This document shows positions 1 through 64,000 of a DNA stretch of 64,000 nucleotides, piece by piece. The stretch is from a bacterium. GTDB taxonomy: Bacteria; Verrucomicrobiota; Verrucomicrobiia; Limisphaerales; RI-55. The number at the start of each line of letters is the position of its first letter. Position 1 is the stretch's first letter. Both the position numbers and the translations under genes were made by a program. The notes beneath the pieces were generated by a model. It had not been told where the DNA came from. It searched no databases and was given only the letters and a program-made list of their open reading frames with translations. The DNA lies in NCBI GenBank assembly GCA_016124235.1, contig WGOC01000029.1, positions 1 through 64,000 of the forward strand, read 5' to 3'.

Positions 1-126
1 ATGAGGGGAAATACCGGGCAGAAATGCGGTGCGTTGACTCATCCGCCCAGCTTGAAGAGCTGGCTAAATTTGTACATTTTTAAATGCCAGAACCGCGCAC
101 TTTTCTTCACCACCGCACTGCCTTAA

Positions 127-672
127 CTAAGCGCCATTCGGCGCTGAACCCTCCTGAAAAAACCCGCCCACTACCGAGGTCATTCCAAGCCCCGCCGCGT
201 GCCACAGTTTCTCAACCTTGGCACCGCGATCCACCAACAGCCGCGCTACGCGCCAACACCCGTAACCGATGGCGTTTTCCAAAGCTGTTCCCCCGGCAAT
301 GGATCCACCCCTGGCCTTGATGTCCGCCCGCCCAAGAACCAGCGCCTCGGCAACTTCAACATCATCGTTGCTGGCGGCGTATTGAAGGGGCGTTTCTCCT
401 TCTTCATTTTTGGCATTTTCGGTTCTCACATTGGGACCTGCGCCGGCGGCGATGAGAAGTTTCACAACCGCCGGACCGTTCGGAAAGAATCCAGGCCAAT
501 CGGTCACAACGTGCAAAAGGGCTTTCGATCCCCGGGCATCCTTTATTCTTGCCGCCGGAATTCCGGGATGGGCAGCAATCATTGACTGGAGGACACCCAG
601 TTCGCCGGTCTTGATGGCGCGGACCACGTCACGCGCCAACTGATCGTCTGGTGCAAGAATCATCATCACCAC
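127..672 (-). CDS. ankyrin-repeat protein
   Basis: 181-aa ORF with ankyrin-like repeats (AVVKLLIAAGAGPNVRT..GETPLQYAASNDDVEVAEALVLGRADI..GGTALENAIGYGCWRVARLLVDRGAKV); start abuts the stop of the upstream ORF at 673. Confidence 0.8.
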   Translation of the reverse strand: MVMMILAPDDQLARDVVRAIKTGELGVLQSMIAAHPGIPAARIKDARGSKALLHVVTDWPGFFPNGPAVVKLLIAAGAGPNVRTENAKNEEGETPLQYAASNDDVEVAEALVLGRADIKARGGSIAGGTALENAIGYGCWRVARLLVDRGAKVEKLWHAAGLGMTSVVGGFFQEGSAPNGA

Positions 673-1185
673 TTAAAATAACTGTGGATGCGGAGCCTTT
701 GTCGCGATTGCTGACTCCATCTGCCGCCTGACAGTGGACGTAACAAGTCCCAGGCAGCAGCGGCCTTGGGGATTCCGTATTTCGCACGCGCAATTGCCAG
801 CTTTCACTTCTGCCGCGATGCGTTGCGGGACGGTGCATTCGCCCGTCGCGCGGATTTCTTCCCGAATCATCTCCTCCGTGAAACCGAAGCAGTAGCACAA
901 CGGCACGGGGTCTTTCGTCTCCTTGAGTCCGACGCGGACGCGCAGATCCTGTTTGCGCAGGATTTCGCCTTCTCTGCGGAAGTAGGCGACCTCGCAATCG
1001 CGCGCACCGCAAAAATGGAAGCCGGGCTTGTTCGCCAGCTCCAGTAATTCCGGAAGCGCCATCTGTTTCAGCGTGATGGTTTTCACCGGCGCGCCCGGTC
1101 CCCCGCACCGTGGACAGATCGCGCGAACCGTTTTGGCGCGGCCGGGCTCATACGCCTTCGTTGATGCACAGTCACTTTCCGGCAT
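673..1185 (-). CDS. CopZ-like Cys-rich (Fe-S/Zn) protein without the HMA domain
   Basis: CPRCGGPG...FCGARDCEVAYF...CYCFGFTEEMIREEIRATGECTVPQRIAAEVKAGNCACEIRNPQGRCCLG resembles the N-terminal domain of CopZ from Archaeoglobus type. Confidence 0.7.
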   Translation of the reverse strand: MPESDCASTKAYEPGRAKTVRAICPRCGGPGAPVKTITLKQMALPELLELANKPGFHFCGARDCEVAYFRREGEILRKQDLRVRVGLKETKDPVPLCYCFGFTEEMIREEIRATGECTVPQRIAAEVKAGNCACEIRNPQGRCCLGLVTSTVRRQMESAIATKAPHPQLF

Positions 1186-1214
1186 GGGTGCGTTCGACGG
1201 ATGATCAACAAGGC

Positions 1215-1889
1215 TCAGGGTTCGTCGTGCTCCGGGTGGAAGTCCTTCAAAGCCTCGTCAATGCGGCGAACCTCCTCCTTGTCAAAGTATTGTCCAAGAA
1301 CTTTCAGGACTTGTTCTGCCGCCGCCTTGCGATCGGGCAGCTTTCCCGTCAAACGGCGCGCGACGACGTCGGCAAGCCGCGTGTGCAGCTCCTTCGCCTT
1401 GTCGTCCGTGAGCGTGCCAAGCTGAACAATGCGTCGGACCAAACGACCTGCGATTACTCCCGCTTCCACTTTGCTCAGTTGGTCCACGTCGCTCCCCCGA
1501 TACCATCCTTGTCCGCTGAGAAAGGTCTTCAGCACTTCTGCCCTCGAAGAATCAGCAAGCTTCTTCACTTCGAGTCCATTTTCTTGAAGCACCTTCTTCA
1601 ACGTGGTTGAACGCGCATCAGCTCCGGTGTTTTGCTTCCAGACGACGGCCATCTTCGTGCCGGCCCGGTTCAACCAGGCTTCCGAAACGGTGGACTGTTG
1701 CTCCAACGCCAGCAGGATGGGTTTCGCGGCGCTGCCGCAGCCGATTTGATGATCGGCGGGACACACCAGCGGCACTTCATACAGACCGACGCGGTCAGGG
1801 GAGGGCGAACCGGCCACGCGGTCTGCTTGCGCCAGCACGGATGCCGCCCAAAGTGAACAGGCAATCCCGACAAGTAATGTTTTGTTCAT
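1215..1889 (-). CDS. secreted hypothetical protein in metal cluster
   Basis: ATG at 1889 with signal peptide MNKTLLVGIACSLWAASVLAQA; 4-bp overlap with the upstream merT-like gene. Confidence 0.65.
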   Translation of the reverse strand: MNKTLLVGIACSLWAASVLAQADRVAGSPSPDRVGLYEVPLVCPADHQIGCGSAAKPILLALEQQSTVSEAWLNRAGTKMAVVWKQNTGADARSTTLKKVLQENGLEVKKLADSSRAEVLKTFLSGQGWYRGSDVDQLSKVEAGVIAGRLVRRIVQLGTLTDDKAKELHTRLADVVARRLTGKLPDRKAAAEQVLKVLGQYFDKEEVRRIDEALKDFHPEHDEP

Positions 1890-2521
1890 GGTCCTCTCTC
1901 TTTCAGTTTCATTTCGGACACGGGTTCCGCTTTGAACCCGGTTTGATCGATCACCGCGATGATTTTCTCCGGCGAAAGTTTCGTGGCGTCGTATTGCACA
2001 ACCGCCTCTTTGGTGTCGTACGAAACGCGGGCGCTTCGCACACCGGCCTGGTTTCGCAACACGGCTTGAATGCCCACCGCACAGGCCGCGCAGTCCATGC
2101 CCGGAATCTTTGCTTTCAAAACGGCCGTGTTCGCACCCGCAACCGATGAGGCGCCATCCGCCTGGGTCGCCCGGAGCATCGTCGAGGACAGCGTCGGGAA
2201 TGCTGCCGCGATTAAAATGCAGCCTGTGGCGAACCACAAAACGATCCTGCTCCGTTTGGAACCGGGTTTGGTGGCGCAAACCGAATCGTCCTCACAGCTT
2301 GTTTTTGGTCTCCGATAGGTCAGGTACCACGCCAGCGCAAGCAGCGCGAAGGTGAAGCCGAGGAACACGGGCCGCCATTTTTCAAACACGGCAAACGCGG
2401 CAAAACCGCCGGCACCCAGCGCCACGGCAATCAACGGACCAATGCAGCACAGCGACGCGGTGATCGCGGCGACGAGGCTGCCGCCGAGCGTGGCCTTTTG
2501 CAGAGCTTTCGATTTATCCAT
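1886..2521 (-). CDS. MerT-like mercuric/metal transporter with fused C-terminal HMA (MerP-like) domain
   Basis: SLCCIGPLIAVALGAGGFAAF.. plus GMDCAACAVGIQAVLRNQAGVRSARVSYDTKEAVVQYD HMA motif. Confidence 0.85.
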   Translation of the reverse strand: MDKSKALQKATLGGSLVAAITASLCCIGPLIAVALGAGGFAAFAVFEKWRPVFLGFTFALLALAWYLTYRRPKTSCEDDSVCATKPGSKRSRIVLWFATGCILIAAAFPTLSSTMLRATQADGASSVAGANTAVLKAKIPGMDCAACAVGIQAVLRNQAGVRSARVSYDTKEAVVQYDATKLSPEKIIAVIDQTGFKAEPVSEMKLKERGP

Positions 2522-2556
2522 GAGGCGTTTCTTCGATCTGGGTGAATCTACGGCCT

Positions 2557-2997
2557 CTACCTGGGTAGAGGGTCAAGGGCTTTTTGTTTGGATTGCAACC
2601 CAAATGCCCGCATCACCGCGGCGCGCATTACCACCGGGCATGTGACCGTCACTTCCGCAACACCCTCCTTTTGAAAAGCACGACTGGTCATCCGCAGGAA
2701 CGAACAGCATTTCTGTTCATTCTCCATCCACAAGTGCAGGTCTTCAACAGACATCCGGCGCAAATCCACTGTGAACACAAAACCTTTCGGAGTCTGACTC
2801 TCCAACAACGCGGAACGGGTCAAAGTGTCGAGCCGCCGCTGGTGCGCCGCGCGATTTTGAGGCGACATCGCCAGAAGCGTGCAGCTTGCGGGCAGTTGCC
2901 AGCCGTCAGTCGGGTGCTTTTTCCCGGTTTTGCAGACGACGAACACGAGGCAGGTTGCGACCGCGATTGAGACTGGCAATAGTATGCTTGTTTTCAT
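2557..2997 (-). CDS. conserved hypothetical with CC motif (EQKCCSFL) of the metal-resistance-associated type
   Basis: N-terminal TM/signal; ..WMENEQKCCSFLRMTSRA.. ; co-oriented with the merT-like gene. Confidence 0.55.
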   Translation of the reverse strand: MKTSILLPVSIAVATCLVFVVCKTGKKHPTDGWQLPASCTLLAMSPQNRAAHQRRLDTLTRSALLESQTPKGFVFTVDLRRMSVEDLHLWMENEQKCCSFLRMTSRAFQKEGVAEVTVTCPVVMRAAVMRAFGLQSKQKALDPLPR

Positions 2998-3047
2998 ATC
3001 GTGAAGCTGCCGGTTGAAGTGCGGTTCAAGTCAAACGCGTTTTTCAG

Positions 3048-3464
3048 ATGGACATCAGCGAATTCGCCAAAACCTTCGGAGTGCGGCCTTCGGCACTGCG
3101 CTTCTATGAACGCATTGGCATTCTCAATCCCGCCGGACGGGTTTCCGGCAGACGCCTTTACGACAAGGCGGCCGAAACACGCCTGGCGTTTATTTTGAGC
3201 GCCCGGGAAAGCGGGTTTACGCTGTCGGAAATCAAAGGTCTGATCTCCACTGTTTTGAATGGCAACCCTCCGCGCCGGGTTTGGCCAGCTGCGGCGGAAG
3301 TCAAACGCCTTAATCTCGAAAAGGAAATCAACAGGCTGAAGGCGGCACAACGCTCACTCAAACACCAGGCGGGATGTCAGTGCCGCACCCTGCGGGAGTG
3401 CGAAACGAAGCTTGCCAAAGAACGGAGAAGCGCTTCGGCTCGGAAGATTTCAACGTCACACTGA
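3048..3464 (+). CDS. MerR-family transcriptional regulator
   Basis: ISEFAKTFGVRPSALRFYERIGILNPAGRVSGRRLYD HTH; C-terminal CQC motif; divergent from the metal operon. Confidence 0.85.
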   Translation: MDISEFAKTFGVRPSALRFYERIGILNPAGRVSGRRLYDKAAETRLAFILSARESGFTLSEIKGLISTVLNGNPPRRVWPAAAEVKRLNLEKEINRLKAAQRSLKHQAGCQCRTLRECETKLAKERRSASARKISTSH

Positions 3465-3471
3465 TCCGGCG

Positions 3472-3891
3472 TTACGGCAAACGCTCGATCAAGTCGCAGA
3501 ATTCGCCTGCGCATCTTCTCTGCCTCGAAGTCTCCTTTTCCCATTTCGGCACGATCGCAGCCAGCGAGCTCCGGAATTCCTGCAACGCCACGATGCGCTC
3601 GTCCAATTCCCGCAGATGTTTTCTCCCGACGTCAGCCACGCAGCGGCAAGCCGCTCCTCCGCGCGCGCGCAAACCGAGAATCTCTTTGATTTCCTCCAAG
3701 GTGAAACCGAGTGCCTGAGCCTTCTTGATGAACTGAACCCGGCGGAGCGCCTCCGGGGCATACAGCCGGTAGTTCGCCTCAGACCGGGCCGGCTTCGGCA
3801 GCAACCCAAGCCGCTCGTAATAGTGGAGCGTCTGCACACCCACTCCGGCACGGCGGGCCAGCGCACCAATTCTCAGAAGGGCCGTTTCCAT
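3472..3891 (-). CDS. MerR-family metal-responsive regulator
   Basis: METALLRIGALARRAGVGVQTLHYYERLGLL..; CRC metal-binding-like motif near the C-terminus; the track ORF extends upstream to 3975. Confidence 0.85.
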   Translation of the reverse strand: METALLRIGALARRAGVGVQTLHYYERLGLLPKPARSEANYRLYAPEALRRVQFIKKAQALGFTLEEIKEILGLRARGGAACRCVADVGRKHLRELDERIVALQEFRSSLAAIVPKWEKETSRQRRCAGEFCDLIERLP

Positions 3892-4138
3892 GTCCCGAAT
3901 GCAATGTTTACCAACCGGGAACAGCCCACGAGACTTTTTTGTGGAAATGCACCGGACTCGTATGGGATTTCGCACGATCCTGTGGAGCCGCGAATGCGGA
4001 CTATGCAGGAATCGTTGCGGTCCCTCCAGTTTCCCTTTCCGGGCTTCGCCGCAGGTTGCGCGTGCGACAGATTATCGCTTTCATGTTTCGTGGTAGCCTC
4101 AAGTCCTCTTAAAGCAAACTGTCTTGGAGTTCACCGTC

Positions 4139-4354
4139 ACCAACGCGTGGCCTTGCTGCGTTCCACGGGCTGATCGTCTCCCCGTCCCCCTCTCGACGAC
4201 GCCCGTTCCTCTCCGCGAACCACGCGCTCGTCACGAGTGGGCATTTGCCGGAGGCCACATTCGCGGCGGGCTTCCGTCTGCACCTTGGCAGCGGGCGCTG
4301 CGCTCCTCTCCACCCTCCGTTTCACTTTCACCGCTCGCCAACCACAGACCGAAC
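4139..4354 (+). repeat. copy A of degenerate ~220-bp direct repeat
   Basis: shares accaacgcgtggc, ccacgcgctcgtc, attcgcggcgggcttccgtctgc and ccgctcgcc blocks in the same order and spacing with 5556-5795. Confidence 0.75.
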
Positions 4355-4390
4355 TCAAACGCAGCCGCGAAGCGCTGGGGTTGACAGTGC

Positions 4391-5446
4391 TTGTCACTGC
4401 CCGTCACCCTTTCGTTCATGCCGCAGGTGCCCGAGGTTCTTTATTCACGCCCGCCCCTGGAGCGGATGCATCACATCTTTCACCTGATCAAGGCCGGCAA
4501 GTTTCCGAACTGCGGCGGACTGGCTCGTGAGCTGGAAGTCTCGACCCGCACCATCAAACGGGACATCGATTTCATGAAGGTGCGTTACCAGCTCCCGATT
4601 GAATACGATTCCCGCCGGTACGGCTTTTACTTTACCGGGCCGGTCGAGGGCTTTCCGAACGTGCCGATGACCGAGGCGGAGATGTTCGCGCTATTCATCG
4701 CGCAGAAAGCGATCGCGCAGTATCGCGGCACATCGTTCGGCCAGCCGTTGGAGGCCGCCTTTCGCAAACTCACAGCGCAACTGGGTGACGGCTCCAGCTA
4801 CACCCTGAACAACCTCGATCAGGCGCTGTCCTTCCGGCCATTCGCGCCCGGCGACACCGACATCGACACCTTCCAAAAACTCACCCAGTCGCTTCAAGAT
4901 CGCCATGTGGTGACGTTTCTTTATCGCAACCTTGGCGCCGACAGGGCGCAAAAGCGAACCGTCCATCCGTATCACCTGGCCTGCATCGATTCGCACTGGT
5001 ATCTGTTTGCCCACGATGACGGACGCAAGGCGATGCGCACTTTCGTGCTCACGCGCATGCGCGACCTGACAGTGACGAAGCGGACGTTCACGATTTCAGC
5101 ATCGTTCGACGCCAACGAACACTTGAAGGGAAGCATGAGTGTGTTCAAGGGCACTGACGATTACGAAGTCGTGGTTGATTTCGACAAATGGGCGGCCGAT
5201 CTGGTTCGCGGCCGGCGCTGGCACAGCAGTCAGGACGTCACCGAACTGCCCAAAGGCCAGATGCGTTTGCGGATGCGCCTCAACGGAATCGAGGAAGCCG
5301 AGCGTTGGGTGCTCGGCTGGGGCACCCATGCCACGGTGGTTCGTCCAAAGGCATTGGCGGAACGAATGCGCGCCACTGCCGGAGCACTCCTCGATCGGTA
5401 TGACTCCCTGTTGCCAGATCCACCGTCCGTGTCGCCATCGCGATAA
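4391..5446 (+). CDS. HTH/WYL-domain transcriptional regulator
   Basis: LERMHHIFHLIKAGKFPNCGGLARELEVSTRTIKRDIDFM plus WYL region HPYHLACIDSHWYLFAHDD. Confidence 0.85.
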   Translation: MSLPVTLSFMPQVPEVLYSRPPLERMHHIFHLIKAGKFPNCGGLARELEVSTRTIKRDIDFMKVRYQLPIEYDSRRYGFYFTGPVEGFPNVPMTEAEMFALFIAQKAIAQYRGTSFGQPLEAAFRKLTAQLGDGSSYTLNNLDQALSFRPFAPGDTDIDTFQKLTQSLQDRHVVTFLYRNLGADRAQKRTVHPYHLACIDSHWYLFAHDDGRKAMRTFVLTRMRDLTVTKRTFTISASFDANEHLKGSMSVFKGTDDYEVVVDFDKWAADLVRGRRWHSSQDVTELPKGQMRLRMRLNGIEEAERWVLGWGTHATVVRPKALAERMRATAGALLDRYDSLLPDPPSVSPSR

Positions 5447-5555
5447 CCAGGCGCCTATCGGAACTCCGGATTCACTCATCTTCGCAATCCTGACTTTCCC
5501 ATGCTCAAATTCTACGTCCATTGCAACTGACGCAGCTTAACGTCCTTCCGCCGGG

Positions 5556-5795
5556 ACCAACGCGTGGCAATGCTCCGCTCCTCTGGCTGCTGGTCGGCCC
5601 CCTCTCCCCCAACCGACCACGCCCGTTCCACTCCGCAAGCCACGCGCTCGTCCCGATCAGTATCTGGTTCTGGCCGCATTCGCGGCGGGCTTCCGTCTGC
5701 GGCCCGGCGGCGGCCGTTGCGCGGCGGCTTCGATGCGCCATTTGCTTCTCTCCGCTCCCCGCTCCACTTCCCCGCTCGCCGACCACCGACCGAAG
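5556..5795 (+). repeat. copy B of degenerate ~220-bp direct repeat
   Basis: see copy A at 4139-4354. Confidence 0.75.
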
Positions 5796-6300
5796 CAGGG
5801 CGTTTATCAGCGACCAAAAGGAAAACTGGCGCATCATCAAATCGTAGTTGAATCAGTTGGTCCAATCACCGGTTGAATTTATGCGGGCCATTCGCCTCGC
5901 TCTCGGTCAACACGATGAAACCCCTTTCCATTGTGGGGCGGCGGCGGTCGCGTCAAGGTCGTGTCCTCGGCTCGTATGCCTCACCTTCGGACCTCCACCT
6001 GGACCCGACCGTCGCCGCCGGGGATTTTGCCTTTAAGGTTTCATCGCGGGAGTCTGTCGTCATCGGGCGAAGGGAAGCTGGCCGACTTTCGCGGCTGTGC
6101 GAAAGCCAAAGTCATAACAGATTGACCAGGCATTCAACGCGAAGCGGAATGGTTCAATTCGATGGCCTCATCGTTCATGCGGGCGATCCAGCTCTTCCGT
6201 GGATTGCCTTAAATTCACGTCTCGAAACTGCCTTTTCTGGTGGCCGGTGGTCGGGTGATACTCCACGTTTGACGCACACGACACGATCAATGCTCGCACA

Positions 6301-7134
6301 GTGAAAACGACCATCCACGAGAGCTTTCATCGAAACGGACAGCTTCGCGAGCGCGTGCCCCTGCGCGATGGGCTCAGGCATGGCACGGTCCGAACCTGGC
6401 ACCGGAACGGCCGGCTGGCCTCCGAAGAACCGTTCCGCGACGGATTACTGCATGGCATCTGCCGCCAGTGGAACGAGGCGGGCCGGTTGCTCGGAAAATA
6501 CCAGATGGTCCACGGCACGGGCATCCAGCGGGTGTGGCATAACAACGGCAGGCTGCAGATGGAAATCTCGACCATTCGCGGAGAGTTCACGGGCCGGAAT
6601 CGGACGTGGTTGCGTGATGGCACCCTGTATTCAGAGCGATATTGCCTCCGAAACCGCGACGTCAGCGCGCGAGAATATCGCGCGGCGGCGGCTGGCGACA
6701 AATCATTGCCGAGATACCGCGGCCGGCCGGCCAGACTTCCGCCCGCGAGCAGGACCACCCTAAAGCACGTGCTGAAGGTCTTTGTGCTGTCGCTCCTGGA
6801 AAAGCCCAATCGACGCGAGGCGCGGAAGTGGCTGACGAAAAAGGCTGGCGACAGAACCCTGCGATCGCTTGGACGCTTCAAACGCGAGCGGGACGCGGCG
6901 AAGTTTGTCGCCGCGCTCTACGAAGCCGGTGCCGTCGAAGTGATCGCACCGGATATCTACCGCGACAGCACGCGCGGCCAGTTTTCCGATTGCCTGCTGG
7001 TTCAACTGCCCAAAAGTCCGGCGAAGCGAGTGGCTGTTCGACGGGTGTGCGCGCAACTGCGATCGCGCGCGCTCGGCGCGGTGCAACCCGAATCGGATAT
7101 TGGCGAGCGACATCTGTATCTTTCCCTGTTCTGA
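6301..7134 (+). CDS. MORN-variant-repeat (YwqK-like) protein
   Basis: repeats RNGQLRERVPLRDGLRHGTVRTWHRNGRLASEEPFRDGLLHGICRQWNEAGRL; GTG start. Confidence 0.75.
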   Translation: MKTTIHESFHRNGQLRERVPLRDGLRHGTVRTWHRNGRLASEEPFRDGLLHGICRQWNEAGRLLGKYQMVHGTGIQRVWHNNGRLQMEISTIRGEFTGRNRTWLRDGTLYSERYCLRNRDVSAREYRAAAAGDKSLPRYRGRPARLPPASRTTLKHVLKVFVLSLLEKPNRREARKWLTKKAGDRTLRSLGRFKRERDAAKFVAALYEAGAVEVIAPDIYRDSTRGQFSDCLLVQLPKSPAKRVAVRRVCAQLRSRALGAVQPESDIGERHLYLSLF

Positions 7135-7135
7135 C

Positions 7136-8044
7136 TCAGCGGACGACGAGGCAGTCACGGATTTCATCCACCGCCAGAGTGCCGCACGCTGTCCGGCCCT
7201 CCAGCAAGCATTTGGTGACTGCATCTCCCACCAGCTTCTCAACTGCGTCGCGCATCGGCCGGGCGCCGAGCTTCGGGTGAAATCCCTTGCGCACCAGGAA
7301 GGGCAGGGTGGATGCGTCGAGTTCGAGCGCATGACCACGACTGGCCAGGAACTCGATCTCGCGCGACAGAAATTTCTCCGCGATCTCCAACTGATGCTCA
7401 TAGCTGAGGCGATGGAACACCAGCTTCTCGTTCACTCGCGCAAAAATCTCGGGACGCAGTGACTGTTGCGCACGGGTCAGTACATGCCTCTCCAAAGTTG
7501 CTTCGTTTGAGTGCTGCAAGCTCATCAGTTCAGCCGAACCGATGTTTGAGGTGAGCCACACATAGAAACCGCTGAAGTCCAGCGTCTGACCCGTCGCCAC
7601 GGTCAGTCGTGCGGCATCGAGGAGTTGCAGCAGAATGTCGAGCACGCGCGGGTGCGCCTTTTCGGCCTCGTCAAATAACAACGAGCCTTCCGCGGCTTTC
7701 TCGCGTACCGCACCCAGATAACCGATTTCACCCAACCGCGCACCCAGCAACAGTCCCAGTGCCTCCTGATTCTGAAATTCCGACATGTCGAATCGGAACA
7801 ACTGGCCCGCGCCGAAGATCTGATTCGTCAGCACCACGACCGTTTCCGTCTTGCCCACGCCGGTCGGCCCCAGCAGCAGGAAGCTTCCGCGCGGACGGCC
7901 GGGCTTGGTGAGTCCCAGTTCGCCGCGCCGCACGACAGAAGAAATCCGTGGTAATACGTGGGACTGCCCACGGATCTCACGCGGCAGCAGACCGGACAGT
8001 TCATGGAGTCTGGTGAGCTTCGTCGGGTCGGTTGTGTTGTTCAT
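7136..8044 (-). CDS. stand-alone ClpB/ClpA D2-like AAA+ ATPase
   Basis: Walker A GPTGVGKTE, Walker B GSLLFDEAEKAH, sensor 1 LTSNIGS, sensor 2 KLGARPMRDAVEKLV; only 302 aa, no N, D1 or M domain. Confidence 0.85.
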   Translation of the reverse strand: MNNTTDPTKLTRLHELSGLLPREIRGQSHVLPRISSVVRRGELGLTKPGRPRGSFLLLGPTGVGKTETVVVLTNQIFGAGQLFRFDMSEFQNQEALGLLLGARLGEIGYLGAVREKAAEGSLLFDEAEKAHPRVLDILLQLLDAARLTVATGQTLDFSGFYVWLTSNIGSAELMSLQHSNEATLERHVLTRAQQSLRPEIFARVNEKLVFHRLSYEHQLEIAEKFLSREIEFLASRGHALELDASTLPFLVRKGFHPKLGARPMRDAVEKLVGDAVTKCLLEGRTACGTLAVDEIRDCLVVR

Positions 8045-8075
8045 CCCCCAGTTCTATCAGGAGGCTTTTTCAAGT

Positions 8076-8093
8076 TGTGTGCCACGCACACCA
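8076..8093. promoter_or_regulatory. palindromic site TTGTGTGCCACGCACACC upstream of virB2-like gene
   Basis: GTGTGC-CAC-GCACAC inverted repeat; 16/18 match to 23231-23248. Confidence 0.5.
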
Positions 8094-8178
8094 ACGGGGT
8101 TTTGGCTTTTGTCAGTGTGGGCGCGTGTTGCAGCGACAGAGTCGCTGCGCAGCAGAGAACAACAAAATAAAAACTCGT

Positions 8179-8541
8179 ATGAAGCTCATCAAACAAATCA
8201 AACCCCTCGGTCTGAAGATTCGTTCGCGCCTGCCCTCGATCCTGATGGCCGCCGCCATCCTTTTACTCCAGGCATTCTCCGCCTCAGCCCAGGCGTTCAG
8301 CTCCACCGAACTCAAGACCGGCATCAGCAACAGCCTGGCGGTGATCATGATGTTCGGGTTCGTCCTCGGCATTGCCTGCGTCATCTACGGCGGGTTCGCC
8401 ATCCGGCGGGGCGACGTGGACCAGGGCAAGATGTCCATCATCGGCGGCGCGATCATCGCCGCGGCGCCGGCCGTCATCTTCGCGTTCTTCAAGATCTTCG
8501 GGATCGACGCAAACAGCAGCGTCGGCGTCGGCAACTTTTGA
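8179..8541 (+). CDS. TrbC/VirB2-like conjugal pilin
   Basis: signal peptide plus two hydrophobic helices (SLAVIMMFGFVLGIACVIYGGFAIRRGD..IGGAIIAAAPAVIFAFF). Confidence 0.75.
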   Translation: MKLIKQIKPLGLKIRSRLPSILMAAAILLLQAFSASAQAFSSTELKTGISNSLAVIMMFGFVLGIACVIYGGFAIRRGDVDQGKMSIIGGAIIAAAPAVIFAFFKIFGIDANSSVGVGNF

Positions 8542-8609
8542 GGCAGGCAGGCGGGGCCTGCACCCATACGCCTGCGGCGCGAACCATTCCACCACTCACG
8601 ACCACCAGC

Positions 8610-8957
8610 ATGAAGACTGAACTTCGACTCACCGATACCAATGCCGCGTCCGATTCCAAAGGACGGACGTGGGGACTCGAGGGCGGTCTCTTCTGGTGGC
8701 TCGTGGGCGGTGTGGTTGCGGCCATCACTCTGTTCTGTGTGTTCCTCCTCCTTCTGAACTCGTCCCTCCTCACGTCGTTTGGCGTGGCGCTCGTCCCGAT
8801 GGCACTTTGCCTCGCCTACATCTTCGGTCTGCGCCAGGGCAAGCCGCCGGGCTACGACCGTGACATCTTCGAACACTGGACTTCCGGCACAGGCTTCGCC
8901 CCGGAGGTCCGGTCCGACCGCGCGTCCCGTCACCCGCTGGAGGAGGCACCGCGATGA
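8610..8957 (+). CDS. TrbD/VirB3-like inner-membrane T4SS protein
   Basis: two adjacent TM helices followed by KPPGYDRDIFEHW; position between virB2 and virB4. Confidence 0.65.
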   Translation: MKTELRLTDTNAASDSKGRTWGLEGGLFWWLVGGVVAAITLFCVFLLLLNSSLLTSFGVALVPMALCLAYIFGLRQGKPPGYDRDIFEHWTSGTGFAPEVRSDRASRHPLEEAPR

Positions 8958-9226
8958 GTCCCGAAGAAACCAATCAGCTTCAGGCGTTGCTCGGCCAACT
9001 CAGAGCGGCTGAGACCGCGCTCCAGGCGGCGATGCGGGCAAAAGGATTCGGCGCCACCGCCCGCGCCCATCTCGAACGAGCCCGGACGCACATCGCCGAG
9101 ACGTATGTCGCCCTCACCGAACCCGGACAAGCGCGGTCAGTTCCACGGCTGGTTGATGACTTGAATCGGATTCAACAGGTGATGGAAACCTTCAATCGCC
9201 GCCCCATCAAAACCCATCGTATCTGA
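8954..9226 (+). CDS. small hypothetical helical protein in T4SS operon
   Basis: 90-aa ORF overlapping the preceding stop by 4 bp. Confidence 0.6.
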   Translation: MSPEETNQLQALLGQLRAAETALQAAMRAKGFGATARAHLERARTHIAETYVALTEPGQARSVPRLVDDLNRIQQVMETFNRRPIKTHRI

Positions 9227-9229
9227 CCC

Positions 9230-11998
9230 ATGCCTGAACCCATTCCCAACGGCTTCTTCTGCCGCGACCTGATCGTCTTCAATCATCTGCGACGCGGTGG
9301 TTACGTCGCGAAAGGATTTGTCTTTGAGGCACCCGATCTGACGAACAGTCCCATCGTCGACCTCAACGACTTCCAGGATCAACTCTGTCTCCTGCTGGCC
9401 TCCCTCCACGAAAACCAACGCCTGCAAGTGCAATACTTCTGCGATTCCGACTACAAGGGGGAATTGCTGCGTTACCAGCAGGAGACGGAGTCTTTTTCCA
9501 ACGTCTGGACCAAGCGTGCCCGCAATGAACGCTTCGCGCGTTACTGGCTGGCGATGTCCGAGCGAAAGCTCCGTCGCCAACGGGTCGTTTTCTACGTGTC
9601 GCGATCGCTGGAGAACGTCCCGAAGGGATTCCAGACCGCTGCCGCGCGCCGCGAATACTACAACACGTTGCTCGACCAGCTCGAAATCGAGTTCGGGCAC
9701 ATCCACCGATTGTTGCTGGAAATCTTCGGTTCAGGCGGCGCGCGTATCCTGCCCATGTCCGACCTCGACCATTTCCGGCATTACAAACGGTTTCTGAATC
9801 CCTCGCTCAATGACCGGTTTGATTTCGACCCGACGGATGGGTTTGTACCCGATCTTTCGATTCAGGAAAACTGCTGGCATAGCGAGGGCAGTGGACAGAG
9901 CGATTTCGGGTTCTTCCTCGACGGCCATTATCACTCGCTCATCGTCCTGACCCGCTGGCCGCGCACGACGTATCCCGGCATCATCCAGCGCCTGACCAAT
10001 CTCCGGCTGCTCGATTACACCATCACGGTGAACGTTGATCCGCTGCCGATCTCACGGGAGATCAGCAAGGAGGAAAAGGAACACGACCGCGTGGCCGGCG
10101 ATTACGCCAGCGAGAAGAAAATCTCGCTGCTCACCGTGATGGAGAAGAAACAGAAGAAGATCCACGCCCTGATGCAGGGGCAGACGATTCCGTTCCACGC
10201 GATGATGGCCATTCGCGTCTGGGACAAAACGCGTGACGGTCTCAACGCCAAGGCCGGGGCAATCAAGAACGCCATCAACTCGATGAACGCGGCCCAGTAT
10301 TTCGAGAGCAACCTGCCCAGCACCTCGAAAAACCTGTTCTTCCAGACCTGGCCGGGCTGGACGTGGGGACGCTACGAACATCGGAAGCTTTACGCGGAAC
10401 ACCGGTTCCTGGCCGACATGCTGCCGGTGACCAGCACGTTTACCGGGCACCTGGCGACGGCCGAGGCGATCTACGACGGTCCGAACGACAACCTGGTCGG
10501 GATTCAAACGTTCTCCAGTGGCGACTCGGCGTCGCCGCAGCACGCGGTGTTGCTCGGGATGTCCGGTTCCGGTAAGTCGGTCACCGTCTGCGACCTGCTC
10601 ACTCAGACCGAAGGCTATTTCGCCTACACCGTCATCATCGAGGAGGGACTCAGTTACGGCATTTACACCGCCACAGTCGAGGAAGGTGCGCGACCCATCA
10701 TCATCCATCCGGACGGGGACTTGACCATCAATTACCTCGACACGAAGGGCCTGCCGCTCACACCGGATCATCTGTCGGCGGCGACCGCCCTGGTCGCAAG
10801 GATGATCGGCACTTCCTCCCAGGAAGACAAACAGATGCTGCGCCAGGCGCAGATCGCGAAATACCTCAATCTGCTTTACGAGGACGCGTTCCAGGACTGG
10901 CAGAAAAAGCGTCACGATCAATTGCTCGACATCGCCCGTCACGCGCTGGCGCTCCAGAAGTTCCGGGTCGAGCACATGCCACCCGGTGCCACCAGCCTCG
11001 AAACCTTCGCCGACTTCCGCGACCGGGCAGTGCCCGGCTCCCAAATTGCGAAGCCTGGACCCAATGCGCCTGCGGCGCGGGGCGGCCGGTGGAACGAGTG
11101 GGCACAGGCTTACTTGAACCAGTTCAGCGAAGCCGAGGCTTTGAAGTTTCTGAAAGAACCGAAAACCAGCAAGGAGGTCCGCAACTTGGCATTCGCCTAC
11201 TTTGCGCCGGAGGAATTCCCGACTCATCGGATGCTCCAGGAATTGATGATGCTCGATCCGATGGGCGCCGAACGCGATCAGATCATGGAAATCGCCACGC
11301 TCATCCTGCCGTGGTGTCGCGACGGCAACTACGGCTGCCTGTTCGACGGCACGAGCAATCTCTCGCTCACCGGCAAAATCGCCCACTTCGAGTTGGGCTA
11401 CATCCCCGAGTCTGCCAAGGAATTGAAAGCGGCATCGGGCTTCCTCATCACGAACCACGCGCGTAAACACATCATGACGTTACCGCGCGCCTTGCGAAAG
11501 CGGAACGTCTATGAGGAAGTCGCGCGTTTCCTCGACATCCCGGGCGGCCAGGAAATCGTTCAGGAATCCTACGCCCAGCTTCGCAAGTTCAATTGCTGGA
11601 ACATCTCCATTGTTCAGCAGTACGCCCGGTTCAAACAGTCGCGTATCCGATCGGCAGTCTTTGGCAATAGCCGCCAGTTCTTCATTATGCGCCAGAATGA
11701 TCGCGCGGATCTGGACGACATGGGCCGGGACATCGCCCTGCCGGAAGTCACGCAGCACGCGATCATGAATTACCCGTTGCCCGACCATCAAACCGGCCAG
11801 AAGTATTCGCCGTTCACTTATCTGCACACCGACTCCGCCCGCAATCTTTGCGGCACGGTCCACAACGTCGCGTCGCCCGAGATGCTCTATTGTTCCAGTT
11901 CGACCGGCGAACACTTTGACCGCCGAGCCCGCGAACTCCGCCAAAGCAAAAGCATCGTCGAAGGCATCATCCAACACGCCACCCGACCCAACGACTGA
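9230..11998 (+). CDS. TrbE/VirB4-like conjugal transfer ATPase
   Basis: 922 aa; Walker A LLGMSGSGKSVTVCDLL; VirB4-type size and position. Confidence 0.85.
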   Translation: MPEPIPNGFFCRDLIVFNHLRRGGYVAKGFVFEAPDLTNSPIVDLNDFQDQLCLLLASLHENQRLQVQYFCDSDYKGELLRYQQETESFSNVWTKRARNERFARYWLAMSERKLRRQRVVFYVSRSLENVPKGFQTAAARREYYNTLLDQLEIEFGHIHRLLLEIFGSGGARILPMSDLDHFRHYKRFLNPSLNDRFDFDPTDGFVPDLSIQENCWHSEGSGQSDFGFFLDGHYHSLIVLTRWPRTTYPGIIQRLTNLRLLDYTITVNVDPLPISREISKEEKEHDRVAGDYASEKKISLLTVMEKKQKKIHALMQGQTIPFHAMMAIRVWDKTRDGLNAKAGAIKNAINSMNAAQYFESNLPSTSKNLFFQTWPGWTWGRYEHRKLYAEHRFLADMLPVTSTFTGHLATAEAIYDGPNDNLVGIQTFSSGDSASPQHAVLLGMSGSGKSVTVCDLLTQTEGYFAYTVIIEEGLSYGIYTATVEEGARPIIIHPDGDLTINYLDTKGLPLTPDHLSAATALVARMIGTSSQEDKQMLRQAQIAKYLNLLYEDAFQDWQKKRHDQLLDIARHALALQKFRVEHMPPGATSLETFADFRDRAVPGSQIAKPGPNAPAARGGRWNEWAQAYLNQFSEAEALKFLKEPKTSKEVRNLAFAYFAPEEFPTHRMLQELMMLDPMGAERDQIMEIATLILPWCRDGNYGCLFDGTSNLSLTGKIAHFELGYIPESAKELKAASGFLITNHARKHIMTLPRALRKRNVYEEVARFLDIPGGQEIVQESYAQLRKFNCWNISIVQQYARFKQSRIRSAVFGNSRQFFIMRQNDRADLDDMGRDIALPEVTQHAIMNYPLPDHQTGQKYSPFTYLHTDSARNLCGTVHNVASPEMLYCSSSTGEHFDRRARELRQSKSIVEGIIQHATRPND

Positions 11999-12001
11999 CC
12001 T

Positions 12002-12026
12002 CTGATAACTGATAACTGATTACTGA
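12002..12026 (+). repeat. short heptamer tandem repeat (CTGATAA)n
   Basis: ctgataa ctgataa ctgatta ctga. Confidence 0.7.
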
Positions 12027-12045
12027 CCATCAACCAACCATTCAC

Positions 12046-12447
12046 ATGAAAGCGACAATCATCCCACTCGCCCTTGTCACTCTCCTCACCGGCTGTGCCG
12101 CCACCCGTCCCATAAGCGACGTGGCTCTCGGCGCGGGCGGTGCATACCTTGGCCACGAGCTTTCCGACGGCGATCCGCTCACCACCGCCGCCGGCGCGGC
12201 GGGCGGAGTCATCGTGAGCGAAACGCTTCATTACGCCGCCGGCAGGCAGGCAGAGAAAGCCTTCGCCACCGGCTACGACAAGGGCAGGAGCGACGCGGTG
12301 AAGCAGCAGTATTGGCTTTACGTCGCCATGCAGCACCAGCGCAACCAAGTCAACAGCGTCCGCCTGTACCCAGTACAACTGCCCGAACAACGAATCGAAG
12401 GCGTGACATTCCAGCCATCAACAAAACTCCTGCGCATCGAAGAATAG
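12046..12447 (+). CDS. small lipoprotein of T4SS locus
   Basis: MKATIIPLALVTLLTGCAATRP lipobox; glycine-zipper-like segment. Confidence 0.65.
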   Translation: MKATIIPLALVTLLTGCAATRPISDVALGAGGAYLGHELSDGDPLTTAAGAAGGVIVSETLHYAAGRQAEKAFATGYDKGRSDAVKQQYWLYVAMQHQRNQVNSVRLYPVQLPEQRIEGVTFQPSTKLLRIEE

Positions 12448-12472
12448 GTGGATCGAATCTTGATTGATCAAA

Positions 12473-12925
12473 TTACCGATAACGATTGCCACTTCGTTCA
12501 CCGGACCGTTCACGCCGTCCACGCCTGCCGTCTGGAAAGACGGATGAATAAATGTGCTTTACCGGATGCCAGATCCCTTTGCCAACTGGTGAAACCTCGG
12601 TCCAATTGAGAAATCTATCTGCGTCGTGGCGGATGGGTTTGAAAACCCGCAATCCGGGCCAGTGTGCCGAGCCGGCATTCACAGAACAGTTTTGAAAACA
12701 CATTGTCCCTGGCCAACCTGACCATTGCACTCAACGCGCGATCGGAGAAAAAGGAGCCGGATGCGGGGACCATTCCCGCGAGGCGGCCTCTGAAATCCTT
12801 CAGGTCCGCACTCACAAAATCGGGTCCGAACCAATACCAGTCAGGTTCATTTTCACATAACACGGGCCGGGCACACGCGACCTCGGAATCCCAAACCTGG
12901 GCACGCCACGCAACTCCTGAATGCC
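12473..12925 (-). pseudogene. truncated, frameshifted remnant of a glycosyltransferase paralogous to 19553-20236
   Basis: VWDSEVACARP..DWYWFGPDF..GRLAGMVPASGSFFSDRALSAMVRLA..LFCECRLGTLARIAGF + (frameshift) RFLNWTEVSPVGKGIWHPVKHI aligns with VWDSDVACATP..GWYWFEPQF..NQLAGMTPASGSFFSHEALAAMVNLA..LFCECRLGTLASTAGF..YVTWNDVSPTHRGIWHPVKRI. Confidence 0.85.
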
Positions 12926-13605
12926 GTAGGTTGCTTTTTGCCCTGCCGTTTCCCCGGCGCGACCGTGCAGATCATCGTCCCGTCCGCCTCCACAATGACG
13001 TGCCCGGCTCCCGCCGCCGGCAGCACGCGAAAGGGCTCGCGATATTCCTCCTCCAGCTGCTGGGCCGCTCGTTGCACATGCGCCAAGGTCGTTTCCCGCA
13101 CGGCGCTGGCGCTGATCTCAAAACCATAGTGTTCAAACACCCGCGCCGCCGCGTGTCCAAAGGAGTGCTCGCAACCAAAGTCGGTCAATACTCTTTGCAA
13201 CCGCAGGGATCGACCCCAGGGCTTGACGCCAATGCCCTCCGGCAGCAAGCGAACATACTTCCTGGTCTCGGTGCGCCAGATCCGTTCGTTGATGACCACC
13301 TGCCCGAAAACACACCACCACTTCAGCGTTTTTTTACGCACTCCAGCCGAAGGGTCTTTCCGCCTCAACTGATCGCCCAGGCGTTGCTCCGCACCCGCCG
13401 CCCAGTCTCTCATCGTCGTGTTGCCCAATCGGCGCAGCTCTTCGATCAACCGCGCGTCGACTTCATCGGCGCTCTTGATGGGTCCCTCCGTGTGGGCGCT
13501 GATCTCCAGTATGCTTTCAAAGCGTTCCCGCAGTTCGGGATGTTGTCGCAGCCGTTGGATCAACTGCTCTTCCTGTGCGTTGCGATGTGAGTTTTTCTTC
13601 GTCAT
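12925..13605 (-). pseudogene. C-terminally truncated transposase, ISKra4-like
   Basis: LTDFGCEHSFGHAAARVFEHYGFEISASAVRETTLAH..VIVEADGTMICTVAPGKRQGKK; homology-like part stops at GKK and the sequence continues into the GT remnant. Confidence 0.65.
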
Positions 13606-13724
13606 CCCGACTGTAAATACCGAGGTGGCGAAATTTGTACATTTTATTCTTCGACAAATCGCCACTTTCTTTCACCCACTTTTAATCACGCCCAGACTGA
13701 GTGGTTACATGACATTCTACTTGC

Positions 13725-13758
13725 ATCTTGGGTGAGGTAATGATAATCACCCCAAGAT
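13725..13758. promoter_or_regulatory. hairpin immediately before a start codon
   Basis: ATCTTGGGTGA ... TCACCCCAAGAT (one bulged base) abuts ATG at 13759. Confidence 0.5.
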
Positions 13759-14214
13759 ATGAAGACTTCCAGATTGTCAATGATGATTATTTTATTGGGT
13801 CTGATTTGCAGCGGAAACAATAAACTTCAAGCGCTTCCGCACAATTGGATTGTAACCGATGAAGTTAAGAATCTTCTGCCGTATATCTTCGACGCTGTTC
13901 ACAAAATCGACGAGGATTCGGCGGAGGTAGTCGTAATGATTAGCTCAAAGACGGGCAGCATGAAGAATTTGAAATGTTTCGGACATCTGTCTTTGCTTTC
14001 GTCGACACAAACTCCTACTTTAACAGTGCGAGTAGAGCAGTGGGAGCCGCCACGGAAATCACCATATTTTGGCGCCTATGATTCGGGAACGGCAATTTTT
14101 TACCGATTCGTAGTGGCAAAAACAGAATTGAATCACTTAAAATTTGATTTCTGTGATGAATCTGGTGCCTTCGTTGAATCCTACCGTATTCCGTTGAATC
14201 CTAAGCTCAAATAG
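13759..14214 (+). CDS. secreted hypothetical protein
   Basis: 151 aa with N-terminal signal-like helix. Confidence 0.55.
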   Translation: MKTSRLSMMIILLGLICSGNNKLQALPHNWIVTDEVKNLLPYIFDAVHKIDEDSAEVVVMISSKTGSMKNLKCFGHLSLLSSTQTPTLTVRVEQWEPPRKSPYFGAYDSGTAIFYRFVVAKTELNHLKFDFCDESGAFVESYRIPLNPKLK

Positions 14215-14295
14215 ATCAATTATGCGGCCCGCTGGGCATGAGCAATTCGGCATTCATTTGAACCAATAAGGCTTGTCACCGACGAAGAGTTGGAC

Positions 14296-15228
14296 TCATC
14301 TTTTGTCCCATATCTTCACTGTATTGCCGCCTACTGTGGAGTCATAATTTGTAGCATTCGTTGGTTCGAGCCATTTTACAATTCCAGACGATTGCCAGCT
14401 CGTGCCTATGCCTTCTTTATATTGGCAATTGAGAAAATCGCAGGTCGCATTATTGGTTCCGGGAATCCTAGACTTTAAATCAATAATTTCTCCGGCCCAT
14501 CTCGCGCTAACACCTGAAAACAACTTAAATCGATCCTTAGCTGCCTGCGGGATTGGAGGGTTTAACGTAACAGCGTTACCATCAAATTTGAAAACCACAT
14601 TACCAGTAGATCGATCGAGATTTATCTCATACGTGTGTGACGCAGTCCCCTGAAGTGGCATAATTTCCCAAACTTGCGACGTAGGATTACCCCAATTTAA
14701 TTCACAATAAACAAATCGAGTATCGTTAGTTGCTCCAAGTTTTCTCTCCTTTGCCCAGCCCATCTGCATCCAAACGCTAGGCGCTTCGCTAATGTTGACC
14801 CATGCGGCACTGGCAGCTCTAAAAGTAGCTCCAGTATCTTCGCATGATATCGGCGGATCTTTCGTCGAGATTTCTGCCTTTATGGCATAAATGTCCAAGG
14901 TCGGAGGTTGCGTATTTCGCCGTTCGCCGCCGGCGTGGCCACTTCCAGGTTGAGGTTGACATGGAGTTTGGCTACCACTCTGTTGGCTGGAAGATTGATT
15001 CGACTGCGACTGCGACTGCGACTGCGACTGCGACTGCGACTGGCTTCCCGAATCACTACCGCTTCCACTGGGAGGCGAAGGAGGTGACGGCGGCGAAGGC
15101 GGGGAACTCCCTCCGGAGGAGGATGCGTATGATGAGGACGAGCTCGATCCACTTGATGATCCTGAACCCCCTGACGATGAGCCCGACCCTCCCGAAGATC
15201 CCGGTCCGCTTGATGATGACGATGGCAT
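14296..15228 (-). CDS. Ser/Gly/Pro-rich hypothetical protein with globular C-terminal domain
   Basis: MPSSSSSGPGSSGG..SPPSPPSPPSPPSGSGSDSGSQSQSQSQSQSQSQSNQSS low-complexity N-terminus, then a ~200-aa non-repetitive domain. Confidence 0.7.
   Translation of the reverse strand: MPSSSSSGPGSSGGSGSSSGGSGSSSGSSSSSSYASSSGGSSPPSPPSPPSPPSGSGSDSGSQSQSQSQSQSQSQSNQSSSQQSGSQTPCQPQPGSGHAGGERRNTQPPTLDIYAIKAEISTKDPPISCEDTGATFRAASAAWVNISEAPSVWMQMGWAKERKLGATNDTRFVYCELNWGNPTSQVWEIMPLQGTASHTYEINLDRSTGNVVFKFDGNAVTLNPPIPQAAKDRFKLFSGVSARWAGEIIDLKSRIPGTNNATCDFLNCQYKEGIGTSWQSSGIVKWLEPTNATNYDSTVGGNTVKIWDKR
15001..15042 (+). repeat. perfect hexanucleotide microsatellite (CGACTG)x7
   Basis: seven tandem copies; encodes the SQSQSQ tract on the minus strand. 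Confidence 0.95.
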
Positions 15229-15525
15229 GTTATTCCATTAGTTCTAAATAACGGCGATTCCGCTGTTCCTGCTCGGATTTACCCTTACCAACATCGTTGA
15301 TGTAGTTGACCAAACATTCCAAAGTCAAGAGATTGTTTTGACAGCGCCGTCGCCACTTCACCACTCTTCATTCTGTTCACTGCGTCTAACGAAACAGCCC
15401 AATAAACAATCAAAGCCAAATCAACGGAGGGACCTTACTCTGTTTTTGGGGCCTTTGACCAACCACGGTCAGATAATTCCACGGCTTGATAATGGCCTCG
15501 ATTTGTGCATTCGAACATTCGCCAC

Positions 15526-17010
15526 TCAAGTTTGCTGGTGCTCCAAGTTCAGAGACGAATGTGCGGTCCGCCATTTTGCAATGGCCTCATCACTGGATTG
15601 CGCAACTATTTCGGCAGCCTGGATGTAAGGACCCTTTAACAACTCAATGTCAAGATCACTGTGCCAAATTGTTACAACACCATCAACGATTACTCGAGTC
15701 TCGTCGTGTAGTGTTCGTATTAAATCCTGAATTCCTTCTCGTAGCAGAGACTCGTCGGATGTCGAAACCAGTATTTGTCGAAGGCCGTTATCTTGACCGC
15801 TGACCGGATCTCGCCAATGGCCATTGTGCCAGCCCTTGATTCTGAGTTCATCCATTACGCATTTTGGCGCACGAAGAAGCGCAACCGGAATTAGGGTACA
15901 GTTCGGAATCGATATATCGCCTGGAAGCTTGGCCAGCGCGTCATCCACCGAATTGGCACAGATCTCAACAACATTACCTCGTACCAACCGACGGATGGTA
16001 TTCACGTCAATCTCGGGATGCCACATCGTGCAATATGCCGTTTCCACCATTGAGACAACCTCCCACTGAATCATTTCAATCCAGGATTTGAGCCGACCGT
16101 TCCGGTCTTTTAGACTGAGCGAGCTATCTCTAAAAATGTCCCGAAGGCCAGTGTCAAAGCCCGTCGCTGGATCGCGGGAATATCCAGAATGCCATCCCTT
16201 GTCTCGCAGCGCTTCCATTACGGATCTTGGCGAACGCAGCACGATCACGGGTTCTGTCCCAACGGGCGGGCGCCAGAATTTGGAAGGGTTAACCTGCCCG
16301 GAAATGTCGCTGGTTCCGTCAGCCTGGCCGACCAAAAACGGATCCGGAGCATAGGTGCGAAATTTTGACATGCACGGACCCATCACCCAGTCGCAATGCA
16401 CGGCTGCATTGGCCCATACTTTGTAAAGAGCTTTCATCACCTCTTGGCCTCGCAAAGCATAACAATGGGTTCGTTGGATTCCGCCACCATTCCCGGCCCT
16501 GACAATGCCAGGCGCAACCTGAATGGGCTGCGAGTTAATGTGTTGGCCACCAATCATCAAACACTGCCAATCATCAGGAACAGAACGTAAGAATTTGGCA
16601 ATATCCTGTGAAAATGTTTTCCCAAAAATCGCATCGTCCTCAAGAACCAGCAGAGACTCTATGTCCTCCTGAATTGCGCGCTCCAATATCGTCATATGCG
16701 ACCGAAAACATCCATAGCTGCCTCCACCAGTCTGCCAGTATTTTGGAACCCCCACCTTGTCTCCCTCAATTGCTGGAAAAACAGCGGGCAGGACAAACGG
16801 CCAGCTTACTTTCCTTAGCTCATTCCAAAATCGGTTCAGTCTGTCCGGGCGGCGGCGCAAATTGACAACCCAGACCTGTTGAAAAAGCGCGAAATAGTTG
16901 TTACAATTCGTTGCAGACAATGCAGTCCGTTGTAAGTCTTCCTTCATTGCACGATCGGGTCCTGGACTGGCCGCGTTTGTTACTGTGGCGTCATTTGTCC
17001 TCTTCTGCAT
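15526..17010 (-). CDS. glycosyltransferase family 25-like protein with internal C-terminal duplication
   Basis: VWVVNLRRRPDRLNRFW..SYGCFRSHMTILERAIQEDIESLLVLEDDAIF GT25 motif; two ~120-aa repeats. Confidence 0.75.
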   Translation of the reverse strand: MQKRTNDATVTNAASPGPDRAMKEDLQRTALSATNCNNYFALFQQVWVVNLRRRPDRLNRFWNELRKVSWPFVLPAVFPAIEGDKVGVPKYWQTGGGSYGCFRSHMTILERAIQEDIESLLVLEDDAIFGKTFSQDIAKFLRSVPDDWQCLMIGGQHINSQPIQVAPGIVRAGNGGGIQRTHCYALRGQEVMKALYKVWANAAVHCDWVMGPCMSKFRTYAPDPFLVGQADGTSDISGQVNPSKFWRPPVGTEPVIVLRSPRSVMEALRDKGWHSGYSRDPATGFDTGLRDIFRDSSLSLKDRNGRLKSWIEMIQWEVVSMVETAYCTMWHPEIDVNTIRRLVRGNVVEICANSVDDALAKLPGDISIPNCTLIPVALLRAPKCVMDELRIKGWHNGHWRDPVSGQDNGLRQILVSTSDESLLREGIQDLIRTLHDETRVIVDGVVTIWHSDLDIELLKGPYIQAAEIVAQSSDEAIAKWRTAHSSLNLEHQQT

Positions 17011-17284
17011 TTCAGTCGACTAAGATCAGGTGTCTTAGTTGTCAATCTAAATCCACAGGTTCCCGATTTCGACAAAGGCTCAACGCCACAACCACCTTTG
17101 GCCAAGGACACAGACCTTCACTTGTTCTTGGCGAGATCGCTCAATTCCATCCTGCGTTGAAAACTTGACATCAGCGAACCAATGCAGTCTAAGGAATTTA
17201 AATCGTCATAAGCTATTGTTGGAACTGTCGGAATGGATTCAATTGTGGGCCTCACGGTGGCAAATACATGGTATTTTTCAAAAT

Positions 17285-18064
17285 ATGGAGCCAACAGAAA
17301 AACGGATCACGGCTTATACCGTTAGTAACCCCGATGGGTACGAAATAATTCCTGCGCCATCGAATCGCCAATGGATGGACGATACGGACCAAAACTTCGC
17401 GTACCGCTGCCTCCCACTTACAATTGCGAATCAGTCAGGTTGGTTCATTTGCAGCCCAAGTTCGTTCATGGTTCAATGGAACGGCCGACACGGGAAGGAG
17501 GATACATTAATCATTCATTCCTCAGATTCCAAGATTCAGTGTGCTTCCAGTCACTTTGGTTATGGTATCATTACTTTTCAATTGCCTTATTTATTCGTAA
17601 CTTCGCCAGACACCAACTTGTGGGTCAAAGGACCAACCAACCATCCCAAGGATGGAATATTTCCATTGGAGGGAATCGTCGAAACGGACTGGGCTGCTTC
17701 AACGTTCACGATGAATTGGAAGATTACTCGTCCCGATGTTCCCATTGGTTTCTCCAAAGGCGAACCCATCTGCATGATCGTTCCTCAAATCCGAGGACTT
17801 GCTGAGACGATGCGGCCCGTTACCAAGGATATTTCCACGAATTCGGAGTTGGCTGAAAACTATCGATCTTGGAATCAAAGTCGCTCAGATTTTTTGAAAG
17901 GTTTGGAAGAAAGGAGAAAAGATGCGGTCTCGAAAAAATGGGAAAAGGATTATTACAAAGGTATAGACAGCACTGGAAACCGCTTTCGCTCCCACCAGAC
18001 GCAGCTAGAGCTGAGGCCGTTCAGCAGCGAGACTCGCACACAGGAGAGCGCCCCTCATTCATAA
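17285..18064 (+). CDS. DUF6065-like protein
   Basis: NRQWMDDTDQNFAYRCLPLTIANQSGWFI..; start chosen at MEPTEKRITAY (track ORF starts 17165). Confidence 0.65.
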   Translation: MEPTEKRITAYTVSNPDGYEIIPAPSNRQWMDDTDQNFAYRCLPLTIANQSGWFICSPSSFMVQWNGRHGKEDTLIIHSSDSKIQCASSHFGYGIITFQLPYLFVTSPDTNLWVKGPTNHPKDGIFPLEGIVETDWAASTFTMNWKITRPDVPIGFSKGEPICMIVPQIRGLAETMRPVTKDISTNSELAENYRSWNQSRSDFLKGLEERRKDAVSKKWEKDYYKGIDSTGNRFRSHQTQLELRPFSSETRTQESAPHS

Positions 18065-18105
18065 ACGGTGAGCCCTTTGGATTGTTCTACATCAGCCGCG
18101 TTTTA

Positions 18106-18846
18106 ATGAACATTATGGATTCCCTCGCCACGAGCACTCTGGATGATTGGTCTCGATGCTGGGAAAACGATAACGACTACAACAGTTGGTTCCACGCAAC
18201 AGCCACGATTCTGACCAATCAAGATAGTCTTTTGAAATCTCACAGAGACTGGGTCGAAGCGCGAGATTATGGATTCGGGGATCGGGCTTTTCACCATATC
18301 TGGAAGTTGCTGGTTGACCAAATGCCTTCCAATTTCAGTTTTTTAGAAATTGGTGTATTTAGAGGCCAAGTACTTTCTCTGATTGCGTTGCTCGCCATGC
18401 ACACGAATCGCAAAGCGCAAATTTACGGGCTAACACCTCTTACCAATTACAGGGATCGTTGCTGCACTTACCCCGTGAGTGAATACGAGAAAGACATTGA
18501 AACCATTCATAGCCAATTCAATCTCCTCCCCAATTACAACCTCATTGTTGGTGCGTCGCAGGAGCGAAGGATGATTGATGAAGCGTCTCGCAGAAAATAC
18601 ACAATTGTCTATATTGATGGCGGCCATGATTATGAAACCGTTGTAAGCGATATTGTGAGCTATGGAGCATTGGTGGAGCACCGGGGCTATTTGGTAATGG
18701 ACGATTCATCAAATCATTTGAACATCGGCAATTGCTGGCCGGGTCTGGAACCAGTCAGTAGAGCTGTTCGTAATATCTTGGAACCAGATTCGACGTTTAA
18801 ACACCTCTTTGCCTGTGGCCACTTGCGAGTTTTTAGGCGCAAATGA
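18106..18846 (+). CDS. class I SAM-dependent methyltransferase
   Basis: FLEIGVFRGQVLSLIALLA..YTIVYIDGGHDYETVVSDI..GYLVMDDS. Confidence 0.75.
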   Translation: MNIMDSLATSTLDDWSRCWENDNDYNSWFHATATILTNQDSLLKSHRDWVEARDYGFGDRAFHHIWKLLVDQMPSNFSFLEIGVFRGQVLSLIALLAMHTNRKAQIYGLTPLTNYRDRCCTYPVSEYEKDIETIHSQFNLLPNYNLIVGASQERRMIDEASRRKYTIVYIDGGHDYETVVSDIVSYGALVEHRGYLVMDDSSNHLNIGNCWPGLEPVSRAVRNILEPDSTFKHLFACGHLRVFRRK

Positions 18847-19538
18847 ATCTCGATGTAATCACTCTTGCAACCAACGAATCAGCCATTGGCTACAAAAAGC
18901 TTTTGGAAAGCGCCTGTCGCTGCGGAATCAAGATTACCAACATTTGGGACGGAAAACCTTGGCGAGGTCTTGCGGCGAAGCCCCGATTGATCAAGCGGTA
19001 TCTCGAAGATCGACCAAGCGGCGAAGAACTCATTCTCTTCGTTGATGGCGTGGATGTGGTCTTCAACCACCGTCCGCGCTCCCTCGTTGATTTGTATGTT
19101 GAACAAGGGTTCAAGATATTATTTAGCGCGGAAAAAAACTGCTACCCACGAGCCGACTGGAAGGACAGATTTTCTACTGCTTTGGGTGATTTTCGGTTTC
19201 TTAATTCGGGATGCATTATGGGGCCTGCGTCCGACTTACTAGAAATGCTTAATGAAATCAAAGCTCACGAGATTCTAGATGACTACCGACGACATGACGG
19301 CGAATGGCAATCTTTCATCGATCAGGAGTTTTTTTCAGAGTACTATTTGAATCATCAGGATATTGTGGGTTTGGATTCATCTTGTCGGATTTGCCTTTCC
19401 CTGTTTCCCGATACGCCAATCACGCTCGAACGCAATCAGGTGAAAAGCTTGGAGTGCCAAACCTTCCCTGCCCTACTTCATGGCAACGGCCCCTCGAAAG
19501 CGGTCCTAGAAAGTGTATGGAAATGGCTTCAACTTTAA
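18843..19538 (+). CDS. PLOD/procollagen galactosyltransferase-like glycosyltransferase
   Basis: ILFVDGVDVVFNHRPRSLVDLY..ILFSAEKNCYPRADW..FRFLNSGCIMGPASDLLEML..DQEFFSEYYL. Confidence 0.8.
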   Translation: MNLDVITLATNESAIGYKKLLESACRCGIKITNIWDGKPWRGLAAKPRLIKRYLEDRPSGEELILFVDGVDVVFNHRPRSLVDLYVEQGFKILFSAEKNCYPRADWKDRFSTALGDFRFLNSGCIMGPASDLLEMLNEIKAHEILDDYRRHDGEWQSFIDQEFFSEYYLNHQDIVGLDSSCRICLSLFPDTPITLERNQVKSLECQTFPALLHGNGPSKAVLESVWKWLQL

Positions 19539-19552
19539 GATTGCACCGCGAG

Positions 19553-20236
19553 ATGAATCACGAACTCTGCATACTCTTTCTGCATCATCGCAACGATGAG
19601 CTAAGCCGGTTTCACTACAGCCTCTTTGAGAGCAATAATGACGGCGTACCGATAGTCCCCTTAACTTTTGGCAGTGGGCTTCCAGATGCCGTAAAAGTAG
19701 GTCGATGGCACTGGCCGGTGCATGACGAATGGTACTCGAACGACGTGATGATATATTCGTGGTTCGAGCAAAAGCAGCTGGCAGCTAGTCGATATGCCAT
19801 ATTCGATTACGACACGTTGTGTCTGCAGTCAGTTCGAGAGTTCTACTCGGAGGTTTGGGACTCGGATGTGGCCTGCGCAACGCCGATAACTTGCCAAGAT
19901 TCTGGTTGGTATTGGTTCGAACCCCAATTTGGAGCTAGCCGGGAACTCTTCGGAAATCAACTTGCAGGAATGACGCCTGCATCAGGGTCCTTTTTTTCAC
20001 ACGAGGCTTTGGCCGCGATGGTTAATTTGGCCAAACACAAGCTATACGCGCCCTTGTTTTGCGAATGTCGATTGGGCACCCTCGCTTCAACCGCCGGCTT
20101 TTCAATACGGCGAATACGGGACGACGCGGCAAGTTATGTTACCTGGAACGATGTCAGTCCGACGCATCGCGGCATTTGGCACCCTGTGAAAAGGATATTG
20201 CCAATGGAACCGAATTGCGAAGAACGTCACAATTAG
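19553..20236 (+). CDS. glycosyltransferase-like protein
   Basis: YAIFDYDTLCLQSVREFYSEVWDSDVACATPI; start could be 19517 (overlap) or 19553. Confidence 0.6.
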   Translation: MNHELCILFLHHRNDELSRFHYSLFESNNDGVPIVPLTFGSGLPDAVKVGRWHWPVHDEWYSNDVMIYSWFEQKQLAASRYAIFDYDTLCLQSVREFYSEVWDSDVACATPITCQDSGWYWFEPQFGASRELFGNQLAGMTPASGSFFSHEALAAMVNLAKHKLYAPLFCECRLGTLASTAGFSIRRIRDDAASYVTWNDVSPTHRGIWHPVKRILPMEPNCEERHN

Positions 20237-20247
20237 CTCTACAGACT

Positions 20248-21591
20248 ATGTCACACGAGCTGGTAGGCAAATCGCCTTACTTCGACTGGGTTCGCTCAGC
20301 TAGCGTTGTGATCGAGACGCTACTTCTCATTCGTCCAATAGAGTCAGCCGTCGACTTTGGCTGCAATTGCGGTCCTTGGCTTAGAGCGCTGATTGACCAG
20401 GGGGTAGACGATGTCATGGGCATAGACATCGCCGACCCAGGCGATAGCCTTCTCTTTCCACGCGAACGATTTCGCCAACACGACCTGACCAAACCGCTAG
20501 ACCTCGGTCGTCGCTTTGATCTTTCTATTGGATTGGAAACCGTGGAAGAACTCGAGGCAGGCGAGAGCACAGAGGAATACCTTGATACTTTGGCACATCA
20601 CAGTGATCTCATTCTGTTTTCAGCAGCAACTCCGGGACAAGGTGGCCACCTACATATCAATGAAAGACCACACTTCTACTGGCATGCGCAGTTGGCAATG
20701 CGGGGATATACCAGACTGGATGTAATTAGGCCCGTCATCTCAGGAGATCTAAGAGTAGCAGAATGGTACCGGAAGAACCTTTTTCTTTATGCGCGTACCG
20801 AAAATGCCAAGGGTGGCGGAATCGCATCATCGCGAACAAGTGTAACATCCACCATCAAGTTCGACCAATTATCGTCTACCCGTGGAATTAGCTGCAAACC
20901 AACCTCTCATCGAATTCTCGCATTAATTCCAGGAATGATACTCGCACGGAATCACGTGGAGATGATACATCTGCAATCTTACATTCTAGAGAGACTACGT
21001 TTGTCGCTTGAGGATTGTGAACTATTCACATCGCTCATTTGCGACCATATTTCAGCCGAATTGCAGAATGAAATTGCAGCAATCGGTGAAAGGTTCAATT
21101 ACTTCGAAGTATTGAATGATCTCAAACGCTGGCAATGGGGCATCCGAAATCCGACAACTCGTGGCATACAGCTGTGCCGAGAGTTTAATTGTACCCATTT
21201 GCTTAGGATTATCCAAGATACCTTTATATTAGAACCAAATGCATTCGCTGCAGATATGCTAGGCGTATTGGATAGGCAAGTGATCGCAGGATCAATTCAT
21301 AGCTGGCAGACGTCAGCTCATTTTCGTTACTGCGATGAGATGGGATTAGAAAGGCAAAATCCTCTCCGCTACGTGCACGGTGCGCTGATATTGGCGCCTC
21401 GAAGTCTTTGGGAACAGTTCTATTTGACACTTCCGAACTCAGTAAATCACTTCTTTGACGACTGCCTTTTTACCCAGGCTCATCTTCAAAGTGAGGGCGA
21501 AATTGCCGGATTGTCAGAGTCCACATGGAAACACCTGCATGGTATCGACTGCGAGCAGTGCGCGAAACTTAAGTCAGGAATCTTAGCCTAG
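20248..21591 (+). CDS. bifunctional-looking protein: N-terminal methyltransferase plus C-terminal glycosyltransferase-like region
   Basis: AVDFGCNCGPWLRALIDQGVDDVMGIDIADP..; C-terminal region RILALIPGMILARNHVEMIHLQSYILERLR.. Confidence 0.65.
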   Translation: MSHELVGKSPYFDWVRSASVVIETLLLIRPIESAVDFGCNCGPWLRALIDQGVDDVMGIDIADPGDSLLFPRERFRQHDLTKPLDLGRRFDLSIGLETVEELEAGESTEEYLDTLAHHSDLILFSAATPGQGGHLHINERPHFYWHAQLAMRGYTRLDVIRPVISGDLRVAEWYRKNLFLYARTENAKGGGIASSRTSVTSTIKFDQLSSTRGISCKPTSHRILALIPGMILARNHVEMIHLQSYILERLRLSLEDCELFTSLICDHISAELQNEIAAIGERFNYFEVLNDLKRWQWGIRNPTTRGIQLCREFNCTHLLRIIQDTFILEPNAFAADMLGVLDRQVIAGSIHSWQTSAHFRYCDEMGLERQNPLRYVHGALILAPRSLWEQFYLTLPNSVNHFFDDCLFTQAHLQSEGEIAGLSESTWKHLHGIDCEQCAKLKSGILA

Positions 21592-21614
21592 CAGGCCGTT
21601 GAAAAAGCCCAGTT

Positions 21615-22274
21615 TTGACTGGAGCTTGGGCTGGAGCAGATTCTGGTTTGCTCTCGGGCGCGTGGAGGGACAGCAGTTTTGGCGGTGTTTTCGTTCCTCG
21701 TGCGCTCCGGTTCGGCGTTTTCACCGCCTCCGTGGCCACGCGCAGTTTTTCGGGCGTACGCAGAACCCAGGTTCAATCATACCCGGCAAGTTTGTACAAG
21801 GCCAAAACGGCCCAGTTTCTATCCGGAAATCTCTTTTGGCATTCGCTCTATCGCCACGGAACGCTTTCTCTTTACGCCGCATTGGACACGCGCAGTGGGG
21901 AGGTGCTGGGCAAGACCGCTTCGCGTCATACCAGCGGGGAGTTTGTCGCCTTTCTGGAGGAATTGGTGGCCACCCAACCCAAAGGAAGAGAAATCCACGT
22001 GATCGTTGACAACCTTTCGGCGCACAAAACCAAGCGTGTTCAAGAGTTTCTTGAAGAACATCGGAAGTTCCAAATTCACTACACGCCGACCTACTCATCA
22101 TGGCTCAATCAGGTGGAGATCTGGTTCTCCAAGATCCAACGCGATGTCATCGCCCGGGGCATTTTCAAATCCAAGGCCGACCTGAGCAGAAAGATCATGA
22201 AATACATTCGTCATCACAACAAAACGGCTCAACCCTTCAAGTGGACCTACCGCAATACCAAGAATAGACTTTGA
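21615..22274 (+). mobile_element. IS630-family-like transposase remnant (DDE domain, N-terminus missing)
   Basis: VIVDNLSAHKTKRVQEFLEEH..IHYTPTYSSWLNQVEIWFSKIQRD..PFKWTYRNTKNRL; no HTH N-terminus. Confidence 0.8.
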
Positions 22275-22520
22275 TCCCATGTGTTCAGTTTCTTGTGAAT
22301 CACTGCACTAGCGGCCGCGCCGGCCGCCGGCAGCTTTATCCCGGTCGTGGAATCACCGCCGCAGTTCTGCGTTATGGGGGGAGGGGAACCGGCAATCCAT
22401 GACCGGGCTCTTTAACAACTCAACAAATCATCCGCAGCTTTTCCAGTTCGCCGCGCTAATTCCCTGATCACGAACCACTTCCCAACGCAGGAGAGGCGTT
22501 CCGCCTGTCTCCGCTTCGCG

Positions 22521-22823
22521 TCACGCCACCGCCAGCACTTTCACTTCCTTCTCCAGTTGCTTGCCGAAGCGGTCGCGTTCCTGTTCCAGGTCATATTGCG
22601 ATTGCAGGTTCAGCCAGAATTGCGCCGACATCTGAAAATAGCGGCCCAGCCGCAGCGCCGTGTCCGCCGTGACGGACCTTTGGCCCTTCACGATCTCGTT
22701 GATCCGCCGCGGCGGCACGCCGATATCCGTGGCCACCCGGTATTGGCTCAGGCCCAGTGGCTTCAGGAAATCCTCCAGCAGGATTTCCCCGGGAGTGATG
22801 TTTGCCAGTTGTTTGCTCTTCAT
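22521..22823 (-). CDS. higA: HigA-family antitoxin
   Basis: ITPGEILLEDFLKPLGLSQYRVATDIGVPPRRINEIVKGQRSVTADTALRLGRYF. Confidence 0.9.
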   Translation of the reverse strand: MKSKQLANITPGEILLEDFLKPLGLSQYRVATDIGVPPRRINEIVKGQRSVTADTALRLGRYFQMSAQFWLNLQSQYDLEQERDRFGKQLEKEVKVLAVA

Positions 22824-22831
22824 ACGCGTTC

Positions 22832-23113
22832 TCAGTGATAGTCCACAATCTCAGCGCCGTGCGCGTCCGACCCCTACCAGCGGAAACAGATCCGCCATTG
22901 GTCATTCACCCGGATGCTGTGCTGGCCCTTGCGGCCGCCCTTCAGTGCCTCCAACCGGTTGCCCGGCGGCACTCTCAGATCCAGCAAGCTCACCGCGGCA
23001 TGCAGTTGCAGCAACTTCCGCCGTGCCACCCGTTGAATGTCCGGCGGAAAACGGCGGGACATCTGCCCGTGGAAAATCTTTTCCGTCTCCGCGCACGCAA
23101 AGTCATGAATCAT
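22832..23113 (-). pseudogene. higB: HigB-family toxin with in-frame amber stop after codon 79
   Basis: MIHDFACAETEKIFHGQMSRRFPPDIQRVARRKLLQLHAA..HSIRVNDQWRICFRW-TAG-GSDAHGAEIVDYH; track ORF stops at 22874. Confidence 0.85.
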
Positions 23114-23125
23114 GCGTGATCAGAC

Positions 23126-23144
23126 CATAACGCTTGGCGTTATG
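23126..23144. promoter_or_regulatory. candidate HigBA operator
   Basis: perfect inverted repeat CATAACGC-TTG-GCGTTATG 13 bp upstream of higB. Confidence 0.65.
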
Positions 23145-23230
23145 AGTGTCAACACCCACCTAAGCGGAGGTGCGACCTTGAGCGCCCCGAAAGTCGCCCC
23201 CTTGCCTTGATGGGTGGACTGCCTGGCATC

Positions 23231-23248
23231 TTGTGTGTGACGCACACC
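23231..23248. promoter_or_regulatory. palindrome-like site TTGTGTGTGACGCACACC upstream of virB5-like gene
   Basis: 16/18 identical to 8076-8093. Confidence 0.5.
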
Positions 23249-23337
23249 TTCAGGCCTTCCTTGGTTGTAAATCTCTCCGCGTGATCGGCGGCGTGTCGCC
23301 GCCGGTTCCAGACCGCAACTCAACGAAAGGCATGATC

Positions 23338-24138
23338 ATGAATAAGCTTCTCAGCCTCATCCTGGTGACGCTCGGCGTCACCGTGTCCGCCCGCGCGCAG
23401 TGGGTGGTGTTCGATCCCACCATGAACGTCCAGTCGATTCTCAACACAGCCCAGGAGATCGCCAAGTATGTCGAGATGATCGAAAACCAAGTCCAACAGA
23501 TCCAAACGCTGACCGACCAGCTCAACGAGTTCAAACACTACGAGGATTTGTTCGGCAATCCGGGCAGCGTCTCGCTCGCCACCGCGCAGCCCCTGATCAA
23601 CGACCTGCAAAAGTCAGAACTCGGGCAAACGCTCACCACGATTGAGGGCTCGGTCAATGCGGGACAGGCCATGACCTACGACGCCGGTGGATTGTTTCAA
23701 AAGGTCGGCACCGCGTTCAACACACCGGGCGGGACAACCGTAAACCGGCCGGAAACGCCTTATCTGCCCGTCGCCGCCGTCCAGAAGACCACGGACAACT
23801 TCCTGTCTGTCTCCACCGACGCGACGGCGCGGCGTATTGCCTTGAAGGAACAAATCGCGCGGACGACCGAGGCACTGAAGAACGCGTCAACGGACGCGGA
23901 GGTCCAGAAGCTGACCGGCGTGCTCATCGGTCTCTCCTCCGCCCTCAACAACACGGACTACGAAATCAACCAGGCGACGTCCTCGGCCCTCGTTCAGGAC
24001 ATCGCCAATCGGAACGACACCCAACGCCAGATCGAGGCGAAGAAGGAAGAGCAGCACGCGGAGTTCACCGAAGCGGTCCAGAAATACGGGCAGACCTTCC
24101 GGCTCATGACCGCGCCCACGTCGTTCCCGACTCCGTAG
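23338..24138 (+). CDS. TrbJ/VirB5-like conjugal transfer protein
   Basis: signal peptide ARAQWVVFDPTMNVQSILNTAQEIAKYVEMIENQVQQIQTLTDQL; P-type DNA transfer VirB5/TrbJ style. Confidence 0.8.
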   Translation: MNKLLSLILVTLGVTVSARAQWVVFDPTMNVQSILNTAQEIAKYVEMIENQVQQIQTLTDQLNEFKHYEDLFGNPGSVSLATAQPLINDLQKSELGQTLTTIEGSVNAGQAMTYDAGGLFQKVGTAFNTPGGTTVNRPETPYLPVAAVQKTTDNFLSVSTDATARRIALKEQIARTTEALKNASTDAEVQKLTGVLIGLSSALNNTDYEINQATSSALVQDIANRNDTQRQIEAKKEEQHAEFTEAVQKYGQTFRLMTAPTSFPTP

Positions 24139-24172
24139 CAACCGCCAACGCAACTTCAGATCATCCCGACGC

Positions 24173-25240
24173 ATGGCCACCTTTGAACAGCTCTTCCCGA
24201 CGTTCCTGCAAAAGTGCGCCGAACTGCACGACCTGCTGCGCATCGTCGCGTTCATGTTTTTCATCGTCGGGACGATCCTGCTGGTCCTGCACGGGTTCAA
24301 CGGCAAAACACTGATGCTCCATTTCGTCCGGTTGATCGTCCTGACGGCGTTGCTGGTCTTTCTGCCTGCATGGGGCAATGAGGCCCAGCAGCTCCTGCAA
24401 ACGTCGATCCTCGACGGGCTGGGCGTCGATCCGTCAAACGTGCAGGACCAGTACAACCAACTGCTGGTCATCAAACGCGACACCGGGACGGGTCATTCCT
24501 GGTGGGATCTGCTGGGTGACTTGCAGGCCTTTACCACGGAACACCTGATCAGCGGCATCCTCTGGCTGGTCGGGCAGTTCGCCTCGCTGTTGCTGTTCTG
24601 GGCCTATATCATCCAGAAGTTCATTCTGTTCAGCGCCTACGCGCTGTCGCCGTTGCTCATCGGGTTCATGGCGATCCGGCCGCTCCGTTCGACCGGTTCC
24701 CGTTACCTGACCCACCTCGCCGGGGTGTTGCTCTGGCCGCTTGGCTGGGCCGTCGCGGCGCTCATCACCCAGGGCATTCTGGATTTCATGACGGACCCGG
24801 CGACGCGGTTCTTCGATCCCACGGCATCGTTCTATTCGTTGCAGGCCACTCTCGGTGTGGGCGTGGTCGCGTTCTGGATCGTGTTCAGCACGATTGCCGC
24901 GCCGCTCGTGATCCAGAAAGTCCTCAGCTACGGGACGCTGGCCGGGAGCCAGCTCATTTCGGGCGCGGTCGGAGGATTTCTTCAGACGGCGGCCACCACG
25001 GCGGGCGCGGCGGCGGTTGCCACCACATCCGGCCTTCCCCTCGTAACCGCCGGCGCGGCCGGGATGGCGGCGATCCTGAGCACCCTCTCGACTGCGCCCG
25101 GACACGGCAGCGCCGGCGCGATCATCATCGCCGGGTCGGGCCTGCCGCCCCGCTCGGCTCGCGGACGACCGGGTGACGACATCACCGGTGACAAGGCGGT
25201 CCGCGAACTCATCGCCAAAGGAAAAGGGAATTACTACTGA
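24173..25240 (+). CDS. TrbL/VirB6-like polytopic membrane protein
   Basis: 355 aa, multiple TM helices, position in operon. Confidence 0.75.
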   Translation: MATFEQLFPTFLQKCAELHDLLRIVAFMFFIVGTILLVLHGFNGKTLMLHFVRLIVLTALLVFLPAWGNEAQQLLQTSILDGLGVDPSNVQDQYNQLLVIKRDTGTGHSWWDLLGDLQAFTTEHLISGILWLVGQFASLLLFWAYIIQKFILFSAYALSPLLIGFMAIRPLRSTGSRYLTHLAGVLLWPLGWAVAALITQGILDFMTDPATRFFDPTASFYSLQATLGVGVVAFWIVFSTIAAPLVIQKVLSYGTLAGSQLISGAVGGFLQTAATTAGAAAVATTSGLPLVTAGAAGMAAILSTLSTAPGHGSAGAIIIAGSGLPPRSARGRPGDDITGDKAVRELIAKGKGNYY

Positions 25241-25245
25241 TCAAT

Positions 25246-25905
25246 ATGGATACCACCAATCTCCGCCAGACACCGACGGGCAAACCCCAGTGCGCCACAG
25301 CGCGAAAGGCCTTCGATCCGACGCAATTGTTCGCCCAGCGCGATCGCCTGCCGTGGTTCTGGTTCTTCGTGGCCGTCGCGGTGTCGGTGTTGGCCGCACT
25401 CGACCGTTACCATCTCATCGAGCGTTTCAAGGAACGCGAACGGGTTGTCATCATCGATCCGGCCCAGACTTATTATGTCAGCCCGCTTCTCCAATTTCAG
25501 GAGGCGAAGGAACTGCACTTGCAGCAGGCGGAACTGGCTGCGGTCGCCTTCCTGGAACGCAATCCGAGGGATTTTGATCACCCCGATCTGTTGAAACAGA
25601 TGTTCCTCAAATCAGCGCTGCAAAAGGCCCGGGACCAGCATGCCCGCGAGGCGGTTGAGTTCCGGGCCAAACAACTGCGGCAAAAGCCGGAGATCGCGAA
25701 GATCGACATCCTAGCGACGCGCGAGAACGAGGTGCTGGCGACGGTGTCGGGCCAGGTGATCCGCACCGGCATTTTTCAAGCGAAGGCATTCAACGAAGCG
25801 TTCAACTTCAAATTGAGCCTCCGCCTCATCCGCAACCCCAACATGGCCGCCAACGGACGGTTCCCGACGGCGGTCGGCGACTTCAAATATGAAATCATCC
25901 CTTAA
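25246..25905 (+). CDS. TrbF/VirB8-like protein
   Basis: single N-terminal TM, 219 aa, operon position. Confidence 0.65.
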   Translation: MDTTNLRQTPTGKPQCATARKAFDPTQLFAQRDRLPWFWFFVAVAVSVLAALDRYHLIERFKERERVVIIDPAQTYYVSPLLQFQEAKELHLQQAELAAVAFLERNPRDFDHPDLLKQMFLKSALQKARDQHAREAVEFRAKQLRQKPEIAKIDILATRENEVLATVSGQVIRTGIFQAKAFNEAFNFKLSLRLIRNPNMAANGRFPTAVGDFKYEIIP

Positions 25906-26914
25906 CCTGTTCATCCTGTTGACCGCGAGCGTCGCGCTGGCGGAACCACCCGACGTAATCCAGCGCGTGACGCTCGATGAGCGCACGGTTGTCACCGTGC
26001 CCGTCGCGACCAATCGCGTCACCACGATCAGCTTCCCCGGACCCATCGCGGCGATTGATGCCGTGGGAGTGACGGCGGATGGAAAGACGCCCGGTCAGTT
26101 CCAATTGGCGCATACGAAGGGGTCAGCGTTTGTTTCCATCCGGGCATTGACTGCGAAGGCGGCGACCAATCTGAACATCCGCTGGAACAAGCACACGTAC
26201 GTCTTCGATTTGGTTGAGGACGATGTGCCGGTGCTCGCGCTGAACCTCGAAGAGCGGGTGATATCGGAAGCGGTGTTACCCGCTCCCCATGTAGCACCGA
26301 CGGACCTGCTGGCGTTGCTCGACAAGGCGAAGGCGTTTCCGTTGTTAAAACAGCAACATCCCGACGCCGTGGCCGGTGCTGAAGCGCGGACCTTTGGCGA
26401 TCAGCCGCAGGTCACTGATTTCAACGACTACGAAATCCGTATCGAGGAGGTGTTCCGGTTCAACCGGGAGGACACGCTCGTCTTTCACGTCACTCTCCGG
26501 AACAAATCGGAACGGGGGATTCGTTATCTGCCGGAGAGCTTCTGTGTGCGCGTGGGCAACCGGCTTTATTACCAGTCGATCAGCGACGCGCCCGGACTTC
26601 TCCCGCCGCATGCCGCGAGCACGGTTTACTTTGCGATCACCGGCACGCCCGACGGCGGGCGCAACGAACTGTCGCTCAAGAACGAGTTCAATGTGCTGGT
26701 GAGCCGGTTGCCTTCGTTTCCGGAAACGCCGGCCACGACGGCAGCCATTCAACCGCCGCCATCGCCACCGACCCGGCCCCCTGAACTGACTCCCGAGCTT
26801 GAATCACGGGCACGGGCAGCGCTTCACCGCGCCATCGAAGAATCAGAGAAGCCGTCCACAGGGTCGTCTCCTTCGTCCACCAACGCGTCCGACGCCAACT
26901 CCGTCCACCCATGA
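25889..26914 (+). CDS. TrbG/VirB9-like protein
   Basis: signal peptide; KAATNLNIRWNKHTYVFDLVEDD; operon position. Confidence 0.65.
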   Translation: MKSSLNLFILLTASVALAEPPDVIQRVTLDERTVVTVPVATNRVTTISFPGPIAAIDAVGVTADGKTPGQFQLAHTKGSAFVSIRALTAKAATNLNIRWNKHTYVFDLVEDDVPVLALNLEERVISEAVLPAPHVAPTDLLALLDKAKAFPLLKQQHPDAVAGAEARTFGDQPQVTDFNDYEIRIEEVFRFNREDTLVFHVTLRNKSERGIRYLPESFCVRVGNRLYYQSISDAPGLLPPHAASTVYFAITGTPDGGRNELSLKNEFNVLVSRLPSFPETPATTAAIQPPPSPPTRPPELTPELESRARAALHRAIEESEKPSTGSSPSSTNASDANSVHP

Positions 26915-28023
26915 AACCGCGCGATTTTCTAAACTTCTTCAAAACACCGAGCGGCCGGTTGCTATTGTTCGCAGGAATCTTCGGCGGGGGGCTGGTCGTT
27001 TTCAGCACGCTGCGCGGCCGTTCCGGTGGTGAGGACATTCAGGTCACACCCGCCGGAACAAACCCGACCGACAAACCGCAGACGGTGCAGTCGCTGGTGC
27101 GCCCGATGCAACCGTTTGATCCACCACCTCCCAAACCGGAGCCGAAACCGGCGGTGGTAAGATCCACGGCTCAGCCGACGGCCGCTGTTGAGTCTCCCAA
27201 GCGGGAACCAGCCGTCGTGGCTTTGGCCCCCATCAGCTTGTTTGTCGATGCCACTGCTGGCGTTCCCGAACCGAAAGCACCTGGTTCAATCTACGCGCCT
27301 TTCGGCCGGTTGATCCCCTGCGAGACCGTCATCACCGTCGATTCGTCGTCGATCCAGACGCCCATCATTGGTCTGGTGACGGAAAATATTTATCACGCGG
27401 GCAAACTGGTCATCCCGGCGGGCACCGAGGTCCACGGCACCGCGCAGACCGATCGCAATCGCGAACGCATCGCCGCCGGTGGCAGCTGGACATTCGTCTG
27501 GCAGAGCGGTGAGGAACTCAAGTTGAAGGCCGTCGCTCTCGACCGGGAATTTGCCGGCGACCAGGAAGGCTGGGGCATCACCGACGGCAGCGCCGGACTG
27601 CGGGGGCGCATCATCAAGTCCGACAACCTGGCGGAGATCAAACTCTTCGCGGCCACGTTCCTCTCCGGCGCGGCGAGTGCATTGACCGAGAAACAACAAA
27701 CCCTCTTCGGATCGCTCGATAGCCGCTCGCTCAACAATGCCCCGTTCAAGGGCGCCCAGGACGTGCTCGCGACATACGCGCAACGGATCTACGACGCGAT
27801 CCAGAAGGACGGATTCTATGTCCGGGTGCCCAGCGGCAAGCAGTTTTACCTCTACGTCCTCCAGACCATCGACCGCAGCGACGCGACCATCGGTGGTTCG
27901 CTAAAACCGTTCGTCAATGAGGACAAGGACGGCGCGCCAGCTTCACCTCCCCTTGCCGCATCCGGTGCGGGTCATACACCCATCCCGGACGCGACCAAAG
28001 CAAACTCAACCCCGATGTTTTGA
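26911..28023 (+). CDS. TrbI/VirB10-like protein
   Basis: N-terminal TM, Pro-rich linker, GRLIPCETVITVDSSSIQTPIIGLVTENIYHAGKLVIPAGTEVHGTAQTDRNRERI. Confidence 0.85.
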   Translation: MKPRDFLNFFKTPSGRLLLFAGIFGGGLVVFSTLRGRSGGEDIQVTPAGTNPTDKPQTVQSLVRPMQPFDPPPPKPEPKPAVVRSTAQPTAAVESPKREPAVVALAPISLFVDATAGVPEPKAPGSIYAPFGRLIPCETVITVDSSSIQTPIIGLVTENIYHAGKLVIPAGTEVHGTAQTDRNRERIAAGGSWTFVWQSGEELKLKAVALDREFAGDQEGWGITDGSAGLRGRIIKSDNLAEIKLFAATFLSGAASALTEKQQTLFGSLDSRSLNNAPFKGAQDVLATYAQRIYDAIQKDGFYVRVPSGKQFYLYVLQTIDRSDATIGGSLKPFVNEDKDGAPASPPLAASGAGHTPIPDATKANSTPMF

Positions 28024-28025
28024 AC

Positions 28026-28613
28026 ATGAAATATCTCACCCTCATTCCACTCGTGTTGGTCGCCTCGTGCGCCTCGCGTCCGCAGGTTGTTGTTCGTACC
28101 TTGCCGGCGCCGGCTGTCGAACCCATTGAAGGCGTCCGTTACGGCGAAGTTGTCCGCGCCTACCACCTCGGCCGCCACGTTGATTCCAATCAACCGGAGA
28201 CGATGCACGAAGAGCATCCGGTCTACCGGGTCGAGTCATCAGCGCGATGGAATTTGCACCCTGGCCCGACCGATTCCGCCGCGTTACTGAACCCACCACC
28301 CGATGCCGCGTACGCGCCGCCACCCACCAATGACGTGATCGTTGCCGAGATGAATAGACAGAGGGAAGCAACTGCCAGCGTGATGGCGGAAGCGGAAAAA
28401 CTCGCCCGCGCCTACACCGAATTGCAGGCATTGCTCGCCGAGATGAAAAACGTGGCGCGCAACAACACCATGCTGAACGCCCGGCTCGCCACCAACGAAC
28501 TGCGCGTCCTCCAGTTCGGCCGGGAACTTCAAAAACTTTCCACCCCGCCACCGACGGCAACGAACGACACGCCGCCGGTCACCGGGGAGACTCCCGACAT
28601 CCCGGTACCCTGA
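28026..28613 (+). CDS. lipoprotein of T4SS locus
   Basis: MKYLTLIPLVLVASCASRP lipobox. Confidence 0.65.
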   Translation: MKYLTLIPLVLVASCASRPQVVVRTLPAPAVEPIEGVRYGEVVRAYHLGRHVDSNQPETMHEEHPVYRVESSARWNLHPGPTDSAALLNPPPDAAYAPPPTNDVIVAEMNRQREATASVMAEAEKLARAYTELQALLAEMKNVARNNTMLNARLATNELRVLQFGRELQKLSTPPPTATNDTPPVTGETPDIPVP

Positions 28614-28687
28614 AGACACTTTACTCGCTCGGAGCCGGCGAATACGGCCACTGGCGAGAATTCCAACAACAAAACAAACCCATCATT

Positions 28688-29095
28688 ATGATTAAAACCA
28701 AGCCCACAGCGCCAGCCGGCGCCGGCGGCAATGCCGCCCCCACAGATCCGCCCACCTTCCGGATCAATCCGGAGGTGGATGCGAAGATCGATGCCCACAT
28801 CAAGGAGAACCCCAAGTATTGGGCCTACATCCAGGCGATGCCCCGTGAGCGACTCGAACGCAGTGTCGTCCTCAACGAAGTCCGGGAACTCGACCGCCAG
28901 CAACGCGTCCGCGTCGGCGTGTTGAAGCAGATCAATCGCAACCCCGAACTGAAGCGTGCCTATGATCTGCTGGTAAAAGACCTGCCCGATGAACAAAAGG
29001 AAGTGGTCATCGCGCAGATCGGACGGACCGCCCGCCGCGCCGTTGCCCGCGCCCAGGGCCAGGAGCAAACCCGGCAACAGGGAGTCAGCGTGTGA
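28688..29095 (+). CDS. small hypothetical ICE protein
   Basis: 135 aa with intact ORF and T4SS-region codon style. Confidence 0.55.
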   Translation: MIKTKPTAPAGAGGNAAPTDPPTFRINPEVDAKIDAHIKENPKYWAYIQAMPRERLERSVVLNEVRELDRQQRVRVGVLKQINRNPELKRAYDLLVKDLPDEQKEVVIAQIGRTARRAVARAQGQEQTRQQGVSV

Positions 29096-29212
29096 GATCG
29101 TTGTCACGCCCCGGTCCCGCACTTTGATGGCAGAGTGCGGACCGGGGCAGAATCACCAACCGGATTCGGGAAACCAGGTTGATCGCACTTGAGGTTTTCA
29201 CCGCCAGCACAC

Positions 29213-29482
29213 ATGATCGAAGCAGTTGGAAAAATGAACACGACCGAGCCAGCCCACTATGTTTTGCTGGTGACCCGGTTTCTCGATCGGCTGATCGAGG
29301 AGCAGGGCCACTATCTGTTCATGGGTTTCGCGTTCTGCTGCTTTGTGGTCATTGCCTGGATCTTCATGCGACCACGACGGCGTCGCTCACACCGCGTGAG
29401 CCATTCTACAGTGGTCGTTCTTCCCCTGGTACGCCCGCCCGAGCGCGAACCGGAATGGGACTGGACGCGGGGCGAACTGTAG
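29213..29482 (+). CDS. small single-TM hypothetical protein
   Basis: HYLFMGFAFCCFVVIAWIFM TM segment. Confidence 0.5.
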   Translation: MIEAVGKMNTTEPAHYVLLVTRFLDRLIEEQGHYLFMGFAFCCFVVIAWIFMRPRRRRSHRVSHSTVVVLPLVRPPEREPEWDWTRGEL

Positions 29483-29717
29483 GTTCGCGACAGACGCATA
29501 ATCACTTCCCGCCAGCAACCTTGCTGCCCGGCGCTCATCCGGACGGCATGTCCCTGAGTTTCATATCGTTGCTGGACGGAAAAAAGCCCTCGCGCCGATC
29601 GGAAAAATGACCCCCGGTGACAGCCGTTGGCAGACCCTTTGTGCGATGATCGCTCCAGTTGGAAAATGAGCATCAGAAGACAGGAGATTGATTCCGAACA
29701 TTTAACCGCCATGAACC

Positions 29718-29930
29718 ATGTCCAAACCATTCGTCCGGGTCCGACTGGAGCCCTCGCTCGAAATCCAGGTGATCACCTTGAGTCCCGTCCAGCGGCGCGC
29801 CCTGGCCCGCGTTTACGAGCGCTGGGCGCGCCAGCTCCGCGTGAGCGCGAAGATTCTCGAACGGGACCAGTTGCCGCGGCCAAAGCCGCAGTTGCGCCCG
29901 CTCGTGCCACGGCGGCTACGGTTGAACTGA
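29718..29930 (+). CDS. small hypothetical protein
   Basis: 70 aa; overlaps antisense with the C-terminus of the XRE ORF. Confidence 0.4.
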   Translation: MSKPFVRVRLEPSLEIQVITLSPVQRRALARVYERWARQLRVSAKILERDQLPRPKPQLRPLVPRRLRLN

Positions 29931-30369
29931 CGCCCGCAAGGGTTTCCGATCGGGCTCCGGTTGCAACCCGTGTTCCAACACGTCCACGATCCGGCCCCAG
30001 CGCCAGATGTTCCTCCAGTGCATGCAGGGTCGCCTGCGACTCGGCCAGCAGTCGGCCGGCATCATTCAGTTTCGACCTCAGCCGTTCGACCGTCGCCGCC
30101 AGGCTGTCGAGTCGTTTCGCTTCAGTGGACCGGCTGATTGACGAAAGATCATCGTTCACCGGTCCATGCACCAGATCGTCCATCGTCATCCGGAAGAACC
30201 GGGCGATCCGCACCAGCTCATCCACCCGGGGCAACCGTCCCTTGAGGTAATTACCGATGGCCACATGGCTCAAATTCACTCCCCGGCCCAGCTCGGCCGC
30301 CGTCAGGCGCCGGTCCGCCAGCAACCCCTGGAGGCGCGAGGCAAATTCGATTCCCGCATTTTTTTTCAT
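29773..30369 (-). CDS. XRE-family transcriptional regulator with Ala/Arg-rich C-terminus
   Basis: RRLTAAELGRGVNLSHVAIGNYLKGRLPRVDELVRIARFFRMTMDDLVHG HTH_3; start set by the operator-like palindrome just upstream. Confidence 0.75.
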   Translation of the reverse strand: MKKNAGIEFASRLQGLLADRRLTAAELGRGVNLSHVAIGNYLKGRLPRVDELVRIARFFRMTMDDLVHGPVNDDLSSISRSTEAKRLDSLAATVERLRSKLNDAGRLLAESQATLHALEEHLALGPDRGRVGTRVATGARSETLAGVSSTVAAVARAGATAALAAATGPVRESSRSRGAGAPSARKRGPGRAAGRDSR

Positions 30370-30383
30370 CCCGTGTGTAACAA

Positions 30384-30397
30384 TAGTTACGTAACTA
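30384..30397. promoter_or_regulatory. 14-bp perfect palindrome, candidate autoregulatory operator
   Basis: TAGTTACGTAACTA; overlapping IR GTAAC-AATA-GTTAC. Confidence 0.6.
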
Positions 30398-30531
30398 ACG
30401 ATAATAAGCCGCTCCATGTCAAACCAATCTCCCTGGCACTGCCGTCTTTCGATCCGCTTCCGTGCGGTTGATCTGAAGTAGCCGGCGCGATCATCGACCA
30501 AAGGATCCATCCGCAATCACCACCACCCGTT

Positions 30532-30756
30532 ATGCGCCGCGACGCCAATCTCATCGGGCGGAACACCGCCCGGCTTCGCAACCAGCGAAATCTGACGCAA
30601 TCGATGCTGGTTGCGCGGCTGCAGTTGCTCGGGTGCGACATCACGCGCGACGTTCTCTGCAACATCGAATTGCAACGCTACGCGGCGACGGACCAGCACG
30701 CCTACTATCTCGCGAAGGCGTTGAAGGTGGAAATCCGGGAACTCTTTCCCTCGTGA
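30532..30756 (+). CDS. small XRE-type HTH protein
   Basis: LIGRNTARLRNQRNLTQSMLVARLQLLGCDITRDVLCNIE. Confidence 0.75.
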   Translation: MRRDANLIGRNTARLRNQRNLTQSMLVARLQLLGCDITRDVLCNIELQRYAATDQHAYYLAKALKVEIRELFPS

Positions 30757-30790
30757 GCCGGCACATCGGAAACAATAACGCTGGAACATC

Positions 30791-33700
30791 ATGGCCATCC
30801 GCCGCCAATCTCCGCAATCCGACCAGCAGCAGCTTGACCTTTTCTCAACACCGAGGCTGAACCATGACACCGCTGACTCAATATGGACGGATGGCCGAGA
30901 AACACTGGCGCGAGTTCCTTCCCCGGATGGTGCGCGACCTGGAGCAGAAGGGGATTCTCCATCAAATGCTGCTCGAAGCGGAAGAGAAGACGAAGGACGA
31001 AATGGCCACACTGCGCACTCAATTGATCCGGCAGGGATCAACGGCACAACAGGCCCACGACCAGGCGTGGGAAATGGTTCGCGAGAAATACATCCTCCTC
31101 CCTCCCGAGTCCTTGACCTTGCGGTCGGCCACACGGCCTTCGGCCGGGGGCGACTGACTGCCGAGGTACCGCAGAGCAATCCAAACGCGTATCGCATCAC
31201 GGAGGACGACCGGCTGGGGGAAGGCGGACCCAAACAAAAATTCCGGCAGAACCTCAAGGCGGTCGAAATCCTGCGGACGTTGGACGCGGAGGAACGACCG
31301 GCCACGCCCGCGGAAAAGGCAGCCCTGGTCAAATACGTCGGCTGGGGCGCGATGCCCCAGGTCTTCGATGACGACAACCGGGACTGGACCGGCGAACGTG
31401 AAGCACTCCGAAACAATCTGAGTGACGAGGAGTTCGAGTCCGCCCGGGCGACGACACTCAACGCTCACTACACGTCACCAGTGGTCGTTGGCGCGATGTA
31501 TCGGGCGCTCGAACGATCTGGGTTTCCGGGCGGCCGCATCCTTGAACCGGCCTGCGGCATCGGTCATTTCATCGGCATGATGCCCGAAACGATACTCCGT
31601 CGTTCGACCATCACCGGCGTTGAAATCGATCCGCTCACCGCACGGATCGCCAAAGCCCTCTATCCCGACGCGGATATCCGCCAGCAACCCTTCGAACAAA
31701 CGAAGCTGGCCGACGGGTTTTATGACCTTGCCATCTCCAACGTCCCGTTCGGTGACTACCCGGTTCACGATCCGCGCTGGAACCGGTTCAAGCTGCCCAT
31801 TCACGATTATTTCTTCGCCGCCACGCTGGAGAAGGTGCGGCCCGACGGTCTGGTGCTGTTCATCACCTCGCGCGGCACGATGGACAAGTTCGATTCGACC
31901 CTGCGGGAACTGCTCACTCAGCGGGCGGAATTCCTGGGCGCCCTCCGGCTGCCGAATGATTCCTTCAAAAAGAACGCGGGAACCGAGGTGACGACTGACA
32001 TTGTGATGTTGCGCAAACTGCGTCCGGGTGAACCTCCCACCGGCCCGGCCTGGAAGTCCCTGGCGGATCACATCAACGATCTCGGCGAAGCCTTCACGAT
32101 CAACGAATACTTCGCTAGGCGGCCGGAGATGATGCTGGGAAACATGCGTTACACGGGGCGGATGTATCACGTCCACGAACCGACGCTGGAACCAGACGGG
32201 CGTCATTTGAGCGAAGCCCTGGATCGGGTCATTGAGCGGCTTCCGCAAAATATTTACGAGGCGCGCACGCAACAGATCGCCGAGCCCGCCCTCGATCAAA
32301 CGCTTCCTGCTCCGGACGTTGTCAAACCCAACGCCTACTGCCTGCACGACGGCATGGTCTGCATCCGGGAAGAAGACACCCTGCGTCCGCTCAACGATCT
32401 CCCCATCCAGACCCGGTCCCGAATCCGGGGGATGGTCCAGTTGCGGGACGCCGTCCGGGACTGTCTGCGCTTACAGATGGACGGCAGTGCGGAGGATCAG
32501 GTGGTTGAGGCGCGCTTTCAACTCAACCTGGCCTACGACCGGTTCGTTTCGCGCTTCGGCCCCGTCAATCTTCGCACCAACCAACGGGCCTTTGATGGCG
32601 ATCCGGATTTGCCGCTGCTCCTTTCGCTGGAACATTTCAACGACGAAACAAAGGCAGCGCAGAAGGCCGCCATCTTCACCGAGCGGACGATCCATCCGCG
32701 TCAGCCGGTCGATTCAGCCGGCACACCGAAGGAAGCGCTCGTCGCCTCCCTCAACGAACGGGGCCGGGTCGACCTTGAGCGCATGGCCCATCTGTTGGCC
32801 CGCCCGGTTGACGACTTTCTGCCGGAGTTGAAAGGGATCGTTTTTCTCAATCCCCAATCAAACTGGTGGGAGACGGACGACCAGTATCTCTCCGGCAACG
32901 TGCGAGAAAAGTTGGCCGCTGCGGAAGCCGCGGCGGTTGCGGACCCGCGCTTCGCCGAAAACGTCGAGGCGTTGAAATCGGTGCAGCCCCCGGATCTGTC
33001 AGCGACGGAGATTGACGTGCGACTGGGTTCAGCGTGGTTGCCGCCGGAGGACGTCAGCGATTTTGCCAACAGTCTGTTGAACATTCCTTCAGGAGTCGGG
33101 GTGAGCCATATTCCCGCGCTGGGCACCTGGCACGTCAACGGCAATTGGGAGGCCAGGGGCGCAACGGCCAACACCACCGATTGGGGAACGGACCGCTACA
33201 CCGCCCTCGAACTCATCGAGGCTTCCCTCAATCTCAAAACGCCCACGGTCTACGACACGGTGGACGACAAACCCGTGGTCAACGCGCAGTCCACCGAAGC
33301 CGCCCGCGAAAAGCAGGAACGCATCAAAGAACGGTTCAAGGAATGGGTTTGGTCGGATGACTCACGCCGTGAACGCCTCTGCCGGCTTTACAACGACACT
33401 TTCAATCACACCCGTCTGCGCACGTTCAACGGTGATCATCTGACGTTGCCGGGAGCCAGCGGGACGATTCAGTTGCACGGACATCAGAAGGCCGGTGTGT
33501 GGCGCATCCTGCAAACGCCGAACACCTTATTGGCTCACGTCGTCGGCGCCGGGAAAACATTCACCATGGTCGCTGCCGCGATGGAGTTGAAACGGCTGGG
33601 ACTCGCCCGGAAACCGTTGTTCGCCGTGCCCAATCACATGCTCGGTCAGTTCTCAACCGAGTTGCTCACGCTCTATCCGAACGCGAACATCCTGGTCGCC

Positions 33701-35977
33701 GGCAAGGCGGACTTTGAGTCGCGGAATCGGAAGAAGCTCTTCAGCCGGATTGCCACCGGCAACTGGGATGCCGTGATCGTGACGCACTCGGGCTTCGAAC
33801 GGATCCCGCTGGCCCATGAGACGAAGAAGCGGTTCTTTGATGAGCAGCTTCATGAGTTGGAAGTGATCCGTCGCGAACAGGCCGACGGGTCCAACAGCCG
33901 CGTGGTCAAGGAACTGGAGCGGGCCAGGAAGCGGCTGGAAACCAGGCTTCACGGACTGGCGGCCGATCAAAAAAAAGACAACACACTCACCTTTGAAGAG
34001 CTGGGTGTCGATCGACTGTTCGTCGACGAGGCGCACTACTTCAAAAACCTGTTTTATGTCACGAAGATGACCCGCATTGCCGGCTTGCCGCAAACGGCCA
34101 GCGAACGCGCCTTCGACATGTATCTGAAAGTGCGTCACATCCAGTCGCTCAACGGCGGTGGCGGTGTGGTCTTTGCAACGGGAACTCCCATCGCCAACAG
34201 CATGGCCGAGATGTTCACCATGCAACGCTACCTTCAACCCGATGATTTGAAGAACCATCATCTGAATCATTTCGATTCGTGGGCAGCGACGTTTGGCGAG
34301 CCGGTGACGGCAATGGAGCTGTCTCCGGACGGCGCTGGGTATCGCCTGAATACCCGGTTCGCCCGGTTCATCAATGTCCCGGAGTTGATGCAGATGTTCC
34401 GCCAGTCCGCCGAAGTGCAGACCGCCGCCATGCTGCATCTGCCACGCCCGAATCTCGAAGGCGAGAAGCCCACGATCAGGAACGCACCGGCAACGGAAGA
34501 CCTGAAAGAATTTGTCGAACATCTGGTGGCAAGGGCCGACCGCATCCGCATGCGGCAGGTTCATCCCCACGAAGACAACATGCTGAAGATCACTTCAGAA
34601 GGCCGGAAGGCGGCACTCGATCTCAGGCTGATCCAGCCCTCGGCCCCGGATGATCCCCGGGGAAAGGTCAATCAAGCGATCGAAAACATCTTCCGCATCT
34701 GGCAGGAAACGAACGTTGATCGCTCCACACAACTGGTCTTTTGCGATCTCTCAACACCCCGGGACAAGGGGTTCTCAGTTTATCGCGACGCGGCGGAAAA
34801 GTTGGAGCGCTTGGGCGTGCCGGATACGGAGATTGCCTTCATCCAGGATCATGATTCGGACGCGGCGAAACTGGCATTGTTCCGGGACGTGCGATCGGGC
34901 AAGGTGCGCGTTCTTTTCGGCAGCACGCAGAAGATGGGCTCGGGAACGAACGTGCAGGAGCGATTGATTGCCTTGCATCACCTGGACGCCCCGTGGCGAC
35001 CGGCAGACGTGGAGCAGCGCGAAGGGCGAATCCAGCGGCAGGGAAACAAGAACCAAGTCGTTTCCATCTATCGTTATGTGACCGAAGGTTCGTTTGACGC
35101 CTATATGTGGCAAACGCTGGAGACGAAGGCGAAATTCATCGCCCAGGTCATGAGCGGCGACATGACGATACGGCGGCTGGAAGATTTGGAATCAGCGGCG
35201 CTGACCTATGCTGAAGTGAAGGCCATCGCATCCGGCAATCCGCTCGTCATTGAGAAGGCCCAGGTGGACGCCGAGTTGATGCGGCTTACCCGATTGCGTT
35301 CCGCCCATGCCGAGGAACAATTTCGCATCCGGACCAGTCTCCGGCACGCGCACGAAGACGGCGCAATGTTCACGGCACGCCAGGTAAACATCCGCCAGGA
35401 CATCTCGATCCGACAGGATACGTCCGGGGACAAGTTTGCCATCGAATTGGACGGACAGACGCTCAACAACCGCGGGGTAGCCGGGGAGTTAATTCTGCGT
35501 CGGGCCGGGAAGGTGAAGGACCGATTCGGCGATGATGTTCGCATCGGTCGCTTCGCGGGTTTCGATTTGTTCCTGCGCGTCACATTCAACAATGATGTCG
35601 AGATCATCGTGCGCGGGAAGAACAGCTACGCGGCCCGCGTCACGGACACAGCATTGGGTACGATTCGTTCACTCGAAGCCACGGTCCAGGGTTTTGAGGA
35701 ACGCGCTGTGAGGCTGGAAGCCGACGTCGCCGACGCCCTGAAGCGCACCAAGGAACTTGAAACCAAGGTGGGCGCTCCGTTCGAGAAGGAGGAACGGTAT
35801 CAGGAGCTGACCCGTCGGCAGAGCCAAATCGAGGAAGCGCTCGACCTCACCAGGAACCAGGCGCCCAGCCAGATCGAGGCGGAGCCTGGTGAATCAGTCG
35901 ATCGAAAGAACTCCGAACGCCATTCTCAGCGCAACTACCAACCCCATCGTGGCCGCCGCACGGCCATCCACTCCTGA
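30791..35977 (+). CDS. giant N6-adenine methylase/SNF2-like helicase fusion of conjugative elements
   Basis: VKYVGWGAMPQVF; ILEPACGIGHFIG and SNVPFGDY MTase motifs; AHVVGAGKTFTMVAAAMELKRLG; DEAHYFKNL; helicase C-terminal FGSTQKMGSGTNVQERLIALHHLDAPWRPADVEQREGRIQRQGN. Confidence 0.9.
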   Translation: MAIRRQSPQSDQQQLDLFSTPRLNHDTADSIWTDGRETLARVPSPDGARPGAEGDSPSNAARSGREDEGRNGHTAHSIDPAGINGTTGPRPGVGNGSREIHPPPSRVLDLAVGHTAFGRGRLTAEVPQSNPNAYRITEDDRLGEGGPKQKFRQNLKAVEILRTLDAEERPATPAEKAALVKYVGWGAMPQVFDDDNRDWTGEREALRNNLSDEEFESARATTLNAHYTSPVVVGAMYRALERSGFPGGRILEPACGIGHFIGMMPETILRRSTITGVEIDPLTARIAKALYPDADIRQQPFEQTKLADGFYDLAISNVPFGDYPVHDPRWNRFKLPIHDYFFAATLEKVRPDGLVLFITSRGTMDKFDSTLRELLTQRAEFLGALRLPNDSFKKNAGTEVTTDIVMLRKLRPGEPPTGPAWKSLADHINDLGEAFTINEYFARRPEMMLGNMRYTGRMYHVHEPTLEPDGRHLSEALDRVIERLPQNIYEARTQQIAEPALDQTLPAPDVVKPNAYCLHDGMVCIREEDTLRPLNDLPIQTRSRIRGMVQLRDAVRDCLRLQMDGSAEDQVVEARFQLNLAYDRFVSRFGPVNLRTNQRAFDGDPDLPLLLSLEHFNDETKAAQKAAIFTERTIHPRQPVDSAGTPKEALVASLNERGRVDLERMAHLLARPVDDFLPELKGIVFLNPQSNWWETDDQYLSGNVREKLAAAEAAAVADPRFAENVEALKSVQPPDLSATEIDVRLGSAWLPPEDVSDFANSLLNIPSGVGVSHIPALGTWHVNGNWEARGATANTTDWGTDRYTALELIEASLNLKTPTVYDTVDDKPVVNAQSTEAAREKQERIKERFKEWVWSDDSRRERLCRLYNDTFNHTRLRTFNGDHLTLPGASGTIQLHGHQKAGVWRILQTPNTLLAHVVGAGKTFTMVAAAMELKRLGLARKPLFAVPNHMLGQFSTELLTLYPNANILVAGKADFESRNRKKLFSRIATGNWDAVIVTHSGFERIPLAHETKKRFFDEQLHELEVIRREQADGSNSRVVKELERARKRLETRLHGLAADQKKDNTLTFEELGVDRLFVDEAHYFKNLFYVTKMTRIAGLPQTASERAFDMYLKVRHIQSLNGGGGVVFATGTPIANSMAEMFTMQRYLQPDDLKNHHLNHFDSWAATFGEPVTAMELSPDGAGYRLNTRFARFINVPELMQMFRQSAEVQTAAMLHLPRPNLEGEKPTIRNAPATEDLKEFVEHLVARADRIRMRQVHPHEDNMLKITSEGRKAALDLRLIQPSAPDDPRGKVNQAIENIFRIWQETNVDRSTQLVFCDLSTPRDKGFSVYRDAAEKLERLGVPDTEIAFIQDHDSDAAKLALFRDVRSGKVRVLFGSTQKMGSGTNVQERLIALHHLDAPWRPADVEQREGRIQRQGNKNQVVSIYRYVTEGSFDAYMWQTLETKAKFIAQVMSGDMTIRRLEDLESAALTYAEVKAIASGNPLVIEKAQVDAELMRLTRLRSAHAEEQFRIRTSLRHAHEDGAMFTARQVNIRQDISIRQDTSGDKFAIELDGQTLNNRGVAGELILRRAGKVKDRFGDDVRIGRFAGFDLFLRVTFNNDVEIIVRGKNSYAARVTDTALGTIRSLEATVQGFEERAVRLEADVADALKRTKELETKVGAPFEKEERYQELTRRQSQIEEALDLTRNQAPSQIEAEPGESVDRKNSERHSQRNYQPHRGRRTAIHS
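30864..31157 (+). CDS. hypothetical ICE protein nested out of frame in the methylase/helicase ORF
   Basis: MTPLTQYGRMAEKHWREFLPRMVRDLEQKG..AWEMVREKYILLP looks like a genuine globular family. Confidence 0.6.
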   Translation: MTPLTQYGRMAEKHWREFLPRMVRDLEQKGILHQMLLEAEEKTKDEMATLRTQLIRQGSTAQQAHDQAWEMVREKYILLPPESLTLRSATRPSAGGD

Positions 35978-35991
35978 CCAGCACACAGGGC

Positions 35992-36216
35992 ATGAAAGAA
36001 GTATTTATGGAAACAACTCTCGAACCCGAACCGCCGTTCAAGAGCAAGTCGGAACGACTCGCCTACTCGGTGCAGGAAGCCGCCGATCTTTTGGGCGTAA
36101 ACTATTTCAGCATCTACCGCCTGATCCAGCGGGGACAGCTCAAGGTTTGCCGGGTGCTCCGAGGCAAACTGCTCATCCCGCGCGACGAACTACTGAAGCT
36201 GCTGAAGTCGCAATGA
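35992..36216 (+). CDS. excisionase/AlpA-like HTH_17 protein
   Basis: LAYSVQEAADLLGVNYFSIYRLIQRGQLKVCRVLRGKLLIPRDELLKLL. Confidence 0.8.
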   Translation: MKEVFMETTLEPEPPFKSKSERLAYSVQEAADLLGVNYFSIYRLIQRGQLKVCRVLRGKLLIPRDELLKLLKSQ

Positions 36217-36283
36217 CGATGAGACGAGCGCAACGAACGACCCCGCATTGGAGCCCTTCCAAGAGGGCGAGTGATGCCAGAAG

Positions 36284-36422
36284 TACTATACCGCCGTTCT
36301 ATACTATATGCCGTTTTTCGAGCCAAAAGCAGCCAAAGAGAACCAACGCCAAAAGTGCATGAAACTCCTGAAAACATTGAGCGAATCAACGATTGCCAAC
36401 GAGAATCAAAAATGGCCAAAAA
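36284..36422. repeat. cluster of short direct repeats next to the island end
   Basis: TACTATACCGCCGTT / TACTATATGCCGTTT (36284, 36302) and four GCCAAA(A) motifs at about 36322, 36332, 36348, 36415. Confidence 0.45.
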
Positions 36423-36433
36423 CCCTGGTTTAC

Positions 36434-36476
36434 AATTTCGAGTCAGGTGCCTTTAACCACTCAGCCACCCTTCCCG
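36434..36476 (-). tRNA. 5' half of a tRNA-Ser(CGA) gene (partial)
   Basis: minus strand GGAAGGGTGGCTGAGTGGTTAAAGGCACCTGACTCGAAATTG: acceptor 5' strand, TG, D-arm, anticodon stem 5' strand and loop CTCGAAA; no matching 3' half. Confidence 0.75.
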
Positions 36477-36602
36477 CCGGGCCGCTCTTGATAGTCCAAG
36501 CTTACCCCGGCGGCAACGGTTTTCGATCGCGTTCTGGTCCTTTGTGAATTATCGATTCGGACATTGAAATCCGTCGGCTCCTGCCCATATCCTCCCGGCA
36601 TC

Positions 36603-36971
36603 ATGATCACCAAGCACCTAATCAAATTCTTTTCTGTAATTCTCCTTGGCGCAACTGTTGTGGCTTTCTCGGGCTGCAGCGGCGGCAACAAATCGAGCGG
36701 TTCCGTCGATCAGGCAAAAGTCGCTGAACTGAAGGCCAAGATCGACAAGGGCGACGGGGATGCTGCATTCCAACTCGGGGAGCTGTACGCCGCACACTCA
36801 GATGATAAGGAATCTGCCATCAACGCTGCATTATATTTCACGGTTGCGGGTGGTTTGGGCAATGGCAATGCAAAGGCCGGCCTGGATGCCATTAGCGCCG
36901 CGCTGACGCCCGAAGATAAGATGGAACTGGACCGTCGCGTTTCCGCTTACAAGATGCCGACGACCAAGTGA
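36603..36971 (+). CDS. lipoprotein with Sel1-like repeat
   Basis: VAFSGCSGG lipobox; DGDAAFQLGELYAAHSDDKESAINAALYFTVAGGLGNGNAKAGLDA. Confidence 0.6.
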   Translation: MITKHLIKFFSVILLGATVVAFSGCSGGNKSSGSVDQAKVAELKAKIDKGDGDAAFQLGELYAAHSDDKESAINAALYFTVAGGLGNGNAKAGLDAISAALTPEDKMELDRRVSAYKMPTTK

Positions 36972-36986
36972 CTTCTTTCAGCTAAA

Positions 36987-39449
36987 TCAGCGCGTTGGCC
37001 ATTCGACCAGCGCGCTCCAGTCTTTCTCAAACCGGGTCCGTGCCATGAGGTGCAGGCCCGGTTTTATTTTGATCACCGCAATCTCTTTGGATGCACTGGT
37101 GGAAGGGTCGCCCCCGATGCGCCGCGGATCGGTGCCATCCAAGGTGTAGTAGACGTCACCGCGGTCGGTTGACACGATCAAGCCTTCGGCATTTTGCACG
37201 ATCTTGGGCGCGGCGAGATCTGGAACCAGCCCCTGGGCGTAAAGTTGCGCGAGCACGATGTCGGAGCGCTTCGGAATAAAATCGCTCAAGATCCGATCCC
37301 GTTCGGTGCGCCAGTCGTCATCCCGGTTGAGCGGACCTTTCAACATTTCCCCGTTTGATCCAATCCGCGGCGGCGTTCCCATGGGAAAGCCCGCCTGTGT
37401 ATCGCCCCAGCGGGCGGACTCAGCAATAGCGGCCGATTCGATCTCAGCAGCCCGCGCCCTAAACCTCCGGGTCACATTTTCCGCCGTAAGCAGCCCGTCA
37501 TTGTAGAAACGCTTTTGGATATGATCGGCCACCAGAACGCGAAATTCTGCGTTGTCGAGGCATTGTTGCCACAGCCATTGCGGATTACTGGTGTCGAGAT
37601 CCTGACCGGCGGGAAACGGACCGGTGCGGTCTTCATTCACGTCAAGAAACGTGTGTTCCGCATCCCAGATAATGAATTGAAAGCCGCGGTCACCTTTGCG
37701 ATTGCGCAAGCCATACCAATTGTTCGGCCGCATGTTACCGCCAAATTTGGTAACCGGTGCGTCCATGTTTCCGCCGTAGAAGATCACCAGCATGTAGTCG
37801 ATTAAGTCATCGGGATCGAGCAAGATCGGGTAATCCGTGTTGCGCGTCCCATCCGGATTCTTTCCCAGCAGTCTTTGATAGCGGGCGTTGTCGGCGAGGC
37901 CGGCCCGCGCGATCTCATTCAACTGTTTCCACGCGTCAATGGTGCCGTCGGTCGTCGTCGTCCCGAATGAATTCATCCCACCCTCGCCAAAGCCCGAGTT
38001 TACTTTGATCACGTCGTAGTCGTCCTTGTCACCACCCAGGTAGCTCGCCCCAAACGAAGCCTCTGGACGCTCGCAGGTATTATAGAGGCCCCAATAAATT
38101 CCGTTGATATACAGATGCACAAAGTCGCCGCGCGCGCCGGGATGGTCCATCGCAAGTTGCAGATCGCGGTTAAATTCGTCCCGCAGGAAAATCGCGCGCG
38201 GGTCCGCCTGAAAACTCCATGAATAGTTCTGCGTGGTGCGCAGGTCCAGATTGTCGAATTCCTTGGCACCCTCTTCTCCAAACAGCGCATACTTCAATTT
38301 CGCATCGCCGTATTCCTTGCGAAAGAAAAGCCGGAACGCGTGCTTCGGATTCATCGGCATCCGACTGAAGCCACCACGAATGCGGATGCCGGCGTCGATA
38401 TGAAATCCGTCTTCACCGTCGGTTCGAATGTATTCCACTGAAACCGGCTTCTCCGTTGCCCGACCGTCCCGACCCGCGTTCGCATAGATTCCTTTGTCGG
38501 CGCCAAACAGGTCGTCCAGGTTCATGACGAGCGAAACGGTCGGCAACGATTTCAGCCCGGCGACGATTTCGTCCTTGAACCGCGGATCGTCAACCACCTT
38601 GGGATCCATACCGAAATCAACGCGGTTGTCGCCCCAGGTGAAAGGCCAGCCTGCCGGCGGTAATCCGTCGGCCGATTGCCGAATGATGTCGTTGGCGAAT
38701 AGAAACGTGTCGGTCTTTACCGACGACGGCGAGAAACCTTCCTTAAACGCTGCCGCGCGAATCACCGTCGTGCGACCGATTTCGATTGCTGTTCGATAGA
38801 TCTCGCCATGCGTCGCCGTGGGTTCTGTTCCGTCCAGGGTATAACGAATCTCCGCCCCCTCGGTCGCCGTCGTCAGTTCCAATTTAACAGGCTGATTCTG
38901 CCAACCGCGTTTGTGGCTTAACTTCACCGCATCAACTTTTCCCTGCCGGACTGAGGCATTGGGGGCTCCCGGCGTCGGGGTGACGAAGTAGTCACGCTTT
39001 CCCGCCGAAACAAAACCGTAGGATCGGTCGTTCTTTTGCGCCGGATAAGCCGGTGAAAATTTGTCGGCGATTGAGCCGTCCGGTCGGATCAACGCGAGAT
39101 AATCACCCTTCTTCTTCAGCTTGAAATTGGCGTGCAACGGCCGGCCTGCGGCCGCGCGGTTCTTGTCGGAAGCAAAGACGATCAGATAACCATCGGCCGC
39201 CAACTCGACGGCAGGAAACTGCCACCGTTTCGGATCCGTGGCTTTATCCGTGAGCGACCAGCCCATTAAATTCACGGCCGCGTCGCCGCCATTATGAATC
39301 TCAATCCAGTCCGGTCGGTCGCCGTCTTCATCCCGCAATCCGGAAACGTTGTTCGCGAGGATTTCCGAAATCACGACGTTGTCGGCTGCGTGGACCGCCG
39401 GGAGCGAAACCGCAAGAACAAGCGCTCCGATTAGAATCAGTCTGTGCAT
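36987..39449 (-). CDS. secreted lamin-tail / chitobiase-like / CotH kinase domain protein
   Basis: VVISEILANNVSGLRDEDGDRPDWIEIHN..; EIRYTLDGTEPTATHGEIY; IRIRGGFSRMPMNPKHAFRLFFRKEYGD; FQFIIWDAEHTF. Confidence 0.85.
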   Translation of the reverse strand: MHRLILIGALVLAVSLPAVHAADNVVISEILANNVSGLRDEDGDRPDWIEIHNGGDAAVNLMGWSLTDKATDPKRWQFPAVELAADGYLIVFASDKNRAAAGRPLHANFKLKKKGDYLALIRPDGSIADKFSPAYPAQKNDRSYGFVSAGKRDYFVTPTPGAPNASVRQGKVDAVKLSHKRGWQNQPVKLELTTATEGAEIRYTLDGTEPTATHGEIYRTAIEIGRTTVIRAAAFKEGFSPSSVKTDTFLFANDIIRQSADGLPPAGWPFTWGDNRVDFGMDPKVVDDPRFKDEIVAGLKSLPTVSLVMNLDDLFGADKGIYANAGRDGRATEKPVSVEYIRTDGEDGFHIDAGIRIRGGFSRMPMNPKHAFRLFFRKEYGDAKLKYALFGEEGAKEFDNLDLRTTQNYSWSFQADPRAIFLRDEFNRDLQLAMDHPGARGDFVHLYINGIYWGLYNTCERPEASFGASYLGGDKDDYDVIKVNSGFGEGGMNSFGTTTTDGTIDAWKQLNEIARAGLADNARYQRLLGKNPDGTRNTDYPILLDPDDLIDYMLVIFYGGNMDAPVTKFGGNMRPNNWYGLRNRKGDRGFQFIIWDAEHTFLDVNEDRTGPFPAGQDLDTSNPQWLWQQCLDNAEFRVLVADHIQKRFYNDGLLTAENVTRRFRARAAEIESAAIAESARWGDTQAGFPMGTPPRIGSNGEMLKGPLNRDDDWRTERDRILSDFIPKRSDIVLAQLYAQGLVPDLAAPKIVQNAEGLIVSTDRGDVYYTLDGTDPRRIGGDPSTSASKEIAVIKIKPGLHLMARTRFEKDWSALVEWPTR

Positions 39450-39496
39450 GGCTTTGGCGTAGTTCAATTGTTGGCTCCAATTACTCCCAATCCTGA

Positions 39497-40141
39497 TCAA
39501 CGGGCAACGGCTTGCCCCAGTCCGGCTTTGCGCACCGCGTCAAGTTCATCGGCGCTGAGACGCCCGTCGTGATCACGATCAAATTGCGCGAGCGGATTCG
39601 CTTGCGGACCACCGCGGCCACCAAACATTCCACCCGGCCCACGATCCGGCGGCCGGCGCAGCATCGTCCCGAACATGCGCGGCAGTCCTTTGACCTTGCC
39701 GGCCAGAATGGCGTCCGCCATCCGTTCCCGTTCCGCATCATCGAGATCCCCGTCGTTGTTCGCATCGTATTCCTTTTGCGCATTGCCCCAGGCGATGCGA
39801 ATCCCGTTGTTGGCGGCTTGCGATTCTTCGTCGTTCAGCTGGCCGTCCTTGTCCTTGTCATACATTTCGATGATTTCCGGTGGCATTTGAAACATCGGGT
39901 TTTGCCCGCCGCGTCGCATTGCCGATTGTTTCTGCGCAGCGCGTGCGGCTTCCCTTTCGTCAGCGTTCAACCAGCCATCTCCATTGGCGTCGAATTTCGC
40001 CACGATTGCCGCCCGCCGAGTGGCGTATATTTCGCCCGGTTCAGCGAAGGCCGTTTGGCTAAACAATGTCGCCAAACAGCAAACTGCCAACATCGAAACG
40101 CAGCACTGTGAAAATCGGCTAACCGGGAGAGCACACCTCAT
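39497..40141 (-). CDS. EF-hand domain protein
   Basis: FDANGDGWLNADEREAA, YDKDKDGQLNDEE, YDANNDGDLDDAE, FDRDHDGRLSADELDAVRKAG. Confidence 0.9.
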   Translation of the reverse strand: MRCALPVSRFSQCCVSMLAVCCLATLFSQTAFAEPGEIYATRRAAIVAKFDANGDGWLNADEREAARAAQKQSAMRRGGQNPMFQMPPEIIEMYDKDKDGQLNDEESQAANNGIRIAWGNAQKEYDANNDGDLDDAERERMADAILAGKVKGLPRMFGTMLRRPPDRGPGGMFGGRGGPQANPLAQFDRDHDGRLSADELDAVRKAGLGQAVAR

Positions 40142-40280
40142 GGTGATAAGTTGTTGGGATTCGGCCACGGGCTTATGTGACAGCAGTGTCACGAAAAAGT
40201 TACGGCCGTAAATCGAAAAATCGCCCGTCGAGGACAAACCCGAGTGGAGGAGCTTCCTATGAATCGGCCTTGGCGGAGGA

Positions 40281-40751
40281 TCAGTGCTTGTGTTTGCAAG
40301 CGCCCAATCGCTTCAACGCGTCGCAGGAGCCGGTGATTTGCAGCTGCTGCGACGAGACCGAAAAGCCAAGCTTGTGCACGATTTCGTTCTCCAACTCGGC
40401 GATCCGGGCACTTTCAAACTCAACGATCTTTTCACAATCCTTGCAGATGATGTGATTGTGATGCGGATGGTCGGCGTAGTTTGGATCGTAGAATTTGTAT
40501 TCCTTGCCGAAGTCCATTTCCCGCACAAGACCGCTCTCGGTCAACAACGGCAAAGTCCGGTAAACCGTGGCCCGGGAAACGGAATGATCGCGTTCGCGGG
40601 ACCATTCGATCAACTGATCCGCGGTAAAGTGTTCGTTCGTGCTGAACACTGTATCGATGATCGCCATGCGCTGTCCGGTCATGCGCAGTTGCTTCGTTTC
40701 CAGAAAATCCAGAAATCGCTTTTTAGCTTCTTGGTTCAGCGTGCCAGCCAC
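40281..40751 (-). CDS. Fur-family transcriptional regulator
   Basis: LRMTGQRMAIIDTVFSTNEHFTADQL..SVSRATVYRTLPLLTESGLV..HPHHNHIICKDCEKIVEFE. Confidence 0.92.
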   Translation of the reverse strand: MAGTLNQEAKKRFLDFLETKQLRMTGQRMAIIDTVFSTNEHFTADQLIEWSRERDHSVSRATVYRTLPLLTESGLVREMDFGKEYKFYDPNYADHPHHNHIICKDCEKIVEFESARIAELENEIVHKLGFSVSSQQLQITGSCDALKRLGACKHKH

Positions 40752-40852
40752 GCACGCACTATAGAAACGAAGGTCGGCAAGTCAACGCACGCCTTGGCCA
40801 ACGATCGACAAATCATGCTCGCCTCAGGTCAAAGGAAGACAACAATTGCGAC

Positions 40853-42136
40853 GTGTTTGTCGAACTCATCACGACCGGCTCCGAGCTGCTGCTCGGCGCC
40901 ACCTTGAATTCCCACCAACAGTGGATTGGCCGCCGACTCGCCGAGATTGGATTACCGGTCAACCGGCAACTCACGGTCCCGGACACGGGAACAGCGATTG
41001 CCGACGCCGTCCGCGAAGCGCTCACTCGCGCGGATTTGGTGATCACCACGGGCGGCCTCGGACCGACTTCGGATGATCGAACACGCGACGAAATTGCGCG
41101 GCTGCTCAATCTCTCGCTGACGGAGGACCCGGAAGTCCTCAAGCAAATCGAGCTCGTCTTCAAACGACGCAACCGGCCGTTCCCCCCGAATTTCGAGACG
41201 ATCGCGCGCACCCAGGCGCAGGTCCCGGCCGGGGCGATCGTGCTGAAAAATGAACACGGCAGCGCACCCGGCCTGGCGATTGATGTCGCTACCGAAAACA
41301 AGACTGGCCGCGGGCGCTTGTTGATCGTGCTGCCGGGGCCACCACGGGAGCTGCATCCCATGTTCTTGGCGTACGCCATCCCGCTGTTGAAAACGCGCTT
41401 TCCCGAGGTGGGCACGTTCAGTTGTTTGACCTTTCACACAATCGGCGTCGGCGAGTCCCGGGTGGAAGACGCAATCCGGCCACATCTGGTTGAACTCGAA
41501 TCGAACGGCTTGGAAATTGGCTATTGTGCTCGAGTTGGGGAGGTCGACGTGCGTCTGACCGCGCTCGGACCAAAAGGCGAGGAACTGGTCAGGGAAGCGA
41601 GCCTGCGCGTGCGGCGTCTGTTGGGGAAATTCATCTACAGCGAATCGGGTCAATCTCTGGAGGAGGTAATCGTTCATCTGCTCGCTGAATTGAAGCAGAC
41701 GCTGGTTACGGCGGAGTCATGCACCGGTGGTTTCGTTTCTCATTGCCTCACAAATGTACCAGGCGCATCCGATGTTTTACTGGGCGGACTGGTTACTTAC
41801 AGCAACGAGTTCAAACGCGAACTGCTCGGCGTACGCGACGAAACCTTGAGCGCACACGGCGCTGTGAGCGAGCAAACGGCTCGCGAAATGGCGGAAGGCG
41901 CCCGGACTCGATACCGCGCAGATTACGCCATCGCCATCACGGGAATTGCCGGCCCGGGCGGCGGCTCAGTCGAAAAGCCGGTGGGGACCGTTTTCATCGG
42001 AGTGGCTGACGCGAACGGAGTTGATGTGCAACGCCACCAAAACGCGTTCGATCGCGAAACGTTCAAATTCATCACCGGCCGCCAAAGCCTGGAAATGCTG
42101 CGCCGCCGCCTGATCACCGCGCAACGTGAGAAATAA
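40853..42136 (+). CDS. cinA: CinA-family competence/damage-inducible protein
   Basis: VELITTGSELLLGATLNSHQQWIGRRLAEIGL..ITTGGLGPTSDDRTRDEIA..C-terminal TAESCTGGFVSHCLTNVPGASDVLLGG. Confidence 0.93.
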   Translation: MFVELITTGSELLLGATLNSHQQWIGRRLAEIGLPVNRQLTVPDTGTAIADAVREALTRADLVITTGGLGPTSDDRTRDEIARLLNLSLTEDPEVLKQIELVFKRRNRPFPPNFETIARTQAQVPAGAIVLKNEHGSAPGLAIDVATENKTGRGRLLIVLPGPPRELHPMFLAYAIPLLKTRFPEVGTFSCLTFHTIGVGESRVEDAIRPHLVELESNGLEIGYCARVGEVDVRLTALGPKGEELVREASLRVRRLLGKFIYSESGQSLEEVIVHLLAELKQTLVTAESCTGGFVSHCLTNVPGASDVLLGGLVTYSNEFKRELLGVRDETLSAHGAVSEQTAREMAEGARTRYRADYAIAITGIAGPGGGSVEKPVGTVFIGVADANGVDVQRHQNAFDRETFKFITGRQSLEMLRRRLITAQREK

Positions 42137-42139
42137 AAA

Positions 42140-42162
42140 GCCCGCGAAGTTCATTCGCGGGC
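42140..42162 (-). terminator. rho-independent terminator for the ferredoxin gene (convergent with cinA)
   Basis: perfect hairpin GCCCGCGAA-GTTCA-TTCGCGGGC followed by CTTTTTATTT on the minus strand. Confidence 0.8.
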
Positions 42163-42184
42163 GAAAATAGTTCGGGCGCAAAAA

Positions 42185-42418
42185 CTAGGCGCCGTCGTTT
42201 CCGATGGCCTCGACCGGGCAGCCTTCCATGGCCTCCTTGCAGAGTGCCGCTTCATCGTCGTTTTCCGGTTGTTTCTTCACGAAAGAATAGCCGCCGTCCT
42301 CCTGCCGGGTAAAGTTATCCGGCGCCGTCTCGCGGCAGAGGTCACAGTCAATGCACTGGTTGTCGACGTAGAATTTTCCAGCAACGTTGTCGGCGTAGCG
42401 GTTTGCAATGTCAGCCAT
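42185..42418 (-). CDS. 4Fe-4S-type ferredoxin
   Basis: CIDCDLCRETAPDNF..CKEAMEGCPVEAI. Confidence 0.9.
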   Translation of the reverse strand: MADIANRYADNVAGKFYVDNQCIDCDLCRETAPDNFTRQEDGGYSFVKKQPENDDEAALCKEAMEGCPVEAIGNDGA

Positions 42419-42640
42419 ATTGGTATGTCAAAAAGTTCGGGATTACTTTTGCGATGCGTCAGTTAAAGATCAAGACCCATTTCCCCACTGAAATTAGCAA
42501 GATCTAACAACATTTGCCCAAGAATTGCCTTCGTGAAAAAGTTTTCATCGATCGACTGGGTTTACCGCTTGAGGCACTCCGAATCGTGTGGTTAATTCTC
42601 GCCGCTTCCCCGCTGTAACAGCTCCGGCCGCAGTGGGTTA

Positions 42641-42991
42641 ATGAGAAAATTTGTCAGTTTGTTGTTTTTAGCGATGTATCAAAATTCAATGGCTCCAGGA
42701 GGTCGGCTTCACCGCTATTCCGCCAAGCGAATGGCCAAGCCGGTTAACTTTGTATGTGTGGCACCCGAGGCCCAATCGGTCTGCGTTATCGGTGATTTCA
42801 ACCAGTGGAATCAAGCCGCGAATCCGATGGCCAAACAACCGGACGGAGCGTGGTTTGCCTCCATTCCCATGAACCATGGCCATCATCGCTATGTCTTCGT
42901 CGTGGATGGCGAAAAGACGCTTGATCCTGCGGCTCAGGGCATCACCCGCAATGACCACAACGAGCGTGTGTCCTTGATCTCGGTGAGCTAA
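42641..42991 (+). CDS. glycogen-binding (CBM48/AMPK-like) domain protein
   Basis: VNFVCVAPEAQSVCVIGDFNQWNQAANPMAKQPDGAWFASIPMNHGHHRYVFVVDGE. Confidence 0.85.
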   Translation: MRKFVSLLFLAMYQNSMAPGGRLHRYSAKRMAKPVNFVCVAPEAQSVCVIGDFNQWNQAANPMAKQPDGAWFASIPMNHGHHRYVFVVDGEKTLDPAAQGITRNDHNERVSLISVS

Positions 42992-43992
42992 TCGGCGGCA
43001 GCCCGCCGCAGTCGATCCGCGATACCGCGCCATTCGGCCAAATCCGGAACGGCTTCCATAACAATCCACCGGGCGCCATCTTCGTCGCAACGATGCCACT
43101 CCGCGTAAAGCGCCCGGGCATAGGCTTCGGCATCGTGGGGGATCACATTGACGCTAAGCCAAAGTTCGGGCGCAGGAAGACACGTGTGAGCGATAACCAC
43201 GGTTTCATTTGGATCCATTCCCTTCGATTTCACCTGATCCAATAAGTCTTCGTTGTTACCCCAGGAGAGCACCTTCAATTTGGCCTTGGGTGAATAGTGC
43301 TTTGCCAGCAAACCCGGGCTGCGCAATTCCCCTGCTCCGGCTCCTTCGCCAACGCGTTCACCGAGTGCGGCTGACAGGCTTTCTGTGTGAATCATGCCCG
43401 GGCGCAGCACACTCGCCGCGCCCTCGCTCAGGTCGACAACGGTCGATTCAATCCCAACCGCCGACTGTCCACCGTCAACAATCAACGGCAACCGGCCGGC
43501 GAGACTCAATTTCACGTGGTCAGCATTTGTCGGCGAAATTTCGTTGGATCGATTCGCGCTCGGAGCCGCCAAGGGAAAACCGCATTCTCGAATCACCGCT
43601 TGCATGAACGGGTGCGAAGGCCAACGAATGCCGACCGTGCCGCCGCCCGCAGTCACGTTTTCAGGAATAATCGCCGCTCGCGGCAGCACCAAAGTCAAAG
43701 GTCCCGGCCAAAATGCGCGGCCAAGTCTGGTCGCGGAATCGGGCCAAGCCGCAGCGCACTTGCGTGCGAGTTCCCAGCTCGCCACGTGAACAATGATCGG
43801 ATTGTGCGCCGGTCGGCCTTTGATCTGGAAGATTTTGGCCACGGCTTCCGGGGAAAGCGCATTCGCCGCGAGTCCGTAAACGGTTTCCGTCGGCAACGCC
43901 ACGACTTCGCCGGCACGCAAAAGGTCCGCCGCTCGTCGGACGGCCTGTTTGAACCGTTCGGGCGTGTCGGTGGAAATGATTTCAGCGGACAT
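42988..43992 (-). CDS. L-threonylcarbamoyladenylate synthase, Sua5-type
   Basis: VALPTETVYGLAANALSPEAVAKIFQIKGRPAHNPIIVHVA..ESTVVDLSEGAASVLRPGMI plus C-terminal Sua5 domain. Confidence 0.92.
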   Translation of the reverse strand: MSAEIISTDTPERFKQAVRRAADLLRAGEVVALPTETVYGLAANALSPEAVAKIFQIKGRPAHNPIIVHVASWELARKCAAAWPDSATRLGRAFWPGPLTLVLPRAAIIPENVTAGGGTVGIRWPSHPFMQAVIRECGFPLAAPSANRSNEISPTNADHVKLSLAGRLPLIVDGGQSAVGIESTVVDLSEGAASVLRPGMIHTESLSAALGERVGEGAGAGELRSPGLLAKHYSPKAKLKVLSWGNNEDLLDQVKSKGMDPNETVVIAHTCLPAPELWLSVNVIPHDAEAYARALYAEWHRCDEDGARWIVMEAVPDLAEWRGIADRLRRAAAD

Positions 43993-44047
43993 GCGACCAG
44001 CGGAGTAAACGGAATGCCGCGTCGCGCGACAAGTCATCACGAAACTT

Positions 44048-47000
44048 CTACGGTTTCGCCGGTGGCAAACCCGCCGCGTTGGTGAACACTCGCGGCCAGT
44101 CGAACGCCTTCATCCGCGAGGCGATAACGTCCTGATCCACGGCTTTCGTGCCGGTCACTGCGCCGGTTCCCTTTTCCACCGCCTTGCCGCTTCCGCCGAG
44201 GACGTTGCCCACGGCATTAAAGATTCCGCCGATGCCTTTGCTGACGACGTTTTCCTTGCCCTCTTCACTGCCGAGCAATTTCTTCCCCGACAGGATTTCA
44301 CCCAGCCCCTCGGTCGCACTTCCGGCTTTGCGCAACACGTCACCGGCACTTCCGCCAACAAAGTCCGCGGCCTTGCCAATTGTCATTCCCGTCAACTTCA
44401 ACTTGTCGGTCTCGACCTGGGGATTGCCCAACGTTCCGCCGACATGTGCAAACACCGGCAACGCCACAAACCGTGCGGCCTGATTGGTGTTCGAACCTTT
44501 GAGAATGCCCAACTGCGTCACCAGGTTCCGGCTCAAATACAAATTCAACGGTGTGCGCGGAATTGGCGAATTGGTCAGATCGTTCTGCAGCGGAATTTCG
44601 GTATTGGCATCCAGCACATAGGCGTCACTGATGACGGTCAAATTCGTCAAATTCAGCGAGCGGTTTGTAAGCGATGTGTGCAAATACGCCCAAGTGATCG
44701 GCGACGAAAACAGCTCCGGAGTTTGCAGGAGCAACCCAACCGGGCGCAACGCCGTCTGCCAGCGCCGACTGAACGGTTCGAAGTTCGCATTAGTGATCCC
44801 GAAAAAAATGTCGCCCACCGACGCGGCGATCAAATTGGTGCCGGGCGGCGCAGTCCCGTGCAGGTGAACCGCCGTGTAAAGTTGCCCTTGCATCTGACCT
44901 TTGAAATCCGGCTTGAAGGTGTGGACAAAAGGCTCAAGCGGCAGCGATTCAATTTCGGCAGCGAGCTGATAGTGCGTGTCGCCGGCATTATTAGTTGATG
45001 CCAGTCGCGCGTTGATCGGCGCGTCGTTGAGCAGAAGGGTGAATTTGCCGAGTTCAAATGCATTTGAACGAACCGTTGCGTTTGCCAGAAAATTTGTGGC
45101 GACAAGTTCGCCCAGGTGAAAGTGCTTTATGTCGACAGCCAGGTCGACGCGATCGACCGGCAAACCCGCCGCCGGTTTCGCGGGCTTTGGCTCACTCGGT
45201 GGTGGCTCCGTCGCAGGCGCGTTTGTGGAACCAGTTCCGGCGAACATGGCGTAAATCGGCGTGCCATCAAAGCCGGGCGACCGCAGCGCGAGATCACCCT
45301 TGATCGCGTCGGTGCGTCCGTAGTCAAGCCAGCCAGTTAACTCGACCAGGTTGGTCGCCAACGAAGTCGGTGTGATTTGCAGGCGCGAGTCCGCGATGTC
45401 CAATCGGTTGCTGACGATCGATGCGTCGAAGTTTGCCTTCGCCATTTGCGGCGTTTGCGGAAAACGACCGGCGGGATCGGTAATCTTCACGTTGGTCAGT
45501 CCAATTGATGCTCGCACACGCGACGGTTTGACCCTTTGGTAATCGACGTTCACGGCGGCTTCCAGATTGGCTTTATCCAGTTTCTTGTCGCCGAGCAAAA
45601 GCGGCGCGAGCGGGCGCAAGGCATTTTCGTTGATGCCCGCGACTTGCAAATTCAAACTGGCCTGCCCCTCGCCAAGACGAATGTCCCCCGAGGTGGTAAA
45701 ATGGCCACTCGGCTTCGCGTCGGAAAACAAGGTGCCCTCCCAACGCTTGATCGTGACCGCTTTCTTAGCCGTGTTCACATCCACTTCGATCGCCGCCCGG
45801 GTGGCCAGTGGGGGCGCAACGAGATTGCCGTTGGTAGCCACCAACACGATGTTTGTGGAGTGAGATTCGAGCGACCACACTTGCTTTCCGTCCGGTTGAA
45901 AATCGCCGTTCGCCGTCACAGCCGCCTGGGCCGAGCGCAGCGTTTGTTGCGGCGTGTAAGCTGCCAGGAACGGATTCACCAACTGCTCATTGATCAGCGG
46001 CAGGGCCAATTTGAAATGCCCGGTCATGGTCGCCAGTTGCAGTTGACCATCGGTCTGCAATTCCATCGCCGGTTTTGCGTTCCGGGAAATCTTCAACGGA
46101 TCGACTGACCAGTCCAACACCCCGTCGGTCAGGGTGACTTTCACCGGAGTCGCGATCGCCACGTCTTTCAAAGTGGCGCCTGCAAGATCGCCGTCGAACC
46201 CGTCGACGCGGAACATTCCCGTCGCGCCGGAGCGATTGGTCGAATAATTCACCGAGCCGTCGTACGTGAGAGTTCCCTGGCGAAGCGTCATCGGCAAGGT
46301 TCCCGCCAGTCCGGCGGCCTGCGGCAGGTCGACGTTCAACTTGGTTTGCAAATCGACGGCCGGCGACGAAATGGTGCCTTTTCCACTGGCGGACAAATCG
46401 ATCACCGGCTTACCCGCATGGGTCAACTTTGTGGCCAGTTGCTTAACCTCGAGATCGTTCATCGATTGAACGTTGCCCGCAAAATTAAATGACGCAGCGA
46501 GCTGATCGACCTTGTTGGATGAAACGCTTAAAGCAGCGCGATCGAGACTGCCGTTCAATTGGACAGCCAGCTCGTTTCCGGAAGAATTGCCGTGAATCGA
46601 CGCGGCCACGCCGACCGTTCCATCCAACGGAACTGGACCCGTTAACGGCTGCCATTCGGCAACGTTCAGATTCGTCAGCGTCAGGGACAGATCGCTGTTT
46701 TGGTTGGTTGTCGGAGCGCCTTTCCAATTGTAATGAAATGGCTGCTTCGTCTGGACATCCAGCAGCGCATTCCCATTCTGTTGAGCGTTCAGGCCAAGGG
46801 AGGAAAGCACCAGCGAACCCGAGTCGGGCGTCGCTACGGTCGCGTAGTTCAGATCAAGATCAAGCCGTGGCGTGGACTTGCCTTCCTTGTGCGCGACGAG
46901 CCCGTTGAGCTTGAATTTTCCGGTGGCACCAATCTGTTTTCCCGAACCGGCAATTGTCACGTGATTGGTGGAAACAAATCCCGCGAGATCAAACGTGCTG

Positions 47001-47986
47001 CCAACCGAGGAAGCCGCCACGGCAAGCAGCCCGGGCGGCAGGTTGGTGATGGCAACATCAAACGCCCCGGCCCCGGCCGTTTGGTCAAAACTGCCCGAAA
47101 CCGTCAGTTCCCCTGTCGTTTTGCCGTCGCGTAAAAACGCCAGCTTCAGCTCGTCGATCTTGGCCATCGACCCTTGCACGGTCAGCTCCGTCATCAAGCC
47201 AGCCACCTGGCTGAAGCTCCCGGTTGCGTTGGCAATTTTTGTCGACAGCTTCACGTTCGCTTGCGACGGCATTAGGTCGGCACCCAGATTCGCTTTGGCG
47301 TCGAGATCGAGATTTGCGCTCAGACTTTCCGCTTTGGCTCCCTGACGATCGAGTTTCTCTAAATTCACAACGGCGCCCAACTTGATTTGGGAAGCCACGC
47401 CGTTCTTGAGCTGGTCCAAAGTGAAATCAAGCGAACCCACTCCGAGGTGAGAAACCGAACCGTCCTTCGCGGTGGATTCCAGAAGCAACGTGCCGTCCTT
47501 GATGGTCACGCTGCCGATTGCCAACTGGGGCGGTTTGCCTCCTCCGCTGCCGGTTGGCTGCGATGCGGCGGCATTGGTTCCTTTGCTCAAACCCGCCAGC
47601 CAATCCTGCAAATCGCTCCCACCATCGGCTCGCTGTCGGACGGTGATTCGCGGTTGCACCAGCTCTACCTGATCAACGGCAATCGTCCCGCCAATAAGCT
47701 GGAACAAATGATATTTTACGTCAGCTCGTTGCGCTTCGACGATTGGTTTACCGCCGGCTGGAGCGAGTTTCAGGTTTGTCAGTTCGATACCAGAAAATGG
47801 ACTGAGACTCACGTCATCCACCGTCAGGTCCGCGTGGATCGCCGATGCCACGCGCGGCAAAACCATCGCCTTGATCACCGCCCCGCTGGTGAGGATAAAC
47901 CAGCCGACCACCATCAAGATCACCACCACCACCGCGGCCACAAGCCACCTCTTGCCACGATTCGCTTTCTTCCCGTTCTTTGTCAT
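44048..47986 (-). CDS. large AsmA-like protein
   Basis: N-terminal TM and 1312-aa beta-rich repeats with 'DLTVDDVSLSPFSGIELTNLKL'. Confidence 0.7.
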   Translation of the reverse strand: MTKNGKKANRGKRWLVAAVVVVILMVVGWFILTSGAVIKAMVLPRVASAIHADLTVDDVSLSPFSGIELTNLKLAPAGGKPIVEAQRADVKYHLFQLIGGTIAVDQVELVQPRITVRQRADGGSDLQDWLAGLSKGTNAAASQPTGSGGGKPPQLAIGSVTIKDGTLLLESTAKDGSVSHLGVGSLDFTLDQLKNGVASQIKLGAVVNLEKLDRQGAKAESLSANLDLDAKANLGADLMPSQANVKLSTKIANATGSFSQVAGLMTELTVQGSMAKIDELKLAFLRDGKTTGELTVSGSFDQTAGAGAFDVAITNLPPGLLAVAASSVGSTFDLAGFVSTNHVTIAGSGKQIGATGKFKLNGLVAHKEGKSTPRLDLDLNYATVATPDSGSLVLSSLGLNAQQNGNALLDVQTKQPFHYNWKGAPTTNQNSDLSLTLTNLNVAEWQPLTGPVPLDGTVGVAASIHGNSSGNELAVQLNGSLDRAALSVSSNKVDQLAASFNFAGNVQSMNDLEVKQLATKLTHAGKPVIDLSASGKGTISSPAVDLQTKLNVDLPQAAGLAGTLPMTLRQGTLTYDGSVNYSTNRSGATGMFRVDGFDGDLAGATLKDVAIATPVKVTLTDGVLDWSVDPLKISRNAKPAMELQTDGQLQLATMTGHFKLALPLINEQLVNPFLAAYTPQQTLRSAQAAVTANGDFQPDGKQVWSLESHSTNIVLVATNGNLVAPPLATRAAIEVDVNTAKKAVTIKRWEGTLFSDAKPSGHFTTSGDIRLGEGQASLNLQVAGINENALRPLAPLLLGDKKLDKANLEAAVNVDYQRVKPSRVRASIGLTNVKITDPAGRFPQTPQMAKANFDASIVSNRLDIADSRLQITPTSLATNLVELTGWLDYGRTDAIKGDLALRSPGFDGTPIYAMFAGTGSTNAPATEPPPSEPKPAKPAAGLPVDRVDLAVDIKHFHLGELVATNFLANATVRSNAFELGKFTLLLNDAPINARLASTNNAGDTHYQLAAEIESLPLEPFVHTFKPDFKGQMQGQLYTAVHLHGTAPPGTNLIAASVGDIFFGITNANFEPFSRRWQTALRPVGLLLQTPELFSSPITWAYLHTSLTNRSLNLTNLTVISDAYVLDANTEIPLQNDLTNSPIPRTPLNLYLSRNLVTQLGILKGSNTNQAARFVALPVFAHVGGTLGNPQVETDKLKLTGMTIGKAADFVGGSAGDVLRKAGSATEGLGEILSGKKLLGSEEGKENVVSKGIGGIFNAVGNVLGGSGKAVEKGTGAVTGTKAVDQDVIASRMKAFDWPRVFTNAAGLPPAKP

Positions 47987-48059
47987 TTGCTTTTTGGACG
48001 ATCGAGGTTGAACGCAGGTTCATTCACGCGCTCAGGAAGAAATGTTACTACAACTTTGG

Positions 48060-48740
48060 TTATTGACCAATTGACCGCATCTCGGCCCGCAGTTCCTGTG
48101 ACAACGTGAGGCCGGCCGGTTCGGCTTTCAGGAACAAAACTCCGTCAATCTCATGCAATTGTGGAAAAACCTGAGTGGGATCGATTGATCCGGTCCGATC
48201 CACGATTTCTTGAAAAGACAGCTTGCCGGGGGCGGCAAAAAGCGCGCCTAGAACCGCGCCACACGATTGCGGATCGAGTTGTCGAATGTGCTTTGCTTTG
48301 CGCAACATCCCGAATCCGCCGACCACCAGGCGCGGGCCGGCATACAGCCAATCCGTGATGATCTTAACGCCGGTGTGCATTGTGTCGGGCGCGAGGGGGT
48401 TGAAATTTGACACCATGCCAACTCCAATCAGGTGGAAATTCACCACCCTTTGAAAACTGGTCCCGACCGTCACCGAGTATTGCGACAAGTATTCGCGTGA
48501 GGTCCGGGCGTTCCCCCAAAAAAGCAACGGCAAAAAAGACCAGGCGAGAATCGTGTGAATCCAACTCGTAAACCCGAACCAGCCCCCCAAAGCAAAGAGC
48601 GATACGACATACGTAAGGAGCCAGGTCAAAGCCAGAACGACTGCGCCACCAAGGAGAATCAGAATGCCGCCAAGCAGGTTTAACATGGCCTGGCGACGGG
48701 CTCTTTGCCGCAACCACTCGGTGACAAGGAATTGATCCAT
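48060..48740 (-). CDS. membrane protein of unknown function
   Basis: MDQFLVTEWLRQRARRQAMLNLLGGILILLGGAVVLALTWLLTYVVSLFALGGWFGF. Confidence 0.65.
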   Translation of the reverse strand: MDQFLVTEWLRQRARRQAMLNLLGGILILLGGAVVLALTWLLTYVVSLFALGGWFGFTSWIHTILAWSFLPLLFWGNARTSREYLSQYSVTVGTSFQRVVNFHLIGVGMVSNFNPLAPDTMHTGVKIITDWLYAGPRLVVGGFGMLRKAKHIRQLDPQSCGAVLGALFAAPGKLSFQEIVDRTGSIDPTQVFPQLHEIDGVLFLKAEPAGLTLSQELRAEMRSIGQ

Positions 48741-48830
48741 GATGGTTTCCGCCAGCGGGTTTTCGCAAAAATTACCTGGCCCGCTTTGCACGCGCAACAA
48801 GTCGCCGGCCACGTGGCTCAGGGCGAATTC

Positions 48831-50549
48831 CTAAACGGGCTCAGCGATCAGGTCGTAGTCTGTGTGCCCAACGATTTTGACCTTCGCGAATTTTCCCAAT
48901 GGCACGTCGCCGCGAATGTAAACCCGACCATCGATGTCCGGCGCGTCGGCTTCGCCGCGGGCAATAAGGAAACGTCCTTTCAAACGTTGCGAAGATTCAT
49001 CCAATTCGCGGATCAGGCCGTGTTCCCACGAACTAACGTTGGCCTTCTGCAATTCACGGGCACTGGCTTCCCCTTCCACGAGCACGCGTATCGTTCGGCC
49101 GACGAACGATTCCGAAACCGCGCGGGCGACCTGATGCTGCTCCGCCATCGCAAGTTCACGTCGTTTTTGTTTCACCTTGTCACTGACCTGGCGGGCCATG
49201 CCGGCCGCCCGCGTCCTGTCTTCGTGGGAATAAGTGAACACTCCGAGCCGTTCGAACTTCGTCGTGCGGATGAAGCCGAGCAACGAGTCAAACATCGCGT
49301 CCGTCTCGCCGGGAAAGCCCACGATAAAAGTCGTTCGCAAGGCGATACCCGGAATGCCCGCCCGAATGCGGGTGATCAATTCCTCGATGTATCGACGATC
49401 GGTTTCACGACGCATTCTTTCCAGCATGACTTCATGGATGTGCTGAAGTGGCATGTCCACATAACGCGCCACTTTGCGGCAGTCGGCGATGGTCTTAATC
49501 AACTCGTCCGTCCAGTGCGCCGGATGCGTGTAAAGTAGCCGAATCCAGAAATCGCCGCGCAACGCATTCAATTCGCGGATCAATGTGCAGAGCGTTGTCG
49601 CGTCGGCAGGCAGGGCCTTGGCGCGGGCACTGAATTTGTCGGGCGACGAGATCGATCGCCGGTGATCTGGTTGAAGATCCAGGCCGTAATAGGTCGAGTC
49701 CTGCGATATCAGGTTCAGCTCCTTCACACCGTCGCGGATTAGCGCCTTCGCTTCGGCGACGATATCCGCCTGGGAACGGCTGCGGTGGGAACCGCGCATG
49801 CGCGGGATGATGCAGAAACTGCAGGGGTGGTTGCAGCCTTCAGCGATTTTAACGTACGCAAAATGCCGAGGCGTCAGCCGAAACCGAGGCGTCGCGTAAT
49901 CCGGAATGTAATGGGGCCGGTTTGCGACGTCGACAATCGGAGAATCCGGAATCGAAACCGTGGATGAAGCCGTGATGGCGCGACGCGATTGACCAAACTC
50001 AGTTGTCCCGCGCAAAACTTGTTCCTCGGCGTGGGCATGTTCCCCGGCATGCTTATCCAACGCGGCGATCTGCTTTTTTACTTTCTGGCTCGTCGCACTC
50101 CGCTTGCTTTTCGCCGCCTTTGAGGATTCCCCTTGGGAGAGCATTTTTGCCCGTCGGTGCTCGACCGCCTGCCGGATTAATTCGGTCACACCAGCCACCT
50201 GGTCGATCCCCATAATCACATCGACCTCCGGCAGTAGTTTTGGAAGTTCGGCTTTGAATCGTTGCGGCAGGCATCCAGAGACCACAAGGGCTTGTCCCGG
50301 ATTGACCTGGTCCCGCAGTGCGGCCGATTCCAAAATGGTATCGACGCTCTCCTCCTGGGCCGAATCGATGAATGAGCAGGTATTCACGACCAACACGTCA
50401 GCCGACTCCGCATCATTGGTGATCTCCACGCCATCCTTGATCAGCGTGCCCAACATAACTTCTGCGTCGACGAGGTTCTTGGCACAGCCGAGCGAGATCA
50501 TCCCCACGCGGACGGGTGGTTTTGTTAAACTTGTTTTTGAATTGGTCAC
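48831..50549 (-). CDS. rimO: ribosomal protein S12 methylthiotransferase RimO
   Basis: VGMISLGCAKNLVDAEVMLGTL; radical SAM AEGCNHPCSFCIIPRMRGSHRSR; TRAM C-terminus. Confidence 0.92.
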   Translation of the reverse strand: MTNSKTSLTKPPVRVGMISLGCAKNLVDAEVMLGTLIKDGVEITNDAESADVLVVNTCSFIDSAQEESVDTILESAALRDQVNPGQALVVSGCLPQRFKAELPKLLPEVDVIMGIDQVAGVTELIRQAVEHRRAKMLSQGESSKAAKSKRSATSQKVKKQIAALDKHAGEHAHAEEQVLRGTTEFGQSRRAITASSTVSIPDSPIVDVANRPHYIPDYATPRFRLTPRHFAYVKIAEGCNHPCSFCIIPRMRGSHRSRSQADIVAEAKALIRDGVKELNLISQDSTYYGLDLQPDHRRSISSPDKFSARAKALPADATTLCTLIRELNALRGDFWIRLLYTHPAHWTDELIKTIADCRKVARYVDMPLQHIHEVMLERMRRETDRRYIEELITRIRAGIPGIALRTTFIVGFPGETDAMFDSLLGFIRTTKFERLGVFTYSHEDRTRAAGMARQVSDKVKQKRRELAMAEQHQVARAVSESFVGRTIRVLVEGEASARELQKANVSSWEHGLIRELDESSQRLKGRFLIARGEADAPDIDGRVYIRGDVPLGKFAKVKIVGHTDYDLIAEPV

Positions 50550-50705
50550 CGGGCGGGCACGCTAGGCATCCTCATCCTGCGGAGAAAGAGAAATTTGCCA
50601 TGGTTCTTATTTCGCTTTTGGCTCGCGTTCTGCGCTCCATTTGTTAGCAATTGCTCGTCTGCTCGTTTTGGAGACGTCCCAAATAATCACCACTTTCGTC
50701 AAAAC

Positions 50706-51005
50706 ATGAATTTGATTGTAGATCACGAAACGTTGAAGGTCGAAGGGCTCACTCGAATCAGCGCGGAAAACTACCGTGAAGTGATTGATTCTGTCCGCGC
50801 CCGCCTTCCCCAACAGGCAAAGCTCATCGAAGTCAATTTGGCGGAAGTCTCATTCATCGATTCTCAAGGTTTGAGCGCATTGATCGCGCTCAAGAAATCG
50901 ATCGGTGCCAATGGCGGCCGAATCGTGTTGATCCGTCCGACCCGGGTCGTCGAGCAGATTCTGGAAATCACTCAGCTCAACCGGATTTTCGAAATCAGGA
51001 AATAG
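50706..51005 (+). CDS. STAS-domain anti-sigma factor antagonist-like
   Basis: LIEVNLAEVSFIDSQGLSALIALKKSIGANGGRIVLIRP. Confidence 0.88.
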   Translation: MNLIVDHETLKVEGLTRISAENYREVIDSVRARLPQQAKLIEVNLAEVSFIDSQGLSALIALKKSIGANGGRIVLIRPTRVVEQILEITQLNRIFEIRK

Positions 51006-51028
51006 CCGGCACCGGCAACTGCTGATTT

Positions 51029-52411
51029 CTAATTCGGCAGATAGGTGTTTGTCCGCACATTTTGGGCGGACTTGAACTTCGCGCGCTGCATGGCTTTCTT
51101 CACGTAAGGGTTCTTCATAAACGTGTCCCAGACCAGACCGGTGCGCGCGTTCTCCGCCATGAGCGCCGTAATGCCGACGTCAATCCCGATCACATCCCGC
51201 CCCACCCAGCCGGTTTGTGGGTTGAATGCATCGGCAAAGCCGTAGCGTTTCCAAACCTTGTCGCCGTATTTTGATTTCAGGGTGCGCAGCACGCGGAGGC
51301 ATTCACTCGGAATGAAAGGCAGGGAACCCGCCGCCGCACAAGGCACCACCGTTCCATCGATCGGCCCCATCGCCGGGGGACCTCCCCAGATCACGTAGCC
51401 ATTGACCGAATCCGACGCCGTGATTCCCCAAAGGTCCGCGCTGTAGTGCGGATATTGATCAGCGAGCCCCAGGCAGAATCGGCGATGCGCCTCCGTGGCG
51501 AGAATCGAGTTGTCGAAGTAATTCACATGCCGATCGTGCAGGCCGTAAAAATCAAACCAGGCGTGCGCGTATTGATGGACAAACAAGGGCGCCGGGCTGC
51601 CGATGTAACGCAACTTTTCCTCCTGGTAAACGGGCCGTTGCCAGGCGTCCCAACTGGAGCCTGGGATGCGGTTTGTATCTGTCCCCATGGCAAGCAAGTA
51701 AAGCAGCATCAGCTCGCAATAATGATCCCACCGGTTCTTCAGAAATCCGGATTCAGGCATCCATCCGTGCGCGAGCGTGGCGCCACCATTCAACATCCAT
51801 TGCCACTCGACCCGTTGATAAAGCGTCGCTGACAAATCACGAATCTCCGGATCAATAAAATACTCTCCGCACGTGATGATGCCGCAGAGCAAAATCGCCG
51901 TGTCGATGGACGAAAGCTCACACCCCCACATCCGGTGGCCATTGGACCAGTCCACGAAATGATAAAAGAAACCATGTTCCTGAGGCATCCACTCAAAAAT
52001 CCACCGCAGCGTTTTGCGAACGCGTTCGCTGATTTCCCGGCCGTCGTGCCATCCCCGATGGGCGGCGATGCACATGGTCGTTAGCCCAAACCCGGTGGCC
52101 GCAATGCTCGCCACGTTGCGTTCGTCGGTGCCGGTCGCGCTCGATCGGTCCTTGGTCAGGCCGGTTTTGGGATGACTGTTTTCCCAAAAATACCGAAACG
52201 CGGCACGGCCAATCTCGTCGAGCAGCAGATGGTCCTTTTGGTCGAGCGGGAATAATCGCTTCGACGGATAGGGTGGAGCCGTGTCGTTGTACTCGGATTC
52301 CGCAGCGCCAAATGCCAGTGAATGGCTCAGGAGAGGCATGGCGGCGGTTCCCATCACCAGTTGGTGAAGGGCGCGTCGGCGGTTCATCGGCGATTCGGCG
52401 TTGCAATTCAT
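51029..52411 (-). CDS. glucoamylase-family (glycoamylase-like) protein
   Basis: EIGRAAFRYFWENSHPKTGLTKDRSS..VASIAATGFGLTTMCIAAHRGW..FYHFVDWSNGHRMWGCELSSIDTAILLCGI. Confidence 0.88.
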   Translation of the reverse strand: MNCNAESPMNRRRALHQLVMGTAAMPLLSHSLAFGAAESEYNDTAPPYPSKRLFPLDQKDHLLLDEIGRAAFRYFWENSHPKTGLTKDRSSATGTDERNVASIAATGFGLTTMCIAAHRGWHDGREISERVRKTLRWIFEWMPQEHGFFYHFVDWSNGHRMWGCELSSIDTAILLCGIITCGEYFIDPEIRDLSATLYQRVEWQWMLNGGATLAHGWMPESGFLKNRWDHYCELMLLYLLAMGTDTNRIPGSSWDAWQRPVYQEEKLRYIGSPAPLFVHQYAHAWFDFYGLHDRHVNYFDNSILATEAHRRFCLGLADQYPHYSADLWGITASDSVNGYVIWGGPPAMGPIDGTVVPCAAAGSLPFIPSECLRVLRTLKSKYGDKVWKRYGFADAFNPQTGWVGRDVIGIDVGITALMAENARTGLVWDTFMKNPYVKKAMQRAKFKSAQNVRTNTYLPN

Positions 52412-52567
52412 GGGTCACACGGAACCGCAAATTTATGCGGTCATTGAGCTGCGCAGAGCAGCATGAGCACATCAAAGTGATTTTACAATTCCAACACGTT
52501 CAGGCACTATGCTGGCATTCGACCCCAGCCGGGCCGATTGATTCATTCCTCATCCAAGAAATCCGAT

Positions 52568-53380
52568 ATGAAAACGAAGAAACTGATCTTTGGGATCCTG
52601 GGCGTGCTGGTGGTCGTGGTCGTCGTCGCGGTCCTCGTCGTGGCGCTGAAGCTCGACTCCATTGTTAAGGCCGGCATTGAAACCGTTGGCCCGCAACTGA
52701 CCAAAACGACCGTGGTCCTGGACAAAGTGACCATCCGGCCCTTTTCCGGGTCCGGAGCCATTCAGGGCCTGGAGATTGGCTCCCCGCAAGGTTACAAGGC
52801 GGAATACACAATGAAGTTGGGTGACGCCAAGCTGGCCATACAGCCCGGCTCACTAATGTCTGACAAGGTGGTTATCGACGACATCGATGTCGAAGGTCCG
52901 GAGATCATTCTGGAAGGTGGACTGAAGGACAACAACCTGACCGCCCTGCAAAAAAACGTGAACGACTCCGTAGGCGGCACGACCGGGCAACCCGCAAAAC
53001 CTGCCGAACCGGCACCGGCTCCGGCGGGCGCCCAAAAGAAACTGCAAGTCAACCACTTCAAACTTGCCGGCGCCAAAGTGCACCTGCGCCTGGCGATGCT
53101 CGGCGATCAGAACCTTACAATTACGGCGCCGGATATCGAAATGAGCGACCTCGGCACCGGGCCGGACGGCATCACGGTGGCGGAATTGGTACAGCGGTCC
53201 TTGGATAAGCTGACCGCCGAAGTACTCACCGCCGCCGCCGGCAAAATCACGGATCTCGGCAAGAATGTAACCGATATGGCCGGTAAAGCCGCGTCCGATG
53301 CCGCCGCCGCCGCGACCAAGGAATCGGGCGACGCGGTCAATAAGGCGACCGAAGGACTGAAAAACTTGTTCAAGAAATAG
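52568..53380 (+). CDS. AsmA-like hypothetical protein
   Basis: N-terminal TM VVVVVVAVLVVALKLDSIVKAGIETVGPQLTKTTVVLDKVTIRPFSGSGAIQGLEIG. Confidence 0.65.
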   Translation: MKTKKLIFGILGVLVVVVVVAVLVVALKLDSIVKAGIETVGPQLTKTTVVLDKVTIRPFSGSGAIQGLEIGSPQGYKAEYTMKLGDAKLAIQPGSLMSDKVVIDDIDVEGPEIILEGGLKDNNLTALQKNVNDSVGGTTGQPAKPAEPAPAPAGAQKKLQVNHFKLAGAKVHLRLAMLGDQNLTITAPDIEMSDLGTGPDGITVAELVQRSLDKLTAEVLTAAAGKITDLGKNVTDMAGKAASDAAAAATKESGDAVNKATEGLKNLFKK

Positions 53381-53618
53381 AGACAAATTGCGGTATTTGA
53401 ACGCTCCGCGTCTGTCGTGGTCTCAACGCAAGCGTTCCATTTGAGCTGTCTCGTTTCTGGCACAGGATTGTCAAAAAACTGTTGTCAAAGCAGGCGCTTT
53501 CCTTTACACCCCCCTCTCAAATACACCGTTCTGGTGGGCGGACGAACCAATTTCAGTCCGCTTAAAAAGCTAAGAAAACAATCAAGCAACAACCCCAATT
53601 CGACGGAGGAACGAGCGA

Positions 53619-54767
53619 ATGAAAGTAAACAAATGGACCGCCGCCCTGGCCTCAGCCGGAGTGCTCAGCGGTGTAGCAGCTGTACACGCGGAAGAAAGCC
53701 CGGTTATGACGGCTCTCTCATCCACCACCATCAGTGGTTACGTGGATGTCGGCGCACACTGGAACTTGGACAAGCAGGGCTCAACCTATTCGGTTTTGCC
53801 CATCTATGCCAAAGGCGTGAGCCGTAAAGACGACGGCTTCAACCTGAACGCAGTCAACGTAACCATTGAAAAGCCGCTGGATGAAGGCCAATGGGCCGCT
53901 GGTTATAAAGCCGAATTGCTGTTCGGCCCGGACGCAACTGCTTACAACACGTCCAATGGCGCGCAAAACGGCGATTTTGGCATTAAGCAGGCCTATGTGG
54001 ACATGCGCGCCCCAGTTGGCAACGGCCTCGACTTCAAACTCGGCGTCTTCGACACCGTCGTCGGCTACGAAGTCTTCAACAACGGTGGCAACCCGAACTA
54101 CACCCGTTCATGGGGCTGGGCCGTGGAACCGACCCAACACACTGGCTTGCTCGCGAGCTACAAGTTTAACGACACAATCAGCGCTTCCGCTGGTGTCGCC
54201 AACACCTTGTCTCCCGGAATTAACAATCGTGCGCATCCGCCCAAGGCTGAATCCGACAAGACGTGGATGGGCTCCATCGCCATCACCGCTCCGGAAAGCG
54301 CCGGCTTCCTTGAAGGCTCGACGCTCTACGCCGGCGCCGTTTACGGCTTCAACGGTGGTGCCGGTGATAATCAAGCCAACTACTACGTTGGTGCGACAGC
54401 AGCAACGCCGGTCAAAGGTTTGGGTGTTGGTCTCGCCTATGATTACGTCCACCAAAACGGTGGCGGCAATACGTCCGGCGACACCTACCAAAACGTCTTT
54501 GGTTTGTATGCCTCATTCGCGGTAACCGAGAAGTTCAGCGTTCACGCCCGTGGCGAATACGCCCACGGCGAAGTGATCTCGCTGACCAACACGGGCAACG
54601 CGGCCGACATCTACTCTGGCGTGCTGACGCTGCAGTATGATCTGTGGGCCAACGTCATCACCCGTGCGGAAGTCCGCTATGACACGGTTGAAAACGGCAA
54701 GAACTGGTTCGGCACAACGCACGACGACCAGTGGTTGATCGCTTTCAATGCGATCTATCAGTTCTAA
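53619..54767 (+). CDS. outer-membrane beta-barrel porin-like protein
   Basis: signal peptide, alternating beta pattern, terminal aromatic residue (NAIYQF). Confidence 0.8.
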   Translation: MKVNKWTAALASAGVLSGVAAVHAEESPVMTALSSTTISGYVDVGAHWNLDKQGSTYSVLPIYAKGVSRKDDGFNLNAVNVTIEKPLDEGQWAAGYKAELLFGPDATAYNTSNGAQNGDFGIKQAYVDMRAPVGNGLDFKLGVFDTVVGYEVFNNGGNPNYTRSWGWAVEPTQHTGLLASYKFNDTISASAGVANTLSPGINNRAHPPKAESDKTWMGSIAITAPESAGFLEGSTLYAGAVYGFNGGAGDNQANYYVGATAATPVKGLGVGLAYDYVHQNGGGNTSGDTYQNVFGLYASFAVTEKFSVHARGEYAHGEVISLTNTGNAADIYSGVLTLQYDLWANVITRAEVRYDTVENGKNWFGTTHDDQWLIAFNAIYQF

Positions 54768-54786
54768 GTCGATTACGGAATTACGC

Positions 54787-54818
54787 AAAACCCCTTCCCG
54801 CACGGGAAGGGGTTTTTT
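54787..54818 (+). terminator. rho-independent terminator after the porin gene
   Basis: aaaaCCCCTTCCCGcaCGGGAAGGGGtttttt. Confidence 0.93.
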
Positions 54819-54884
54819 GTTGAGTGATTCGATTACTTCCGGGCAACGAACGCCAAAACCAAATGGCAGTCGCTGAGTACGGAT

Positions 54885-56099
54885 CTAAATCATGTGACAA
54901 AACATCGCGTCACGAAGTTTGGGCTCAAACCAGGTGCTCTTCGGCGGCATGATTTCACCCGCATCGGCGATGGCCATTAAGTCTTCGATGCTGGTGGGAT
55001 GCATGGCGAAGGCGCAGGCGTAGTCACCAGAGTTCACCATTTTCTCCAACTCGCGGGTCCCGCGAATCCCGCCGACAAAGCTGATGCGTTTGCTCGTGCG
55101 CGGATCATCAATTCCCAAAAGCGGCGCGAGCACTTGACGTTGCAGGATGGAAACGTCCAGACGCTCAACCGGGTTGCCGTCACCGGTGAATTCGGGGCGA
55201 GCGATCAGCCGATACCATTTACCGGCCAGATAAAAACCCAATTGGTGCTTCACTTCGGGTGCGTTGCCGTTGCCTGCGGAGATTTCAAACGTCTTTTCCA
55301 ACTGCGCGAGCAACGCCTCGGCGGTACGACCGTTCAAATCTTTCAAAGCACGATTGTACGCGAGGATTTGCATCTGATTGTGCGGAAAGATGACCGACAA
55401 AAAGCGGGCACTTTGGCCGGCGCCACTGCGTGATCGATAGACGCGCGCCGCGGCGGCGCTGCGGTGGTGACCGTCGGCGATGTAAAGAAACGGCACCGAG
55501 GCAAACGCTCTTTCAATTTTGGCAATCGTGCCGTCGTCCGCCACCGTCCAAGCGGTATGCCGGACACCATCGGTTCCGGCGAAATCAACCTCCGGTGCAC
55601 CTTCCGTCAATTTGGCAAAAAGGGCGTCGAGTTCACTCAATGATCGATACGTCAGGAAAACCGGGCCGGTCTGCGAATTCAATGTTTCGATATGGCGAAC
55701 GCGATCGTCTTCTTTATCCGGCCGCGTGAATTCGTGCTTTTTGATCACGCCATCGAGGTATTCCTGACAACTGGCGGCGGCGACCAGACCAAGCTGGGAA
55801 TGCTCTCCCATGATCTGCCGATACAGATAGAAACACGGTTTGTGATCCTGCCGCAGCGCTCCATCGGCGATCAATTTTTGGAAATTCTCCCGGCCCTTGG
55901 CGTACACCGCATCTGAGTAAACATCGGTCTCCGGTGGGAGATCGATCTCAGGCTTTGAAACATGAAGAAAGCTTAGCGGATTACCCGCCGCCATCTCACG
56001 AGCTTCTTCCGATGACATGACATCGTACGGAAGCTCACAAATCTGGCTGGCCAAATCTGGTCTGGGGCGGAGTGCAGCAAAAGGTTTGATCGTTGCCAT
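54885..56099 (-). CDS. DUF1015-family protein
   Basis: MATIKPFAALRPRPDLASQICELPYDVMSSEEAREMAAGNPLSFLHVSKPEID..FLYIADGHHRSAAA. Confidence 0.9.
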   Translation of the reverse strand: MATIKPFAALRPRPDLASQICELPYDVMSSEEAREMAAGNPLSFLHVSKPEIDLPPETDVYSDAVYAKGRENFQKLIADGALRQDHKPCFYLYRQIMGEHSQLGLVAAASCQEYLDGVIKKHEFTRPDKEDDRVRHIETLNSQTGPVFLTYRSLSELDALFAKLTEGAPEVDFAGTDGVRHTAWTVADDGTIAKIERAFASVPFLYIADGHHRSAAAARVYRSRSGAGQSARFLSVIFPHNQMQILAYNRALKDLNGRTAEALLAQLEKTFEISAGNGNAPEVKHQLGFYLAGKWYRLIARPEFTGDGNPVERLDVSILQRQVLAPLLGIDDPRTSKRISFVGGIRGTRELEKMVNSGDYACAFAMHPTSIEDLMAIADAGEIMPPKSTWFEPKLRDAMFCHMI

Positions 56100-56433
56100 A
56101 AAAACCGCCGGGATAATGGGAAGCACCGGCAAGGCTGTCGATGGTGAACAATCCACCGCGCAAAGTTTCACAAACCGGCGAACTCGGGGAACAAATCGGC
56201 TCAAATTGGTTCTCACCTTCGGATGCGTTCTTTCCCGGCGCTTTTTGAATTTGCGGAACCGATGACGGCCCATCGCGCCGGGAATTTTCGAAGGCTTCAC
56301 TGCGGCACGTCGTCTGACCCATCTAAGCACCGTGACTCCCAAAACCAGCGACGTTCTAAATTCATCGTGGAGTCAAAATGGCCTTTCCATTACAATGAGG
56401 CCGAAAGCACAAAGTATTACGGACTAATCTGTC

Positions 56434-56994
56434 ATGGCCGTTTCGCAGCCTGAGTCATCCAACCCAAAGTCGCCCGAACGCCGGAATTTTTTCTTTCAAG
56501 CGCTCGCAGGCATGTTTGGCTCCTTGTTAGTCGCGTTTCCGTTTTTGTCCGGGCTTGGCGTTCTTCTGGATCCCCTGTGGCGCAAGAGCAATGAAGGGGA
56601 AATGATCCGGGTTGGGTCGCTCGACGCATTGCCGCCAGACGGGACGCCGGTAAAATTTCCGGTGCTCTCCGACAAACGGGACGCGTGGAACAAGTTTTCG
56701 AAAGCGCCGATCGGGGCTGTCTACATCCGGCTTCTGCCCGATAAAGTGTGCGAGGCGTTCAACGTGATTTGCCCGCACGCCGGATGCTATGTGGACTTCC
56801 TCCCGGAACGGCGGAGTTATCTCTGCCCGTGTCACCGCAGCACGTTTTCAATCGATGGCAAGATCAACGACCCCAAAAGCCCGAGCCCGCGCGGGTTGGA
56901 TCCGTTGCTGGTGGAGGTCCGCAACAAGAAGGAGCTCTGGGTGAAGTTTCAGAACTTTCAAACCGGTCGGTCGGATCGTGTGCCGATGGCATGA
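56434..56994 (+). CDS. Rieske Fe-S protein of a bc complex
   Basis: CPHAGCYVDFLPERRSYLCPCHRSTF. Confidence 0.92.
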   Translation: MAVSQPESSNPKSPERRNFFFQALAGMFGSLLVAFPFLSGLGVLLDPLWRKSNEGEMIRVGSLDALPPDGTPVKFPVLSDKRDAWNKFSKAPIGAVYIRLLPDKVCEAFNVICPHAGCYVDFLPERRSYLCPCHRSTFSIDGKINDPKSPSPRGLDPLLVEVRNKKELWVKFQNFQTGRSDRVPMA

Positions 56995-58826
56995 AGCATT
57001 TGTGGCAATGGGTTGAAGAGCGCACCAGTCTGGGCGCGGGAATACGCCGGCTGCTTTTTGAGAGCATCCCCGGTGGCCCCAAATGGCGTCATTGTTGGGG
57101 CAAAGCACTGCTCTACACGTTCTTCCTCCAGGTGGTGACGGGAATCATTCTTTGGAGTGGTTACAGCCCGAGCAGCCAAACGGCATGGGAGAGTGTGTAT
57201 TTCATTCAAACGCAAATGCCGCTCGGCTGGTTTCTCCGGGGCATGCATCATTATGTCGCACAAGCGTTCGTGGTCATGCTCGTTCTGCACTTGGGGCAGA
57301 TGATCCTGTTCAAGGCATATCGCTCCCCGCGCGAAATCAATTTCTGGATTCTCCTCGCATTGGTGCCCATAGGGATCGCGATTTCAGCGACCGGATGGCT
57401 GTTGCCATTTGACCAAAAAGGTTACTGGGCGTCGCGCGTCTCATTAAACATCGCCTCGTCGGCACCCATCATCGGATCCGTTCTGAAACGCCTGGCGTTG
57501 GGAGGTCCAGACATTGGTCATCATACGCTCACGCGTTTCTTTGCACTCCACGCCGGGGTATTTCCGCTGATCATCGGGACAATGCTGTTGCTGCATTTCA
57601 CGCTGCAGCGGCGAAACAAACTGCCCCCCGGCGGCCCTTCGAAATCCGCAATACCGTATTGGCCACGTCAATTCATCCGTGACGCCTCGATTTGCCTGGG
57701 TTTGCTGGGCGTCGTTGTCTTCCTGATTTTTTTGCCGGCATTCGACGGCTCCCATTCGCCACCGGGAATCGGCCTGGGATCGCCAGCAGATCCCTCCGAT
57801 CAATACAGCGCTGCCCGGCCGGAATGGTTCATGTTGTTTTTATTTCAATTCCTGAAACTTGGCATCCTGAAGCAAACCTTCGGATCCCACGGCGAATTCG
57901 TCGGAGCGTTCGTGATCCCCGGTATCTTAATGGCCCTGTTTTTCGTGATGCCGTTCATCGCTCGACGAAAAAACGGGCAGGTGTTCAATCTGACAATGGT
58001 TGGCCTGCTCGCGTCCGCAATGGTCACACTTATCGCACTTGCTCTGCATGATGACGCGAACAATGCTGCCTATCACGAAGCGGTTGCCGATGCCCGTCAA
58101 AAGGCGGATCGAATCCGGGTGCTCGCCGAGTCTCCCAGTGGCATTCCCGCCACCGGTGCGCTGACGCTGCTTCGCAATGACCCACTCACCCAAGGGCCGG
58201 CGTTGTTCGCCCAACATTGTGCCGGCTGTCATCGCTACAACGGCCACGACGGCACTGGACATCAACCAGACAACCAACAATCGGCGAGTGATCTCGCCGG
58301 CTTTGCCAGCCGCCGTTGGCTGGCCGGCTTGCTGAATCCGGACACGGTTGCATCCACAAACTATTTCGGTGGGACCGCCCACGCCGATGGAAAAATGGTG
58401 AAGACGGTGAAGCGCGATATTGCCGACTATGACGCGACCGAGAAACAGCAACTGCAGAATGCCATCATCGCGTTGTCCGCCGAAGCGCAGTTGAAAAGTC
58501 AGTCTGCTCTGGACGCGCATGATCAAGACGCGATCAAAGCTGGCCAGACCGCGATCGCCGATTTGAGCTGTATCGATTGCCACCAATATCGTGGCATGAA
58601 TTCCGACAGTTCTGCGCCGGACTTAACCGGTTACGGATCGAGTGACTGGCTCGCTGGAATTATTCGTGACGTTACCCACGCACGGTATTACGGCAAAAAG
58701 AACGACCGGATGCCGGCATTCGGGACCAAGGGAATCCTGACCGATCACGAGATTGACTTGCTCACCTCCTGGCTGCGTGGCGAATGGTACGAGCCGCGTG
58801 AGAATCTGGCGGCGGCTCACCCCTAA
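56991..58826 (+). CDS. cytochrome b fused to C-terminal diheme cytochrome c
   Basis: ATGA overlap with the Rieske gene; cyt b TM core (LLPFDQKGYWASRVSLNIASSAPIIG) and two heme sites CAGCH and CIDCH. Confidence 0.9.
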   Translation: MKHLWQWVEERTSLGAGIRRLLFESIPGGPKWRHCWGKALLYTFFLQVVTGIILWSGYSPSSQTAWESVYFIQTQMPLGWFLRGMHHYVAQAFVVMLVLHLGQMILFKAYRSPREINFWILLALVPIGIAISATGWLLPFDQKGYWASRVSLNIASSAPIIGSVLKRLALGGPDIGHHTLTRFFALHAGVFPLIIGTMLLLHFTLQRRNKLPPGGPSKSAIPYWPRQFIRDASICLGLLGVVVFLIFLPAFDGSHSPPGIGLGSPADPSDQYSAARPEWFMLFLFQFLKLGILKQTFGSHGEFVGAFVIPGILMALFFVMPFIARRKNGQVFNLTMVGLLASAMVTLIALALHDDANNAAYHEAVADARQKADRIRVLAESPSGIPATGALTLLRNDPLTQGPALFAQHCAGCHRYNGHDGTGHQPDNQQSASDLAGFASRRWLAGLLNPDTVASTNYFGGTAHADGKMVKTVKRDIADYDATEKQQLQNAIIALSAEAQLKSQSALDAHDQDAIKAGQTAIADLSCIDCHQYRGMNSDSSAPDLTGYGSSDWLAGIIRDVTHARYYGKKNDRMPAFGTKGILTDHEIDLLTSWLRGEWYEPRENLAAAHP

Positions 58827-58913
58827 GCCGATTTAAGCTGCGGACTGTTCGACGAATCACGGGCCAAATTTTCTGCGTGCCTTGCCTCTGTTTCGCGGCT
58901 AGTTTTTCCGGCC

Positions 58914-60179
58914 ATGACCATCTGGATTCTGGCGTTGCTGTGCGTGGGGCTGGCGGGATATGCCGGATATGCGCGAGGAGTCATCCGGGTTGCGATGTCT
59001 TTGTTAGGCATTTTATGCGGCCTGCTGCTTGCCCCAGTCCTGGGACCAAAGCTGGCACCGGTGATGCGCATGATGATCAGCAACGTCCTGCTTGCCGACG
59101 CACTTGCGCCACTGGCCGTATTCCTTCTGATCACGATTGGCTTCAAGTTCGGCGGCGCGGCAATCCACAACAAGGTGGAGGTTTATTTTCGCTACAAGAC
59201 CACCGACACCAAGCTCATCCATTTCGAAAGGTTGATCGCCCGGATGGGTGGCGCGTTGGGCCTGTTGAACGGTACGCTTTATTTCTATGTGCTCTGTACG
59301 GCGCTTTACGTGGCCGGTTACTTGACCACGCAAATCACGACACCAGACAACGCGACCTTCTCCACTAAGTTGATCAACCACGCCAGTGCCGATTTGAATG
59401 CGTCGGGGATGCAAAAAGCGATCGTAGCAATCGACCCCATGCCGAAGGCGTACTACAACGCTGCGGATATCGTCGGCGATATTTTCCACAATCGCCTGTT
59501 GATGAGCCGGCTCAGTCGTTACCCATTTTTTCTTGGCTTCGCCGAAAGGCCTGAAATTCAAGAGATCGCCTCCGATCCCGCGACGATTGAACTGATTCAG
59601 ACCGAATCCACGGTCGGCCAGATCCTGGCCCAACCCAAAGTGAACGCACTGCTAAGCAACGCCGCTCTGATGGATGACTTAAAGAAACTGGACGTGGCGG
59701 ATCTGAAGGTCTTCGTTGAGACAGGAAAATCGCCAAAATACGAACCGACCAAGATACTCGGTCGCTGGACGTTTGACATTTCGGGCACACTCGACCAGAC
59801 CAAGATCGCCCAACCCGACGCGTCAGCAAAACGAATGTTGGATCTCAATCGGAGCCTAGGGGCGGCGTTTCTCGACGCCACACTCGTCGCCACTCCAGAC
59901 AACCAGGTCTTCATCAAGGCCGTCCCCCCGCCCCCGCTTCCGGCGCCCGGCCAGCGAGTCACACAAACGATTGTTACCGGCCCGCAAGAAAACGTCGCGA
60001 CCGGCACATGGGCGGAATCAGGCAGCAGTTATACGGTCACTGTCGAAACCACGCATGCACATCCGCTCTACCAATTCCTAAAGGGGACTGCGAAGGTCCG
60101 ATTCGCGAATGACGAGCTGTTACTTGAATACGACCTGGAAAACGGAGCAATCGTGCTAGCGTTTTCAATGGAGGAATAA
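58914..60179 (+). CDS. CvpA-like membrane protein
   Basis: N-terminal four-TM CvpA-like segment, soluble C-terminus. Confidence 0.6.
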   Translation: MTIWILALLCVGLAGYAGYARGVIRVAMSLLGILCGLLLAPVLGPKLAPVMRMMISNVLLADALAPLAVFLLITIGFKFGGAAIHNKVEVYFRYKTTDTKLIHFERLIARMGGALGLLNGTLYFYVLCTALYVAGYLTTQITTPDNATFSTKLINHASADLNASGMQKAIVAIDPMPKAYYNAADIVGDIFHNRLLMSRLSRYPFFLGFAERPEIQEIASDPATIELIQTESTVGQILAQPKVNALLSNAALMDDLKKLDVADLKVFVETGKSPKYEPTKILGRWTFDISGTLDQTKIAQPDASAKRMLDLNRSLGAAFLDATLVATPDNQVFIKAVPPPPLPAPGQRVTQTIVTGPQENVATGTWAESGSSYTVTVETTHAHPLYQFLKGTAKVRFANDELLLEYDLENGAIVLAFSMEE

Positions 60180-60253
60180 ATCCCGCCGGAAGCTGGCAAA
60201 CACCGAACCGCTCCGCGAGATTCGCGCGCTAACGTCGTCGCGGAAAACCAGAA

Positions 60254-60802
60254 TTACCGGGGATCACTAAGTCGATACGGGACCCGAATTCCCTGACGCG
60301 GCTGTTCAGTCTGATAATCCGTGTAATCAACTCTGTAATCGACGCGAAGGTAATACGGCATATCGAAGAGTGAAGTGTTGGTATGAAACACCCGTTGTTT
60401 GGGCGGGGCCATATCAAGGGCAAATCCAGTTGGCTCCAAATTTGTGAAAAATGCGGTTCCCGAAGCCTTCGTCAAAGCAGATGGTTCGTGTACCACCGCA
60501 AACTTGGACTCGACCGTCGGCAGGTTCCCATTACTGGCCGACTGATTTCCTTCGAAAAGCGTGGTCGCCGCGAGCAAGACGAGCAGGCTCGCCAGGCAGA
60601 ATGACGCCGAGATGGCGGGTCGCACGCGGAAAAGGGATATGACCCGCTGCAACCAGTTCTCATCGACAGCAACGCCTTCCCGCTCAATTCGTTCAATCAC
60701 CCGGGTGGAAAAGTCACGGAAATAACCCGGCGGCGGGTTTTCATGACGTTTCAGCGCCAGCAACTGGCGAAGCTGCTCAAAATCTTGGGACTGATCTTTC
60801 AT
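60254..60802 (-). CDS. putative anti-sigma factor / single-TM protein
   Basis: cytosolic N-terminus, single TM (ISASFCLASLLVLLAATTLF), directly downstream of the sigma factor. Confidence 0.55.
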   Translation of the reverse strand: MKDQSQDFEQLRQLLALKRHENPPPGYFRDFSTRVIERIEREGVAVDENWLQRVISLFRVRPAISASFCLASLLVLLAATTLFEGNQSASNGNLPTVESKFAVVHEPSALTKASGTAFFTNLEPTGFALDMAPPKQRVFHTNTSLFDMPYYLRVDYRVDYTDYQTEQPRQGIRVPYRLSDPR

Positions 60803-60804
60803 AA

Positions 60805-61458
60805 TTACGACTTCAGGTAATCGGAAAGTAGTGCCTGCAACTGCTGCCGCGCATAAAATAGACGCGAGCGCACCGTCCCCACATTGCAATGCATGATCTT
60901 GCTGATTTCTTCATGCGGCATGCCTTGAACATCGTGTAGCACCACAACCATTCTGTGGACTTCGGACAGCTTCTGCATGGCGCTGTTCAACTTTTCCTGC
61001 AGCTCCGAAATCCGGGCGTCCCGGCGCGGCGTGTTGTGTGACACCAAGGCCACCATGTCCGGGTCATGTTCCACGTTGAAATCCACATCGTTCAGGCTCA
61101 TGTGGGTGCGGTTGCGTCGCTGTTTGAGGAAGTTGATGGTCTTGTTGACCGCGATTCGATAAACCCAAGTGTAGAAGCTGGAATCACCCTTGAAAGATTT
61201 CAGGGCGCGATAGGCTTTGAGAAAGGTTTCCTGAGCAAGATCATTGGCATCTTCATGATTCGCCGTCATGTGATAGACGGTTGCATAAATCCGCTCCTGA
61301 TAGCGCCGAACCAAATCATCATAGGCCCCCAAATCGCCCCCTTTGGCACGAGCCACGAGCTCCTGTTCCTCGGTGAGCAACTTCTCGCGATCCTCCTCTA
61401 CCGCTTTTGCGGCCCCGATCGCCGCTTGCGGAAGCTGCACTGTCGCCGTGTTCGACAT
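60805..61458 (-). CDS. ECF RNA polymerase sigma-70 factor
   Basis: DLVRRYQERIYATVYHMTANHEDANDLAQETFLKAYRALKSFKGDSSFYTWVYRIAVNKTINFLK.. region 4 MPHEEISKIMHCNVGTVRSRLFYARQQL. Confidence 0.93.
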   Translation of the reverse strand: MSNTATVQLPQAAIGAAKAVEEDREKLLTEEQELVARAKGGDLGAYDDLVRRYQERIYATVYHMTANHEDANDLAQETFLKAYRALKSFKGDSSFYTWVYRIAVNKTINFLKQRRNRTHMSLNDVDFNVEHDPDMVALVSHNTPRRDARISELQEKLNSAMQKLSEVHRMVVVLHDVQGMPHEEISKIMHCNVGTVRSRLFYARQQLQALLSDYLKS

Positions 61459-61470
61459 TGGTTGTTTATC

Positions 61471-62532
61471 TCACCGTTGATTGATAACCCCGAGACTGCT
61501 CGATTGTTGCGCCAAATAATCAAGCAAAGCGGTCAACTCTTGCAGACGTCCGACACTGGCAATTGGTTCAAGGTTTTGCCGAGCTTCGGCCAAATAACGC
61601 TGTAATTCCACCTGTGCCCCGTCAAATGCGTCATAGCGATCAAGCAATGCCTGGAGTCGCGGCAAGCGGGCATGATCCCAATGCATCAAGAGTTGTTCGA
61701 GTTCGGCACGATCCGCGCCGGACGCACGCGCCAAACCAAGCAAAATCGGCAGGGTCAGCTTCCCTTTCGCCAAGTCCGTGCCCAACGACTTGCCGGCCGA
61801 ACGCTCTGAACCAAATAGGTCCACGCAGTCATCAAAAAGCTGATAAGCCGTCCCCAAAGCCATGCCGTAATTTCGTAATGCATCACGGTGTTCACCGCGA
61901 ATTCCACAGAGAAACGCACCCAGATCACAGGAAAGCGCAAACAATTCTCCCGTTTTCATCGCCAGCATCTGCAGGTATTCGCGTTGGGAAAGATTGAATT
62001 GAAAGCGCTTTTGCGTCTGCAGAATCTCACCGGAACAAACATTTTTGGTGGCCCCGGCGACCGCCCGGCAGATGTCCGTGGTTGGAAAACTGGCGGCCAG
62101 CTTCAGGGCATGCGCGAACAAGCAATCGCCCAACAAAACGGCCTGCTCATTTCCCCAGCGCTGGGCGACCGTAGGACGGCTTCGGCGCACCTCCGCTTCG
62201 TCCATGATATCATCGTGCACGAGCGTGGCGAGATGGACCATCTCGACGATGACTGCGGCCTTGACGTGGTCCGCGTTGAGACGCGCAAAAGAACGAGCGG
62301 CAAGGGCCATCAGCGCGGGCCGCAGCTGTTTTCCCTGGTTTGTGAGCGCGTAACGAGCGTGTTCCCGCAAATCCGGATGAAAACTGTCTATTTGCGCAGC
62401 CAGCTGATCCGCCACCTCGCTCAAAAAGCCGCTCACCGGTTCCACAATACTCCGCCAATCGGGGCGGCTTGGGAAGTTCGGTGCTTCGGAAGGGGTCTCA
62501 GCGACGGCTTCCTTGATATGTGCGGCCAGCAT
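61471..62532 (-). CDS. polyprenyl synthetase family protein
   Basis: GKQLRPALMALAARSF..LVHDDIMDEAEVRRSRPT..LFDDCVDLFGSERSAGKSLGTDLAKGKLTLPILL. Confidence 0.92.
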   Translation of the reverse strand: MLAAHIKEAVAETPSEAPNFPSRPDWRSIVEPVSGFLSEVADQLAAQIDSFHPDLREHARYALTNQGKQLRPALMALAARSFARLNADHVKAAVIVEMVHLATLVHDDIMDEAEVRRSRPTVAQRWGNEQAVLLGDCLFAHALKLAASFPTTDICRAVAGATKNVCSGEILQTQKRFQFNLSQREYLQMLAMKTGELFALSCDLGAFLCGIRGEHRDALRNYGMALGTAYQLFDDCVDLFGSERSAGKSLGTDLAKGKLTLPILLGLARASGADRAELEQLLMHWDHARLPRLQALLDRYDAFDGAQVELQRYLAEARQNLEPIASVGRLQELTALLDYLAQQSSSLGVINQR

Positions 62533-62635
62533 CGGTGCGAAGGTAGAGGCGGGTGAGGGGCAAGTCAAACCGTTATCCCGGTGCGGATGATGACGAAACT
62601 TCCTTGTTTGCAAGGGCTTTATCGCATTTTTTGCA

Positions 62636-63889
62636 TCAGACTTCGTAACGGTCTGGATCAAGCAAAGTGACATCGATAGTCGGCCGGTCGCCGGATAGCA
62701 TTTGCGCGATCACCTGCCCCGTTATCGGGCCCAAGCTGAGTCCCATCATCGCATGACCGGTCCCGACCCAAAGGTTTTGCACCGCTTTGGCTCGGCCAAT
62801 ATATGGCAAACCATCCGGCGAGCACGGCCGCAAGCCCCGCCAAGCCGGTATCCCAGCGAATGTTTCCGGCGGAAAAGCAGGGAAATAGTGTCCGGCTGAG
62901 TTTGCGATTCCTCGCACGCGGGCGGGATTGACCGAAAGATCGAGTCCCGCAATTTCCATGGTTCCCCCAAACCGGAGTGCCCCAAGCATCGGTGTGACGG
63001 CCAGCCGGGCTTCCGTAAAAATGTAGCTCAATTGGGGAAGCTGAACCGGCTTTTCCACCGTGAGGCTGTAGCCTTTACCTGCTTGAAGCGGCAATCGAAC
63101 TCCCAATTTACGGATCAGCCTCGGCGACCATGACCCGCCGGCGACCACAAACTCGTCGCCAGCGACTTCACCGGAATTCGTTCTGGCCGCGTGGATGCGA
63201 TCGCCGTCTCGCGTCCAATCGATGACCTCCGTTTGCCACCGAATCTCAACGCCGGCATCCGCAACGCGATCGGTCAGCTGAGCCATGAATCGGCTGGGCG
63301 ACAAATGCGCGTCTTCCGGAAAAAAGACGGCACCCAGAATATTCATGTCCACCCCCGGGTCCAGGCGGCGCACTTCATCGGCCGACAACACCTCGGCAGG
63401 CATTCCCAGACCGCGCGAGAATTCCGCGAGCTCAGCTTCCTCATGCAGTCGTGCTTCGGTTTTGCACAAGTTGAGACAACCTTTTTTGACGAAGCCAAAA
63501 TCCATTCCCGGCAGCACGGCAAACTCTTCGAACAAACGTTTGCTCGCAAAATTAAGGTCACGCAGCAGCGGCGCCGCACGCTTCACGTGCTCCGGGTTGC
63601 AAGCGCGAACGAATTTGATCCCCCAGTCGAACAACTCGGCGCTGATCCGCGGTTTGATGTAGAACGGGCTCTCCGGGTTCCACATCATCTTGAACCCCAT
63701 CGAAACCATGCCCGGCGCCGCCAGCGGCACGATGTGGCTGGGCACGATCAGGCCGGCGTTGCCAAGCGAACAACAATCCCGCTGCGGCGAGCCACGTTCC
63801 AACAACACGACCTCGTGGCCTGCTTGCCGACAATACCACGCCGTGCAAAAACCGATGATTCCACCGCCAACGATGACGATTTTCTTCAT
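62636..63889 (-). CDS. FAD-dependent D-amino-acid dehydrogenase-like oxidoreductase
   Basis: KKIVIVGGGIIGFCTAWYCRQAGHEVVLLERG..; C-terminal GLRPCSPDGLPYIGRAKAVQNLWVGTGHAMMGLSLGPITG. Confidence 0.9.
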   Translation of the reverse strand: MKKIVIVGGGIIGFCTAWYCRQAGHEVVLLERGSPQRDCCSLGNAGLIVPSHIVPLAAPGMVSMGFKMMWNPESPFYIKPRISAELFDWGIKFVRACNPEHVKRAAPLLRDLNFASKRLFEEFAVLPGMDFGFVKKGCLNLCKTEARLHEEAELAEFSRGLGMPAEVLSADEVRRLDPGVDMNILGAVFFPEDAHLSPSRFMAQLTDRVADAGVEIRWQTEVIDWTRDGDRIHAARTNSGEVAGDEFVVAGGSWSPRLIRKLGVRLPLQAGKGYSLTVEKPVQLPQLSYIFTEARLAVTPMLGALRFGGTMEIAGLDLSVNPARVRGIANSAGHYFPAFPPETFAGIPAWRGLRPCSPDGLPYIGRAKAVQNLWVGTGHAMMGLSLGPITGQVIAQMLSGDRPTIDVTLLDPDRYEV

Positions 63890-64000
63890 GAAGATTGGTG
63901 AGATCGACGGCGCCGCATCGGGTTGATTTCAATGAATGCCCCAGCAATACGGATCTTGTTCATCGAGCATCAACGTTGCCTCGGCGGTGATGTGAGCGCT

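Follow-up and report, generated by a model that had tools for sequence, protein, structure and literature searches.

A fragment on the minus strand of contig C9 of assembly G000 very probably arose when a conjugative element integrated site-specifically into a tRNA-Ser(CGA) gene, split it, and displaced its 5′ half. The usual tRNA-targeting island brings a 3′ half, and the tRNA stays on its native promoter. The chemistry here is that of an ordinary tyrosine recombinase, in a rare polarity on which the first-pass annotation of this DNA had not remarked. The window, i.e., the whole stretch of 64,000 nucleotides analyzed, corresponds to C9:1-64000; the assembly consists of 47 contigs (3.89 Mb) and is estimated to be 56% complete. 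The features at the fragment are as follows.

36284..36309, plus strand: tandem arm-type sites with a 13-bp period, TACTATACCGCCG/TTCTATACTATAT
36322..36422, plus strand: four GCCAAA motifs between the arm sites and the core, at 36322, 36332, 36348, and 36415
36426..36434, plus strand: element-side half-core (..GGTTTACA), which substitutes for tRNA nt 41 onward
36435..36474, minus strand: probable displaced 5′ half of tRNA-Ser(CGA), nt 1-40, the att identity block, reading GGAAGGGTGGCTGAGTGGTTAAAGGCACCTGACTCGAAAT
36436..36442, minus strand: putative 7-bp overlap (crossover region), the anticodon loop CTCGAAA
36475..36530, minus strand: chromosomal 5′ leader, an apparent leftover of integration

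The first-pass annotation had claimed a minus-strand 5′ half of tRNA-Ser(CGA), and nt 1 to 40 indeed match an intact tRNA-Ser(CGA) on a second contig, C10, exactly. This second copy of the 40-nt block (C10:26101-26140, minus strand; 100% identity; E = 7.8e-14) is the sole other one in the assembly. The first base of the block is tRNA nt 1, and its last base lies one past the 7-nt anticodon loop, in agreement with the divergence that had been described right after that loop. Beyond the block and 5′ of nt 1, the window and C10 loci diverge completely. By analogy with known tyrosine integrases, the 7 bp of the anticodon loop would be the crossover overlap. ARAGORN found no complete tRNA in the window; the intact tRNA-Ser(CGA) that the first-pass annotation had proposed to look for lies on C10, next to an integrase gene.

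C10:26051-26140, minus strand: intact tRNA-Ser(CGA) (ARAGORN)
C10:26224-27711: tyrosine recombinase (integrase), 495 aa (PF00589, 8.2e-20)

The integrase is a single, undivided open frame, and its best match among solved structures is Gp33 (5vfz; 2.7e-9). It is head-to-head with the tRNA on the element side, and 84 bp separate it from the 5′ end of the tRNA. Reading outward from the tRNA 5′ end, C10 carries element DNA with the tandem TTCTATACTGCTG/TTCTATACTATTA and then the integrase. No integrase was seen among the window open reading frames examined. The first-pass annotation had read the half-gene as marking where the island ends and had expected the integrase, if not lost, at the opposite end; C10 bears this out with an intact tRNA, an integrase, and the same arm repeats. 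The complementary tRNA half expected at that far end was borne out in part: the integrase is there, but it accompanies an intact tRNA with a 5′ half apparently brought by the element rather than a lone 3′ half.

The TACTATA..CCGTT direct repeats, earlier likened to arm sites, proved to be tandem 13-bp sites that recur only beside the C10 tRNA. The window tandem and the C10 tandem are the same repeat, and both lie on the element side. A 24-bp arm pattern (≤3 mismatches) matched exactly two places in the 3.9-Mb assembly, one beside each tRNA copy; the reversed pattern, used as a control, had 0 matches in the assembly. In 71 of the 81 integrase-side intervals from related loci, a 9-bp motif recurs with a period of exactly 13 bp, compared to 0.72 in shuffled intervals. 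Other spacings in these intervals were rare or absent (0 for 10 to 12, 14, and 16 bp; 2 for 15 bp). A match to the arm pattern at locus L144, on an AT-rich contig without an integrase or tRNA-Ser, was discarded as chance, and a search of IMG/VR with the att pattern found none.

We searched 320 genomes with a half-site pattern built to exclude intact tRNAs. The pattern occurred in 21 genomes, once in each, and its reversed control had 0 matches. The identity block stops 1 nt past the anticodon loop in 21/21 of the half-sites found with the pattern, and the 13-bp tandem is present in 15/21. The half-core is kept as TTTACA or near variants in the half-sites of G000, G026, G009, G101, G204, G214, G220, G227, G260, and G270. 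An integrase of the Ser(CGA) type, from the clade described below, was present in 12 of the 21 half-site genomes and in 11 of the 299 others (p = 1.5e-10; p = 1.2e-9 without the window's genome), p-values that overstate independence because the genomes are related. Among Ser(CGA) elements, arm type was equal at both ends (TTCTATACT with TTCTATACT, ATCTGATAC with ATCTGATAC) in 9 of the 10 genomes in which both could be read, as matched P and P′ arms should be. The exception was G244, whose half-site resembles part of a tandem array.

Two observations had been named in advance as speaking against the island reading: the lack of an att repeat elsewhere and the presence of the same fragment in genomes without the island. 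An att repeat was found on C10, and half-sites co-occur with the integrase across the 320 genomes. These data also bear on whether the half-gene could be a tRNA pseudogene, arisen by chance or unrelated to any element, or could have an antisense regulatory role. Genomes do contain partial copies of tRNAs, which counts for such an origin; we nevertheless regard it as scarcely credible, given the exact 40-nt identity from nt 1, the arm repeats common only to the integrase end, the recurrence of the same fragment in 21 genomes together with the integrase, and the empty site known from a relative in the clade. Rfam gave nothing at gathering score around the fragment; its single match, a weak one to a CRISPR repeat (E = 3), lies elsewhere.

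The leader at 36475..36530 ends in ..GGCG before the half-gene, as do the leaders in several element-free relatives and in the half-sites of G026 and G037. It is probably the native tRNA promoter; a simple scan of this leader found no promoter directed towards the half-gene. All four GCCAAA motifs in the first-pass annotation are present, and some keep their positions in G026, G101, and G270. They are possible accessory (Xis/Int) sites.

Left of the half-gene, the window carries the following genes.

9230..11998, plus strand: VirB4/TraC-like conjugation ATPase (P-loop_TraG, 3.3e-06; TraC-F-type, 3.3e-24, below the equivalog cut-off)
23233..24138, plus strand: DUF4141 conjugation gene (Pfam DUF4141, 3.1e-10), which we take to be VirB5/TrbJ-like
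25889..28023, plus strand: VirB9 (CagX)-like and VirB10 (TrbI)-like type IV secretion genes (CagX, 3.2e-06, below the curated cut-off; TrbI, 7e-17)
30791..35977, plus strand: SNF2-type helicase/methyltransferase-like island gene, 1728 aa (Pfam SNF2-rel_dom, 3.5e-06; Helicase_C; Methyltransf_11)
36007..36216, plus strand: excisionase (xis)-like gene, 69 aa (HTH_17, 1.4e-11; TIGR01764 "excise," 5.9e-11, above the cut-off)

The excisionase-like gene had been recognized in the first-pass annotation, and a homologue (67 to 84% identity) adjoins the half-sites of G101, G270, G026, G214, and G260. The shift in gene content reported at the half-gene holds broadly, with type IV secretion genes on its left and genes for CotH, DUF748, a radical-SAM/TRAM protein, and a CvpA-like protein on its right. 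Amid the conjugation genes, at 15526-21591, are a glycosyltransferase-25-like gene and several methyltransferase-like genes, possibly cargo for surface-sugar modification.

C10 encodes a relaxase (TrwC PF08751, 4.6e-84; MobF NF041492, above the cut-off) and, at C10:33719-35206, a P-loop protein with the motif TGDTGSGKT that is a putative coupling protein (T4CP). Right of the tRNA there are also a ParA-like protein, a Fic protein, and a metal-efflux pair. A separate group at C10:35579-42607 (GHKL-ATPase, DUF4420 [PD-(D/E)XK], Z1, and a C5 methylase) resembles MORC-like restriction/defense cargo. The last 14 kb of C10 include MetE and ribonucleotide reductase genes, which may or may not be cargo. 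Since an excisionase and type IV secretion genes lie at the window end and an integrase and MobF relaxase lie at the C10 end, the gene content is best read as that of an integrative conjugative element (ICE).

We infer that the left part of C9 and the right part of C10 belong to one element. The right end of C10 and the left end of C9 share no overlap of ≥18 bp, and the contigs are separate; with MetE and ribonucleotide reductase at the far right of C10, the full extent of the element and its status as a single element are unproven. The window half-site and the C10 integrase end could thus come from two different elements of the same specificity, or from a tandem array at the tRNA-Ser site. 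Such arrays are common in relatives: the far flank of the half-site is an integrase-side leader in G009, G101, G214, G215, G239, G240, and G244, and at L160 and L179 a half-site of one arm type abuts the integrase-side leader of another element at the same tRNA, giving integrase-half-arm junctions with unlike arms. In this assembly, however, there are just two copies of the arm pattern, both of the same type, the far flank of the window half-site is no integrase leader, and the conjugation functions are divided in a complementary way between the window and C10 ends. We therefore consider two elements distinctly improbable.

For a single element, integration would proceed as follows. When the element is circular, its attP would hold tRNA nt 1 to 40 as a core between xis and int, and the two tandem arm-site pairs would flank this core as P and P′ arms. 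Upon integration, the old 5′ half would remain with its old upstream flank (window position 36475 onward), and the element's 5′ half would join the chromosomal 3′ half to rebuild the intact tRNA now on C10. Directly upstream of the rebuilt tRNA there would be element DNA and the divergent int, and the tRNA must then be transcribed from a promoter borne by the element. The element probably brings this promoter with the 5′ half, a presumptive promoter takeover. We infer both the exact crossover point and the present activity of the window element. The locus might instead be a dead remnant in which the integrase end and half-site persist and excision has been lost; many relatives have broken integrases, and any activity of the element here is presumptive. 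Against this, the open frames of the integrase and xis are undamaged, the 40-nt att block has no mismatch, and neither arm pair has been lost; we regard a remnant as unlikely, though less so than the two-element arrangement.

Integration into a tRNA 5′ half can be read within one contig in relatives. In G072, tRNA-Met (1762489-1762564, minus strand) is followed by the integrase (1762685, plus strand) and, ~47 kb away, by an exact 41-nt 5′ half (1809537-1809577, minus strand). Other single-contig elements are found in G151 (11 kb) and G239 (contig C28; ~42 kb). All three have the fragment and the tRNA on one replicon in the same orientation, with the 5′ fragment upstream of the gene. The empty site for the G072 element is present in a congener (G012:C44:89639-90865), where the flanks and an intact tRNA-Met are contiguous (~70% identity). 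The integrase alone is clearly shared between the G072 element and the window element, so G072 supports the mode of attachment and not the cargo. For the window locus itself, the same-genus genome G001 has both flanking gene clusters with no tRNA beside either, and an empty site was not seen there; a congener of G026 searched for an empty site gave no useful match. Remnants of integrase frames lie just outside the att sites in G151 (C300, beyond 36893) and at L086 (G009:C51, near position 90), which suggests repeated occupation of the same tRNA-Ser.

We defined the integrase clade by E ≤ 1e-60 and found members in 79 of the 320 genomes of the order. At 81 of 98 distinct clade loci, the integrase is head-to-head with the 5′ end of an intact tRNA; these loci cover 18 anticodons, and the distance from the tRNA 5′ end to the estimated integrase start is 61 to 142 bp. 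At several further clade loci, the integrase is joined to a lone tRNA 5′ half. Four loci have the ordinary 3′ polarity, three facing the tRNA 3′ end and the fourth carrying a 3′ half. On a quick tree, the mode labels need 3 changes and the tRNA labels need 28. Among 19 loci outside the order with a tRNA nearby, 15 face the 5′ end and 4 face the 3′ end. We concluded that the rare 5′ polarity is the rule in this Verrucomicrobiota-wide integrase clade.

The 3′-polarity loci (L163, L167, L168, and L175, in G057, G053, G110, and G280) are at tRNA-Arg and are nested in the clade, a placement that suggests one or two polarity switches inside the 5′-half lineage. At six other loci (L043, L129, L131, L133, L152, and L174, in G017, G075, G235, G052, G214, and G239), the integrases form one clade, and each adjoins a tRNA-Arg(CCT)-like anticodon arm plus 3′ half. 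No recognizable 5′ half is present at these six, of which five are clear and L133 is degenerate; the gene there appears to be broken and not restored.

Positions −16 to −7 of the 81 integrase-side element leaders are rich in A+T, and T is present at −1 in 81%. Their pooled sigma-70-like score towards the tRNA was 7.51, versus 7.07 ± 0.10 for shuffles, and was above all 200 of these. The T at −1 and the score above shuffles are expected if the leaders are selected for tRNA expression and processing. When the tRNA leader of the window element itself was scanned alone by a simple method, no strong sigma-70 promoter was detected. In over half of the 81 leaders there is a G at −3/−4; counted by eye, T is present at −1 in ~37% of the tRNA-Ser leaders of 19 relatives without a recognized element. 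The bias at −1, −3, and −4 might be a product of selection for processing by RNase P. It is possible, and we advance it tentatively, that across a phylum-wide clade with 5′-half integration as the rule, the tRNA is cut from its host promoter and placed under that of the element, with tRNA supply and excision control physically coupled. In such a coupled arrangement, the element leader and promoter, the divergent integrase promoter, and the arm sites would lie in the same 60 to 140 bp.

The clade offers dozens of loci across 18 anticodons, single-contig cases, and an empty site, and it can be used to study what usually gives the 3′ polarity the advantage and whether control of a host tRNA by an element is possible. 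These elements escape searches for an integrase plus a 3′ fragment; the 13-bp tandem beside the 5′ end of a tRNA offers a simple way of detecting them.

Three known systems invite comparison. The window and C10 together contain a relaxase and type IV secretion genes (TrbI, DUF4141, P-loop_TraG, and a weak CagX), and the element resembles bacterial ICEs with MobF and a VirB-type type IV secretion system in its TrwC/MobF relaxase, VirB4-, VirB9-, and VirB10-like genes, tyrosine integrase, and xis; it differs from them in being split over two contigs, and its capacity for transfer is putative. The second system is pTN3 of Thermococcus, in which attB is a tRNA 5′ half, 41 bp are common to attP and attB, and the rebuilt, intact tRNA is parted from its original promoter and is said to be served by that of the integrase (PMC5495485; PMC8371274). 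The pTN3-like archaeal integrases use a tRNA 5′ half, with the tRNA then expressed from the integrase promoter (PMC8371274; PMC5495485), and such integration is described as uncommon in bacteria (PMC8371274). The structures of the window/C10 pair and of G072/G012 likewise imply an attP with the tRNA 5′ half and a recombinant tRNA that loses its original promoter. However, integration of pTN3 disrupts its own integrase gene, in an archaeal host, whereas the integrase here is whole and divergent; because it is unsplit, the window element works like the pTN3 type but is not a member of it. It also differs from pTN3 in its tandem 13-bp arm sites and xis and in being bacterial and ICE-like, and the likeness drawn here is one of attachment mode. 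The third system comprises Islander-type islands, which have an intact tRNA, a displaced fragment, an integrase, and, in type A, crossover at the anticodon loop (PMC4383910). Here too there are an intact tRNA, a fragment of the same tRNA that reaches the gene end, an integrase inside the island, and a putative crossover at the anticodon loop. Of 3919 Islander islands, 3760 leave 3′ fragments and 159 leave 5′ fragments (PMC4383910). In contrast, the 5′ fragment is the rule across this whole integrase clade, and a bacterial clade so large and so consistent in its use of the 5′-half mode is new as far as the literature consulted shows.
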